In this document: in pieces, positions 1 to 64,000 of the stretch | Numbering within the stretch: the stretch's first letter is position 1 | Layout of the letters: each line of letters starts with the position of its first letter | Source: Tetrahymena elliotti 4EA | Taxonomy: Eukaryota; Ciliophora; Oligohymenophorea; Hymenostomatida; Tetrahymenidae | Reading direction: 5' to 3' | NCBI GenBank assembly: GCA_000231825.2 | Contig: JH720335.1 | Coordinates: forward strand, 1-64,000 | Length of the DNA stretch: 64,000 nucleotides | The notes under the pieces: generated by a model | Told to the model about the DNA's origin: nothing | Databases searched by the model: none | Seen by the model: the letters and a program-made list of their open reading frames with translations, nothing else | Translations under genes and position numbers: made by a program

Positions 1-183
1 ATTTATAAAGGACTAATGAATGTAATTCAGTCATAATATTTATTAAATAATTCTTCTACTCAATCAAATCTTAATTCAAATTTTTTTTACAAGATATTAC
101 TTTAGAATTCTGTAGGAAATTTTTGTTGTAAAAAAAAATAAAAAAATAAATTAAATTATTAATTTTTTAAACATCTACTCAAA

Positions 184-3100
184 TCAATAGTAAATTAAGA
201 TAGGTAAAGAAAATAAAATTAATTTGATAATTAATTGGATTTTTAAAATATTATTTCTTAAATGTGGTTGTCGAAATAAATAAAATTTTTAGAAGGAATT
301 TTATGTTTAATCAAGTAATATTTTCAAAAATGATGAATAGAATAATTACATATAAATAGTTAAAAAAATTAAAATTTCATAATTTTTTATTCTAGATTTA
401 TTTATTGATATTGAATTTTAAAATATATTTTTTAAATAAAAAAAATTAAATATTATTTGAAATAATTCCTTTAAAAAATATAAAAATAATTTAGAGTTTA
501 AAAAATTAAATGTTTTAATGCCAAAATTGAAAACAAATTTATGAAAGTGATTAAGATTATTAAACACAAAATTTGCTTGTTAGTTAGTTATTTTATTTTC
601 AAAGGCATAGCTAAACACTTAGAATCCAGAAAAAGCCAAGCAATCCTTCATTTATTTCTTCTTCTTAAATATTTTGAATTTCTTTTTTGAAATGAGTAAT
701 ATCTAATTAGAATTTCTCTTAAATTAACTGAGCAATTTATGGAAAGTCTTAGCTTTAAATATAAGCTATACAAGTGTATAAGCATAAATAGCAGATTCCT
801 GAAGCATGTGTTAAACTTTCAATAATATCTTATTTGTACTTAAAATATAAATAAATTAGATAATATAATGGCGTATTTGAATTTAAAACTTTACTTCAAT
901 TTCATAATTAGCAATATTTTTTGCCAAACCAATATAAAATTAGCATTTATTTAAATTTTGTTATCCATCAATTACTAAATCATATATTTCAAATACTTCA
1001 TCAGCAAAATTAACTATTATATTTTCAAACTCTAAAAGCACTTAAATATTTGTATTGTTTCTATTTTCAAAAAGCAACTAAAATATTTAAAAATTTGAAC
1101 CCAAATTATGCCTTTGGATAAACTGATTAAAAATTTTTGAATGCTTCTTTATTTAACCTAAGTTCTTTAGTATTAAAAAGTTTATTTAACTGTTATAAAA
1201 ACTAATAAGTAATAGGAATTTAATACCTTTTAGAACATTTTAGCATAAGCTTATTTTGTATCTTAATCTACTTCATTTAGGAGGTATTTTAAAAATAGCT
1301 AATCCTTCGAAAAATAATCCATAATATTGAATTTCTCCATTTTAGATTGTTAAGGTTCTACATTAAAAAAATTATTAAATAACAAATCAAAATAAAAACA
1401 AAAATAATAACCTTTTAAAAATTCCTTCATTTCCAAAAATCTTTTAACAGAATTTTCAATGTTAATTTCTTGATCATTATAATGTTTTAATTTAGATTCT
1501 TTTAAATCTTTTGGAATAACCTAATCAATTGAGCTTATTTTATTAAGATTTTCTCCATAGATTAAAGTCAGTCTTTCTTTATCTGTTTTAGTAATGAAAA
1601 ATTATGTTTAAGGATTGATTATATATTAAATTAAATTTTACGGTTGAATAAATTTTTAGATTGCTAACTGGCTATTATTATGTTCTAATATTTTTTATAC
1701 TAATATACAAAAATTAAGTTTAATTTTCTGTGCTATTTTAATGATAAATTACAATATCAATATTGAAAAGATCAGAAACTGCTGTGACTTTTTTTATAAC
1801 TACATTTCTTTCGTTTTCATTTATCAAAATAACTGGACCTTCAATTACCTTTAATGTATCTCTAACTTAAACTTAGACAAATACTTAATCAGCCTTTAAT
1901 TCTCCTAGCTAATCTTAGAACGAAAATAATCTATAGCAATTCTTTGGATATAATCTCTTATTGCTTTGAGAATTTTCCAAAATCTATATTATATCAAAGA
2001 GTTAAAATACATTTTTTTAGAAATAAACCATACCTAATCCTTCAATATATTTTTCAAAATTGTAAAAAAATAGTCTTAGGAAAGATTATATTTAGAATTT
2101 ATAATTTAATAATAGTTTTCCCTAAATACTCTCTATGATTACTAAGCAAGAATATCATCATAAGGTAACAACTAATTTATATTATTGTAAATCTAATCTT
2201 AGTCACTAAGCAGCTCATTTAGTTGATCTCCAAGTTAAATTTATATCCTTTGAGCAGTATCTTAACTTATCCATCCTAATTCAGGTTTATTATAGTCAAT
2301 TAAATATAATCTATTTCTCTTTTTAGTTTGATGATTGCAATGCTTTTTTGGTATAATGTATAATAGATTTTGATACTTCATTAATGTTTCTTCCTTAAAA
2401 TTATCAAATGAAAAGAATAACGAAGTACAACCATTTATCTATAACAGAAGACAATTTATTTTTTGTTATGAAATATTTTAACCTTTCTTTAGTTACTTTT
2501 TTTAAATTAAAGTATTGATTAGATAAAAATTTGTAAAAACATTTGAGAAATCAAAATAAATGTTTAAAATTAAAACTAAAAATAAATTACTTTGACTAAA
2601 GAATCAAATTATTTTAAACTAATAATACCAAATTCCAAATCATTTTCAGATTCAGAAATCTTTTTACTTTTATCACTCATATCTTTTTCAATTAGTAAGG
2701 ATTTCCATAAAGCTTGATTTATAGTCATTTATTGTTCATTTAAGTCCGTAATTTAAGAGTAATCTCCAACATTTTATAGTATATTTAGCATTTCCACATT
2801 ATATTATTTCTAAAAATACTCATTATTTTCTTAATTTTAAAGGGGTAATTATACCTCAATCAACAAGGCTTCGTTATTTTATTTTCCCAAATAGCAAAAA
2901 TGTTTGGATAGAATATTAAATTAAATTAACATTTATCTGTAAAAGATCCTTTAAATGAAATCAGATTCACTTCTCTCAAACATAATTCTTACAATATTCT
3001 AACTTTAATTTGATTCTAATTGTAATTCCTTTATCAAATAAGAGTTATATTCATAGCTAGGAAGATGAAAAATAAATTTAGATGGACTAACAACTACTCT

Positions 3101-4772
3101 GAATATTTATTAATAATTTTTTTCTGGTTATTCTTGATTATCCTGCTTTATATATAAAAACAAAATTAATTGATTCAATTAAAATGAAAAAGTTGTTTTT
3201 TATTACAAATTATAAGAATTCAGTTATTTTCTAGCCTTTCATTCTATTCATTAAATTATTTAGGAAGAAGTAATGCTGGCTTGAATCCACTTTTTTTAAT
3301 TATTATTCAATTGAAGAGATCTCAAAAAAATCAATCTTTTTAATTTAAATTTAGAATATTAACTTTTAAGATTGATCAAATAAAAATATGAAATTACTTT
3401 TTTGTTTGAAAGTAAGACCAGCAATAAATATTAAATTTTAAAATCAAGGGAACTTGTTATGTATTATGTAATTATATTTTTTGAAAAAGCTTCATCATTT
3501 TTTGTTTAACCAATCTGTTTATCCTTCAAACTTAGTTTTAGAGCAAAATTTTCAGCAGAATAGACTTTCATAAAAGTTGATATTTAAGGAAGAGTTAATA
3601 AAACATTATGAATAGAATGCCATTCATAAATTTCATCAACAAAATTAACCGTTTGATATGTTGAGGTAGTTGCATAAAACATAGGAGTGCTTGTTGCAAA
3701 AATATAATTGTAAGATTAAATCTGCTCCACTTTTGGATTTATCAATTCTATTTTGACTAATCCAACAGATCTAAAATTCAAGAACATTGAGTATTTTATA
3801 TTTTAATTAGGCATATTAGTTTCTTGAAGATACATAAAGCTGCATTCCTCTTCTCCCTATTTTATTTTTTTTATTAATTTTTTAATTTTATTAAAAAAAT
3901 TCTAATGAATACAAGATTATAAAGGTCTTCAAATATCAACTATTATTACTTATTAACAGCATATGCTCCTAAACTAGTAGCTTAGATTGTTTCAGTATTA
4001 TCTAAAATATTCAATATTGAGTTATCAACCTAATTAATTGAAAATAATTTTATTTAAAGAATTTATGTAAATTCTTTTTTTTTTTTTACTTGCTTTCTTT
4101 CCTTTTCATTTTCATGAAAACCTTAAATTTCCTTTATGTTTATTTTATTAAATCCTAACACTTCTCCTTAAATCTCTACATTAAACTATTAATATTTGTC
4201 AAGTTAATTTTTCTTTGCATTTATGAAAGGGAATCTAGTTTTATTTAAAAATAGTGATGATCTCTAATTAAACAAATAAATGAATAACCTTTTGCATTCT
4301 TTGGAGTTCAACTTAAGATTAAATTCTTCCTCTTACTGATCATCTATTATAAAAATATTGTTCAAATTAATTTATTTTGTTTATTTAATTCATTACTGAT
4401 TAAGTTCTTTTAATATTTATCTAATGGTGATGGGTATTTAAATAGGCTATTTATTTTTTCTATTTAAAAATATTTTTTATCAATTGATTTTTTGACTTCT
4501 GCTTTTAATTGCTTTTCAGAATTTTTCTATCCTTGAGAAGACTGGTTTTGATTATTTTCAATTTTTACATATTCCATCTTTACCTTAATGCAATTCAACT
4601 CACATTATTTTTATTGCAAATATGCCTAAATTAAGGGATAGATTTCATCTGCTGAATATTACTTTTCAGTAGAAATCTAGTATTTATATGTGATAGTAGG
4701 AGACAAAGTTTAGTCTAATTAAGAATTAACATCTTTAGACTCATCTTCACTAGAAGAAAAATTAAAATCCAT
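184..4772 (-). CDS. Unnamed multi-exon membrane or surface protein(s)
   Basis: I do not recognise this gene. Long minus-strand frames that are open only when TAA/TAG are glutamine run from an ATG at 4772 (protein begins MDFNFSSSEDESKD) down to a TGA at 184-186. Segments that look truly coding lie at about 4772-3430, 2330-1700 and 1140-600: they carry charged and mixed residues, and the frame is rejoined across typical short introns (for example donor near 4405 and acceptor near 4345; donor near 4090 and acceptor near 4030). The 2330-1700 part has a beta-rich, extracellular-looking stretch (RDTLKVIEGPVILINENER). The last 400 bases code mainly for Phe, Leu, Ile and Asn and may be a chance open frame. 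The region may hold one gene of over 1000 residues or two adjacent genes; exon edges between 3400 and 2330 were not resolved. Not assigned to any family. Confidence 0.4.
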
Positions 4773-5774
4773 ATGCTCTAAAATAAATTCAATTACTTTC
4801 TAACTAATTATTAATCAATTTTTTATGCAATTAACAGATTTTTTGTATCTTAATTATGTAAAATCTTCAAATATCTTTATTTCAAATGAATGAATATTAA
4901 TAATAAAACTATTTTATTTTTTCTATCAATTCTTAATTTTTTTACTTAAAAATAAAATACTTAATTTACCTTTTGTTATTTTTTTAAAATCATATTCTAT
5001 CTGGTTACATTTTGCTAAAATCCTTTTTTTTAATTTTTAAATACTATAATATTATATCTTAAAAATTTTAATTTCATAAATTTATGATCTTTTAATCAAA
5101 TAAAGCTTATCAGGAGGAAAAATTATAACCAATAAAATCATCTTTTTAATTTATGAAGACTGATATTTAATTTCAAAAAATAATTTCAATTCCTCTCTCA
5201 ACAATATAATTTTTAATACTTTAAATAGGTAATGCTTATTAGAAGCACTGAGTCAAAACAGATATTAAATAACTTATAACTATACTGTTTTTTTTCCCTC
5301 TTAATAAAAATAAAAAGATAATTTTGTATATAGTTTTTGTGCTTAAAAGCATTTAGAATTATCGCAGTTTTAATAGTAATTATTTTGGAAATTACTTTGT
5401 TAATAAATGTTAAAAATCTTAATTGATAATTGATTTATTTTGAAAATTACATCTATTTTGAAGTAAATAAATTGAATTGCTTGATGTAGAAAATCATCGT
5501 TTTTGATGAATTGAATTTAAGCTGATGTTTTTAAAAATAATTCAAAGATAATTTAGAAAGGTACTTTTATGTCTCATAATCAATTAGATTTGTAATTTAA
5601 AATGTAACAATGATTTAATATGAATAAAATTGCACATAAACAGTATTTTTTCATCATTTCTAGTATATTTAAAGACTATTTTGTTGGATTTTAAATTACA
5701 TAATAATTATTTGTTAATAAGTAAATATCTTAATTTTTAAGGCATTAATAAAGAAAATAACCTAAAATTAGTAA
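4773..5774. other. Intergenic, AT-rich
   Basis: About 1 kb between two divergent genes. It holds A/T runs and no frame with recognisable protein content. Promoters of both flanking genes should lie here, but no specific element can be named. Confidence 0.5.
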
Positions 5775-6585
5775 TGAAATCAGATCAAAAGAATTTTATA
5801 TAATTAGAGTAAGAAAGCGATAAAAAAGATTATTATAGAAGACTAGGAAGGTTTATAACATTTGGGAAATGGAGAGGCAAGCCTCTTTTTTATTTAGGAC
5901 CTGATTGTAAATATTTAGTTAATTTTAAACCCTTAGACAATTATAGTAGTTAAAAAACTCAATAAATGGCATCAATTTCCAAAATTAACTATGAAAATAA
6001 TTGCTATTTAACTACCTCTTGAAATTTGCAATCTCATTCATTTATTTATAAAGATAAATTTTTTATGCCGATGTACTTTGCTTTGATAATAACTTCAGTA
6101 GTCGCTTGTTACTTCTGCAGATAACTTTAAGATTCATTATGGTCATTTGTTGGGGCTGTTTCTATAAGTATTTTTGAGTTGTTTATATATGCAATCACTG
6201 CTTTTTTAGATCCTGGCATCGTTTAAGATCCTGAATTAGATATTGAAGAACTTTAGCATAATTCCTAAAGGTATTAATTAATCTTTGCATCAATCATTTC
6301 TTAAAAAAAAACAACAATTTTTAGAAAATTATATAAATGAAGCATTTAAAAAACGAAAATTATTTTTATAATAAAAGTATATGCCATACTTGCAAAGTAA
6401 ATAAGAAAAAGGGGAGATATCATTGCGAATTTTGTGATGTCTGTATCGATGGACATGATCACCACTGTCCATGGACAAGTAAATGTATTGGTAAAGGAAA
6501 TATTATTCCTTTTTATATGTTTTTAATTACAACTAGTGCTTTCTTTATCTATCACTTCTTAGTTTCTTTTAACTAAAAGAAATGA
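5775..6585 (+). pseudogene. DHHC palmitoyltransferase, apparently broken
   Basis: The product resembles DHHC protein S-acyltransferases, membrane enzymes that attach palmitate to cysteine. Starting at the ATG at 5775 the frame gives RGKPLFYLGPDCKYLV, typical of the segment before TM1. It then meets an in-frame TGA at 6020-6022, continues through two membrane segments (about 6065-6200) and reaches the family's DPG motif (6210-6218). A probable intron lies at 6271-6324, but its ends do not keep the frame: the upstream exon leaves two bases while the downstream exon needs none. Exon 6325-6585 encodes the cysteine-rich domain with HCEFCDVC and DHHCPW, then one membrane segment, and stops early at TGA 6583-6585. 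One nonsense codon plus one frame break argue for a pseudogene. A sequencing error or an unseen exon is the alternative. The catalytic DHHC cysteine is intact. Confidence 0.6.
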
Positions 6586-7744
6586 CATACGTATTAGATT
6601 TTAAAAAGTATTTTAGCTTTTATTAAAATTGTTTTCATGTTTAAATATTATATTTTATGCATTTTTTGGCTTTAATTAAAATATTAATATAATTTCTTCC
6701 ACAAATTCTTTCAACAATTTAGCATTTTGAATAAAAGAAATAAATATCTGCAAAAACTTCATCAAAAAAATCAATTTGCTTTTAAAACTAGAATAAGCTC
6801 ACAAATACTAAATGGAGTTAAATAAGCACTTATGAAATTACTTCCTAAATCTTTTATTTAGTTAATATAATAAATAGTTTTAACTATTAGATATAATTTA
6901 TATAAATTAATCTTTTCTCACTGCAAAAGATAATATTTTATTTTAACAATGACTGAACAATTTATTGATGAAATAAATTAAAAAAAGCAAATAGAATTTA
7001 TTTGATTTGTTTTCATGGAATATGATGAAATAAATTACATACAAATAAATATTAAAAGGAAAGAATTTGAAAATAATTTTTCATTTGTATTAACAAATTT
7101 GAAAGTACTCTAGTAATAACTATAAAGAATTGCATTATTAAAATTCTAATTGCAATTACTAATCTAAAGATAAAAATATTGATTGATCTAAGCAAATTAA
7201 ATATCTTATATTGTAAGAAAATAGAGTTTAAAATAAAATATTTAAATAGAGACTAACTAAAATAATAATCTCAATAAATAAAAAAATATTATTTTAATAA
7301 ATTCTATTTGTTTTTCCACTTGAAATTAGAAATATTTATTCTAAATGTACTCAAACAGTGTAAAAGACGGTTAAATATTAAACTTTTTTTATCTATTATT
7401 TAATATTATTTTTATTATTGTTGAGTAAAAAATAGAATATTAATTTCTATTTACAAAAATAATTTTATTATAGAAATATTTATAAATTTTATGAGAGGGA
7501 TAAGCAAGCAAAAACATTTGGTGTAAAGTAAATAAACAAACAAACAAACAATAAATCAGCTGTAAAAATAATAAAAAATGCTTGAGTATTTACAGAAAAA
7601 AGTTAATATTATTTATAAGATTGATAATTTTTGGTTGTTAGGGCATTGATTGAGTATTTAATTATATGTTTAATCTCCAAAGAATTCTTGATAATACAAA
7701 TGTTTATAATAAATATGATTTTAATTGCATATTTCCTACATAAA
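6586..7744. other. Intergenic, AT-rich
   Basis: Contains only A/T-rich sequence, including a short (aaac)n-like run near 7530-7550. Nothing else is recognised. Confidence 0.5.
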
Positions 7745-8116
7745 TCAATGATTAGGAACCAATGATGATGCAAATACTGTAACTATTGCACTAACTTAAT
7801 TTTTTGAATATTCTTTGCTATCCTTAGGCCATTTTATAATTGCGATACCATCTACAACACCATCCCAAAAACAACTCTATGCAGCACACGCTCCTGTACC
7901 CGTACTCTGCATGATCATACAATTTACCATATATTTATAAGGTTTTTATTGTTTTATTAAGTATTCTAATGTTTATTCGCATATTTCGTTAATCCATTAG
8001 GGTACCATATCTTCTTTATAATCTTTTCCTTGTAATACTTTTTCTATATAAGTAACTACTTGCTTTTCTGTTTCATCCTGCTAAAATGTTTATTCATCAA
8101 TATTATCCTCAGCCAT
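7745..8116 (-). CDS. Dynein light chain, Tctex1/DYNLT family
   Basis: Intronless gene of 123 residues, ATG at 8116, TGA at 7745-7747. Tctex-type light chains dimerise and bind dynein intermediate chains, in cytoplasmic dynein and in axonemal or intraflagellar-transport dyneins. The match spans the whole usual family length (about 113 residues). The central segment KPYKYMVNCMIMQSTGTGAC corresponds to the family's KPFKYIVTC-type core, followed by the conserved aromatic CFWD and a C-terminal beta strand (SAIVTVFASS). The N-terminal helix region (residues 1-35) is acidic and divergent, as is normal. Cellular role (cytoplasmic versus ciliary dynein) cannot be decided from sequence alone; ciliates have several paralogues. 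Confidence 0.92.
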
Positions 8117-8621
8117 TTTATTGAAATTCTGGTTTTAAATTTTATTAAATGTGAAACTCTACTTTTTTTGTATTATCTATCTATCTATTTATTATAAGTG
8201 TTTATTTGATATATTTTTTTACAAATTTTTAAAATTAAAATATCCAAAATAAAGAAAAATATTGATTATTGTTTAAAATTTTCATGACTTGTTATATCAC
8301 AAACTCCTTTTATATCTTCATAACTATGAAAAGTTACAACTTTAAAATCAAATTACAAATCCAATATTCAAAAAATATTTTAAAAAAATGTCAAAAAGTA
8401 TTTTTTAAGCAATTTTAAAAATAAATTTGAATTTATTCTATTCATAAAATCAATTTTTGTGTAAACATTAATCAATCAGATAAAGAAAATTTTTAATTGT
8501 TTGAAAAGTGCATTCATTCTATTTTTTACTTTAATTTAAGAATCTTTTATTGATAATAAATTAATTATTTTTATTAGCATTTAGAAACTATCTATTTTTT
8601 AACCATAAAAATCTTTTAAAA
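8117..8621. other. Intergenic between divergent dynein light chain and BBS5 genes
   Basis: About 500 bases shared by two divergently transcribed ciliary-type genes, so both promoters must lie here. AT-rich, with a short tatc run near 8175-8195. No named motif is visible. Confidence 0.5.
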
Positions 8622-9847
8622 ATGGAATACGAGTATTTTTATGATAGAGAGATCAAGTTTGATTTATAAACAAAGAAACTCCAACCTTGCTAAGGAGAAT
8701 TTGAAATGAGTAGTTAAAATTATATTGAAGATTTTAAAGGAAATGCAGACTGTGATGGAGTATTAGTTTTAACAAATTTGAGATTAATATGGTATTAAAA
8801 AGATGATAAAAGAATCAATTTGTCAATAGGTAAACAAAGAATTTATTTTAGTACTTATTAATAAGATATTTTAAGTCCTCAATAAGATTTATGAAGCTCA
8901 ATTAAAGAGTATTTTTAACAAACAAAAACATTTTATTTGAAAATATAGGTCTTGATACAATTAATAGTTCAGATATTAAGACAGATAGAAATTTAAAAAT
9001 AGGGTTAGAACTGACACTATCTATTAAAGCTAAAATGAATAAGAATAAGTTTGAGTTTATATTTAAAACGAAAAATGGAGAGCCAACAAATATATTTAAT
9101 CTATTCTAGCAGGTGTGTAGAGGATATTTAGCAACAAAAATTTATAGAGATTTGAAAAGAGGTGCAATTATCCAAGATAAAACTCTTTAAATTCTACCTA
9201 ATGAGAAGGTTATTAGCAAATATCCAAATGTAAGAAGCGTTGGTAATGAAATTGGAATTATAGGTAATTTATTCCTAACCAACATCCGTATAGCATGGTT
9301 TGCAATTAACAATGAGAGTTAAAATATAAGTATTCCTTGGATTTAGATATCATCAATAACTAAATAGAATATTAAGGCTGGAACTACTCTTCTTATAGAA
9401 ATAAGTAAGTTTACAGGAGGCTATATCTTAGGTTACCAAACAGATTAAATTGATCATTGCCTCTAAGAATGCAATTAATTAAGAGAATATTACTGTTAAA
9501 ACCCTGATTTTGGTATTCCTAAGTTAGGAGATGAATATGACTCCTCTTATAAATCTAAGTTAGTTAAAAGAGAAGAAGATAACATAGAAATCATAGGTAC
9601 AATCATAAATGAAAGAAAAAATATTTCAAGAAATTATATGACAAGCTAAATAACTACTTCAGCTAATCAAACAGATGATAAATCTTCAGAAGTAATTAAT
9701 CTTAATTCTAAAATATAAATTAAATTTTTTAATTAGTAATAATAAGGTGATATAATATTCAGTCCAGAATTAGGCTTAGCTATTGAAAGGCCCCCTTAAG
9801 GCTGTAAAGTAGAAGATTTATGGAGAATCATCAAATCTAATTCTTGA
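8622..9847 (+). CDS. BBS5: BBSome subunit BBS5
   Basis: BBS5 is a core subunit of the BBSome, the coat that moves membrane proteins in and out of cilia; its two PH-like (DM16) domains bind phosphoinositides. Two exons, 8622-8829 and 8949-9847, joined across a GT...AG intron, give 368 residues (human BBS5 has 341). Family signatures in order: the start with YDREIKFDL, the first PH-like domain with LVLTNLRLIWY, the linker with FEFIF and KIYRDLKRGAIIQDK, the second domain with LFLTNIRIAWFA and ISIPW, the segment SKFTGGYILGYQ, and near the C terminus FSPELGLAIERPPQG, the conserved BBS5 tail. The acidic loop before the tail (about residues 300-340) is longer than in animals. It is divergent from the dynein light chain gene upstream. 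Confidence 0.95.
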
Positions 9848-10273
9848 TGATAAAATTATTGAGTTTTTTGAATAAACTTAAATTCTTATAAATGCATTAA
9901 AAATTTATGATTTTTTTGTTAATTGTTCTAAAATCAAAAGCAAAACATTCGAAATTGAAAGGTCTCTATCATATTAAATATAATTTTTCATCTAAAAATT
10001 ATTTAAACAGAAAAAAAAAATAAAAATTATTTTCTTTGTATCTGTTAATTTTCATCTTTATTCAATTAAAATATCATTAATTATTCATATTATTAAAAAA
10101 AATTCGTTTTTTTCAAGTGTGTTTTTGAAAGCTTAATCACAATTCAAAAACAGACATACTGAAATAAGTATTCAAAAAAACATATTAAAAGGTAAAATCT
10201 TAAAAAAAGATTGGGTTTTAATCATAAAAAACTATAACACATATATTATGGATGAATAAATACAGAAAAAATT
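9848..10273. other. Intergenic between convergent genes
   Basis: AT-rich spacer between the 3' ends of BBS5 and the SET-domain gene. Presumably holds both 3' untranslated regions; no hairpin terminator or other element is recognised. Confidence 0.5.
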
Positions 10274-12405
10274 TCAACGCTTTTGCTTAAATATACCAAA
10301 ATATAGTTAATGGATATATTGTCTAATTCTTTCTCTATTAAGTTAATAATCTTCTTCAGTAGGTTCAATATCATCATATTTCTTAGAAACAGCTATGGTA
10401 ACTTAATTGTTAACACTTAGCTCATTAAGAATTCTTTGAATTAATTTGACTGTATTAATTTATGTTTAAATAATAAGTTTGTGCTCTTTCTTTAAAACAG
10501 TTGTGAATCTTTTTTTATAGTTTAACTATGGATTTTGTAGCTCCTTCTCATCTTCTTCTAAGGATCTATCAAATACTTTCTTTTTTAATGCCCATAGAAG
10601 TTTGTAAGCAAGATCAAATACTTTTTTTTCAAAATCTATTGAGGTTGGGACTGTTATCAAAATAGGTTTTTAACTATTTTGTTTTAAGGTAGTCAAGAAA
10701 TACACTCTGAGATAAGTAATGAAATCTAGACATAATTTACTCTTTTTCAATCTAAATTCCTTAGTCAATTCTTCTATGCTTCTCTTTTACCCACACCACA
10801 TAATGCCATTGTCATATTCATCATCATCCACATAATCTGTGTATATAAGCTCATCTAAATTTGCTTAATCTATTTTATCACTTTTAATATAACTCCAAAA
10901 TCTAAATGGATAACTATCATAATAGTTATTCTCATGGCTGAACCCATACCATACCATTAAAAATCTGTTATTTCTACGTCCATAGCAGTGGTAAATTTAT
11001 TTTCCCTTGGGCTGCCATCTAGGAGTAGATACAGTAAAGTATGTATCATCGTCTTTCATATCATACCTAATTAAATGAAGCATTTAATTACATAAAAATA
11101 AAAATTAGAAATGATTACCAATCCCAATTTTCTTCAGAAAGATGGTGTTTGTATTTCTATTTTCTGTGTTGCTTAGATGTAAATTCTTTGTATTCTTCAA
11201 ATTTTTCGTATTAGATATCTTCTTCTTTGTTTTCTTACAAATTATATTGAACTGAAATACTCTCTCTAGCTTTAAGAAGATTATACTCTTCATTATTTTC
11301 AAAGTTTTCATCTTAATCACTTTCTTCAGTGTCATTATCTTCTGTTTCAGAAGTTGTAAAATAGGGCATCTCCCATAAATTCTTAGCTTTTGCTTTTAAT
11401 TTTTCGGCATTTATCAATCTAATATCATTTTCAACATCTTGTCTTTATAAATCTTCTAAGAATTGTTTATCTCTTCTTCCTTCAGTATTGACAGAAATGT
11501 ATGCTTTTTTAATGTCAGGAGGATTTTATATTTATTTTAAAGTTTCTTCATCATAATTGAATTGCTTGAAGATGCTATAATCGACTTCTTTGTTTTTAAT
11601 TATGTAGTTTTTGTGTAACTTTTTCTTGCCTAATTCATATGCTTTATTGAAAATTAAATTGCAGTTTCCGTCTTTAGAATGATTAAAAGCATCAGCTAAA
11701 GGTACTAAGAGAGTGTGAGGAAAATTCCATCCATAGCAACGAGTAGTAACGAATTAGTAACTCCAATAAAAAAGCTTTTTATTACAGCAATCAGTACTTA
11801 TAATATTGGGGTAGTTAATGATAACTTTTAAAAATTCTTTCCATGTTGATTCCATCTTTTTTGAATAAATAAAGAATAAGGATCATTTTAAAAAATGCTA
11901 AATATGAATTTACAGATTATCTATATTCCTTAAATATTTTAAACATGTATGGATCGCCAATATTTTCAACTTCTTTGTCAGTCCAATCCAATAAAGTAAA
12001 TTGGGTAGGAGAAATATTCAAGTAAGGAGCCCAAAATGATTTATCAGCTTTTATTTTTTCAGTCATTAAATAAAGTGTAAGTTTGTTAAAATCTGCATCA
12101 TAGTTCTATTCATTGTTAAATAAATGAGGGTTCTATTGTAGCACTGGCTTCAAAGGACTTGAATCTACTATTCCAGTGCTTAAAAGTAATTTATTTGGAA
12201 TGGCTACTATAACTTTATTGGGAGGGATTCTTTCCTTAGCTGCAACACCTATATATCCACTATTTCCAAATGCTACTGGGAATTCTATATTTTCAAAGAG
12301 AGCACCATTCTTCTTAAGCCAATCTAAATATACCTAATACTTTTTATCTTTTTGAATTTCCTTAGTTAACTCTATGTTAACTTCATCATCTCTATAAAAA
12401 CTCAT
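10274..12405 (-). CDS. SET-domain methyltransferase, Rubisco-LSMT/SETD-like class
   Basis: Three exons (12405-11914, 11855-11119, 11066-10274) give 673 residues. Proteins of this class transfer methyl groups from SAM to lysine or histidine of non-histone proteins such as ribosomal proteins or actin. Seen in order: a tryptophan-containing start (YLDWLKKNGALFENIEF), the SET N-terminal strand with GVAAKERIPPNKVIVAIP, the inserted helical region with SFWAPYLNISP, the catalytic core with LVPLADAFNHS (the NHS motif), a very acidic insertion (about residues 290-400), and the C-terminal SET motif YGRRNNRFLMVWYGFSHENN. A helical substrate-binding-like C-terminal region follows. Frames agree across both introns (58 and 52 nt). 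Length is somewhat above the usual 450-600 because of the acidic insertion. Substrate is unknown. Confidence 0.85.
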
Positions 12406-13118
12406 CTATCTCTTAATTAATTATTTAAAATTTTTGATAAATTTTATAATTTTTGAAATTATTAATCAATCTTGCTTAATCCCGCAAATTTGAAAAAATA
12501 AATTTCCTAAAAAATATCTTATTAAATAAATTAAATTTGATATTTCTTGAAAACATCTTTTTTTTTAGAAATTATAAAAAAATTGTTCTCTCAGATTTGT
12601 AAAAGGCAAGGCATTGATTGATAAAAAATAAATACAGTAACATAGAAATTAATTTAGATTTTAACCAATTTATATATAAAATAAAGCCAATGAATTTTGG
12701 TTTAGTTTATTTGTATTTTTGATAAATTAGGCAGGAAATTAAATTAATTAAAAATCGAAAAATGACACCAGAATAAAGTTATTTATAACACTTATTTAGG
12801 TTACTGATTTTCTTTAGTATTCTAATTAAGATAAACAAATGGAGAAAATATTCTAGAACCTGTTCCTATTATTTTATATCATAGCTTTATGACAAGTTGG
12901 CATTAATTTACCTTTCTATTTCATGAATAAACAAAAATTAGGGTTTTATTTATATTCATTCTTTTTTTTCGATAAAAAATTAAAAAAATACAAAATCAAA
13001 AAAATAATTAAACTCTCAAATTTACCTATATTATAAAAGTTAGATAGCCAAACGACGAATAGCATAAATTTTAGATTTGGAAATTCTTCTTAGAGGAAAT
13101 AAAAACATTTTTTAGAAA
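12406..13118. other. Intergenic between divergent genes
   Basis: AT-rich spacer of about 700 bases upstream of both the SET-domain gene (minus) and the RING-ligase gene (plus). No specific element is recognised. Confidence 0.5.
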
Positions 13119-14101
13119 ATGAATCAAGCATAGGAAAATTCAGATCATCCTAAAGTTGTAGGAAGTGATATTAGTCTTGGAATTGTATTGACTGCAGTGT
13201 TTACTGCTGTTTTAGGTTTGATCATGTCTGGCGCTAAGGCAGTAATGTCAAAAGTAAAAAATACAGTTGTAGGATTTGTCAAAGAGAAAATAAAGAATTT
13301 CTTCCATTGGGATGAACCATCTTCTCATTCAATAAATAAGAACCCTAATAATAATAGATTTGATATAAGAACATGTTCGATTTGCTTGAATAATATTTAA
13401 AATCCTGTTATGTCTGCTTGCAATCATCCTTTTTGTGGTAATTAATCCATGCGCTAATAGTTAAACAACCTTTACTTATAAAAAAATGATAAAACATTAT
13501 AAAAAATATGTGCTTTTATGATATTTTTATATAACGATTTTATTCTGATTGATAATTAACGTTTGAATATTTATTTTTAAAATAGCTGAATGTATTCATA
13601 ATATGTGGATAACTAAGTAGAAAAAGAAATTAAATTGTCCTTACTGCAGAAGAGATATGAACTTATTATATAGAGATTTTGAGGAAAATGAAATGTAAAC
13701 TGAGGAATAAAAAAAAATTCTAAATTAACTCAAGGACTACAATGCCTTATATTCTGGACACAAAAGATCAGTAATTTAAACATTAATATCTAAAAAATAT
13801 ATTATTAAAAAAATGATTTAACTAAAATAATTTTTAGTTCATCGAGATGATAAGAGATGCTCCTTTCCTTTTGAAAATGATGATGATTAAGATAAGATAA
13901 TTTAAAAATATGTGGTTTGTTGCCACAACTATGATTACAAGTGGTAGATTAATAGCTTCTTTACTTTATATTATTTCCCCAATTGATTTACTTCCTGAAT
14001 CTTTCTTAGGACCAATTGGTTTAATCGATGATTTTGCAGTTATTGGTATAGTTTTAGTAATAATTGCTAATATTTCATATCAGCTCTTAAGAAGTGAGTG
14101 A
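13119..14101 (+). CDS. RNF170-type membrane RING E3 ubiquitin ligase
   Basis: RNF170 is an ER membrane E3 ligase that in animals ubiquitinates activated IP3 receptors. Three exons (13119-13437, 13586-13770, 13838-14101) give 255 residues, close to human RNF170 (258). Order of parts: N-terminal membrane segment (about residues 20-40), C3HC4 RING built across the first intron with CSIC, CNHPFCAEC and a final CPYC, a linker, then the DUF1232-type membrane domain with two segments around SPIDLLPESFLGPIGLIDDF, the hallmark that separates RNF170 from other RING proteins. The RING's second half is in exon 2 and DUF1232 in exon 3; exon phases are consistent. All eight zinc ligands are present. Whether a ciliate IP3 receptor is the substrate is inference. 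Confidence 0.9.
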
Positions 14102-15054
14102 ACGAAGTCATTTATCATAAAAAATAATAAAAATGTTTTAAAAAATCTAAAAATAATTTCATTTATTTAAACAAATTAATAATAATTAATTATTAATGTG
14201 TAATATTCCTATTTTAATTTTAAATATGTCAAATTTATATTCAAAACTATTCAATCATGTATGTATATTAGTTAGCTAAATCAATTCTTAGTCTTTCAAT
14301 TTTATAATATTTAAAGATAGGTGCTAATTAAATCAATCTTTTACATTTATATTTTAATTAAATAAATAAATTAATTCTCCACAAAATCCTCATTTATCTA
14401 TTCTACTCACACTCACCTTTTAGGTTTTAATGAATACTTATAAATTAAAAGAAATCAATTAATATGGGAGTTAATTATTAGCTATTTCATTTTTAGGTTT
14501 AAAACCAATTTAATAAATGCAATACTCATGATATCACCATATTAGGTATTAAAAATAATCTAATAAATTATGATAAATATTGATATCTAGCACTTGTGAT
14601 AACGCCACATTCAGTATTAAAAAGAAACTAAGCAACTGAATGGAATTTTCATTTTTAAATCTAATAATTTTTGTTTCTGTAAGAATATTGTTTTCTTTCA
14701 AAAAATCAAAAAATATATACTTTTAAATATTTTTAAATTAATTTTAATATGAATTTTTAGTTAAAATATTTTTAGTATTGATTTGCTTAAAAGAGATAAT
14801 GACTTCAATAAGTTGAGTTTGTCTTTAATGGATTTTGAAAGTAGAAATAAGAAGATAGTCTTGTAGATTAATGTTTGAGATGTTTTGTATATTAAATGAC
14901 TGCCAATAAGAGCAATTATATTTATAAATAGCTAAATATAATAATCTAAACTCTTAATTATAGATTTAGTCAATTAAAAAATATTGTCAAAAATTAAACA
15001 AACATCAAATTTATTAAAACTAATTATCAAAATAGTTAAACATATATATTTATA
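14102..15054. other. Intergenic, AT-rich
   Basis: About 950 bases with no recognisable gene. Weakly similar short segments around 14530-14570 and 14595-14630 (gatatcaccatattaggtat-like) suggest old local duplication. Confidence 0.45.
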
Positions 15055-15677
15055 ATGGGTAGAGCTAAAGAAATTAATACTGAATACAAGGAAATTCCCA
15101 AAGAGGAGTTAATTAAAGTAGGAAAGCCTAAATCTGGTAAGCCTTGGAAGAAAAACACCCAAAGGTAATTCTTTTTGAAAGCACATTTCTTATATATTAA
15201 CCCTATATTGATGCTTTAATAATTATTTACTAAAAATTTAAAGAGTTTCTAACAAGGTTCTTGCTCTTAGACAAAATACTGGTATGATTCTTACCTTTGA
15301 ATAAAAAGTCCAAAGAACTAAGGAAAGAAAGGAATTAAAAGAAAAGATGGATTAACTTAAATAAGAATATGATGAAAAGGTATTATTTTAAAGATTTCTT
15401 GAAATAATATTAATAAATTTTTCAAATTATAAAAGATGGAAAAAGAAAGATAAAGATTAAAAGAAAAAGCCAAAAGAGACGAAATAAATTAATACAAGAG
15501 CTCTACCTTCTAAGTCGTAATAACACTTAATTTTCATTTTTATCTTTTAAGTAAAAGCTTTTATATATAAAGATTAAAGATACTAAAAGAATAAAACATT
15601 GGAATAAAAAAGCTAGATCTACCCTTGCAAAGCTTCCTTCAGAACTTTACGAAAAAATTATTGCCAAACATTACTGA
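15055..15677 (+). CDS. Cgr1/CCDC86-like nucleolar ribosome-biogenesis protein
   Basis: Four exons (15055-15164, 15244-15379, 15436-15516, 15573-15677) give a small basic protein of 143 residues. Cgr1-family proteins act in the nucleolus in 60S rRNA processing. Seen: the N-terminal signature GKPWKKNTQR followed by VSNKV, a central Lys/Glu-rich coiled coil (about residues 55-105, with KERKELKEKMDQLKQEYDEK), then a basic C-terminal stretch starting FQVIKDTKRIKHWNKKAR, like the QVI...K segment of CCDC86. All three introns are 56-79 nt, and exon phases agree throughout. The C terminus (last 20 residues) does not match the family as I know it. Other basic coiled-coil nucleolar proteins are possible. 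Confidence 0.72.
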
Positions 15678-17126
15678 AAATGCTGCTAATTAGATAATAA
15701 AATATAATTAAAATGTATATATAATCAAGTGTAATATAAGTAATAATTTAGAAATATTGTTACATGCATAATTTATATCCTTAGTATTAATTATAATTTA
15801 GCAATATTAATTAATATCCTTATTTCAATTCCTCTAATTTGCATACAAATGGATTAGAATTTTAAAGCTCCAATAAATATTTTCTTAATTTCATAGAATA
15901 AAACAGTTTAAATCTATTCAACTTTGATTTTATTTCAAATAATTTTACGCAAACTAACTGTCCAGTTCAACACTCAATTTTAATTTAATATGAGTAATTG
16001 TCAATATAAAAAATTAAATGTATTTTAATGGAATTAAAAAAAATTTTTTGTAAAAATTTGTAGTTGAATATTTTTTATGTTGTCATAATTGTAATTAATA
16101 AATAGTTAAAAAGTATGAGAAACAAATCAAAAAATAATTTAGATGTTTGGAATATACTATAAATAACAAAAAATCATGTTATATTTTCTAAAAAATTTGT
16201 CAATATAAATCCTTAGAAAGTTAAAAGTATCTAAAATTTCTTATGAAAATAGAACTAAACCAATCATTGTAGATAAATTAAATTTTTTAATTAAATAGGT
16301 GGTCAAAAATTAAATTAAATTTAAATTATTGCTTTGATAATATGATGCAAAAATTTTATTAAACTATCCTCAAAATCATTAGTTATGTATTTTATTAAGA
16401 ATATTTTTATGAGGAAATCCTGCTCTAATAATAAATAAGAAAGCTATACTTTGTTTGAGTGTTTTAAAGTAAGTTTAATAACTTTTTTTATCAAAAAATA
16501 AAAATTTTGTTATTGTTAATTTAAATCTCTAAAATATGTAATCAACTATACTTTAATGTTTATTAAGCAGCTATAAATAGCGATATTCTTATTATTGATA
16601 CTTAAATAAATAATTAAAATAAATTTGAAAAACTCTAAAACATATCAACAATAATATTGAAAAATTAAAAACAGATTCCCTCGAAAATTATATTAGTGAA
16701 CTTTTGTTTGCTTGTTATAATAGTTATAATCAGAAGATAAAAATAAAAGAATTATTGTAGCTTAAATAAAAAAATAGATAAAAAAGCAAGAAAAGTATTT
16801 CAAAATAATTTCATATCAACAGTATTGATCACACATTCCAAAAATCCTACCCTTCATTAATTCACTTGAATGAAGCATACAATTCATTACAAAAAAATGT
16901 TCACATTGAACCATAAAATTAGTTTCTAAATATGCTGAAATGAAATTTATTTTTATTCAAAATATGATTTTTAATCTCTGAACTAAAAAATTTGATTTAA
17001 AAAAATATTATTCAGATATAGAAACATATTCTACTACTATATGTAAATCTTTTATAATTTTTGTTATTATTTTAAATGATATTTTTTTCTTAATATAGAC
17101 TTTGATAAAAATATCAAAAATATTTT
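15678..17126. other. Intergenic, AT-rich
   Basis: About 1.4 kb between two convergent genes, with nothing recognisable. Confidence 0.45.
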
Positions 17127-18251
17127 TCAATTACTTTCTTATCTTTTTTTCTTTCCAAAAAGTAAAAATTGAACAATGTCATCTCTTGGTATTTCTTTTA
17201 AAGGAGCTTATTAATTTAGTGCAAAGCTAAATTATTTGACTTCAGATGGATCACGAGGAATTTTACCAGTTCTTAAGTAAAATTCAATGGTATTTCTTAA
17301 ATGTTATTAGACATCACCATTTGAGAAAGCTAGATCTGACAAATAAGATACAGTGATATTAACTGGTTAGGGGACTTAAGGAACTCTATTTTCCCAGGCA
17401 TCCCAAGCTTTATCTTCTTTTGAGTGGCTCAAATCAGGTGTGAAAAAGATATAGTTTTCAGCATCTTTTTAAAAGATTACCTCTGTTGTGTTATCGGTTC
17501 TATTGAAGCTTGCATCAAAACTAAGGTTATTTTTGATGTAGCTAAATTCTAGACTGACTGAATTTTTGACTTCAGAAAAATCATGAGTTTCAACATAGCT
17601 TGTATTTAGTAATGAAAGGATTTTAGCTGTACCTCCCATGACTACACTAGAAACATAATGAGTTCCATAAGCTTAAATTACTTAGTTATAAATGGCTTAT
17701 CCATTTTAATCTTATGGGACTTAAACTTTCTCATTCAAATAATTTAATGAGCTTTAAAATTAACTGCTTAATGGCATTAAGAAAGCAGGGGAATTAGTTA
17801 AGCTGTATTTAGCCCAATAAGATTAAGACATAGTGACTGATTTGCCCTATTAAGTAATCTTTTCATATATTTCTTGCAAAGAATGGTTATAACCAAGAGA
17901 GGCCTTTATTTCTCCAATATCAATACCACCTTAAATGCTAATTGATTCAGTTATTTTCCTTTAGAAATCCTAGAAAGAAGTATAAATATTTTCGCATAAA
18001 ACCTCTTGTCTTACAAGTTCTAAAGTAGCTTGAACAACATTAGGAATCTTATAAGTCTTTCCTTCGTACTCAAAATCGCTATAAGCAGCAGAGGGATCAT
18101 TTAGATTGAAAATAGCTGCTTTAGTTTGACCAATGCCAGTAGTTTCCATAATCTTAGTAGCATCAAACCCACTTTTCAAGTAATCAAGACCAGGTAGATT
18201 TTCAGCAAGAGTGAATGCAAGCAAGAAGAAGAAGACAATAAGCTGTCTCAT
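17127..18251 (-). CDS. Secreted MACPF (perforin-like) domain protein
   Basis: Intronless, 374 residues, ATG at 18251, TGA at 17127-17129. A signal peptide is clear: MRQLIVFFFLLAFTLA followed by a likely cleavage site. The mature part has the MACPF signature YGTHYVSSVVMGG at about residues 195-207, with downstream strands and clusters expected for the transmembrane hairpins; N-glycosylation sites such as NVT/NTS are frequent. MACPF proteins assemble into rings on membranes; in ciliates many secreted MACPF genes exist and are thought to serve defence, predation or cell-cell contact. No separate C-terminal membrane-binding domain (EGF, C2 or similar) is visible, and the length is near that of the isolated domain. 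Pore-forming activity is not established by sequence. Confidence 0.88.
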
Positions 18252-20604
18252 TTAAGTTTTATTTATTGATTATTGTTTTTTTATATTAAAAATAATTATC
18301 AAGTATACTTATGGGCCTGCATAAATAAGACATTTTAAATTAACCAGTGTTCCTTAATTTAGACAAAATAAACACTTCATAACCACTCCCAATTGATTTA
18401 AAATAAATAATTAAATTGAATGTTTATAAAATTTTTCCACAATTTGCTTTAAAAAAATTATCAATTTTAGATTGAAATGAAATTGTGAGTAAAGAATATT
18501 ATTTAAAAAATCCTCTATACTTACATGCGAAGAATTCATTATCTAATAAAGGTAATAATATAATATTTTTCTATTTTATTTAAACTCATAACAGTGTCCA
18601 AAACATGAAATATAAATAAAATACATATCAAATACAATCAATAGATTTATAAAAATGGTGTAATTTTATTGTTTATAAGTCATAGTAAATGAGGATTAGT
18701 GGTATTTAATTGTATAAAAAGAATACATTTTTTGTAAAAAATATGAGTCATTTCATTAACAGATTTAATAATTAATTATGCAACAAATTATTGATTTGAT
18801 GTAAAGAAATAAAAATTAAATGTAAATTAAGTTATTAGTGTTTATTTACTTTCTGCGTGAATTAGATTAGTATAAAAAATATATATTATTTTAACAATAA
18901 TTCCTACGAAAAAGCTAAAATAATATTTTAAATTTTATCTGACATATGTTTTTCTAATTTATAATAGAATTTTTCAAATATTTTCAGTTTATATAAAGTA
19001 ATATTGATTCATGTATAAATAAATTTAAACTTCTCAGTAATTAAAAAATAACAAAAGATTTCAATTAAGTGTTAATTTAATATTTAAAAATCAGAGTATT
19101 TATCTTAAATTATTCAGTGATTGTTTAATAATTTTATTAAAATTAAAACCAACCAATTTTTTGTATTTTTATTTATTTAAAGAGTAATAAATGATCATTT
19201 GGCTATCAAATTATATATATTTTTGCCTTTTGAGTATTGTCTACCATTAAGAATATTTCTAATAATTCGATATATTTATCTATTAAGATAGAAATTATAC
19301 AAATCTTTTAATGCCTAACAATTTAGTTTTAGATTTCTAAGTAAGAATAAGAAAACTAAATGTATCTTTTAGAAAATTATACATTTTTTTTTAAAGATCT
19401 TAAAAAAGTAAATAGCTTTAAATTTAAAAAATAATATGATTTTTCTATTCAGGTGTATTACATTAACTATTTTACTTATTTAAGATATAAATGAATTTAT
19501 GAATCAGATTTAATGTAAAATAATTTTGTTTTTTTTTTTATTAAATAGGACCTCATCAGTTTAAGGTTTTTTCAAGACATCAAGAAAACTTTAGAACACC
19601 TTATTTACATTAATAATATTACAAAATTCTGCAAATCATTTTTTTGAGAAGAATTATCTGAATTGAAAATTAATAAATTGTAGAAACTGTAAACTAATTC
19701 TATTAAAAAACTTTTCTAAATAGTCTAAAGCCCATTTAAATTTAGTTATGAAACATATTTTTTATATTTCTTTTATTATAGAAAGAGGAAGATTACTAAT
19801 TATGATATAAAAAATAGAAGCTAATTCTAGGAAAAATTCCCTCAATTAAATTACCATAAAAATCATCCCTTTATTTAGAATTAGAATTTATATTAAAAAT
19901 TAGATATTTTATTTTCTAAAATGAGCCTATTGCTACTATTTGATAATACCTATGTATTTGAATTGATATTTGCTTATAAACACTACATTTTATCTATCTT
20001 ATTTTTTAAGTTATAATTAAGTTTAAAGTAAAAAAATAATTTTTTTTCTCCAAATATTAATCATTATATTATTTTATTTTTGGAAGCAAAAGTCTATTTT
20101 TTTAATTTTAAATAAAAAGATGTTTTACTGAAGTCGCTTTTTAAAATTTTTTATAATTAGAATCATTTTGTTTTTCAAGTTAATTATAGGTAAGTTAAAT
20201 ACTAATAAATTAAAATCCAGTAAATTTTGTATAGTCAAAATATTTTTAAGGAATATTTATGAAGATATTTCTAAAAAATTGATTTACTTTATTTGAAAAA
20301 TATTTGTAAAACTTTCCATTACTTCTTTGAACATATTTTTATTTGAATTTATTTTTTCTTAAATAAATAATTAGAATATTTGTTTTAATAATTTGTTATT
20401 TTTTACAATATTCAATTAATTCTTCGATTTAAACTGTTTGAGCAAATTAATAAATTAGAATATTTAAAATACTTCATAATATTCTAAAAAAATTATTTAT
20501 TTATTTAGTAGATTAGATTTTCTTCAAAAAGTAAAACCTAATCTGAGTTATAACAATTTATTAACAAATAAATTTCAAAAATTAAATTAATCCTTTTTTT
20601 AACA
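18252..20604. other. Gene-poor AT-rich spacer
   Basis: About 2.3 kb without a frame that resembles a protein. Divergent genes flank it on both sides, so promoters should lie near both ends. No repeats of note. Confidence 0.5.
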
Positions 20605-22827
20605 ATGAGTTAAAGCTATTCATATAAAAATAACTAAGGTATTGATTTCAACACTTTGAAAGAATACGAAATTGAACAAAATAACTCTATCATAATCTTA
20701 CCTGATAATTAAAAACTCTTATGCAATTTGTATGATGTTGATTTTGATGATAGCTGGGAAATCTTAGAAGAAAATTTTTAAGATAAAAATTATGAAAGCC
20801 TATTGTTATGTTAATTCATGAAGTTTTTAAGTTCTAACTAAGATTAAAAGGTTAAAATAATTACAACATTAGGTGAAAAAGGAAGTGGAAAATCTTTTAT
20901 CTTAAACATTTTAGTAAAAGAATATGAAGAAAATAATTATTATTCTATGATTTTTCCTTTTGAATAATTGTCTAAAACTCAAATAAGAGGAATAAATTTT
21001 TATTGTGTAAATAAAATCTGCTAAAAAAATGAGTTAACAATCTTTTTTGATTGTGATATGTTTAGTTTATTAAGTAATAATCATGCTAAAAGTTTAGAAA
21101 AATTAATTTGTTTAATTACTAGAATGTCAACATGTGTTTTTTATGTTCATGAAGATGCTAGAAATTTAGAGAGTTTTGAATAAATTATTAGGATAATTAA
21201 TACTGACAAGATAAAATAAAAAAAATAATAATTTGATAATATTATTGAAGTAGTAAATAAGTGGGATGGAGTTTTAAGCTAAAGCTTATAGGATAACTAG
21301 AAATACAGCAAAATAATAAAAAAAGTATTTAGACTGAGAAAGCTTAATTTTTTATCAATGAATGATCATGAAAAAGAAAATTTTGCATGCATAATAGCAA
21401 GAGATTAATGCTATTCAGAGTTTATTGACTAAATGAATCTAATTACACAACTTTGCTAGACTTCATAGTATGAATCCTCTTTTTCTAATTGGAAAGCTTT
21501 TGAATAAGAATAAACTTGTTATTGTTTAAACAAAATAATTTTATGTTGTTTTTAGTTTATTAATGAAAATATTGAAGAGAATGTAACACCCACCATTAAT
21601 TGTTACCCCGAATTAACCATAAGGTTAATTCGGGGTAACAATTAATGGTGGGTGTTACATTCTCTTATTGATATTTCATTAGGACTTTTCATTGATATAA
21701 TTAATTAATAGCTATCTTTCAAGTAAGATATGATTCAGAAAAAGACTAATTATTTCAAGTAAATATATCTAGAAAATGAAAGTAAAATAAAATAGGTACT
21801 AGAATATATGAAAGACACTCATATATCTTAAACAATTTTATGTTTTTCATCTATTTCCTACATAATCAGCAATATTTAAAATATTATAATTTGGTTTGAA
21901 TAACAATCATGCAAATAGATCCAAAATTTTTAAAATAATCTGAATTAATTAATGGCTCAACATTACTAAAGTGTACCAGAGCAATTTTATTAAAGCATAA
22001 TCTAGAAGTGCATGAATCTTGAATCTATAATACCAGAAGATTTTAGATGCACATAATAAATTCAGTAATTAAAAAGCTATCTGCAAAAAGATGCCTCTTT
22101 AATAATAAAATTATCATCTAAATCAACTTTTTAAAACATTTCCAGGATTTACAGTTAGTTTATCATGGAATAATTTATTGATATCTTTGTATGGCCTCAA
22201 TAGATGAAACAAAAAAAACAACTTATAAATTAAATGTTTTAATTTATAAAAAATGGTCAATTTTCGAAAAATAAAATTCCTTAAAATATTTAACTACTAA
22301 AGAAGATACTGTAAAATTAGTTTTAGTCTGCTCAATATTTTTAGATTGATAATAATACTGAAGAATAAAATGCAATAACATTTGCTATATTTTTCAATTT
22401 GATTAATCCTTCTATTACTTGTACAAATAATTCTTTGTCTAACTTTGAAATTCATTAATAAGTTCTTTTAAGTTGCTTTTATATTTTTAGGGTTGATGAT
22501 AGAATTCGGTCTTTAGATTTATAGTAAATTTATTATAAACCTCCAATTACAATTAGAGATTAAGATTTTGAATTCTGTGAATAATTAATTTTTATAAACA
22601 AAGAACTAAATTCATATTGCTAGAGCTAATTTTTCAGTATTAACTCTAATCAAAAGTAGCTATATACTATGCTCTTCTTTTTAAAAAATAGAGATGAAGA
22701 TTTATTCTTGACTTTCATTTACTACGCCTACTTTTATGAATATCTTTACTCACTAGAATTTGCACAAAAAATGAGCAATGAGGATTTTATCAAAACATTA
22801 ATAATAATCTAATAAAGTCTAATTTGA
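20605..22827 (+). CDS. Large P-loop GTPase-like protein (GBP/atlastin-like), carries a palindromic insert
   Basis: One exon, 740 residues. Residues 90-97 form a Walker A loop (GEKGSGKS). It is followed by a switch-like RGINFYC segment and a Walker B/G3-like strand ending in FFDCDMF, where classical GBPs and atlastins have DTEG. The order resembles dynamin-like GBP/atlastin GTPases, which remodel membranes, but no clear NKxD or RD motif is seen, so nucleotide specificity is uncertain. A paralogue lies at 28475-30535 and aligns end to end (for example ICLITRMSTCVFYVHEDAR against ICLITRISTCVLYVHGNSR). Unlike the paralogue, this copy lacks the hydrophobic hairpin near residue 450-490. A 90-bp inverted repeat interrupts the gene at 21576-21665 without breaking the frame and adds 32 residues after about residue 322. 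Function unknown. Confidence 0.75.
21570..21671. repeat. Target-site duplication flanking the palindrome
   Basis: The hexamer tattga occurs at 21570-21575 and again at 21666-21671, immediately outside the palindromic element. The paralogous gene shows a single uninterrupted copy of the corresponding codons. Confidence 0.8.
21576..21665. mobile_element. Palindromic fold-back (MITE-like) insertion
   Basis: Arms of 43 nt (21576-21618 and 21623-21665) are perfectly complementary around a 4-nt loop (ataa, 21619-21622). The ends read agagaatgtaacaccc and its complement. The 6-bp direct repeat tattga borders it on both sides (21570-21575 and 21666-21671), as expected of a target-site duplication. 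Its GC content is about 40 percent, well above the surroundings. It has no coding capacity of its own, so it must have been mobilised in trans. Removing the element plus one repeat copy (96 bp) restores the residues ENIDISLG, matching ENIDVSLG in the paralogue. It carries no TGA in the host frame. Confidence 0.85.
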
Positions 22828-23658
22828 TGAATGAAAATTAAAAAATTATTAGATAAAATAATAAGTTATCTAAACTCTAATGCTATGGCATAAAATAATC
22901 ATTACAACCAAATAAACCTGGGGAGGGGTGGTAGGGGAGAAAGGTAGTCACAGCAGGTACCTTCATTTTTAATGCTATTTAACTATCTAACTTACCTATT
23001 TGAGATTAACTATTATTTTTCTACTACCCTAATGCAAATAACCTTAAGAAAATTATTTATGATGAATAATGGAATGAATGAAGAAATTCTTTTCCTGAAA
23101 ATAGCAATTTTGAAAAAGAAATTTTTTGGGAAGGGGAAAATCTGTGAGTGGAACCAAACACTTGCTTGTAAAAATATTTAGAAGAGAGCAGATAGAACTT
23201 AATTTTAAAAATAAAATATGATGGTCCAATACTACCCACAGATTTTTCATCAAATGTATTAAATGTATTGAGATTATCTCCTTAAATTTTATTTGTATAT
23301 TAATAAAAAAATTCTAAATACAATTGATTAGTTAATAATTTAAATCCTAAAATGGGAGAAAGATTAGGATAAAATAATAATGAGTAAATATTTCATTTTA
23401 ATAAAAGGGTTAAAGAAAAAATTAAATAAATGGATTTTTCTATTTTCTATTTTTCAAAATATTGATAAGAAAAAATTAGAAGTTTAGAAAATTTTAAAAA
23501 GTCATGACTAACTTTTTTACTTTGCTATTGAATTAAAAACTTGTTGTTAAATAAATCAACAGAATTTTTTATCTCGTCTTTCAAATATTGAAATGGAAAA
23601 AGTAGAATAATTCAAAACTATTATTTATTAATTATTGATAAATTTTTTTTTACCTTAT
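22828..23658. other. Intergenic with a GC-rich islet
   Basis: Mostly AT-rich, but 22918-22964 (gggaggggtggtaggggaga onward) is far richer in G than anything nearby. Downstream (about 23070-23200) a plus-strand frame with Trp and Cys codons is interrupted by TGA in the neighbouring frames and looks like a decayed coding fragment. No gene can be named. Confidence 0.4.
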
Positions 23659-24960
23659 TCAGTTACTTATTTATTATAAAAGATTAAGCATAATATGTCT
23701 ATTATTTTATTTTTTCTAACATGTTATCTAGTATTGACCAATAAAACAAAACTCCAAATCTGTTAAGTATATTTTATCTTTTATGTTAAAAGTAAAAACC
23801 TAACCTAAATCATTAATAAGTAAAAATCTTCTATTTGTTTAATCATTAATGCAATTTAGAAATAGGAAACTCTTATCAAGTTTGACATCCTGAATGTTTA
23901 AGTTTGCATTAGAAAAGTCAATTACTTACAACTTTTTATAAATTTGAAAAGAAGTTGAAATTATTTTCATAAAAATGGGTTTGTTTTAAATTTTAAAAAA
24001 TTATTTATTTGTTTAGAAATAATCTAAACTGATAATTAATTGAAAACAAAAAATAATTTAATTGAATACAATCTCTTTATTCCAAGTGACTACTAGACTT
24101 TCTTATGAATTTAAGCAAGACTAGGGATCTATTTTTACAGAGGATGGATTTTAAATTATCTACTCTTAAGCTCCGTTTGCTGTGCTCCAAAATATAATTC
24201 TACCACTAGAGTCTCAAGTATTAATAACAGATATAGATAAACTTTATCTATCGTCTTTATCAATAGAATAAAAAACAACAGATTTTATAAGTTCGTTGGT
24301 ATCATACTGTCTATTCTCTTCAAAGTTAAAAATTTGTAAAGAGAAAGGATTAAAAAAAACAGCAGCAATATCTTCTTATGGTTTTTAAGGATTAGATTTT
24401 AGTAAAATCATCTTTTAGATTGAAGGGCAATTAAATCTTGTTGCTATTTTTAAATAAGGACAACCTATTCCATTCACAAAATTTACTAATTAAACAAATG
24501 CAGTTAATAATTTTAAGTAAAGTAGCAGATTAATATTTATTTTGTTTTATTTTTTTTACAAATTTTTGGTTAATTATTTATATTTTTTACTTTATCGAGT
24601 TACTAATTCAGTTTTTAAATAGAAAATTAGACATAAAAATTATTCGTAGAATTCTAAAAATAAATCAACTGAAATAAAATTAAAACTTTTCTTTATTGGG
24701 AATTTAATAATAGGATTTCTTATTTAAAGTAATGTATTAAAACCAACCTTTTATTTTTAATCAATCAATACGAATTTCTAAGCTTCCCAACAACATTTAA
24801 ATAAATTTCTTAATTAATAAACCTTAGAAATTGAAACAATTTAGAAGGCTAATCTCCCTCACTACCATGTTATTGTTTTAAAAACGAAAGTATAAGTTGG
24901 GATTAAGATTTGTTTAATGATTATATGGGCATTCTTTTTATTTATACACGTATTTTTCAT
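23659..24960 (-). pseudogene. WD-repeat-like gene relic
   Basis: One minus-strand frame stays open for most of this stretch and contains WD40-type blades, for example VVFYSIDKDDRQSL followed by DSSGRIIFWS, and a second with RRFLLINDLGQVFTFN. The frame meets TGA at 24214-24216, directly before DSSGRIIFWS in the middle of a blade, and again upstream near 24859. It ends at TGA 23659-23661. A plausible intron joins VVTWNKEI to LQVIDFSNAN (about 24065 to 23935). No convincing start codon was found. The nonsense codon in the core of a blade suggests a decayed gene. Alternative: a real gene whose introns I have not resolved. Confidence 0.4.
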
Positions 24961-25601
24961 TTTAGCAATTTCTAAAAACTTAAAAATCTGCGATACTGTG
25001 CCATTTTAAATATGTTTTTTCTAATTTCTGTAATTTAAACTTCAATGGATTTATTACTATGATTCAAAAATCTAATGAAGCTTAAAGGCAAGGTCACTAA
25101 AAACGACTTAGTTAGAAGTGGTCTTGATGACTTATCTTCAGTCAATAATCCAAAAAAAGAGCAAAATGGTAATTCTTATCAATAGCAATTAAGAATAATT
25201 GTACATTTAGATAGAAAATTCCCTCATCACAATTCCTTTTCTCTTTTTTATTTTCGCTCTCTCGTTTCTTCGATTATAAAAAAAAAAGAGCTCTTACTCA
25301 GGTGATCATCAAAAATTTAAAAAAATTTAATTGTAAAGACAAATTTTGATAAGAAAGAAAGGAAACTTACACAAACGAAAATCAACCAACCAAGTAATTA
25401 ATAAGCTAAAAAACAACCAATCAAATAAACAAGCAAATTTATTGAATAAATTTCAAGCTTTTTTGTTAACAACTGAGAAAAATGCAAATTCTTATTAATA
25501 TAATTTAAAAATCTTCATAATATTTTCCCACAGAGACTTTTTCTTTGTTTTTTAATAAAATTTACTATTTCATCAATTAAATTTATTTATATAATAAATA
25601 G
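24961..25601. other. Intergenic with one small unassigned frame
   Basis: Contains a short plus-strand frame at 25078-25320 (begins MKLKGKVTKNDLVRSGLDD) of lower AT content than its surroundings; it matches nothing I know and may be an exon or chance. The rest is AT-rich. No aminotransferase N-terminal half is seen here. Confidence 0.4.
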
Positions 25602-26096
25602 ATTGGTCCTGAGCATTTTATCAAGTGTGTTGCTGCATTCCATTAATATAACGAATTATGCATCTATGGTCCATTACAAGAAGCTATAGCTGATGCACTA
25701 GAATAATACTTAAAATGTTATTATTTCTAAGATTTTAACAAAAAACTCAAAGAAGATCACACAAGACTAGGAAAAGAATTGGTAAGCTTCCCTATAAATT
25801 TTAATATCTATATTTTTGAAGGTGATTGTACTATTTTAGCTGATATTTCTAAAATAGAAGTACCTAAATCTTATTATACAAATCCAGAGTCATACAGCCC
25901 ATATAATAAAGACTATGTTTTCTATTTTTGGCTTTGTAAAGAAAAAGGTGTTGTTGCATTACCATGTTCTGCTTTTTATTCTAAATAATATGCCCATATT
26001 GGCTAAAATTTAGTTAGAATTGCTATTCTTAAAACAAAAGAAACTCTTATTGAAGCTGGTAAAAGAATGGGATCTATTTTATATAAATAAAATTGA
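25602..26096 (+). pseudogene. C-terminal fragment of a kynurenine-aminotransferase-like gene
   Basis: A 164-residue frame matches only the small domain and C terminus of class-I PLP aminotransferases of the kynurenine/glutamine transaminase K group. It starts at the position of the IGP segment that follows the PLP-binding lysine (IGPEHFIKCVAAFHQYNE), continues with GDCTILADIS, and ends with the family-like CKEKGVVALPCSAFYS and LVRIAILKTKETL. There is no TGA or frameshift inside it. The large domain, with the PLP lysine and the phosphate-binding residues, is missing, and the 600 bases upstream contain nothing like it. It cannot be an active transaminase as it stands. It is probably a partial duplicate; an undetected far-upstream exon is the alternative. 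Confidence 0.75.
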
Positions 26097-28474
26097 ATAC
26101 ATAATCTATTAAATAAAATCTACAAAAAAAATACTTAGCATTACAATAAATACTAATAAGATCATCAAGAATTTGTTTCAACATAAGAAAAGAGAATTTC
26201 TGTATTAAAAATTAACAAACAAGCAAAAATTTTTTGAACGAATATAAATATCCAACTTATTAATTTTCTTAATTTCTTCTCTTAATTATATAGCTCTTAT
26301 TTTTTCAAAAAATCATTTAAAACCATAAATGCTTACTTACTATCTTGATATAGAAAAAACTTCTTTTCAAATATCGATAAAATGTTTCTTTTAAATTTTT
26401 TGTATGAAAAAAAGAAATCGTTTTATTGAATAATAATTTTCAAAAAGTTTTATTTTGATTAAATTAAAAATGGAATTTGGGTTTAAACCAAAAGAAAGTT
26501 TTTTAAAACTTTTAGCTCTTATTCTAAGCTTATTTTCCTCTTCTTGTTCTAAAAAATAAGAAATATTAGTTTTTGTTATTATAATCAAAAATTCGTTTCC
26601 TGAGTTTTTAAAATTAAATTCGTTAAGCAAAAGTTTATTTATGGATACGAAAAAATTTAAGTTCAAAGGTCATACTTTTGCAATTTTTTGAATCTTTTAC
26701 ACTTACTGATATTTGTATTTTAAAGTCTTATTTTGAATAATTATTTTACAGTGGCAATATCTAATTTAGAACATATTAGTAGTTGAAAAAATACTCCTAA
26801 TTGATTACCACCTAACTGACTAGTTATTTTTCACAAATTTTATACTAAAATAGTGAAAAAATGACAAATTGTGAACAGAAGTGTATTATTTGGCTGAGCA
26901 ATAGACAAATTATTTTTTATAAAATTAATATGTAAAAATAAATAACACGTATTTTGAAATTACTTCTTTACAAAAAGCATATTAACTTAATCTCCAACTG
27001 TTAATTATATTAAATTTTGTAATTGAAAAAATTTATTTTTATATCCTTTCAACTCTGTAAATTTAATAAAATGTTAGAATAAAAAGAAGGGGATGAGTGA
27101 GTGGGAAACTATATTTCAAAATAAAATTATAAAACTTTGTTGATAATTTATTAAAATGAGAATTTTAGATATTTTACAAATCAGTCATACCCTATTTTAA
27201 TTTAAAAAATTTTTATCTAAAATTATTATGAATACAAAAAATAAAGTGTAAATGAAATGCATTAGGTACTAAGATATTTAGAAGATTGAAAAATACAAAA
27301 TAGTTACTAAAAATTAAAAAAAAATAATATTTTTGAGAAGAAAAAAAAAATAATCTAAATCATAAATATATCATTGAATTTCAAAATAAACAAATGCACG
27401 CAATAAAATATTAAAAGCATTAAATTAAATATTGCACAATCAATATTTAATTATTCAGAAAATTAGATATCTTTTTAGATTGATATCAGTCAACAAATAA
27501 TAAGAGATACAAATAAAATCTTTATCTTTTGATATTTATTTTTTTAAAAGTATGGTGGAAGTTTAAAGTTTTAAATTTTAAATAATATTTATAAATTACT
27601 TATCATCATAAATCAATCCATACTTTAAATTGCAGAGAATCAGTTCAAAATTTTATCAAGTTCATTAAAATTATTGCTTAAAAATTTTAGTACTAAATTT
27701 ATCAATAATGTATATCAAATGAAACAATAAAATAGCAAAAAGTTAGAATTTAAATTATTCTAAAATTATTAAAATCTTAATATAAAAGAATTTTTTAGAG
27801 AATACAAACAAACTCTTTGAGATAGAAAATCTATTCAAGCATATCAAGTAGTAAATATGAAAAAGCTTTTTTTTTTTGTAAATTTTATATGTGTAAATAT
27901 TAAAATTATTCTTTAACAGATAAATTTTTTCTATATATTTTTAGTGTATGCTAAAGGCTCTTTATCCTTTTGATTTTTAGTAGAGATCAAATAGAAAAGA
28001 AAAAAAAAGTATTTTAGAATAATATTATTTAAAATAGATTCTTAAGAAAAATATTCTAAAAAATTTAAATTAATAAGGAAATAGGATTTTATGAGCAATT
28101 TTAAAATGTACACATTTTTAATAAAAAACAATTTTTTCTGACAGACTATAAATTTTTTGAAGTACAAAATATACTTATTGTGAGAAAAAAAAAATACTTA
28201 CATTAGCTTTAAAAAATTATGATTGTTATGAATAAATATGTTGCTTTTTAAAGAAAACAGTTAATTTTAGATAGGATATATCAATCTTTTATTAGAATTA
28301 TTAATATAACTGGATTTTTTAAAACCATGAATAAAAATTAAAGAAGTAGAATAAAAATTTAACTATTTATTCTAATAAGTTTGGTATTTGCAAATATAAA
28401 TACAGCATCAATTTAGCAAATCTTGTAATTAATATAAATAAAAAAATTAAAATAAAACAAAAAATACCACTTAA
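26097..28474. other. Gene-poor AT-rich spacer
   Basis: About 2.4 kb without a recognisable gene. A minus-strand frame at about 26366-26666 codes for a Phe/Lys/Asn-rich peptide with no start ATG and no known motif; it may be a relic. The rest is A/T runs. Confidence 0.45.
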
Positions 28475-30535
28475 ATGGGTTAACAAGAATCTAAAGAGTA
28501 AGTTCTGATTATCAAGCCAAGTAGCTCTTAACTCTAAAAAAACTTATGCTACATTGATACAGATGAAAGTGGAGAGATCATAGAACTGAAATTTTAAGAT
28601 TAAAGCTATGAAAAAATGTTAGAATCAGAGTTTATCAAATACTTAGACTAAAACTCAGACAAAAAAATTAAAATAATAACAACTTTTGGAGAATTCGGTT
28701 AAGGAAAATCATTTATTTAAAACTTTTTCATTTAAAGTTATCAAAAAAAAAAAGAATTTTCTTTAATCTTTCCATTTAAATCAAACACAAGAAGTATTAC
28801 AAAAGGAATCAATTTTTATTGTTTAGAAAATGAAGAATAAAAAAATGAAATAACTGTTTTTTTTGATTGTGAAGGATTTGATTACTCAAATAAAAGCTCT
28901 CATATGAAAAACTTATAAAAATTAATCTGTTTAATTACAAGAATATCTACCTGTGTTTTGTATGTCCACGGAAATTCTAGAATACCTAAATCTTTTGATG
29001 ATATTATAAATTTAATCAAAGCAAAAGATGAATCGGAAAGTTAGATGATTCACAATTTTATAGAAGTAGTAAATAATTGGAATGGTGATGAATTTGAAAG
29101 TTTTTAATAAGATAGTCATTTTAATAAAATAATAACCAAGTTGTTTAAATTAAAATAACTTTCTTTTTCTAATCGTAATAAAGAAGAAGTAGAATAAAAG
29201 ATTTGTAAAATAAAATAAGATAAAAATTATGAAGAATTTATTAATGAAATTAACCAAATAGCTAAATTCCTCAAAAATTCTAAATACAAGACTCCTTATA
29301 AAAATTGCAAAGCTTTTGAATAAGATTAAACTTGCTACAGTTTCAAAGAAATGCTTCTCTGCAGCTTTTAATCTATACAAGAAAATATTGATGTGTCCTT
29401 AGGACATTTTATAAGCATAATTAATGAATAACTTGTCTAAAAGAAACGTTTTACTTTAGAATTAAATTAAAAAATTGAGGAGATGTTTGAATAATATAAA
29501 ATTTCTTTGTAAAATATATTAATAAATTTCTCAGATACCCATATTTCCTTAGCCCTTATAATATTTTCTTTTAGATAATTTGTCTTAAATAGATAAGATT
29601 TAATAAGATAGAATTTGTAATAATTTATGCAAAAATGGAAATAAGAATTTCAAGCAAAATTAAATTAAATTATTACAATAAATTCAATAAATCTATCTGA
29701 TTAAAGCAAAGAACTAATAATTCAAAAATATAGCAATTTTCAATCTTTTAAACCTAAATAAATTAAAATGATTGAAGTTTTTTAAGAATATGAAAATAAA
29801 AAATGTTCTATTGATTTTTTCAAATTATTCTTCTTCATTATTTTAGTGTAGTTTTCTGGTTTCTTCATTTCAACTATTGGCTTACTTGGTCTAAAATTTA
29901 TTAAATTATTTAATGATAAAAAACTTAAAATGCTGTAGAATAATCTAATTGATCATATAATTTCAAAAATAAGATATTTTACGAAAGGTAATAGTCAATA
30001 AAACATTTAACATTTAAGAGAAATACTATTTAATTATTCAAGTCAATAATAATTAGCTTAACAAAGTGATTTTGCTGTTTTTCTGACATTTTTTAATCTA
30101 TCTCATACTTCAGTTTTAAATTTTATAAATTATTAGAAAGGGTTTGAAGTAGATAATTAAGTTCTTTAATCTTGTATTCAAATATTCAAAGAAGATAATA
30201 ACATACAATCTTTAAATCTCAAATTAATTTACAAATTCCCTTCAATTAAAATCAAAGATTCAGATTTCGAATTTTATGAAGATTAGTAGGTTATTTTGTT
30301 TATAAGTTAGTAACTTAACGATATTTGCTCAAAAAATTTAAGAAACATTAATTAGCATGAGTAAGAGCTTTACAAAATGCTTTTCTTCTTGAAAAACAGA
30401 AATATCGATTTATTACAAACTTTTATTTGTTACACTTACTTTGATGACTTCATAAATTCTCAAGATTTTGTAGAAAAAATGAATGACTAAAGAGAAATTT
30501 CAGAATTGATTAAATTTTAAAAATCATTAATTTGA
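28475..30535 (+). CDS. Large P-loop GTPase-like membrane protein, paralogue of the gene at 20605
   Basis: One exon, 686 residues. The N terminus begins MGQQESKEQ, which offers a possible N-myristoylation glycine. Walker A is GEFGQGKS at residues 72-79. A switch segment KGINFYC and the strand TVFFDCEGFD follow; DCEG is closer to the DTEG motif of GBP/atlastin GTPases than the version in the neighbour. A hydrophobic hairpin (LFFFIILVQFSGFF and STIGLLGLKFI, about residues 450-485) could anchor the protein in a membrane, as in atlastin/Sey1. The remaining C-terminal half is helical and Gln-rich. Full-length similarity to the gene 5.6 kb upstream on the same strand shows tandem duplication with intervening material. 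The exact family is not certain. Confidence 0.78.
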
Positions 30536-31167
30536 TTTAACTTGAGCTTTTTGCAAAATTGTTTGTTTGTTTCTCAGCTGCTTTCTTAATATTTCTATAA
30601 TTACTCAAATTAAATTTTCTTTTCTTAAGCCTAACTAAATTATACATATATTGATAACTTATACTCTCATTATTGATTATTGTTTAGCATATATTTTGAT
30701 ATTATTTCTTCACCATTTAATATACAAACTTAATTTTTTATTTAACTATGAGTTTGTATTTTTTGTACTATTTGTTAATGAAAAAAAAAACTAAAAAAGG
30801 TCAAGTAATTATCTTTTCATTAGTTTTGACATTTAATATTAGTTTAAAAATGAAACAAATTATTTTTGAAAATAAAATAAATTAAAAATTTTTTTTTTTT
30901 GAATTTATTTTGAATTATGAAATTAATTTTATTTTTAGTATTTATTAAATGATTAAATAATCATCTTTGTATAATAATGAAGATTAATTGGCAATAACAC
31001 ACATGCGTGAATATCATTGATTGCATTTTTAAATACTATTCAATTAAAAAGAGAAAGATATGGGGGTTTGCTTTTTTAGATAGAACAATATTTAATTTTT
31101 ATAATTTATTTAGATTAAAAAGTATTGTAAAAATTATTAAAATCAATATTAAAAATAGGTAGTAAAA
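30536..31167. other. Intergenic, AT-rich
   Basis: About 630 bases between same-strand genes; no element recognised beyond A/T runs. Confidence 0.5.
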
Positions 31168-32559
31168 ATGTAATCAACCATGTTGAGTTAAATAGCTCTT
31201 ATCTTCATAGATAGTTTTATAGTTTTCTATTTAACTAGATCAATAGTTAAAGCTTTATCAAAGAACAACAAAAAATAAACTTCTGTTTTAGTAGGTATAG
31301 TAGCTGCCCTTCTTCTGTCCTCTCACTATGCTATTTTCACAAATTTAGTTAAGGAATAAAATTATTTTGAATTCTTTGGTGTAGAGAGAGCATATACTTC
31401 TGATTTCCTTAATAAAAAGCTTAGATAGAGTTTAAGCATGTATCATCCTGATAAAAATCCAAATAGTAGCTTGGAGTTATTTAATAGAGTCTCCACAATG
31501 CGTAATACTTTATCTGATCCTCATTACTAAAAGTTATATGATAGATTTGGTGAATTTTAATATGTTGAATAATCAAAACAAACTGATTACCTTGTAATAA
31601 GTTCTTAGTTATCACTCTCAGGATATGTCAATTCTATATCTTTTTATTCAGTACTTTTCATAGTTTCTATAGTCTTGAGCTATGGTTAGAAATTCTCTAA
31701 ATATAGACTTTTATCTTGCTTAGTCCTTTTAGGTTTATAAGTATAAGATTTAATGATATTTGCAGAAATAGATGAAAAATACGAAGGAGCTAAATAGGGT
31801 TAAAGAGTACCAAAATTTGAAGTAGCTAGAGATTTCTATGATGATTATATTCCTACATTTTCAATCTATGAAAGATTAATTTTGATAAGATATTTATGTG
31901 CTGCTCTGCTCACAGCATTAAGATTATACTTTGATTGCTTAAAGGAAGAAGTAGTTAATGTTTATGAAGATTAGGTTGATTAAAAACTTGATATCATTTA
32001 TGAAAAAATTACAAAATAAGTTGAAGTATTTAAGGCCAATCCTGCAAAAATAGAAGACTAATAAACAAAAGGAACTGATACCACTGAATAAGAACCAAAT
32101 ATAGAAAAACAGGTAGATTCTAAAAATTCTCTAATTGAAAACCAATAGCCAAAAGAAGCTGTTCTTAAAAACCAATAGCCAAAAGAAGCTGTTCTTAAAA
32201 ACCAATAGCCAAAAGAAGCTGTTCTTAAAAACCAATAGCCAAAAGAAGCTGTTCTTATTTAAGAAGAATAAAAACCAAAATAATTTAATTTATAGGAATT
32301 TTGCTAAAACAAAGATGACCTCCTTAAGTTAAAAGAATTAGTATAAAAGCACAAAGAAGAAATTCCAAAAGACAAATTTTTGTGGCTCAAGAAAGGATTT
32401 AAATTTTGTCTATTTTTACTAATGATTTATTCTTTTGCTTCTCGTTTCTTGGAAGGTGATGATGATGGATAAAAAGGTTAATAGAAAAATTAATATCAAA
32501 AATAATAGCAAAGATATTAACATCATACTTAATTTGATGAAGATGATATCTAATACTGA
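31168..32559 (+). CDS. Membrane-bound J-domain (Hsp40) co-chaperone
   Basis: One exon, 463 residues. Two membrane segments come first (about residues 9-24 and 43-62). They are followed by a J domain (about 70-135) with YFEFFGVERAYTSDFLNKK, the essential HPD at residues 93-95 (YHPDKNP) and YDRFG. Two further membrane segments (about 155-175 and 185-205) and a last one near 415-430 complete the topology. The order of membrane segments and J domain resembles Sec63-like ER J-proteins that recruit BiP, but no Brl domain is recognised. Residues 324-363 are four copies of a 10-residue unit (NQQPKEAVLK type) encoded by a 30-bp tandem repeat. The C terminus is Gln-rich and acidic. Location in the ER is inference. 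Confidence 0.82.
32137..32256 (+). repeat. 30-bp x 4 tandem repeat inside the J-protein gene
   Basis: The unit containing accaatagccaaaagaagct recurs with exact 30-base spacing (accaatagcc at 32141, 32171, 32201 and 32231). Copies are identical apart from the first and last bases. It encodes ten residues per copy with no frame disruption. Such identical repeats suggest recent expansion. Confidence 0.95.
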
Positions 32560-33180
32560 AAATAACAATCAGAATGATATTTTCTTTCATATCAGCCTTG
32601 ACTAAAAAGAATATATTTTTTTAATCTAAAACAGTTATTAAATTTGTTTAAAATGTTTTTTTGTAAAAATCAATAATTTAATGAAATAAACAATTCATTC
32701 TTTAAAAATGACAACTCAATTTTTTAAAATATTTCACTAAGTATAGAGAAATTATCAATTTATTTAACTCTAATTTCTTATTTAGCTATCTCTTCTTTCA
32801 ATTTGGAGTAAAAATCAAACAAAAATTATTTTATTAAATTAAATATTTTTTATTAATATAAATACAATTTTATTTCATTACTTTTGATTTTTGATTTTAT
32901 TTATTTTTTCTTTAAATTTTTTAAATATTAAATTATTTCAAATTTTATATTTTGAAGATAGATATTCATCAAATTATTTTTTTTGAGAAGAATTGAATTT
33001 CCTAATTTCACTAATTTCAGAAAACAAATAGTTTATTTATTTTTAAATTTTGAATGAATATCTTTTAATTACAATTTGATTTAAAATATATTATATTTAA
33101 ATTGGCTTATTAGTTACATTTATAGTATTTATATATCTTAATTATATTTGATTTTTAATTATTGGAAAGGTAAGCTATTT
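32560..33180. other. Intergenic between convergent genes
   Basis: About 620 bases, AT-rich, holding both 3' ends; nothing recognised. Confidence 0.5.
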
Positions 33181-34361
33181 TCATATTGAAAAGAATTTCA
33201 TGTATTGGTTGTTGTTATATTAATTATATGCATCCTTTTCATTTTATGTTAAACTATCAAAATATGGATGCAAAAGAGCTTGCTTTACAGATATTCTGTC
33301 TAAAGGATTGAGAGAAATCATTTACATCAGTAAATCACGAGCATCTTCTTCTAAATTTTTAAAAACTACAAAGGGATCTTTAGCATGGAAACGAGGGAAT
33401 GTAGTCTTGAAGTAAGGATAATCTTCTAAACCTTAAAATGTTTCTGCATTAGGAGTACCATGGAATTAAAATATTTTAAATATGGCATCAATTTCTGAAT
33501 CACTCATAAATAAGGGTTTTTTCTCCATCAATTCATAGAAAATACATCCTATACTCCACATATCAATAGCCAAAGAGTATGCTTTTACTCCTAACAGAAT
33601 TTCAGGTGGTCTATACCAAAGAGTTTCTACTTCATGAGTAAGAGTTTTAGTAGGAACTTAAAATGTTTTAGCAAGACCAAAATCAGCGATTTTAACATTA
33701 CCTGACTTATCAATAAGAATATTTTAAGGTTTTATATCTCTATGAATGATTCTTCTTTAATGACAGAAGCTCAATCCATTTAGGATTTAATACATAATTA
33801 ACTATATTTTAAAAATGAAATAAATAATCTTATCAGATAAACCATAATAATTACTTTTATTTCATGGGAAGTTAAATGTTTAAATGTTTCCATGTACTTC
33901 TTCAGATCGTAATCAATGTACTCAAATATAAGAAATAGTTTTGAACGTTCCATCTCATATATGACATCATTTAATCTAGTAATTCATTAGTTTAAATAAA
34001 ATGAAATAATTAATTATTAAGTTATTAAGAGTACAACAATAGAGAAGTTTTCCAAAATAATTATATATGTTAGATAGCTTATAATTTACTTGACTATGTT
34101 TTAATGGTTACTTAAATCCTTAAGAATGCAGATTTCTCTAAGAGCTGATTGAGGAATTCCTTCTTATTCCTAATCTAATTTGACTTTTTTAATTGCTACT
34201 TAGGTATTTGTTTGAGTATCAAATCCTTTGTAAACTATTCCATAAGTTCCTTCTCCAATTTTTTATAGACATTTAAATCTGTCAGAAATATCATTTATGG
34301 TGTTGCTTTTGTCTTCTTAGAGATTTATATTGGGTTGAGCTTGGAAAAGATTAATAGACAT
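33181..34361 (-). CDS. Cyclin-dependent kinase (CDK1/2-like)
   Basis: Three exons (34361-34090, 33975-33855, 33801-33181) give 337 residues. All kinase landmarks are present: glycine loop [12 protein letters not shown], the VAIKK lysine, catalytic HRDIKPQNIL, DFGLAK, and a CDK activation loop ending [17 protein letters not shown] with the CAK-type threonine. The cyclin-binding helix, PSTAIRE in CDK1/2, reads PQSALRE, so this is a variant CDK. The C-lobe motif [16 protein letters not shown] and the ending with [15 protein letters not shown] are CDK-like. An N-terminal extension of about 28 residues and a 20-residue Asn/Gln tail are added. A conserved exon junction falls in IVKLNDVI. Whether it drives mitosis, conjugation or another cycle cannot be told. 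Confidence 0.93.
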
Positions 34362-35097
34362 CTTTATGATTGCTTTAGTTTTTATTTTATTGTTTATTTT
34401 AATGTATTTAGATATTAGAACAAAAAACTTAAATTATATAATAATTAATTTCCATCACAAATTTAATTTCAAAGAAATCTTTTAACAATTACATTCTTTA
34501 TTCAAAATTTTTCTATTAACGATTATATTTTTGAATTTAACTGTGTGCGTGTGTTGTTGTCTTCCCACTTCAATTCGAATATTTTAAAACTGAATTCTTT
34601 TTTAATTTGATTGTTATTTTTTTATTGATTTTTCTATAAGTTAAAAGTTATTTTCAAACACAAAATTATATTATTTTTTAGGGCATTTCAGTAAATTTGT
34701 TTTAATGATTTCAACAAAAAAATATTTTTTTGTTTAAAAATTGATTTATGGAATATATTAAAAAAAAATTTTATTTGTAATTTTCGAATTCGAATAAATC
34801 TCTCTTCTAAGCAAATTCTAAAATTAATTTTAACGTTGAAAAGTTTAAAAATAAGAAAAAGCTAAACAAAAAAATTTAGATTTTTTGTGATAATTAGTTA
34901 TTTTTAATTAACTTATTAAAAAAATTCTAATGAAGAAAAGATGAATGAATGTACACAAATTTTAGAATTTCTTAAAAGGAAAATGTAAAAATGAAACAAA
35001 AAAATAAACAAAGTTTTTAAAAATAAATAATAAATAAATATTTTGTAATTTTTTAGAATTAACAAAAATTTTAAATAAATTAAAAATTCTATTTAAA
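34362..35097. other. Intergenic, AT-rich
   Basis: Spacer of about 740 bases upstream of the CDK gene and downstream of the PAS/kinase-like gene. Nothing recognised. Confidence 0.5.
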
Positions 35098-38000
35098 TCA
35101 ATCGAATTCTTTCTTTTTTATTTGGTTTACATACTCTGTTATTGTACTACTTAAGTCACTTTCTTGATGATTAACCCAAAAGTCAATTTTATCAAAATTT
35201 TTATCCAGAAACTCTGCTTAATTTTTAAAATCTACATACTTTTTTAATGAATATTGAAAAATAGTTAACAACTTATTTTGATTGTATTTTATTAAATTTA
35301 CTCCTATAATGTATGTTTTAGGGACTCCCATTCTCTCTTCGCATTCTCTGATAGGAGCTGCAGTTTATTGTAAGACATTTTCAGCTTTATCAGGTTATTC
35401 CTAAAAGTCAATTAGAATAAATAAGAAGATATTACAACTTTCTATCATCTATTGATACTCCTTAATCAAACTCATAATAATACGAACATGCTTACAATCC
35501 TAGAATCCTTTACTTGCCTAAGATATTTACTTTAGTTAGGAAACTATTTAAGAATTATTTGTATAGACCAAAATATTCTTGGATCTTGAATAGTGCTTTT
35601 TTATAAAATAAAAAATCATTAAAAAACATATAAAAAGATATGAATGAATTACCTGCTTTCTCCATACATCATCTGTAAGCCACTACCTTCTATGTGTTTT
35701 CGATCTTGACTCATTAATTTATTTTGGTAGCAAGTAAGAATATATTTCATCATGATACTAAAAGTTTGTATAAGTGAATGGAATATCATAAGTACTTGCT
35801 CTTTTACGTTCTCCTATTTCTATTTGATAATTATCATGGCGAGATTCATCATCTGCACTCTAAATGCAGTCAAAGTTTAAATCATTTGAATCTTTCTAAA
35901 GATTCTAGTTTACATTACTTTCCAGCATCTTTTGATTCATAACACTTGTAGTCATTTATGATTAGCTAGGAGTGTTAGTCAATATAGTGTCAAATTCTCT
36001 TGAAACTCTGCTTGGAGCATTACTATCTCCATGAAGACATTAAGATTCAAGTTGTGGCGAGTCTGTAAATTGCTACTAAATCATTTTCATTTTAAATGAT
36101 TTTCTATATTAGTAGCCTGTAGAAGAAGGGTTAACACCTGATAATTTTTCAAGGATACTAGTATTTTTTCTCATTTTATTATTTCTGTTTATTTTTCTCC
36201 TGTGTTAAATATTTGATGTACTATTATCACTTTCATCTCCTCCACCTCCATACGTATTACCAGGAGTTGTTGACATACTTGAAACATTGAATAAGTAAGG
36301 GCTACTTCTTGAATCTTTAGATTGGCAAATAACACTTATCTATTTAAAAAAAATTATTTTAGATTTTTCAAAATTTAGATTTATTTTATTAAGAAGAAAA
36401 AGACAAAAATATTAAATTTAAGATATTCCAATCTATTTCTTATTAAGAATTAAACAGATCAAATGGTTATTCAGTAGTTAAATAATTTGTAAAACTTTGA
36501 TTTTATAAAGCTAATTAAATTAAAATTAATCTTAGCTTTTAATAAAGTTTAGAGTAGATAGATAAAGTATAAAAATTGATTAAAATAAGTAAAATAGGTT
36601 AAAATATCTTACATCTTATCCCTGTAATAGTTTGGAGTGAGTGATAATTTATTTGATGACTAAAGAAGTATCTTGAATAAATAAATTCTTGTATGATTTG
36701 AGAGTTTCTTGGATCTATTTGCAAACCATTTATAGTTGCTATTACTTTTCATCTAATTTTTATTGCTCCTCCTCCTACTCATTATCTTCATCTGCAAATT
36801 CTTTTTTCTTCTCTATTATTAGATTCTCTGATTTAAATTCACTTACTTGAATATTGTCTTCTTTAAGTAAAAATGCTTTTATTGCATGAATCGATCGTTC
36901 TTGCTTACTATTTCCTGATTTTTATTCTAGGGGAGAAAATAGGTTTGATCCACTTTAATTTTTTTTGGTTGAATTTTAACTATATGATTTGCAAGAATTT
37001 AAGACAGGGGTTGTATTTTCTGGAATTTTTCTATAGCTTGAGGCAGTTTTTTATTAGTATTAATTGCTTGCTTATTTATTATCTGAAAAGAACAAATCCT
37101 TTTTCTCTTCTTCTTCACTTGTGTTATTTTCTTCTTAAATCTTTTAAGATACTTATCTTGAGAGTGAACGAACTTTGCTACTGCTACTACTTATCACAAG
37201 TTCATCAGAAAATTATTTTTACTAGGGCTAAACTCCTATTATAGAAGTCCTTCTTCTACCTTATTTGTGAATATTTGATGTCAAAGGAGCAGCTTTTGGA
37301 GATTATGCTCCAAGTTTTTGTAAATTAAATAAATCACTTTACTTTTTAATGCTATCTCTATGATCTTTGTAATAAATAGAAGATGGATTAGAAATAGGTA
37401 TCTATGGTATACCTTAAGAAGATCCTGAATTACTTGGAATCTATGAACTCATACAATGGTTGGATTCATCACTTTCTTTTTTGTTTGGCTACAAATTGTT
37501 TCCACTAGATTAATTTGTAATCTGAGATTTATTTATCACGCCCTATGAATTAGCTGTTTGTCCTTAGGAGGGAATATTGGACTAACTTAATGACAGTTAC
37601 TCTAAAAAAAACAAAAAATAATTTAAAACAATAAATTTTAAGCATTATTTTTTTACATGATGAATCTATATCTTTATTAGTTGGTACTTTGTTAATCCTT
37701 GACTATTATTGGGCTCCAGTAAACATTTTAGCAGGAATTTACTAATTGACTTTTGACTTACTTTTATGTATTGTCTTTTTAGCCTCTTTTTCATCACGAT
37801 ATTGCCATAAAAAGACATTTTTCTAAAGGCTATTATCATTATTTTTATATTTGACTTGATTTATAAAATAAAATGAATAGAAAATACTTTATTTTGGGGT
37901 CTCTTGCAAATGAAAGATTCAAAGGAGCAGGGCATCTTATTGTATTTTTAACATTATTTTTCTATCTCATAGTATTTGTGATTGTAGATCCTAGACGTAT

Positions 38001-40420
38001 GTTTGAGTTTTCACATGAATTATTGTATTTTCCAGGGAAAGTTTGCATAGAAACAGGTTGGACACTAAGGGAAATACTCAACAGATATGTATTTTAATTG
38101 TTTTTATTTCTAGAAGTTTGATCTGTGTCTCCTAAATCATCTCTAATTTCATGGTGGATGTCATTGATTATAATTTCATGGTATTATTTTTTTTCAAGTT
38201 CAAACTCTCCTTCATATCTCTTCAGCTACAAGAAAATGAGGAAAAGGTTAACATAGTCTTTACCTTAATTTAATAAATCAGAGGGATTAACAAATTCGTT
38301 TGCATCCATATTTCTCACTTTTTTAAACACTTTTTAAATTAATCTTTCTGTCTCAGGTAAGCAGTTGAATTCAAAAATAAAAAGAAGATCAAATATTTCA
38401 TTGCTCCTAATTTGCCTTAACTTGCAATCTATTTTAAAATCAAATTTCTTATAAACTGGTTCAGCAATATTTCTAGGTAGTGTGCCTTCTCCATTTAATT
38501 TAGGACTATTTTTGAATGTTAAAGAATCAATAGGCTTCAAATCGTATTTTTCTTCTACTGGTTGAATAATTAAATCCAAAATGCTCACCATCATCTTTAT
38601 TTATTATGAAATTAAGAGTTAAAAAGTGACATGTATTTTCAATAAATAATTAAGTATTTATATAAAAAATTACATGATGAAAGAGAATGTCATCTGCTAT
38701 GACTTCGTGTGATGGGAAAGAACCCTCAAATTATACCTTTATTTAGTTGACTAAGTTTAACTTCTTTACTAACACAATTTCAACTGCTTGAATGATATTT
38801 GCCTTTATATTGAATTCATTTAGATTCTTCTAATTAATTTTATGGAATTCATTATTGAGCTTTCTGATGAAATATAGATAAATGTATTGTTAATGATATT
38901 CGTAAATACATTTAGACAGTTCTTTTAAATCATCATTTTTAATTACATTCAAAGAAACCATATTGTACCATTTTAAATAATCTTTTTCAAGTTGACTTAT
39001 GTTATCGCAAGAGTTTTTAAAAAGAAGATCATGATAATATTCATTTATTTAGACCATTTCTGAAACTTTTGGCTACTTTTCTAGAATTACTTATATCATC
39101 TTGCTGCTTTTCCACATTATAGGACCCATCAATAGTTTATAATAAACTTTTTAATAATTTTCTGTCTACTAAAGTCCTACTGTTTCTATTTATTCATAAA
39201 CAGATTCTTCAGTTTAGATTGTTTGATTGCCCAAGTTAATTCCTTTGCCCAAACTTTCATCAAGCCAGACTTCAATTTCTATTTCTTTGTCTAGCTAAAT
39301 AACTTCTTAAACCTTTTTTTGGATGAAATATTTTTTAATTAAGTCAAGATTTTTTGAAAAAAAGATTTTTTAATATAAATTAAAGCTAAGATAATTTCTA
39401 ATAAAGTATTATTTTGTTTACCTTTTCTTAAATGATAACTCCCTTGCTTTAGAACTTTTTATCTCTAGCAATTACGCTTTGTTGTTATTCTTTACATTTA
39501 AACAGCTAGCTTAAATTAGTAATCCTCTCGTTGTCATCTTCACAACTTCTAATAAACTTTTAACCTTTTTCATTGTAGAAAACAATTTGCATGTGCTAAT
39601 CTATAATGAAAAAAGTAGTCATATTTTTTAAAGAGAGGTAGGAATTGCTTTTATCTGACTTCTAAAAAGAATTAATAAAGATCCAATATTTTCTCATGAC
39701 TCTATTAACAATATAACATATAGTAACAGTCAAGAGGGTATAACTAATCATCAAATTGCTAGAAGAAACAAAGAATTCATGAATAGTAATTTAATATAAG
39801 TTATTTATATTGCAATAACTTTAGTAGGGCATTTATTTTCTAGCGCAATTAAACTATTCTTAATCTCTGCAAAGGATCATAGTTTATAATATAGCATTTT
39901 CCAAAAGAGTGAGTGCTAAACATTACAAAGGGGTAGAGATAATGATTGAATTTTAAACGATTATTGCTATTTAACCCAATATTTGCCATAGTTCTAAATC
40001 AACAAGGTTTTTGTCTAACAACAAAAATTAAATAGTTATCAATTCAAAAAAAATAACGATCAATATAGCCAATCTTTAAAGATGGAAGGACTTTTAATTT
40101 CTAAATACATAACCAATGAAGTAAGACGCAATCAACAATAAAACTAATCCTAAATCCTAGTAATTTAATAACTCTTTCAAGTGTAACCAAGGTATTATCT
40201 TTACTAAACTAGTGATAATCACTATAATTTACGTTTGTTGAAAAAGATCTAAATTAATGTAAAACATTGTTTCCTATATGAAAGTCTCTTCAGACTTTGG
40301 ATTCACAAACTTTCCATACTTATCCTAAAAATAACAGCTTTTATTCAGGTACTAATTGTATAAAGTACCTTTCTTAAAGCTTGCGTTAGCTCCAGAACCT
40401 GCTCTCCTTTAAGATTTCAT
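35098..40420 (-). CDS. PAS / histidine-kinase-like / receiver-like membrane protein
   Basis: Seven exons (40420-39422, 39312-38674, 38594-37888, 37829-37657, 37601-36613, 36339-35653, 35595-35098) join in frame to 1563 residues. The N terminus has about six membrane segments (residues 60-240). A PAS-like sensor follows (about 255-330, MTTFFIIDQHMQIVFYNEKG). Next is a helical part and a region that fits the start of a HATPase domain (IEFEG-type strand, then HEVIADDILFHHMMVSILDL, like the N box). A long Ser/Gln-rich low-complexity stretch (37601-35653) separates it from a receiver-like domain (last 166 residues, starting NILVYTNNSQIVSQL and with IFLFILIDFQEQPDK). No clear HisKA H-E/D-R-T-P box, no typical G boxes and no classical DD pair are seen, so it may be a pseudokinase. 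The family resembles ciliate hybrid PAS-kinases. Confidence 0.68.
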
Positions 40421-41518
40421 ATAATTTATTTGCTAATTCCTTACTAATAAATAAATAATATTTCTTTTTTAGTACAGTTTTGAATTTATTTATGTATTTT
40501 TCAAACTACTAACAATTAATGATGATTGCACTTTACTACAATCAAATTTATTCTTATCTATTTAATAAATATACCTTTATAAAAAAACACCTATCATCTA
40601 TTAAAATTTGTTTAAATAGTTAATCCAAATCACTAAACAACTAACAGTTCAGTATTATTTCAACTAAATTTTATTTTTCTTATTATTTAAAATACCTCTT
40701 TTACCAAAATAATTCTTAACCATGCTCTGTTTTAAGTAAATCTTTATTTTTTATAAGAGTAAAGGCTATCAAATGTATCTTAAATAATTCCTACTAGGAA
40801 ATAGCTAAACAGGTAACTAGTTTATTAATTAAGCAAATTTAAATAATTTGATTTAAACTGATTCAAACAAAAATTTTATAAAATGTTTATTAAGAATTCT
40901 TAACAATTATTTAAAAAATACAAATTTTAGAATGGTATTTTCTCCAAATATTCGCAATTAATTTCTTTTTCTCAAATTAGAAAAATTGATATAGAAATTT
41001 TTGTATTTTTGACTAAATTTTAAATATTTCAAGTTAAATAAGAATTAATAACAATTATTTTGGGTGAAAATTTAAAAGATAAAAAGAATAATAGGTTTTT
41101 CTAGCTTAAATTTCAGCTTGAGAACAAAGTGATTAAAAAGATGAAAAAATGGATTTTAAATTAAAATTTTAACTGATAAATTTAGAAAACAAATCATTAA
41201 AAGTTTAATTGATTCATATTAAAATTAATTGTTAAATTAAAAATGTAAGTTTGAAATGTAGAAGAACTACTTATCTATCTATTTATTTATACATTTAGTA
41301 GGTTTTTTATTCTCAAAGAAAGGATTAGATTTAATTTTTTATCTATCTATCTATCTAAAATTTGAAAGAAATTTCTTAAAGATATTTTAATTATTGGGCA
41401 ATTAAATCTATTGAGATTAACAAGAAAGTTAAACTAAAAATACGCTACATATAGATTTATTAGAATTTTAGAAAAACCACCAATACAAATCATTCATTTG
41501 TTTAATAAAAATAGAGCG
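40421..41518. other. Intergenic between divergent genes, with tatc microsatellite
   Basis: About 1.1 kb, AT-rich. A (tatc)4 run lies at 41340-41356, and related tatctatttatt tracts occur at 41270-41290. No gene recognised. Confidence 0.5.
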
Positions 41519-42905
41519 ATGAAAAAAAACGCATCTAAAATTTTTAACAGACTTTAACTTATCCAAAATAAATAACAAAGTGTTTAGTTTGGTGCTAATA
41601 GATTGAAACCTCTTTATGACTTTTCTGCAAAGGGGATTGCTGAAAATATAACCACAATAAAAAGATATTATCAAGATGTGGCTTATATAGGTCCATCTAT
41701 TTCCTCCTTTCTTGAAGATTTGCCCCATAGTATGGTATTTATGGAATTTATTTGTTTTATTCAATATAATAAGAAGGTTTTCCATTTTATAGCATTTAAA
41801 TCCTCTTTTAATTTTATAAGTAACATTTTTGTAATTATTTTAATATAGATTTAGATCTCAAAAATTTATTTATTTGTGATAACACTGAAGAGCTAGTTAG
41901 GGAAAGCCTTCAAGAGATAGATTTAATAGCACCTTAAATTAATTTATATAAAAAATTCCCTGGTTTGAAAGTATATCCTCTCATAGTTGATGAAGAATTG
42001 TTTCCTTTTTAAAAAGAATCTCTTGATATGGTTATATCTAATATGAATATGCATTATGTAAATGATTTATCTGTCGGATTCTCTAGAATCTTAGATTCTC
42101 TAAAGCCTGATGGTACACATATAGGTAATCAGCAAATCTCAATCAAATTAAAGTGTATCCTTCAGCTTTAAATGGAAAAAGGATATCTAACACAAAAAAT
42201 AAATTTATAAAAATGAAAACCTACTTTATATTTAATAAATATTTTTAATATAGGAGCAATATTAGGAGAAGAAACTTTATAGGAGTTAAGAATTGCTTTT
42301 ACTTTAGCAGAAAGTGAGAGATGTGGTGGTGTAAGCTAGCATGTGAGTCCATTTGTCACAATTACAGAATTAGGAAATCTTATTACAAGACTATCTTACA
42401 ATCTACCAACTGTTTTTTCTGAAAAGAGAATGCTTTATTTTGATAGCTCCATTGATCTGATGCAATTTTTGTAAGTAATTCAATCTAACTTGTATATCAT
42501 AAATAGCTTTTTACTAAAAACAGACAAGATTGTGGAGATAACTCATGTCTTCTTGAAAAGAGAAAGGGAGTCTTGAAAGATACAGTTTTAGGAAGTATAG
42601 CAATTTATGATTCATTATTTAAGGAACTCAGTGATCCAGATTATAAAAATAAGATATTTAGCACTTTTGAAATAATTAGCTATGCAGGCTGGAAATATCA
42701 TGAAAGCTAGCCAAAACCAAAAAAGAGAGGTAGTGCAGAATTTAGTTTAAAAGATCTCAGTAAAGAAATAGTCGACATAGATCCTGAAGCTGCCCAAAGA
42801 ATGAAATCAGGTGAAATTCTTGAGGAAGGAGATGGGCCAGATGAAGTTGACCCATTATAAGGTTTATAAAACGAAGAAGACCTTGAGTCAAAAAAGAAAA
42901 ATTGA
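41519..42905 (+). CDS. NDUFAF5-like complex I assembly methyltransferase homologue
   Basis: Four exons (41519-41729, 41849-42124, 42254-42470, 42524-42905) give 361 residues. NDUFAF5 hydroxylates an arginine of NDUFS7 during mitochondrial complex I assembly and keeps a methyltransferase fold. Family landmarks: YDFSAKGIAENI, DEELFPFQKESLDMVISNMN with HYVNDL, LKPDGTHIGAILGEETLQEL, SPFVTITELGNL, LLEKRKGVLKDTVLGS, and near the end GWKYHESQPKPKKRGSAEFS. The N terminus (basic, Asn/Gln/Arg) fits a mitochondrial targeting peptide. The usual glycine-rich SAM loop (GCGRG) is missing: around the first intron the sequence passes from EDLPH to NLDLKNLFICD. A second possible donor near 41820 would keep extra residues but no glycine loop. 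Confidence 0.85.
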
Positions 42906-43330
42906 AATAAATTAAAATGGAATAAATTAACTCGCAAAGATAGAAATAAATAAATATTCTATATTTTATCAGAAATTTTTAAATAGCAGATTGATCTTCA
43001 CATTAAAAAGAGTTTTTCTATATTTTTTTGAATAAATCTATTTATGTGTGTATGTATGTTTTATATTTTTTGGTTTAAGTAAAATTAAATGAGTGTGTTT
43101 ATTTATTGAATAAATTTGTGATATTAAGTTTATCATTTTGAAATCTGATACGATTTTAAAATTTGTTTCTTTTTTTTATTAAAAATATCAAAACAATCAA
43201 ATAATTTTACAAAATTTAATATTTTCAAAATTTTATAAATTTTAGTTTTGAGGTTTTAACAATTAGAGGAATATTAAGCGAAGCAATAATTAAGCACCAA
43301 GAAATATATAAAAAGGATAGAATTAGTGAA
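42906..43330. other. Intergenic, AT-rich
   Basis: About 420 bases between same-strand genes; no element recognised. Confidence 0.5.
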
Positions 43331-46122
43331 ATGGATATATTGAAGAAGAGAAATAGTAGAAGCATTATTGGCAGTAAATGTAGAAATTTTCCTTTTTGAA
43401 AGATTTTTGTTTTAGCGAATCAAATAATTAATTATGTCAAATAGCTGTGTAAAACATCAATGCAAGGAAAGATGATTTGAAAGAATAAGACCAAGCAGAT
43501 ATTTAAGAGAAAGAATACTTAAATTATAAGCAATTTGACACAGAATATTCACAAATTCTTTAAAGGCTTCAACTACTTTAAAACAAAGAGCAATTATAAA
43601 AATTGAAGTAATTTATTACATTAATGAATGAATGAACATATTTAAAAATGTTTATTATTATTTAGCGATAACTAGATAAAAGAATTATGTTAGAAGATTT
43701 ATATTTTAATTTTTGACTGGTAGAAGTAAACAAAGGAAATCTAAGATATTTATTGCAGAGAAAGTCTCCTTTAGGGTTTGATTTCTTTGCTTATAAACTT
43801 ATAAAGCGTTAAAGGAAGAGTAAGAATCTTAAAGTAGAGTTTATAAATGTTTAGGGTGATTGGATATCAAAGAATAGTTGACCCTAGCTATGAGGGTAAT
43901 GACTCCATAATCACAAATGAAGACTATCAAGAATTGATATTTACTGTTTTAAAGGAAATATTTAACTACACAAAAGATAAAGATATTATATCTATTCTTG
44001 TAGAAGAGGGTATCTTTGGTGAAGTTGTTGAAACTTTACAATCCTTAAAAGCCTATATATCATCTAAATATAATAAAATATTAGGAATAGATATATTATA
44101 CTTTTTCATATAAATTCTTAAAAATTTAGCAAATTAAGAAAAACTTAGATATAGATTCTTCGAAAAGCGTGCTATGGATATTATTTCAGGCTACTTACAT
44201 CATTTTGAGCTTAATTTAGATGAAGTAAACATATTCAACAAATTTGATTGAAAAAAAATATTTGCTTAAAAATTTTAAAATTCAAAAAACCTTTATTTAA
44301 TAATTAGAAAGATGAAGATGATAGAGATTCAAAAATAATGAAGCTTTATAGTTAAATTACTGCTCTTTTGAGAAATTTGGCAGTAGATATTAATTGCACT
44401 AAAGTTTTCTTAGAGTATGGAATCATAGATAAACTTTGTTTGTCAATTGTACTTTATCCAAATGAATAAAATGAACTCATGCTCAACACAATGAGAATCT
44501 TGTCTAAAATATCATTAAACAGAGAATGCTCCTTGAAAATATTTGAAAACTAAGATTGTATCAAGAATATTTGTTCTTTATTCAAAATATTTAAGACAAA
44601 CATTTTTATCATAATTCGTATCTCCTTCATCTTTGCAAACATAACAACTTATAATGAGTCTATTAGAAATATGATTTACTTCTAATTTAATGCTTTTAAG
44701 GACATTTATAATTGCTTTGAATATTATGCCCAAAGAGAGCTTACTCCCTTAAAGAACGAAACAGTAGATAAATTGGGTCTTTCTACTGCGGCATGGGACT
44801 TCAAAATTATGCAAAAAGAGTAATTTTTTAGAATCTATTTTCCATAATAAATTAAAATAGAATTAGCTTCATTAAAATTTAAAAACTAAGCAATTTTTCT
44901 TTTTATCATATTATTATTTAGTTAATTAATTTATTTAATTACTATAATTTTTTCAATACAAATAGATCTGATTCTGAGGCTTTAATTAAGTTGCTCCGTT
45001 TGATAGCAAACTTGATGACAGTTTAAGAAATAGGAACTCATTTAATAACTAAAAAAGGATTGTATTACCATGATTTGATTAAGAAATGCAAGTTGATTTT
45101 ATAAAAATATAAAGAAATAAATGAAAAGAATTCAGAAATAATTAATTGTGTTTTAAGTTGCCTTGCAAATGTTTCGTTTTATGATAAACAAGCTGCTATT
45201 ACAAATGATTTTGAGTAAAAAAATATTAAAAATGAGCTTGTAATTTAAATAGGAAGCTATATCATGCAAAATGATAGTGAGGATATTTGTTGTGAAGCAC
45301 TTCGTGTTTTGAGCAACCTCAGTAGATCAAAAGACCTTATAAAGCAAATATTAAAATTTAAATTATTAGATGCAGTTGTTCTCTTATTAGATTCTAATTC
45401 TAAAGACATAGTTTATTATGCTATTGGTACACTTATTAATTTAACTAACTCAGAAGATATTAAGTATTTATTTACTTTATTAACTTAATTTCAAAAAAAT
45501 TTTAATTTATTTTATATCAATCAATTTAGGAAAATGATGGATAATAATGTAATGGAGAGTTTATTATAAATCGTAGAGGACTGCACACTTGATGATAATG
45601 ATTTGGTTTCTATTACTTTGAAGGTTGATTATTTATTTTTACTTTTCATCAATCAATAAACTATTCCAAATAATAAAAAAAGTGCATAGGAAATATAATG
45701 GAAAATAATAGTAAAATACAGTAAGATTATACTAAAAAGATTGAAGCTGCTCTTATGAAGTATGGGGAAGAATGTGATATCGTTATAGTAATAAAAATTT
45801 TCATATTAAATATTCTTATTTTAAGAATTAAATATTTACTTTAAATTATCTCTAACTTAAAATTAAAATAAAATATTAATTAGTCACATACAAAATAAGA
45901 AAATGATAAGATTACTGAAATTTATGAATTAAGAGGATTGATAAACTAAATACTTAATAGCATTCCTGAAGAGATGTATGCATGTCTTGTTCCTAGTAAC
46001 AAATTAACTTTAAACTATTATCTATTTCTAATTTCTAATTTTAATTTTAAAAAGATTGTGGTAGAAAGTTTAAGGAACATAGTGAATATATAAAGCACAT
46101 GCAAAGAAGACACAATTTGTGA
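43331..46122 (+). CDS. ARMC2-like armadillo-repeat protein with C-terminal C2H2 zinc finger
   Basis: Nine exons (43331-43373, 43445-43607, 43666-44224, 44308-44819, 44966-45463, 45530-45623, 45683-45787, 45884-45995, 46055-46122) give 717 residues with consistent phases. The body is alpha-helical armadillo repeats. The order of segments (ALLRNLAVDINCTKVFLE, then MRILSKISLNRECSLKIF, then RLIANLMTVQEIG, VLSCLANVSFYDKQAAI, EALRVLSNLSRS and YAIGTLINLTNSED) follows that of animal ARMC2, a protein needed for radial-spoke and axoneme assembly. The last two exons form a C2H2-type finger, YACLVPNCGRKF followed by HMQRRH. I do not know a finger in animal ARMC2, so this looks like an added domain. The short 5' exons and the donor of exon 7 (45782 or 45788) are the least certain parts. 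Confidence 0.75.
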
Positions 46123-46283
46123 TGAATTTTATTTATGAAAGCAAAAGATCAAATTTTTAATTAAACTTTGAAAATAAATTACAAAAATAATTCTATAATA
46201 TGAAATTAATCTAATTTACACATTTTATTTATTTATTTGTTTTTTTTTTAAATTTCTTATGAACGATGAAATAAATAAATAAA

Positions 46284-47199
46284 TCAGTTATTTTTATCAT
46301 TTTTATATCCATAAGAGGGGTTGCGACTATGATTGCTTTGAGTAAACATCTCAAATTAAGTTCTATATTAGTAAGGAGTAGAATTTAAATCTTGTTTATT
46401 TTATGAATAATCTTGATTTTAATATGCTCGTTAATTTTTAATTTCTTAAGATATCTTTAATAATTCAATCACTTTACTACTCAAATATTCTAACTAGGCT
46501 TCTGAATCACCAATTCGTTCATCAAAGTTGTTCAAGCTTTCTTCAAAGGTTCTAACTGCATGGTTTATATTACTTATTGATTCCTTTATTTCTTCTTCAT
46601 TATTCTAAGCATCACTTTCTTTTTTAACTTTGATCTAAGTGGAGGTTGTAATTTTGTTCATTTACTTTTACTCTAAAATTTCTCTTGAAAGATAATTTAC
46701 ACTTTTCTTATTTGACGAAGGATACTGCTAGTTCAAAGTATTTTTATTTCCAGATAAAATAATACTCTCCTTAAAAACTTAATTTAAGTCTAACTACTCA
46801 CAGCTGTAAGCATCCTTTACATATAAAAAAGTAATTAAATGAGTTTTAAGCTTAAAAATTTACTTGGCATTAGATATAGTTTTCGAATAGTAGAAATTTC
46901 ATTCTAATTGAGTCATAAGCTTCTGTAGTTGCTATATACATTCTTCCTATTTCTGATTTACAGTTTCGACACATAAGCATTTCATAAACACATAATTCAG
47001 TTACAGCACTAGAATTATTATCACTTTGCTACTATGAAATATACTTTTATTCTGATTTAATTACGCTTGATATATTACCTTCAAGCTAAATAAATTTGAT
47101 ATCATCTATAACATAAATGGATTAAATTTTGTTGGTTATAGAAATAAAATTAAGGCATTTTTTGCATTAAATTACTCCTTGTGTTTGCTAGTATTACAT
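46284..47199 (-). CDS. Mis18-like protein (Yippee/Mis18 zinc fold)
   Basis: Two exons (47199-46864 and 46814-46284) give 288 residues. Mis18 proteins prime centromeres for loading of the centromeric histone H3 (CENP-A). The N-terminal domain has two zinc knuckles, CKKC (about residues 12-15) and CRNC (about 75-78). The context of the second is LCVYEMLMCRNCKSEIGRMY, then DSIRMKFLLFENYIQC, which matches the L-x-C-x-x-C...G-x-x-Y...R-x-x-F...I-x-S-Y pattern of Mis18. A coiled coil follows (about residues 165-235, with SISNINHAVRTFEES), as in Mis18 where it serves oligomerisation, and then an Asn/Gln tail. A Yippee-type protein is the alternative, but those lack the long coiled coil. Convergent with the ARMC2-like gene, 160 bases away. 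Confidence 0.65.
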
Positions 47200-47980
47200 G
47201 CTTTTGTTTTAAAATTTGACTTTGTTAAAAAGATATGGTTAGTTAAATTTTAAAAAGGGATTAATTGTAAATTTAGGAATTTTAAAATATAAACACCAAT
47301 TAAAGACAGATCGATAAATAAAAAGTAATAATTTTTATAATGCAAATTTAATACAAATTAAATAGATAGTAAAGAAATCCTTTGACAATTTGAGACAATA
47401 AAATAATTTCAATATTAATTCAATATTTTTTTTAGTCTATTATTGATTGATTTTTTTTATTTTGAATTTTATTCATTTATATTTACTCATTCTTTAAAAA
47501 GTCAATAGATTTTGTTATTCTAATTAAGACATATTAACATATTAAGATTTTCCTTAATAGTTTTGTTTATTAATTTAAAGTTTTAGCTTAAATTTTTTTT
47601 GATTCATTAACAAATTGAAATAGTAATAAAATAATGTTGAAATAATTTTTTTTATTGATTATTCAGGATTTCTTAAAGAAAGTAAAAAAACTTTTATTGC
47701 TATTATTGAGGTAAAAAGGGATTTCTTCAAATTAATATATTTTAATTTAAGTAATTAATAATATTTTTAGTAATATTGATTACTTTTAAGTATTGTTTGA
47801 AAATTTAGGAATTAGAAATGGAATTAAAAAATAATAAAGTCTTTTTTAATAGTATAAATTTAATACACTAAATAGACAGACAGTAATAAAATATTTGACA
47901 AATTGAAATAATAAATAATTTAAATGATAATTTATAATTTTTTGTAATTTATTTTTTGAGATAATTTTTTTATTTATTTT
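47200..47980. repeat. Decayed tandem copies of the 3' end of the next gene
   Basis: Two degenerate copies (about 47340-47570 and 47600-47830) resemble the 3' end of the minus-strand gene that stops at 47981. On the minus strand, aacaaaatctattgactttt near 47510 and a segment near 47690 align with the gene's own end at about 48020. The copies have point and indel differences, and their frames end at different TGA codons. They lie downstream of the true stop, inside or beyond the 3' untranslated region. Confidence 0.5.
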
Positions 47981-50900
47981 TCATTTTTATTCATTTGTTT
48001 CTGGTTTATTCTTATAAAAAGTAAAAAGATTTTGTTGTTATTGTTATTATTTAGGTGTACTATGATTTTCTTCAATGAAAAAATTTTAATTTATTTAGTT
48101 AGTAACATTCTTTGGAAACATATGTGTTTATTAGTTTAAAATTTTAGCTTATATTTTTTATTGAATCTTTTGAATTTGGTATTTGTTCATCAAATTTGTG
48201 TTTGGTAAATTAGTAAAAGTTGCAGTTTTATTGTTTTGATCACTCAAATTGTAATGAGAAAATATTTATTCTTTCTTCAATTCATTCATTGATTTTTGAC
48301 TAAATTTAAATGATTAGTCATTTTCTTCTGTTTTTATTCTTGATAAATTTCTGCCACGCCCAATAATGTTTTCTTAATTATTAATTTAGTTATCTATTGA
48401 ATTGTTTTTTGATTTTATTTTTTTGATGTCCTTTATATTTTATAGCCATAATTATTTCTATTCCTAATTAAGAGATTGCTAGTGATGATGAGGATTTAGA
48501 GTAAGTAAACTAACATCATTAGAGCTTTCACACACAGATGCTTTTCTACTTTAATTTTTTTGTTGATTGCTTTGGCCTGAAAGTTATTTTTGCTAAAAAG
48601 TTATTTCTGTTTAAAAACTTATAAATTCATTTGATTAACTAGTATTTAACAATTAATAGGGTTAGCATGAAATATATTTTGGTTAGGTTCCTTAAATTTA
48701 ATTTTTGATTGATTTATTTTAATCATTTTTAAGTTGGTGCTTTTGAAGCAATTATTAATATGATAATTATTACTTTTAAATTTGAGCTTAAGGATAGTTA
48801 AAGGGTTTCTATTATAAAAGCTAATTAACAGAAGTATTTTATTTTCGATCAGAGAGAGACTGTAAAGATTTATGAATCAAGCTTTTTCCCTTTTAAAAGT
48901 TTTATTATAAATTGTAAAAATTGTATTAGCTTTGATTATTTTTCTCTTCGCCAAAGCCCTTACTATTATTACTTTCCTGCTTTTAAATATTTTAATTATT
49001 GTTGTGGGCTTTTAAGTAATATTCTTATTCATTTTCTGATTTCATAATTTAATTAAGTCTTAATACAGTTTAGAACTCATCTGCCTTAGCGCTCTGGGCA
49101 AAATTATAATTTTATTTTTATTTCATCTACATTTTTGCAGTTTCTTCAGGGCCATTTTACAATATATTGTAATGATCATTATTAGTATTGATGTAGTTAT
49201 TTGAGTTAGGTTAAGCGAACAAACTATTTTTACTTTTTCTAAAAGTTAATTCAGAATAGTTTCTCAAAATTGATTTCTTTACATTTTACTCATTTCTACC
49301 TATTTAATTAAATTAATTTGTTTATTTAATAAATAAATGATAATATATAAATAAATACTTGAATAGCATTCATAGAACTCTTATTTTTAATCAGGAGACA
49401 CATTAGATCTTCTTGTGAACAAGTCTAAATCTACCTTAGGCACTGAGTAATTTTAAATTCTTCCACTTGAAGTCTCTGGTTTTTGATTAATAAAAATATT
49501 TTTCACAAAACTCTTGCTTGCAGTATTATCTGTGATGTTGTTTTTCATGATATAGATTTGTTTTTCTCTCGAAAAATTTTAGGAATCTTTGTGAATTGAA
49601 ATTTGACCTATGTTTAATTATCTTTTTGGCTTATTAATTTACATGCCTTAGTAAAATTTAGTAAATTTGAAAAAAAGAGTTTTATGAATTTATAACAATA
49701 TCCCACTCTCACTTTTACATTAAAATTTGCAGCTATTTATATTTGTAATTTTTGGTTATAATTTCAAGTCGGACTTTTCCTCATTATCATTTTCTTATTA
49801 AGAATGATTAAATCTAGGTACGTCTTAAAAATGATTGGTTGTTATCAAATCACCATGGTTGTACTCTTATGACTAATAATTTTAAAATAAATTAAAACCA
49901 ATTAATAAATTTATTAAATGTATCTACTGTAGAATTTCCTTGATTTGATTACAGTTTAGGAAAAGAGAGAGCACTTTTTCTATCAATAATTTTCTAATTG
50001 TCTTCTTCAAAATACAAAATTCTCTACAAATTTAAAAATTTATAAATACAGAGCAAACAAACTCATTTTATTTTACTTAAAATTTGCCTTAAAGAACAAT
50101 CATATAATATTCTAAAGAACACTTAAATTCTTCTTAATGCATATAGCTGTAAATCTTAGAGTTTGCAATTACTCTTAAGATATTTTATTCTGACAATTAA
50201 GAGAAAAAGCTCAAGTTTTTAAAGGTCTAAAGACATCTTTGAATAAGGTCTTAAATTTTTTAACCCTAATTTCCTTGTTCTTAACTCTATATATCTATTT
50301 TAGCTACTATGGATTCTTCTAAAGCAATTAAAGTTTTAGCTACTCCTGTTTATCTAACTAATTCAACTAATCCAAATATACTACCTGCTTCATAAATTCT
50401 TCCCACTTTCATGCTTTTTGTTGGCTTGACCTGCAGCTTTCCTTTCAAGACTATTATCAAGCAAACTTAAGGAGATTCTATTTATATAAAAATGAAGGTC
50501 AATCTTATTCTATTTTATGAATTTTAAGTTAACCAAACTAAGAACAAAAATTGTAATTACCTTTATGCAATATAACTTAATTCTGATTACATATGTAATA
50601 CTACATTTTTTCTTACATATCTTTCAATTCTTTATAACCTATATCATAATTGAATGGAAGAGACTCAAATATCTAATTTAAATTTGTCCGTCCTACATAT
50701 TTATCAGAAACTATTTAGCTGAATTCCAATTATATCTTTTTAAATTTTATTTTAAAAGTCCTTAATATATACTGATAAGCTGAATAATGTATACCATTTA
50801 AATTGCCTGGATAAAATATGTTTATATCTTTTGAAATTGAAGTTATTAAGGAGACTATTTCACCTATTATTTTTCTATGATCTTTTTTGGGATTTAATTT

Positions 50901-51080
50901 ACTTATATTAGCCGAAAAAGCTTTTTAATATCTTAAATTTCTTAATTATATCAAACAGCTATTTATCCACCCACTAACGAAGCAGTAATACAATTTACAC
51001 AATAACTAAAGGTTATTGTTGTAATTTGCAAATTATTAATTTGTTTTTTATATAAATTCTATCTCTAATTTTAATATTTT
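47981..51080 (-). CDS. Cyclic-nucleotide-binding-domain protein with Gln/Asn-rich tail, 5' end unresolved
   Basis: Exons read with consistent phases: up to 51080-50561, 50477-50077, 50023-49928, 49872-49359 and 49299-47981 (TGA 47981-47983). A cNMP-binding domain spans the second intron: ESLPFNYDIGYKELKDM, then ILHKGESPQVCLIIVLKGKL, then RIYEAGSIFGLVELVRQTG. A second, weaker copy follows (FKNLSFFSQLSEQNILRVI and EYYMIVLQGKF). The C-terminal 450 residues are extremely rich in Gln and Asn. The upstream part (to 51080) is open but has no in-frame ATG, and TGA at 51081-51083 precedes it; beyond that a further frame (FLNGQLIFYNN and SLFGLISDEI) also looks cNMP-like, so 5' exons are missing from this model. 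Similar to the gene at 55096. Probably a cAMP/cGMP sensor or scaffold; ligand unproven. Confidence 0.62.
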
Positions 51081-51083
51081 TCA

Positions 51084-52238
51084 AATCTCATCAGAAATAA
51101 GCCCAAATAAGCTATTTTCTTAGATCATATCTATATTATTGTAAAATATTAATTATCCATTCAAAAATACTTATTTTTACACTAAAAAAACTTGATTTCT
51201 TTTTTTTCAATTATAAATAATGTAAACCTTCCAAAAAAACCACAAAATTAAAATTATTTCAACCTGTTAATTTATTTTTTTGTTTTTTAAACAGTTTTAT
51301 TGGGAAATTGATAAAGATGAGTGTTAAAAATATAAAGTAAAGTACATTTTTCTTAAATAGGTAAAAATTTAAAAAATTTAAATGCTTAATTTATCTATTT
51401 TCAAAAGTTCTTTTTTTAAGTATTAAAAATATTATTGATCCATTATTTTACAATTTCTAATTATTTTTAAATTCAAATAGTTATGAATAAGAAATTAGCA
51501 GTTAATGCTTTCTCTTATTCAAATAAATAACAAAAATAAGTTTTTATTAAAAAATAAGCATAAACTGAGATTGATTTTAGTAAAAGTTAAAATATTTTTT
51601 AAATCATGCAATAATTGTCTTTAATATCTAAAAATAAAAAATTATTTTGAGTCTTCTAATAATTGTCTTTAATATCTAAAAATAAAAAATTATTTTGAGT
51701 CTTCTAATAATTGTCTTTAATATCTAAAAATAAAAAATTATTTTGAGTCTTCTAATATACTGCATTTTATTAAATATTAAATCTGTCTAACATCATAAAA
51801 TTCAACTGCATTTTAAAAAATATAATGAGAGATAAAATTTTGTTCTTCTAATATAAAAGACCTCTAAATATTACATCTAATCCTTATTCATCTCTAAAGT
51901 GATACTAATCTTTCCAAAATAATGATAATGACTAGAATAATTTAAGGATAAGATAAAAATTAAGAAAGGAACAATTATCTATATATTTTTTCCAAAATTT
52001 TTTGTGAGATAAAAATAGATTTAATGTAATTAAAATAAATATCAATTTATTCTAATTGTTCTCAAATAATTTTATTTAAGTATTTACCATTATTCGATAA
52101 AAAAATAATTTTTTTGATTAAAAAATAGAAAAGTAAAATAAATATCACAAAAATGAAAAAATAAAAAATAAACATTTACATTTTATTTTATTTTAAGATT
52201 TTCATCATAATAGCTTTAAAATTCTATTTTTATTTGCT
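51084..52238. other. Intergenic with tandem repeat
   Basis: AT-rich; the part up to about 51170 may hold the 5' exon of the neighbouring minus-strand gene. A 48-bp triplicated repeat sits at 51611-51757. Otherwise nothing recognised. Confidence 0.45.
51611..51757. repeat. 48-bp x 3 tandem repeat
   Basis: The unit starting ataattgtctttaatatcta and ending gagtcttcta recurs three times with exact 48-base period (attgtct at 51614, 51662 and 51710), practically identical between copies. It lies in non-coding sequence between two minus-strand genes. Confidence 0.95.
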
Positions 52239-53415
<1,177 letters not shown>

Positions 53416-55095
53416 TTTATTAGTTTGTTATTTTTTCGTACTTTTGTTTAATTTTATTTTTATTTTAATTAATAATTTGAATTTTAACTTTCACCACAAA
53501 CACAAATTTAATTAATCTTATCGAATTTTTCCAGAAAATTTATTTACTCAAAAAAAATTTGAAGGTTCAATTTATTTACTCTAAAAAAATTTGAAGTTCT
53601 AAATTAAATAACAATAACAAAATACAAATAACACTCAAAAAATGTTCTAATATTTAATCTATTCTAATCAAAGCACTTTTTTAAAAAAATAAAAATGTTT
53701 TTTGCTGATTGCTTTTGTTTTTAATAAATGAAAAAAAGTAATGAATAAAATAATTTTTTTTTAAATTTAATTTTAAATGAAAGTAATTCAATTTGTTTCT
53801 AGATCAATTAAAGAATTTTTTGTTACTAAAAATTAATTATAAGTTTTAACTTCAATATCATTAATTTTTCATGTAACTATTTTGAATAAAATGTAAAAAA
53901 AAAATAAATTCTAATAACAAAATGCATTCTAAATTTTAAAATAAATAATTTATTCTTTAACCTTAAGTTATAAATGATGGTATTGGTTTTTGAAAAATTT
54001 TAAAGCTTACTTATTATTAATTTAATATTCATTCATTCTAAAATAAAAAATATGTTATTTATTAAAATATTCAATTTTATTGTAAGCATGAAAAAGTTAA
54101 CAGAAAACCTAAATAAAACTCACATTCTTTTTGATACATCTATTTTCTAATAATGATAATGAAACGTAAAAATTTTTTTGGTTATTTTTTTCAAGTTAAA
54201 CTTTATCTATTAATTTAGGTTAATTTTTATCTCGACTTTCTTTTTTAAAATAAAGAATAAATTTTATTGATAACCATATTTAAATATATTTTAATTAAAA
54301 AAACTTACTCAGTAAATTGTTTTTATTCTAGCTTTTTCTTTGTGAAATCGATTTTTATTTACATCATCAAAATTAAATTTCAATCCTTTTAAAAATATTT
54401 TTTCACATTATTTCCAATCTCTACTTTTTATGTGACAAAAGGTAAAATGATTGAATAAAAGCTTGTAAAAAAGCATTTAAAAATCTTAATTTTATGATAT
54501 TATCTAGTTGTTATTAAAATATAAAAGAATTAATTATTTAGTTATTTCAAAAATGATTTTTAATAGATCTCAACTAACCTTTTAAACTTGAATCGTTAAC
54601 TTTTTCCTATAAAATGTAAAATGCCACAGAAACTCATAAAGTGATAAAGTTACCTGTAATTTACTAATTAAAAAGAATAGATTTTATAATTATTAATTTC
54701 AAGTTTTTATATTGAAAATGAGAAAATTACATACTAATTAATATCTAAATAACACAATGTTGATTATGAAAAATATTTAAATAAATAAATTGAATGGAAT
54801 AATTAAGTAAAATAAATTTAGTAGTAATTTACTCAATTAAATTTGTGTATATAACTATGACTGATGTATATAAATACTAATTTTAAGATTTATTAATCAT
54901 TGGTAAATTAATAGCCAATAATAATTTTTGTAATTAAAAACAAAAGAAATTATTACGTAGATATTAATTGACTATTAATTAAAATATCGAAATTATTATT
55001 TGAGATCGATTTTACCTAATCATTCTATTTTAAGTAAATAATTTCTCTAAAAAGATTGAATAAACAAACCAAAAACGAATAAATTTTGGTTCAAG
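53416..55095. other. Intergenic between divergent genes
   Basis: About 1.7 kb, very AT-rich, upstream of both flanking genes. It includes a 32-bp direct repeat at 53538-53600 (attatttactc...tttgaag type, see separate entry). No gene recognised. Confidence 0.5.
53538..53600. repeat. 32-bp direct repeat upstream of the Old Yellow Enzyme gene
   Basis: Two adjacent copies of a unit beginning atttatttactc and ending tttgaaggttca or tttgaagttct lie 120-185 bases upstream of the Old Yellow Enzyme start. They differ by a few bases. They might be a promoter element or a simple duplication. Confidence 0.7.
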
Positions 55096-58000
55096 ATGGA
55101 TGTTGAAGAAAGAAAAGAACTCCTTAATCTTATTTTCGATAGCGATATTATTTATCAAATATCATACAGCATGTGTATTAATGCTTTAAAGTAAATATTT
55201 TATTTTTTACTCTCAGTTATAAACTAAATTGTAAATCAGCTTTTATTGATTATTTCATTTTGATGTCTTTTATAGAAAATCAGATAAGATGAAATAAGAA
55301 GAAGATCTTTATGTTATAGAGTAGAATCTTGGAGAAATAAATGGATTCTTTAAAGAAATAAAAAAATAAAATAATTTCAGCAACTATATGAATCTTTTGA
55401 GGCATTTAGACTATGTTTAAAAACCAAAATACTCTACAGTTTTCAATTTTGATGATAATCCAGATTAAATATATTTTATTATGAAAGGTATTTTACATTT
55501 ATTCTTTTTATCTATATAAATGATAAAATTATTTCTTATTGATTTAGTAAAATTTGGTTGCTTTTATATACTTATTTTTATATTGTTTTAGGTGAAGTTT
55601 GTGTGCTTTTACCTGATACGAATTATGAATTCAATAGATATTCTATGGATATTAAAAGAAGTGCTTAAAAGAAATTATAAAGCTTACAGAACAGACACTC
55701 AGAGCTCAAAAATATATTTGAATAACACAGTAATCCTAATTTTTAGATTAAAAGGGTTTATAAGAATCCTAGTGATGATGAGGATGATGAAGATGAGTAA
55801 CAAGATGAAGAAGCTTAATAGCCTTGGGGATATGATAATCAAATAATTAATTTAATACATCCATAATTCTTTTGTGCTTAAATATTAAAAAAAGATGATT
55901 ACTTTGGTGAAATTGGTGTTGAATTTAATGTTCCTAGATCAGCAACAATAGTCTGTAAAACAGATTGTGAGTTTGCAGTCTTATCTGCTAAAGCTTATTT
56001 TTCTGAGATAAACAACAAGTTTCATTCAGAAGATGTAATATTTATTTTTTCATATTCAATAAAGCTTCACTAAATTCATTTAATAAGTATATTATAATAA
56101 CATATTTTTATCAATTAAAAAAACAATATAAATTTTTGTAATTTTGTGATCATAAATAAGTGAGAAGTAAGCCATTTACTAATTTATATTAAATGATGAA
56201 ATGGCTGAAATCAAACAAAATAAATTGAAAAGTAAATTTTTTGGATGTGTGAAAATTTTATTTTTATTTAAATAGAAATTTGTAACAAGACTAAGAGGTA
56301 TAAACAGTATGTTCAAAACAATGAGTAAATAAATGATAAATGTATTTGCAAGCTAAACATAAGTGGAAATATGCAACAGCCATACAGAGATTTTTTAAAT
56401 GAATGAAAAAGCAGATTATATTTATTTCATAGAGAAAGGAGAGGTTGAAATAAGCCAAAAATATTACTATCAAGATTTAAGATTACCAAGTGAAGATATG
56501 GATGTTAATCCTATTTATTAAGAGCCGGCATAGTTAAATAGCATTTCTGAATTCTAAGTATATAAATTAAAAGCTGCTATTTTATGTAATTTAATTATCT
56601 AATTTCACTTTTTCAATGGTTTTTGATCAGAAAAAGGATAATATTTTGGAGAGGATGGAATTATCTTTAAGAAATAAGAAGGACGTAGAGTAACTTCTGC
56701 TTATGCTAGGACTCAGTGCATTTTACTAAAAATTAAAAAAGATTTCTTCTACAATAATTTTAAAGCTTTTTTTGAGAGTGATAAACTGACTGAAGCAATC
56801 ATCTAAGAGAATTTAAAGGCAATAAAAATGAAAACATAAGAAAATGAAGAATATGAGTAGTATTATTGCAGTGCAATAAGTAAAAAGATAAAAGAGTTGA
56901 AGAATCAAAAAGAAAATGACCAAAAAGGAAATAGTCCACAATATAATAGATAGGAAACACAATTATCAGAAATGATAAAAGAAGAAGATGATATCATGAA
57001 CACAAAAAAGATGAAAAAAAACTTGTTTGAGCTATACAGAGATGAAAGAACAAGATATTTTAATTAAAGTAAAAACACCCTTACCCCTTCAACTACTTAT
57101 AAGAAAGAACATTTATAAATATCTCCTTAAGCTTATTAAAAAAGATCAACATTAAAATTTGACAATGAAAACTGCAGTAGTTAATTTGATAATATCTTAG
57201 AGGACTATCTTTATCCTTAAGTAAATATGGGTCTTAACCCTAATTTATTCATTAAGTAAGCTTATTTTATCAAATAATTATAATTGACTTTATTGTTTTA
57301 TTACCCATAGATAAAAGAAAAAGAAATTTAAAAATGGGAGATCATCTGTTTCATAAGTTACTATTAAGACTCCTAAAGAATTTATTTAAGAAACTCCATC
57401 AATCACTTTCAACTAATTTGAAGAGTCTTAAACATCTCTAAAAATAAAAGTAACCTAAACACTGTCTAATAATCCTTAGTAATCTATGAATAAAATTCAA
57501 TCTAATACCACCAACAAAGTTTAAAAAACTCGATCTAATTAACAAACTCCAGTAAAAATGAATACACCACACCAAACAAGAGCTCAAAGTGCCCTGGCTA
57601 AAAAGTAAATTTATTTAAAATTTAAGTAAATTAATTTACATTATTTAAAAAGCTTGAAAAATGCTTTTCCCTGGGAATAAAACTAACAGCATCACTATGA
57701 AATCAATTAATCTAAAAGCTAAAATCAACCTCATTTTTTTGGGTAAAACTTTGCCATAAAAATTTTGCAAACAGGTTAGATATTTTAAGATTTTCAAAGC
57801 CCACCTAAGATATCAAACTAAAATAATATGAATACAATTTAATAACAAATACAATCAGTAAAATAGTATCCAGAGAAATAAAATTAATTTGATAAATTTA
57901 CCTCTAAAAGTTCTCTATACTATATTAATACTAAGAGGTCTGCAATACATAGCAAGTCTGCTTCTTAAGGAGGGCCTTACAGTATTACTCGCTCTCTAAA

Positions 58001-58541
58001 AGAAGATGAAAAAATGAATTAAACTTAAACATAAACTGATAAAAATAATTTGTTGAATAAATCAAGAAATTCATAATCTCATTCTATAATACATGAAGTT
58101 AAATAAAAAACTCCAGCCAAAGAAAAATATGGAATAGATAGCAAATTCTTGATAAAAGAGAAGCTAAATTTTTTGATAAATGCAAGAGAAAAGATAGATT
58201 AACACTCACATCATTTGTACCACAAACCACTAATGAAAATTAAAAGTATGAATGCTGTATCTTACAAAACAGGCTAAATACCAGTCAATTAAATTAAGAA
58301 ATTCTCTACATTAAATGCATAAGAACTAATGAAGAGTATCAACTAGTCTAATATAAATAGTAACAATTTAAATAGTTCTAATCTCAAATCCCCATTAACA
58401 ATAAAAGGAAGAGATAATAAAATAAACTCTAGTGTGACTTCATTCTTTACCTTTATGTCTTAATAAAAAACTAATCCTTAAAATAACAATTTCTTAGGAA
58501 TACATAAAAAAGTAAACAGCTTTAGCATACAAAATCAGTGA
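55096..58541 (+). CDS. Protein with two cyclic-nucleotide-binding domains
   Basis: Exons 55096-55190, 55276-55487, 55592-56034, 56276-56585, 56631-57255, 57311-57604 and 57653-58541 give about 955 residues (the 48-nt gap 57605-57652 is in frame and could also be coding). Domain 1: STVFNFDDNPDQIYFIMKGE, an acidic insertion rich in Asp/Glu, then KKDDYFGEIGVEFNVPRSAT. Domain 2: EIFQMNEKADYIYFIEKGEV, then ILQKGQYFGEDGIIFKKQEG. The phosphate-binding arginine is present as PRSAT in domain 1 and RRVTSAY in domain 2. The C-terminal 500 residues are Ser/Gln/Asn-rich. There is no kinase or channel part, so it is not a PKA/PKG catalytic gene; the Glu of the cassette (FGE) is conserved in both. Probably a cAMP/cGMP-responsive regulatory protein, perhaps ciliary. 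Confidence 0.82.
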
Positions 58542-59730
58542 AGCAAGCATTTTAATTACTTAATCTCTATAAAAAATAAAACCATCTAAAATACCTTTTA
58601 ATAACTCTATTCTATTCACCTATTTATTAATAATTCAAAAAAATATTAAATAAAAATAACAAAAATTATTTTAAAGTATTCTTAATCAAACAAAAATGCA
58701 AATAAAATTGATTGTATTTGACGAACAAAACTTTATTTTGTTTTTAGAAATTCTTTTAATCAATCAATTTTATTTATAAAATTCTTTTTATTTTTTAATC
58801 ATAAGTTGTGTAAATAATCAGAGACACAATCTATCATTTATCAATTTATAATCATCTCATTTTTTTAAATTAATCTGTTTAAAAAGCAAACATAAAAAAT
58901 CATTTTTAATTATTATTTTCTGAACTTTATGTAAATTCTTTTTAATTTTCCTTCAAATCTATCTTCTCCTTTTGTTAAATTTATAAAAATGAAAACAAAC
59001 ATGTTTTTATGTTTATTTATTTAATTACTATTATGCTATTTTAATAATTTTGTTTGCATGATGTCAAATTAAAAATTGAAAGTAGTTATAAAGGCATAAA
59101 GTCTTAACAACCTTAAAGTTTATAATGAAGCAGTTAAATTTTATATTAAAAATTAAATTTGGTGAAAAGGAAATTTAAAAATCTTTTCTGTCTATGGTTT
59201 TTGTCATTTTGAGATGAAATAAATTTGTTTTATTTTTGATGAGAAAAATATATTTTAGAAATACTTAAAGTGCATTAGAAATTTTATTAATGTAAAGATA
59301 GAGTAAAAAGCTGTTTAACGATTTTACATTTCGTAAACTTACCTTTGAATAATATAAGATAAGTAATCATTGAAAAGCAGAAAAGTTAAATGAAAGTAAA
59401 AATAATTCTGATAAAAAACTAGAGTTTTTGGGCGTATGTAATTGTATTAAAGATTATAGAGAATGGAATAAAAAGTACTTAATTATTGTAAAAATAATAA
59501 ATTTACTTTTTATGAATTTAAAGCTAATTAATTGGCAATATATTTTCAAAGAGAAAAAACAATTAATAGCATTTATTTTTTCAAAGCAAATTTCTTTCAA
59601 ATTTGTTATTAATTTTATTAATAATTTAAATAGTTCTACTTTTTAGCAAATTGATAGCAGCTATTATTGAAAGGTAGGATTGAAGTTATTTTTTACAAAT
59701 TAGTAATCAAGCTTTAAAGGTAAACAAAAA
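58542..59730. other. Intergenic, AT-rich
   Basis: About 1.2 kb between same-strand genes. A short Asn/Lys/Ile-rich open frame near 59430-59650 is not convincing. The promoter of the channel gene should be in the last few hundred bases. Confidence 0.5.
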
Positions 59731-62557
59731 ATGAAGAAGCTTTAAAACAGTCCTCGAGATATAGACTAGAATATTTCAGCAAAGGACGTTAATAGATAAT
59801 CCTAAAATTTATTATTCAAGAACGTACCTTCTTTTATAATAAATGGTCACAAGGGGGAAGATTAAGATATATAAGCTGATGATCAAGAATCAGTTAATTT
59901 AACTGAAAACCCTTTAAATGCATTGGATAACTCTGAAATTTTTAGGAAATCATTTAAGAGAGTTCCAAGCCCTAGAAAGGCTAACAATAACAAGCCTTAA
60001 CTATTTTAATATGAAAATAAAAATGTGTAGGACAGATTATTTACAAATAATACTGAAAACAATAAAAATGATACTGAAAATAATATGGAATAAAGTTTAA
60101 AATACCCTATGTAAGTTGATGATAAGTTAGCATAGTTAAGTTTCAATGGGTGTAATTATAACTTCAAAACGATGATGACTGGATAGCTCAATTAATCAAA
60201 AAAATATATCGAGTGCTAAAGTCCAGCTCTATCAATAAAATATGAAGGAAGAAAATCTAAAGATGTAAATACAATAAGTCCAAATAAAGAAAGTACTTTT
60301 TCTCATGGCAAGCCCAGATCAATCACTGATTTTACAAATCCTAAAGCAAAAAAGAGGCTTACCACAGTAATAAAAAGTTAGATTGTAGAATAACTGCAAG
60401 CTAAACAATAAGAAGATTTTGAGAAAGGAAATAAAATTATTATGAAAGTTCTAAAAAATTCATTGGATAGAATGCAAAGAATAGAATTGCATCTCAAAGA
60501 ATTCATTTATAAAATACTTCACAATTCTTAAGTAAGAAATATCATTCATCTTAAATCAGAGGCCTATGATTTGATTAGAGATAAAGCCTTTTACTTTAAG
60601 TAGAAGGATAAATAAAAGCAACACTCTAAATTATTTTTGTTTTGCAACAGCATCTTGAAAAAAACCAAGCGTTGGCCAATTTTAAAAGTATTTATGCCTA
60701 CATCTTCTTATAGGTTAATTTGGGATGCCATTTAGATCTTTTTCACAGTATTATTTCTATTTTTCTATTCAATTTTAATATTCTTTGGCTAAGAATTACA
60801 GACCAGTTAAAGACCTCTACAAGATTATTTTTAATTAGCACTTTACTTATTTATTGGAGATATTGTAGTTAATCTAAACACTGCTTATTTTAATAAAGAT
60901 TTAATTGTCTTAGACAGAAAATTAATTGCTAAAAAATATTTTAAATCTCTATTTATCACAGATGCTATTTGTGTTATTATGTTGGGTTTTAAAATTATCT
61001 TTAGAGCCTCTGATTTCTCTGCAGGAATTGATAACCAAATTATATCTCAAATTAAAAATTTACTTGTATTTTCTAAAATATTTGGATTAAAACAAAAGAG
61101 CCATATGCTTTAAAGTGTATCTGCACTTAAAGACTCTCAAAAACATTTACTTAGGTTGCTAAATAATATCTTCCTAGTCGTTTTAGCTGCTCATATAGGT
61201 AAAATTAATTTATTAAAAATGTTTACTAATTTTAATAATGTAAATGATAATAACTAGTGAGCATTCTCTGGTATTAATTAGCATTATTTGAAGGATATTA
61301 TTATAACTTTAAAGTAACTTGGATATCGAAAATGTAAATTTAAGAAGAAAGCTGGTACACTAAATATATTTATTCTCTCTACTGGTCAGTGACAACTATG
61401 ACCACAGGTATCATAATTTTTTCAGCAAAAATATTTATTTTTAAATTTATGAAAATAAAAGTTGGGTATGGTGACATTTCTGCTTGCAATTATGTTGAAG
61501 CTTTATTCGTTTCAATTATGATGATATTTATGAGTTGTGTTTTTGCTTACTCAATTAATAATATTGGTATTATACTTCAAGCCATCGAAAGAGATACTTA
61601 AGAATTGACAGATAATGTAGCTACTATCCAAAGGTACAGATTTATAAGTTTTTCTACCTTGAAATTTATCAATTTACCCATTGATCGTTTTTAAAATTTA
61701 AAATATTTTAACTAAAAACTTCTTGTTTTCTCGTCAAAAAAGGGAAAAATTATTTAATTTTTAATTCTATTTTTTTTGTAAAATTTAATTAAAAATTTTA
61801 TAAAAGATATTTGAATAGGAAGAATGTAAATGTTGAGCTGAAGAGTCGTATAAGGCATTATCTTTACTTTTTAGCTGAAGAATAAAAAGATAGGAATAAA
61901 GAAATAGAAGACAAAGTCTTCAATAAGTTGTCTAACAAATTGAGAGAAGAAGTTACTAATGAAGTAAACAGTAGAGTTTTGAAGAAATATATGATATTTA
62001 CTAAATAATTTTCAAATGAGACAATTAATAGAATTGTTATGATTATGAAGGAAGTACTTGTTTCTCCAAATGAAATTATTTTTAAAGAAAATTAAGTAGA
62101 TGACTGTGCACTCTACTTAATAGAAAACGGTATAGTAGAAATATAAAATTAAAAGTAAGGATCAGAAACTTCAATTGTAATTAATACTTTGGCATAGAAT
62201 TAATTATTTGGGGAGATATCATTATTTTCTGGGTTAAGCAGGACTGCAACTGCAAGAAGTGTGAACTTATCTACCCTTTACAAAATATCGAGATAAGATT
62301 TAATTGATGTATTAAAACAGAATGATGAAGACTTCTAAAGATTTAAAATGATAAATGAGCAGATTATTTTTTATAAAGACTATTCTTCATTGGGTTTAGA
62401 GTGTTATACATGCAAAAAGTAAGGCCATATAGCCTCACTGTGCTAACTTACTCATCTGCATAGAGATAGGTAATTTGTATCTTTGAGATCTTCATTCTCT
62501 TTGTTTTAGTAAAGAGAAAAAAAAGAGAGGAGAAAGTCAAAGAAGTAAATTTATTGA
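59731..62557 (+). CDS. Cyclic-nucleotide-gated-type potassium channel
   Basis: Exons 59731-61198, 61282-61407, 61462-61633 and 61807-62557 give 838 residues. Membrane segments start at about residue 330 (LIWDAIQIFFTVLFLFFYSI). The pore is complete: SLYWSVTTMTTVGYGD, with VGYGD at 532-536, so potassium selectivity is expected; S6 follows (FAYSINNIGIIL). A C-linker with RIRHYLYFLAEEQ leads to a cNMP-binding domain (LYLIENGIVEIQ, then LFGEISLFSGLSRTATARS). After this comes a zinc-knuckle-like CYTC...GH...C (residues 788-801). The voltage-sensor S4 looks weak, with few regular Arg/Lys. An intron splits the Val codon of VGYGD. The frame ends at TGA 62555-62557 but continues open in the same frame to the window end (see the next entry), so the true C terminus is uncertain. 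Confidence 0.88.
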
Positions 62558-62560
62558 AAG

Positions 62561-64000
62561 ATGGATGATAAAAAATACTAAAATGAATTTTTTTAAATTT
62601 AAAGAAAAGCAATCATTTTAAACAAAAAAGCTTATTTAGAAATCAAAAGAAGGTTGTTTTCTGATTAGAGTGATGACGATGATGAAGAGGATAGTTCTTT
62701 TTAAACCAGGTATGATGAAGCTAATTAATATTAAGATGAGGATGATGACTCTAATTCAAATTATGACAAAACAAGCATGTCAAAATCAATGGAATATGTC
62801 TTAGATGATGAAAATTTAGTTGAAAAAAATGTAAAGGAGTAAAGAAGTCGTTTATTCAATATTGATGACTATGAAAGAAATTCAGAATTATGTATTTCAA
62901 GAGATTTAGAAAATTCTATGATACAGTCAAAAGCTCCTTCCAAAAAAAGATAAACAATAAAGCAGCCTTCAAAAGATGTTAATAAAGATGGTAATAGAGA
63001 TATTAATGGCGATGAATAGACAGAGAAGACAGAAAAAAAGATCATGAAAATGAATAAAAAAGCAAATAAAAAAATAGATAAATAATCATAAAAGATTGAA
63101 ATACGTCTATCATTAATAGAAAATAGTCCTATTTAGCAGTCTATGGAATCAACATAGCAAATTAGAAACAACTACAAAAAGAGGATAACTTCTAAATCAG
63201 AAAAAGATACTACTTCATTAGATTATAATTATTGTGATTAAAAAAGTGAATTGGATCTTAATTCTAAAATTTTAAATGCCACAAGGACAATAGATTATGG
63301 TGATAACGAACATAATTTATCATCAATAAATTATACTGAGATCGATAAACGAAGTGAGAGAAGCATTTCTACCAAAAATAAAAATTTTAACATAAGATTT
63401 TCTAGAGTATAAAATAATGATATGATGCTCTATAATATGAATAATAATGATGACTCGAAGAATTTGAGAATGAATAATAAAGAAAAAAAATCTACCGTTG
63501 CGAATAATGTTCATGAATTATATTTATAGCATCTCTCTCCCTATCAGTAGTAATAGGTATAATAGTCAACAGATAAAATATTTTAATTTAATTCAAATCA
63601 ATAAATTGACTATAACTAATACTAGCAAATGAACTAATAATAGCTATTCTAAAATCCAACCGAAAAAGATAGTAATATTATGGATAGTTTTGATAATTAG
63701 AAAGAATATTCTAAGTTCTTTCCTCATAATAATTTATCAAAAATTTTGGAAAAACTTAAGTCTTCGTTGAATGTAAGAAAAAATAAATCTAAAGTTCAAA
63801 ATCCTAACAAACTAAATCGTTTACTTCATGACATTAAAGCTGTAAAGGCTGTAAGGAGATTGAACCTTATTGTAACTGAAGAAAATAAACACAATTTACT
63901 TATTGAATGTAATCCTACATGTGTCGCATATGGTATAGGAGCTAGAGCTAATAACACCTAATTACCATTAAGAAAGAGTTATGATAAGCAGTCAATATTT
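62561..64000 (+). CDS. Asp/Asn/Lys-rich tail or separate gene, runs off the right edge
   Basis: From ATG 62561, two codons after the channel's TGA and in the same frame, an uninterrupted reading frame runs to the end of the window (480 codons). It starts MDDKKYQNEFFQIQRKAI, has acidic runs (DDDDEEDSS), Gln-rich stretches and a basic end region (KSSLNVRKNKSKVQNPNKLN). No domain is recognised. Spacing and frame suggest it is the C-terminal cytoplasmic tail of the channel interrupted by TGA, since ciliate channels of this type often have long disordered tails. A separate gene with a 3-base spacer would be odd in a eukaryote. Incomplete at 64000. Confidence 0.55.

What the first reader, a model, noticed from the sequence alone, without database searches (positions are those of the whole stretch)
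21570..21671. 90-bp palindromic element with 6-bp target duplication, exonised in frame
Two perfect 43-nt arms and a 4-nt loop, flanked by tattga on both sides, interrupt a P-loop gene. Deleting element plus one tattga gives ENIDISLG, which fits ENIDVSLG in the paralogue 7 kb downstream. The 96-bp gain is a multiple of three and has no TGA, so the host frame survives only because TAA is glutamine here. This is the footprint of a non-autonomous fold-back transposon captured as coding sequence. It could also be an eliminated sequence that escaped removal from the macronucleus.
Basis: partly seen in the sequence, partly recalled or inferred. Interest (0 to 1): 0.88.

Follow-up and report, generated by a model that had tools for sequence, protein, structure and literature searches.

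The report
Palindromic mobile element inside protein genes
A 90-base mirror-image piece of mobile DNA has spread through a Tetrahymena genome, and in some genes it seems to add 32 amino acids without breaking the reading frame, because this organism reads a usual stop codon as glutamine.

Summary
It is one copy of a real mobile family. The window's own genome (90 Mb, Tetrahymena-type) holds at least 21 two-armed copies; 20 have a directly adjoining 6-bp target repeat, one a 7-bp repeat offset by a base. Nearly all base differences between copies occur in both arms together. A one-armed copy led to two further end modules: Y (7 palindromes, all with 6-bp repeats) and Z (at least 10 head-to-head pairs, one read). 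Asymmetric elements join them (X-Y once, read; Z-Y three times, one read). Fold-back copying of half an element is the favoured origin of the palindromes (about 0.4). Four of 20 readable X copies lie in long frames that look coding on both sides, using all three phases; two are backed by homologues. In one of these, 17 of 18 homologues lack exactly the 32 added residues (the other has a longer gap). No autonomous partner was found; expression and the germline locus are untested. It behaves like Rickettsia palindromic elements, but in a eukaryote. New variant of a known kind (MITE / fold-back element).

The parts
21576..21665 (.). X-type palindromic element, 90 bp, AGAGAATG...CATTCTCT
21576..21618 (+). 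left arm, 43 nt
   Evidence: no mismatch with the right arm
21619..21622 (.). loop ATAA (TTAT on the other strand)
21623..21665 (-). right arm, 43 nt
21570..21575 (.). target duplication TATTGA, left
21666..21671 (.). target duplication TATTGA, right
20380..22827 (+). host frame, 815 codons with table 6; P-loop-like GEKGSGKS (motif recalled); first likely Met at 20605; no Pfam match
28388..30535 (+). paralogue, 39% identical, empty site ENIDVSLG at 29381-29404

Best explanation
The segment is a complete copy of a miniature, non-coding DNA transposon (MITE) of fold-back type. An integrase or transposase supplied from elsewhere inserted it at a staggered 6-bp cut in an exon, duplicating tattga. 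Element (90 bp) plus duplication (6 bp) is 32 codons, and this copy holds no TGA in any frame, so under the ciliate code the gene stays open and gains 32 residues. Shown: copies, target repeats, homologues with empty sites, open frames. Inferred: the enzyme, its germline source, translation of the insert. Inferred for the origin of the palindrome (about 0.4; lowered from 0.5 when the loop evidence was rechecked): related asymmetric elements have two unlike halves, and each half was turned into a palindrome when a strand was copied, switched onto itself just past the arm and was copied back. Repeated formation of this kind, or hairpin-templated correction, keeps the two arms of a copy alike.
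For: Copies: 49 of the 50 end matches fall in 28 loci, 21 two-armed and 7 one-armed (one of these is the X-Y element); the other match, at 3 mismatches, is at the level of the reversed control (3 matches). Target repeats: 21 of 21 two-armed X copies, 20 of them 6 bp and adjoining, one 7 bp and offset by a base; 7 of 7 Y palindromes; the one Z palindrome read; the X-Y element. Chance is 0.26% per site. Arms: 4 mismatches over 20 copies against a permutation mean of 52 and minimum of 22; six columns vary on both arms together. Asymmetric elements: X-Y at C2:1808642-1808774; Z-Y at C24 (read), C4 and C7:686588 (matches only). Empty sites: window gene against its paralogue and a T. thermophila homologue; L041 gene against 18 homologues, of which 17 lack exactly the 32 residues and one has a longer gap there.
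Against: No autonomous element was found, but only three families were sought: rve PF00665 (no match here; rang in 6 of 14 controls), DNA_pol_B_2 PF03175 (no match; rang in no control) and, as a check of the method, piggyBac-type PF13843, which has 12 matches over its cut-off in this genome. Copies are not commoner in long open frames than random sites (6 of 20 against 24% at 140 codons; 9 of 20 against 54% at 80). The C24 Z-Y element has no target repeat. With boundaries shifted into ATATAT the repeats of 4 of the 7 Y palindromes can be drawn as 8-9 bp. Loops: in the one proven X-Y element the bases after the arm are TCAT, not the TTAT of the palindromes; the one-armed copies with TTAT may be halves of palindromes, so the X loop is weak evidence for fold-back; the Y inner part differs between palindromes and asymmetric elements. 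X-Z and Y-Z likenesses score below the best of 500 shuffles. One of 20 copies (L056) has a TGA. No RNA evidence.
Confidence: 0.85

Rival explanations
1. The palindrome is a somatic scar: the germline holds a longer element with these ends, and its interior is removed during macronuclear development, leaving two terminal stubs joined.
For: One of six contig ends looked at carries GGGGTT repeats, so the assembly is taken as somatic. In T. thermophila some transposon ends are preferentially retained in the macronucleus (PMC5182062, section 15). One-armed copies diverge soon after the arm.
Against: Loops are the same 4 nt, in one or the other direction, in 18 of 20 X copies, whereas most Tetrahymena excision is imprecise (recalled). 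Stub joining would need separate germline elements with X/X, Y/Y, Z/Z, X/Y and Z/Y ends.
Confidence: 0.17
2. The elements are terminal fragments or snap-back by-products of a Maverick/Polinton/Tlr-type element, moved by its retroviral-type integrase.
For: 6-bp repeats and, for X only, AGAG...CTCT ends: vertebrate Mavericks are reported with (AG)3//(CT)3 end motifs and 6-bp duplications (PMC8097293, passages); rve integrases typically give 6-bp duplications (PMC12220804, passages). Maverick/Tlr elements are part of the T. thermophila germline (PMC5182062, section 15).
Against: Y and Z start with ATATAT; no rve or PolB match in this genome (the second without a positive control); no long element with these ends was seen.
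Confidence: 0.2
3. The insert is an intron or is skipped in the mRNA, so no protein carries it.
For: GTAA occurs in the arm (GT at 21583). Another copy (L006) may lie in an intron of a cyclin-like gene, judged by eye.
Against: The one GT...AG pair weighed by eye, 21583-21682, is 100 nt and would shift the frame; no full scan of splice sites was made. The frame reads through here and in L041, where both flanks are conserved coding sequence.
Confidence: 0.1
4. Assembly or cloning artefact.
For: Perfect palindromes are hard to assemble (recalled), and some copies run into unreadable sequence.
Against: Twenty-one two-armed copies at different places, each with a target repeat, falling into sequence subfamilies.
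Confidence: 0.01

Closest known systems
Rickettsia palindromic elements (RPE)
   Same: Short palindromic repeats inserted in frame in protein-coding genes, adding a peptide (PMC10969869, passages).
   Different: Bacterial, about 150 bp by that review. Here: a eukaryote, 90 bp, clear 6-bp target repeats, three frames used, openness that needs TAA as a residue, and related asymmetric elements. Sequences were not compared.
Near-palindromic MITEs such as human Made1
   Same: 80 bp, two 37-bp inverted repeats round 6 bp (PMC1784062, abstract and passages).
   Different: Made1 is related to Hsmar1 (same passages; TA target recalled). Here the target repeat is 6 bp, no parent is known and some copies lie in coding frames.
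MITEs and palindromic IESs of the ciliate Blepharisma
   Same: Ciliate MITEs, some families palindromic (PMC9942856, passages).
   Different: Those are found in IESs, removed from the soma, and the described family has TAA/TTA repeats. These are in the somatic genome, with 6-bp repeats of varied sequence.
Maverick/Polinton/Tlr elements
   Same: 6-bp target repeats; AG-rich start of the X end.
   Different: Large elements with integrase and protein-primed polymerase; these are 90-140 bp and non-coding, and Y and Z begin ATATAT.

Membership tests
MITE (non-autonomous DNA transposon) | short, inverted ends, several copies at different places | tested here: met
   21 two-armed copies; 20 readable, 89-91 bp; one with an unreadable centre
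MITE (non-autonomous DNA transposon) | target-site duplication of constant length | tested here: met
   20 of 21 X exactly 6 bp and adjoining, one 7 bp offset by a base; 7 of 7 Y; the one Z read. Not met by the C24 asymmetric copy
MITE (non-autonomous DNA transposon) | ends shared with an autonomous element | tested here: inconclusive
   none seen in the somatic genome or, for the X end, in viral contigs; germline genome not held
Maverick/Polinton/Tlr | 6-bp target duplication | tested here: met
Maverick/Polinton/Tlr | (AG)n end motif | tested here: inconclusive
   X begins AGAGAAT; Y and Z begin ATATAT
Maverick/Polinton/Tlr | encodes rve integrase and protein-primed PolB | tested here: not met
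   element too short to encode them; no genome match (the PolB search rang in no control)
Rickettsia palindromic elements | in-frame palindromic inserts in different protein genes | tested here: met
   two gene families with homologues; two more frames by codon use
Rickettsia palindromic elements | sequence homology to RPE families | not tested
   no RPE sequence was compared
piggyBac-type element | TTAA target | tested here: not met
   21 X target repeats of varied sequence
IES (eliminated germline sequence) | present in germline, absent or shortened in soma | not testable with these tools
   no germline assembly held

The most novel reading that the evidence does not exclude
A eukaryotic counterpart of the protein-coding palindromes of Rickettsia: a fold-back transposon that is open in all frames only where TAA is a sense codon, so it can enter exons in any phase and add 32 residues. 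Its palindromes are made afresh by fold-back copying of either half of an asymmetric relative, which would make the family a natural record of hairpin-templated transposon birth.
Probability: 0.35. Interest if true: 0.8.

Novelty: new variant of a known kind. Interest (0 to 1): 0.62.

Why it matters
It would be a eukaryotic case in which a changed genetic code decides whether a transposon insertion breaks a gene or merely lengthens its protein. It also offers three palindrome families with asymmetric relatives, from which the birth of perfect palindromic MITEs can be tested directly. Long hairpins inside mRNAs might also feed RNA interference (inference; the 161-nt stretch folds at -89.6 kcal/mol).

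Tried and rejected
Autonomous partner: rve and DNA_pol_B_2 searches of the own genome gave nothing; piggyBac DDE_Tnp_1_7, run as a check of the method, has 12 matches; other transposase families were not sought. X end pattern in viral contigs: no match. The one-armed copy C2:1808 was first suspected to be the end of a long autonomous element; it is a 133-bp X-Y element in what looks, by eye, like a host gene. Other one-armed copies: 6-bp repeats downstream were looked for; no convincing second end. Other proteins with the insert peptide: a region search of P0001 gave none. Enrichment in genes: none, if anything a deficit. Coding score by codon use: weak; trained on the window gene and its paralogue; the window copy itself scores between the 75th and 90th percentile of random sites, L040 between the 90th and 95th, L041 and L054 above the 95th; L048 also scores well, on a frame of only 23 codons on one side (an earlier version is). 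Pfam: none for the window gene and its paralogue; two sub-cutoff matches for the L041 protein, none for L040. Species: a ciliate telomerase RNA scores 154.8 bits and the closest proteins are from Tetrahymena; genome size and the window's G+C are near T. elliotti or T. borealis (PMC6564038, table in section 6); not settled. Literature: ten searches of open-licence papers; by titles and abstract starts none describes such an element in Tetrahymena. Seven papers were opened: passages of PMC9942856, PMC8097293, PMC10969869, PMC12220804 and PMC1784062, and passages plus one section each of PMC5182062 and PMC6564038.

Full report
Observation. The host frame 20380-22827 is open for 815 codons with table 6. 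The element holds no TGA. Under the standard code each of its three frames has at least one stop; under table 6 none has. As the element is its own reverse complement outside the loop, the other strand is much the same. Of 90-mers of the window, 18% have no TGA on one strand, so openness alone is not remarkable; together with a net gain divisible by three it explains how copies can survive in exons. One of the 20 readable X copies, L056, does contain a TGA.

Genome. The window lies in a 90-Mb, 134-contig genome. One of six contig ends looked at shows GGGGTT repeats; a ciliate telomerase RNA is present, and the closest proteins are from Tetrahymena. I take it as the somatic genome of a Tetrahymena species; which one was not settled.

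Copies. The 19-nt end pattern with up to 3 mismatches gives 50 matches against 3 for the reversed control. They make 21 two-armed loci, 7 one-armed loci and one match at the level of chance. All 21 two-armed copies have a target repeat: 20 of 6 bp, directly adjoining, and one (L050) of 7 bp, offset by a base. Of the two-armed copies 20 can be read through; one has an unreadable centre. The target sequences differ, with a leaning to A and T.

Arms change together. Across the 20 readable copies columns 8, 21, 23, 35, 38 and 41 vary, with both arms carrying the same base in all but one cell. The four mismatches between arms, in columns 2, 18, 38 and 39, are in three copies. Four mismatches stand against a mean of 52 and a minimum of 22 in 20,000 shuffles of right arms among copies. 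Shuffling ignores relatedness, so the safer statement is six symmetric columns against four lone asymmetric changes. Palindromes that mutate one base at a time would not look like this; either copies descend from freshly made palindromes, or hairpin-templated correction acts.

Two further modules. The one-armed copy at C2:1808642-1808774 is a 133-bp element: GCTATT, X half, a different half (Y), GCTATT. Y has 29 end matches: 7 head-to-head pairs, palindromes of 138-140 bp, and 15 single ends. With the boundary at ATATATAG...CTATATAT all 7 have 6-bp repeats: GATCTA, ACTATT, CATTCA, TGTGTT, TACAGG, TAAGAC, ATAATT; in 4 of the 7 a longer repeat of 8-9 bp can be drawn by shifting the boundary. Three of these were read in full, four only at the flanks. 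One Y single, at C24, continues into a third module, Z. Searching with it (40 of 89 candidates scored) shows at least 10 head-to-head Z pairs and two further matches along the Z-Y query, C4 (94%) and C7:686588 (83%), which were not read. The one Z palindrome read, at C9, has arms of about 68 nt with CCCAAA on both sides. The C24 element shows no target repeat. By eye Z resembles Y at its outer end and X at its inner end, and the X-Y element aligns from base 34 of the Z-Y query on, that is, into Z; but local alignments of the modules score below the best of 500 shuffles, so I treat this as a lead.

How the palindromes may arise. The Z arm in the Z-Y element runs on as TCTCGACAAG; the Z palindrome reads TCTCGA-CAA-TCGAGA, so its loop is the next three bases of the unfolded element, as a strand that copies the arm, passes a few bases and then copies itself back would leave. 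For X the case is weaker: the palindrome loop is TTAT (18 of 20, either direction), the proven X-Y element has TCAT after the arm, and the one-armed copies that have TTAT may themselves be halves of palindromes. The Y palindromes differ from the asymmetric elements in their inner part, so they do not test it. That unlike halves of one kind of element each have a palindrome family fits fold-back copying better than the joining of two equal ends. This step is inferred, at about 0.4.

Coding insertions. With the element left out, 6 of 20 sites lie in frames open for 140 codons or more on both sides, against 24% of random sites; at 80 codons it is 9 of 20 against 54%: no preference for genes. Four copies lie in frames open for at least 50 codons on both sides with good codon scores on both: the window copy, L040, L041 and L054 (the training set includes the window gene, and the window copy's own weaker side is only between the 75th and 90th percentile of random sites). 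They use three phases: ENVTPT... in the window, RMQHPP... in L040 and L041, REYNTHH... in L054. The L041 case is strongest: of 18 homologues, 17 from T. thermophila, T. malaccensis and T. utriculariae and one from Ichthyophthirius, none has the insert; 17 lack exactly the 32 residues and one (P0020) has a longer gap there. The window gene has an empty-site paralogue 7 kb away and a T. thermophila homologue without the insert. The other 18 of the 20 readable copies were not tested against homologues.

What it does. As far as shown it is a selfish mobile sequence; in exons it would lengthen proteins. As RNA the 161-nt stretch folds into one long hairpin, -89.6 kcal/mol, 17.8 standard deviations below shuffles, so small-RNA production is a fair guess, untested.

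Known relatives. Behaviour is closest to Rickettsia palindromic elements (PMC10969869, passages); structure is closest to near-palindromic MITEs such as Made1 (PMC1784062, passages). The repeat length and the X end recall Mavericks (PMC8097293, passages; PMC12220804, passages), but the genes that define that group are absent from the element and two of them were not found in the genome, and Y and Z have other ends, so I do not file it there.

Limits. No germline sequence, no RNA, no sister-strain loci; three transposase or polymerase families sought; copy numbers are lower bounds, as the search tool states.

Noticed in passing
L054 (C47:699134-700426): X copy in a glutamine- and asparagine-rich frame open for about 200 codons on both sides, the whole stretch held.
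   Followed up: partly
L006 (C22:754916-758005): X copy just upstream of a cyclin-box-like region, perhaps inside an intron; judged by eye.
   Followed up: no
L003 (C72:316162-319261): X copy in the N-terminal part of a protein-kinase-like frame (HSDIKPDN and DFG read by eye; Pfam gave no match).
   Followed up: partly
C5:1116795-1116935: A 141-bp stretch that matches the Y palindrome on both strands at 72%: an older or further relative.
   Followed up: no
L002 (C18:1020439-1023530): X copy in a frame open for 77 and 90 codons on the two sides that looks coding by eye; low score on at least one side.
   Followed up: no
L050 (C37:104192-105481): X copy with extra bases between its right end and the target repeat.
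   Followed up: no
C5, C39, C118, C72, C82 and C38 of the own genome: Twelve matches to the piggyBac-type transposase family PF13843, some in long frames.
   Followed up: no
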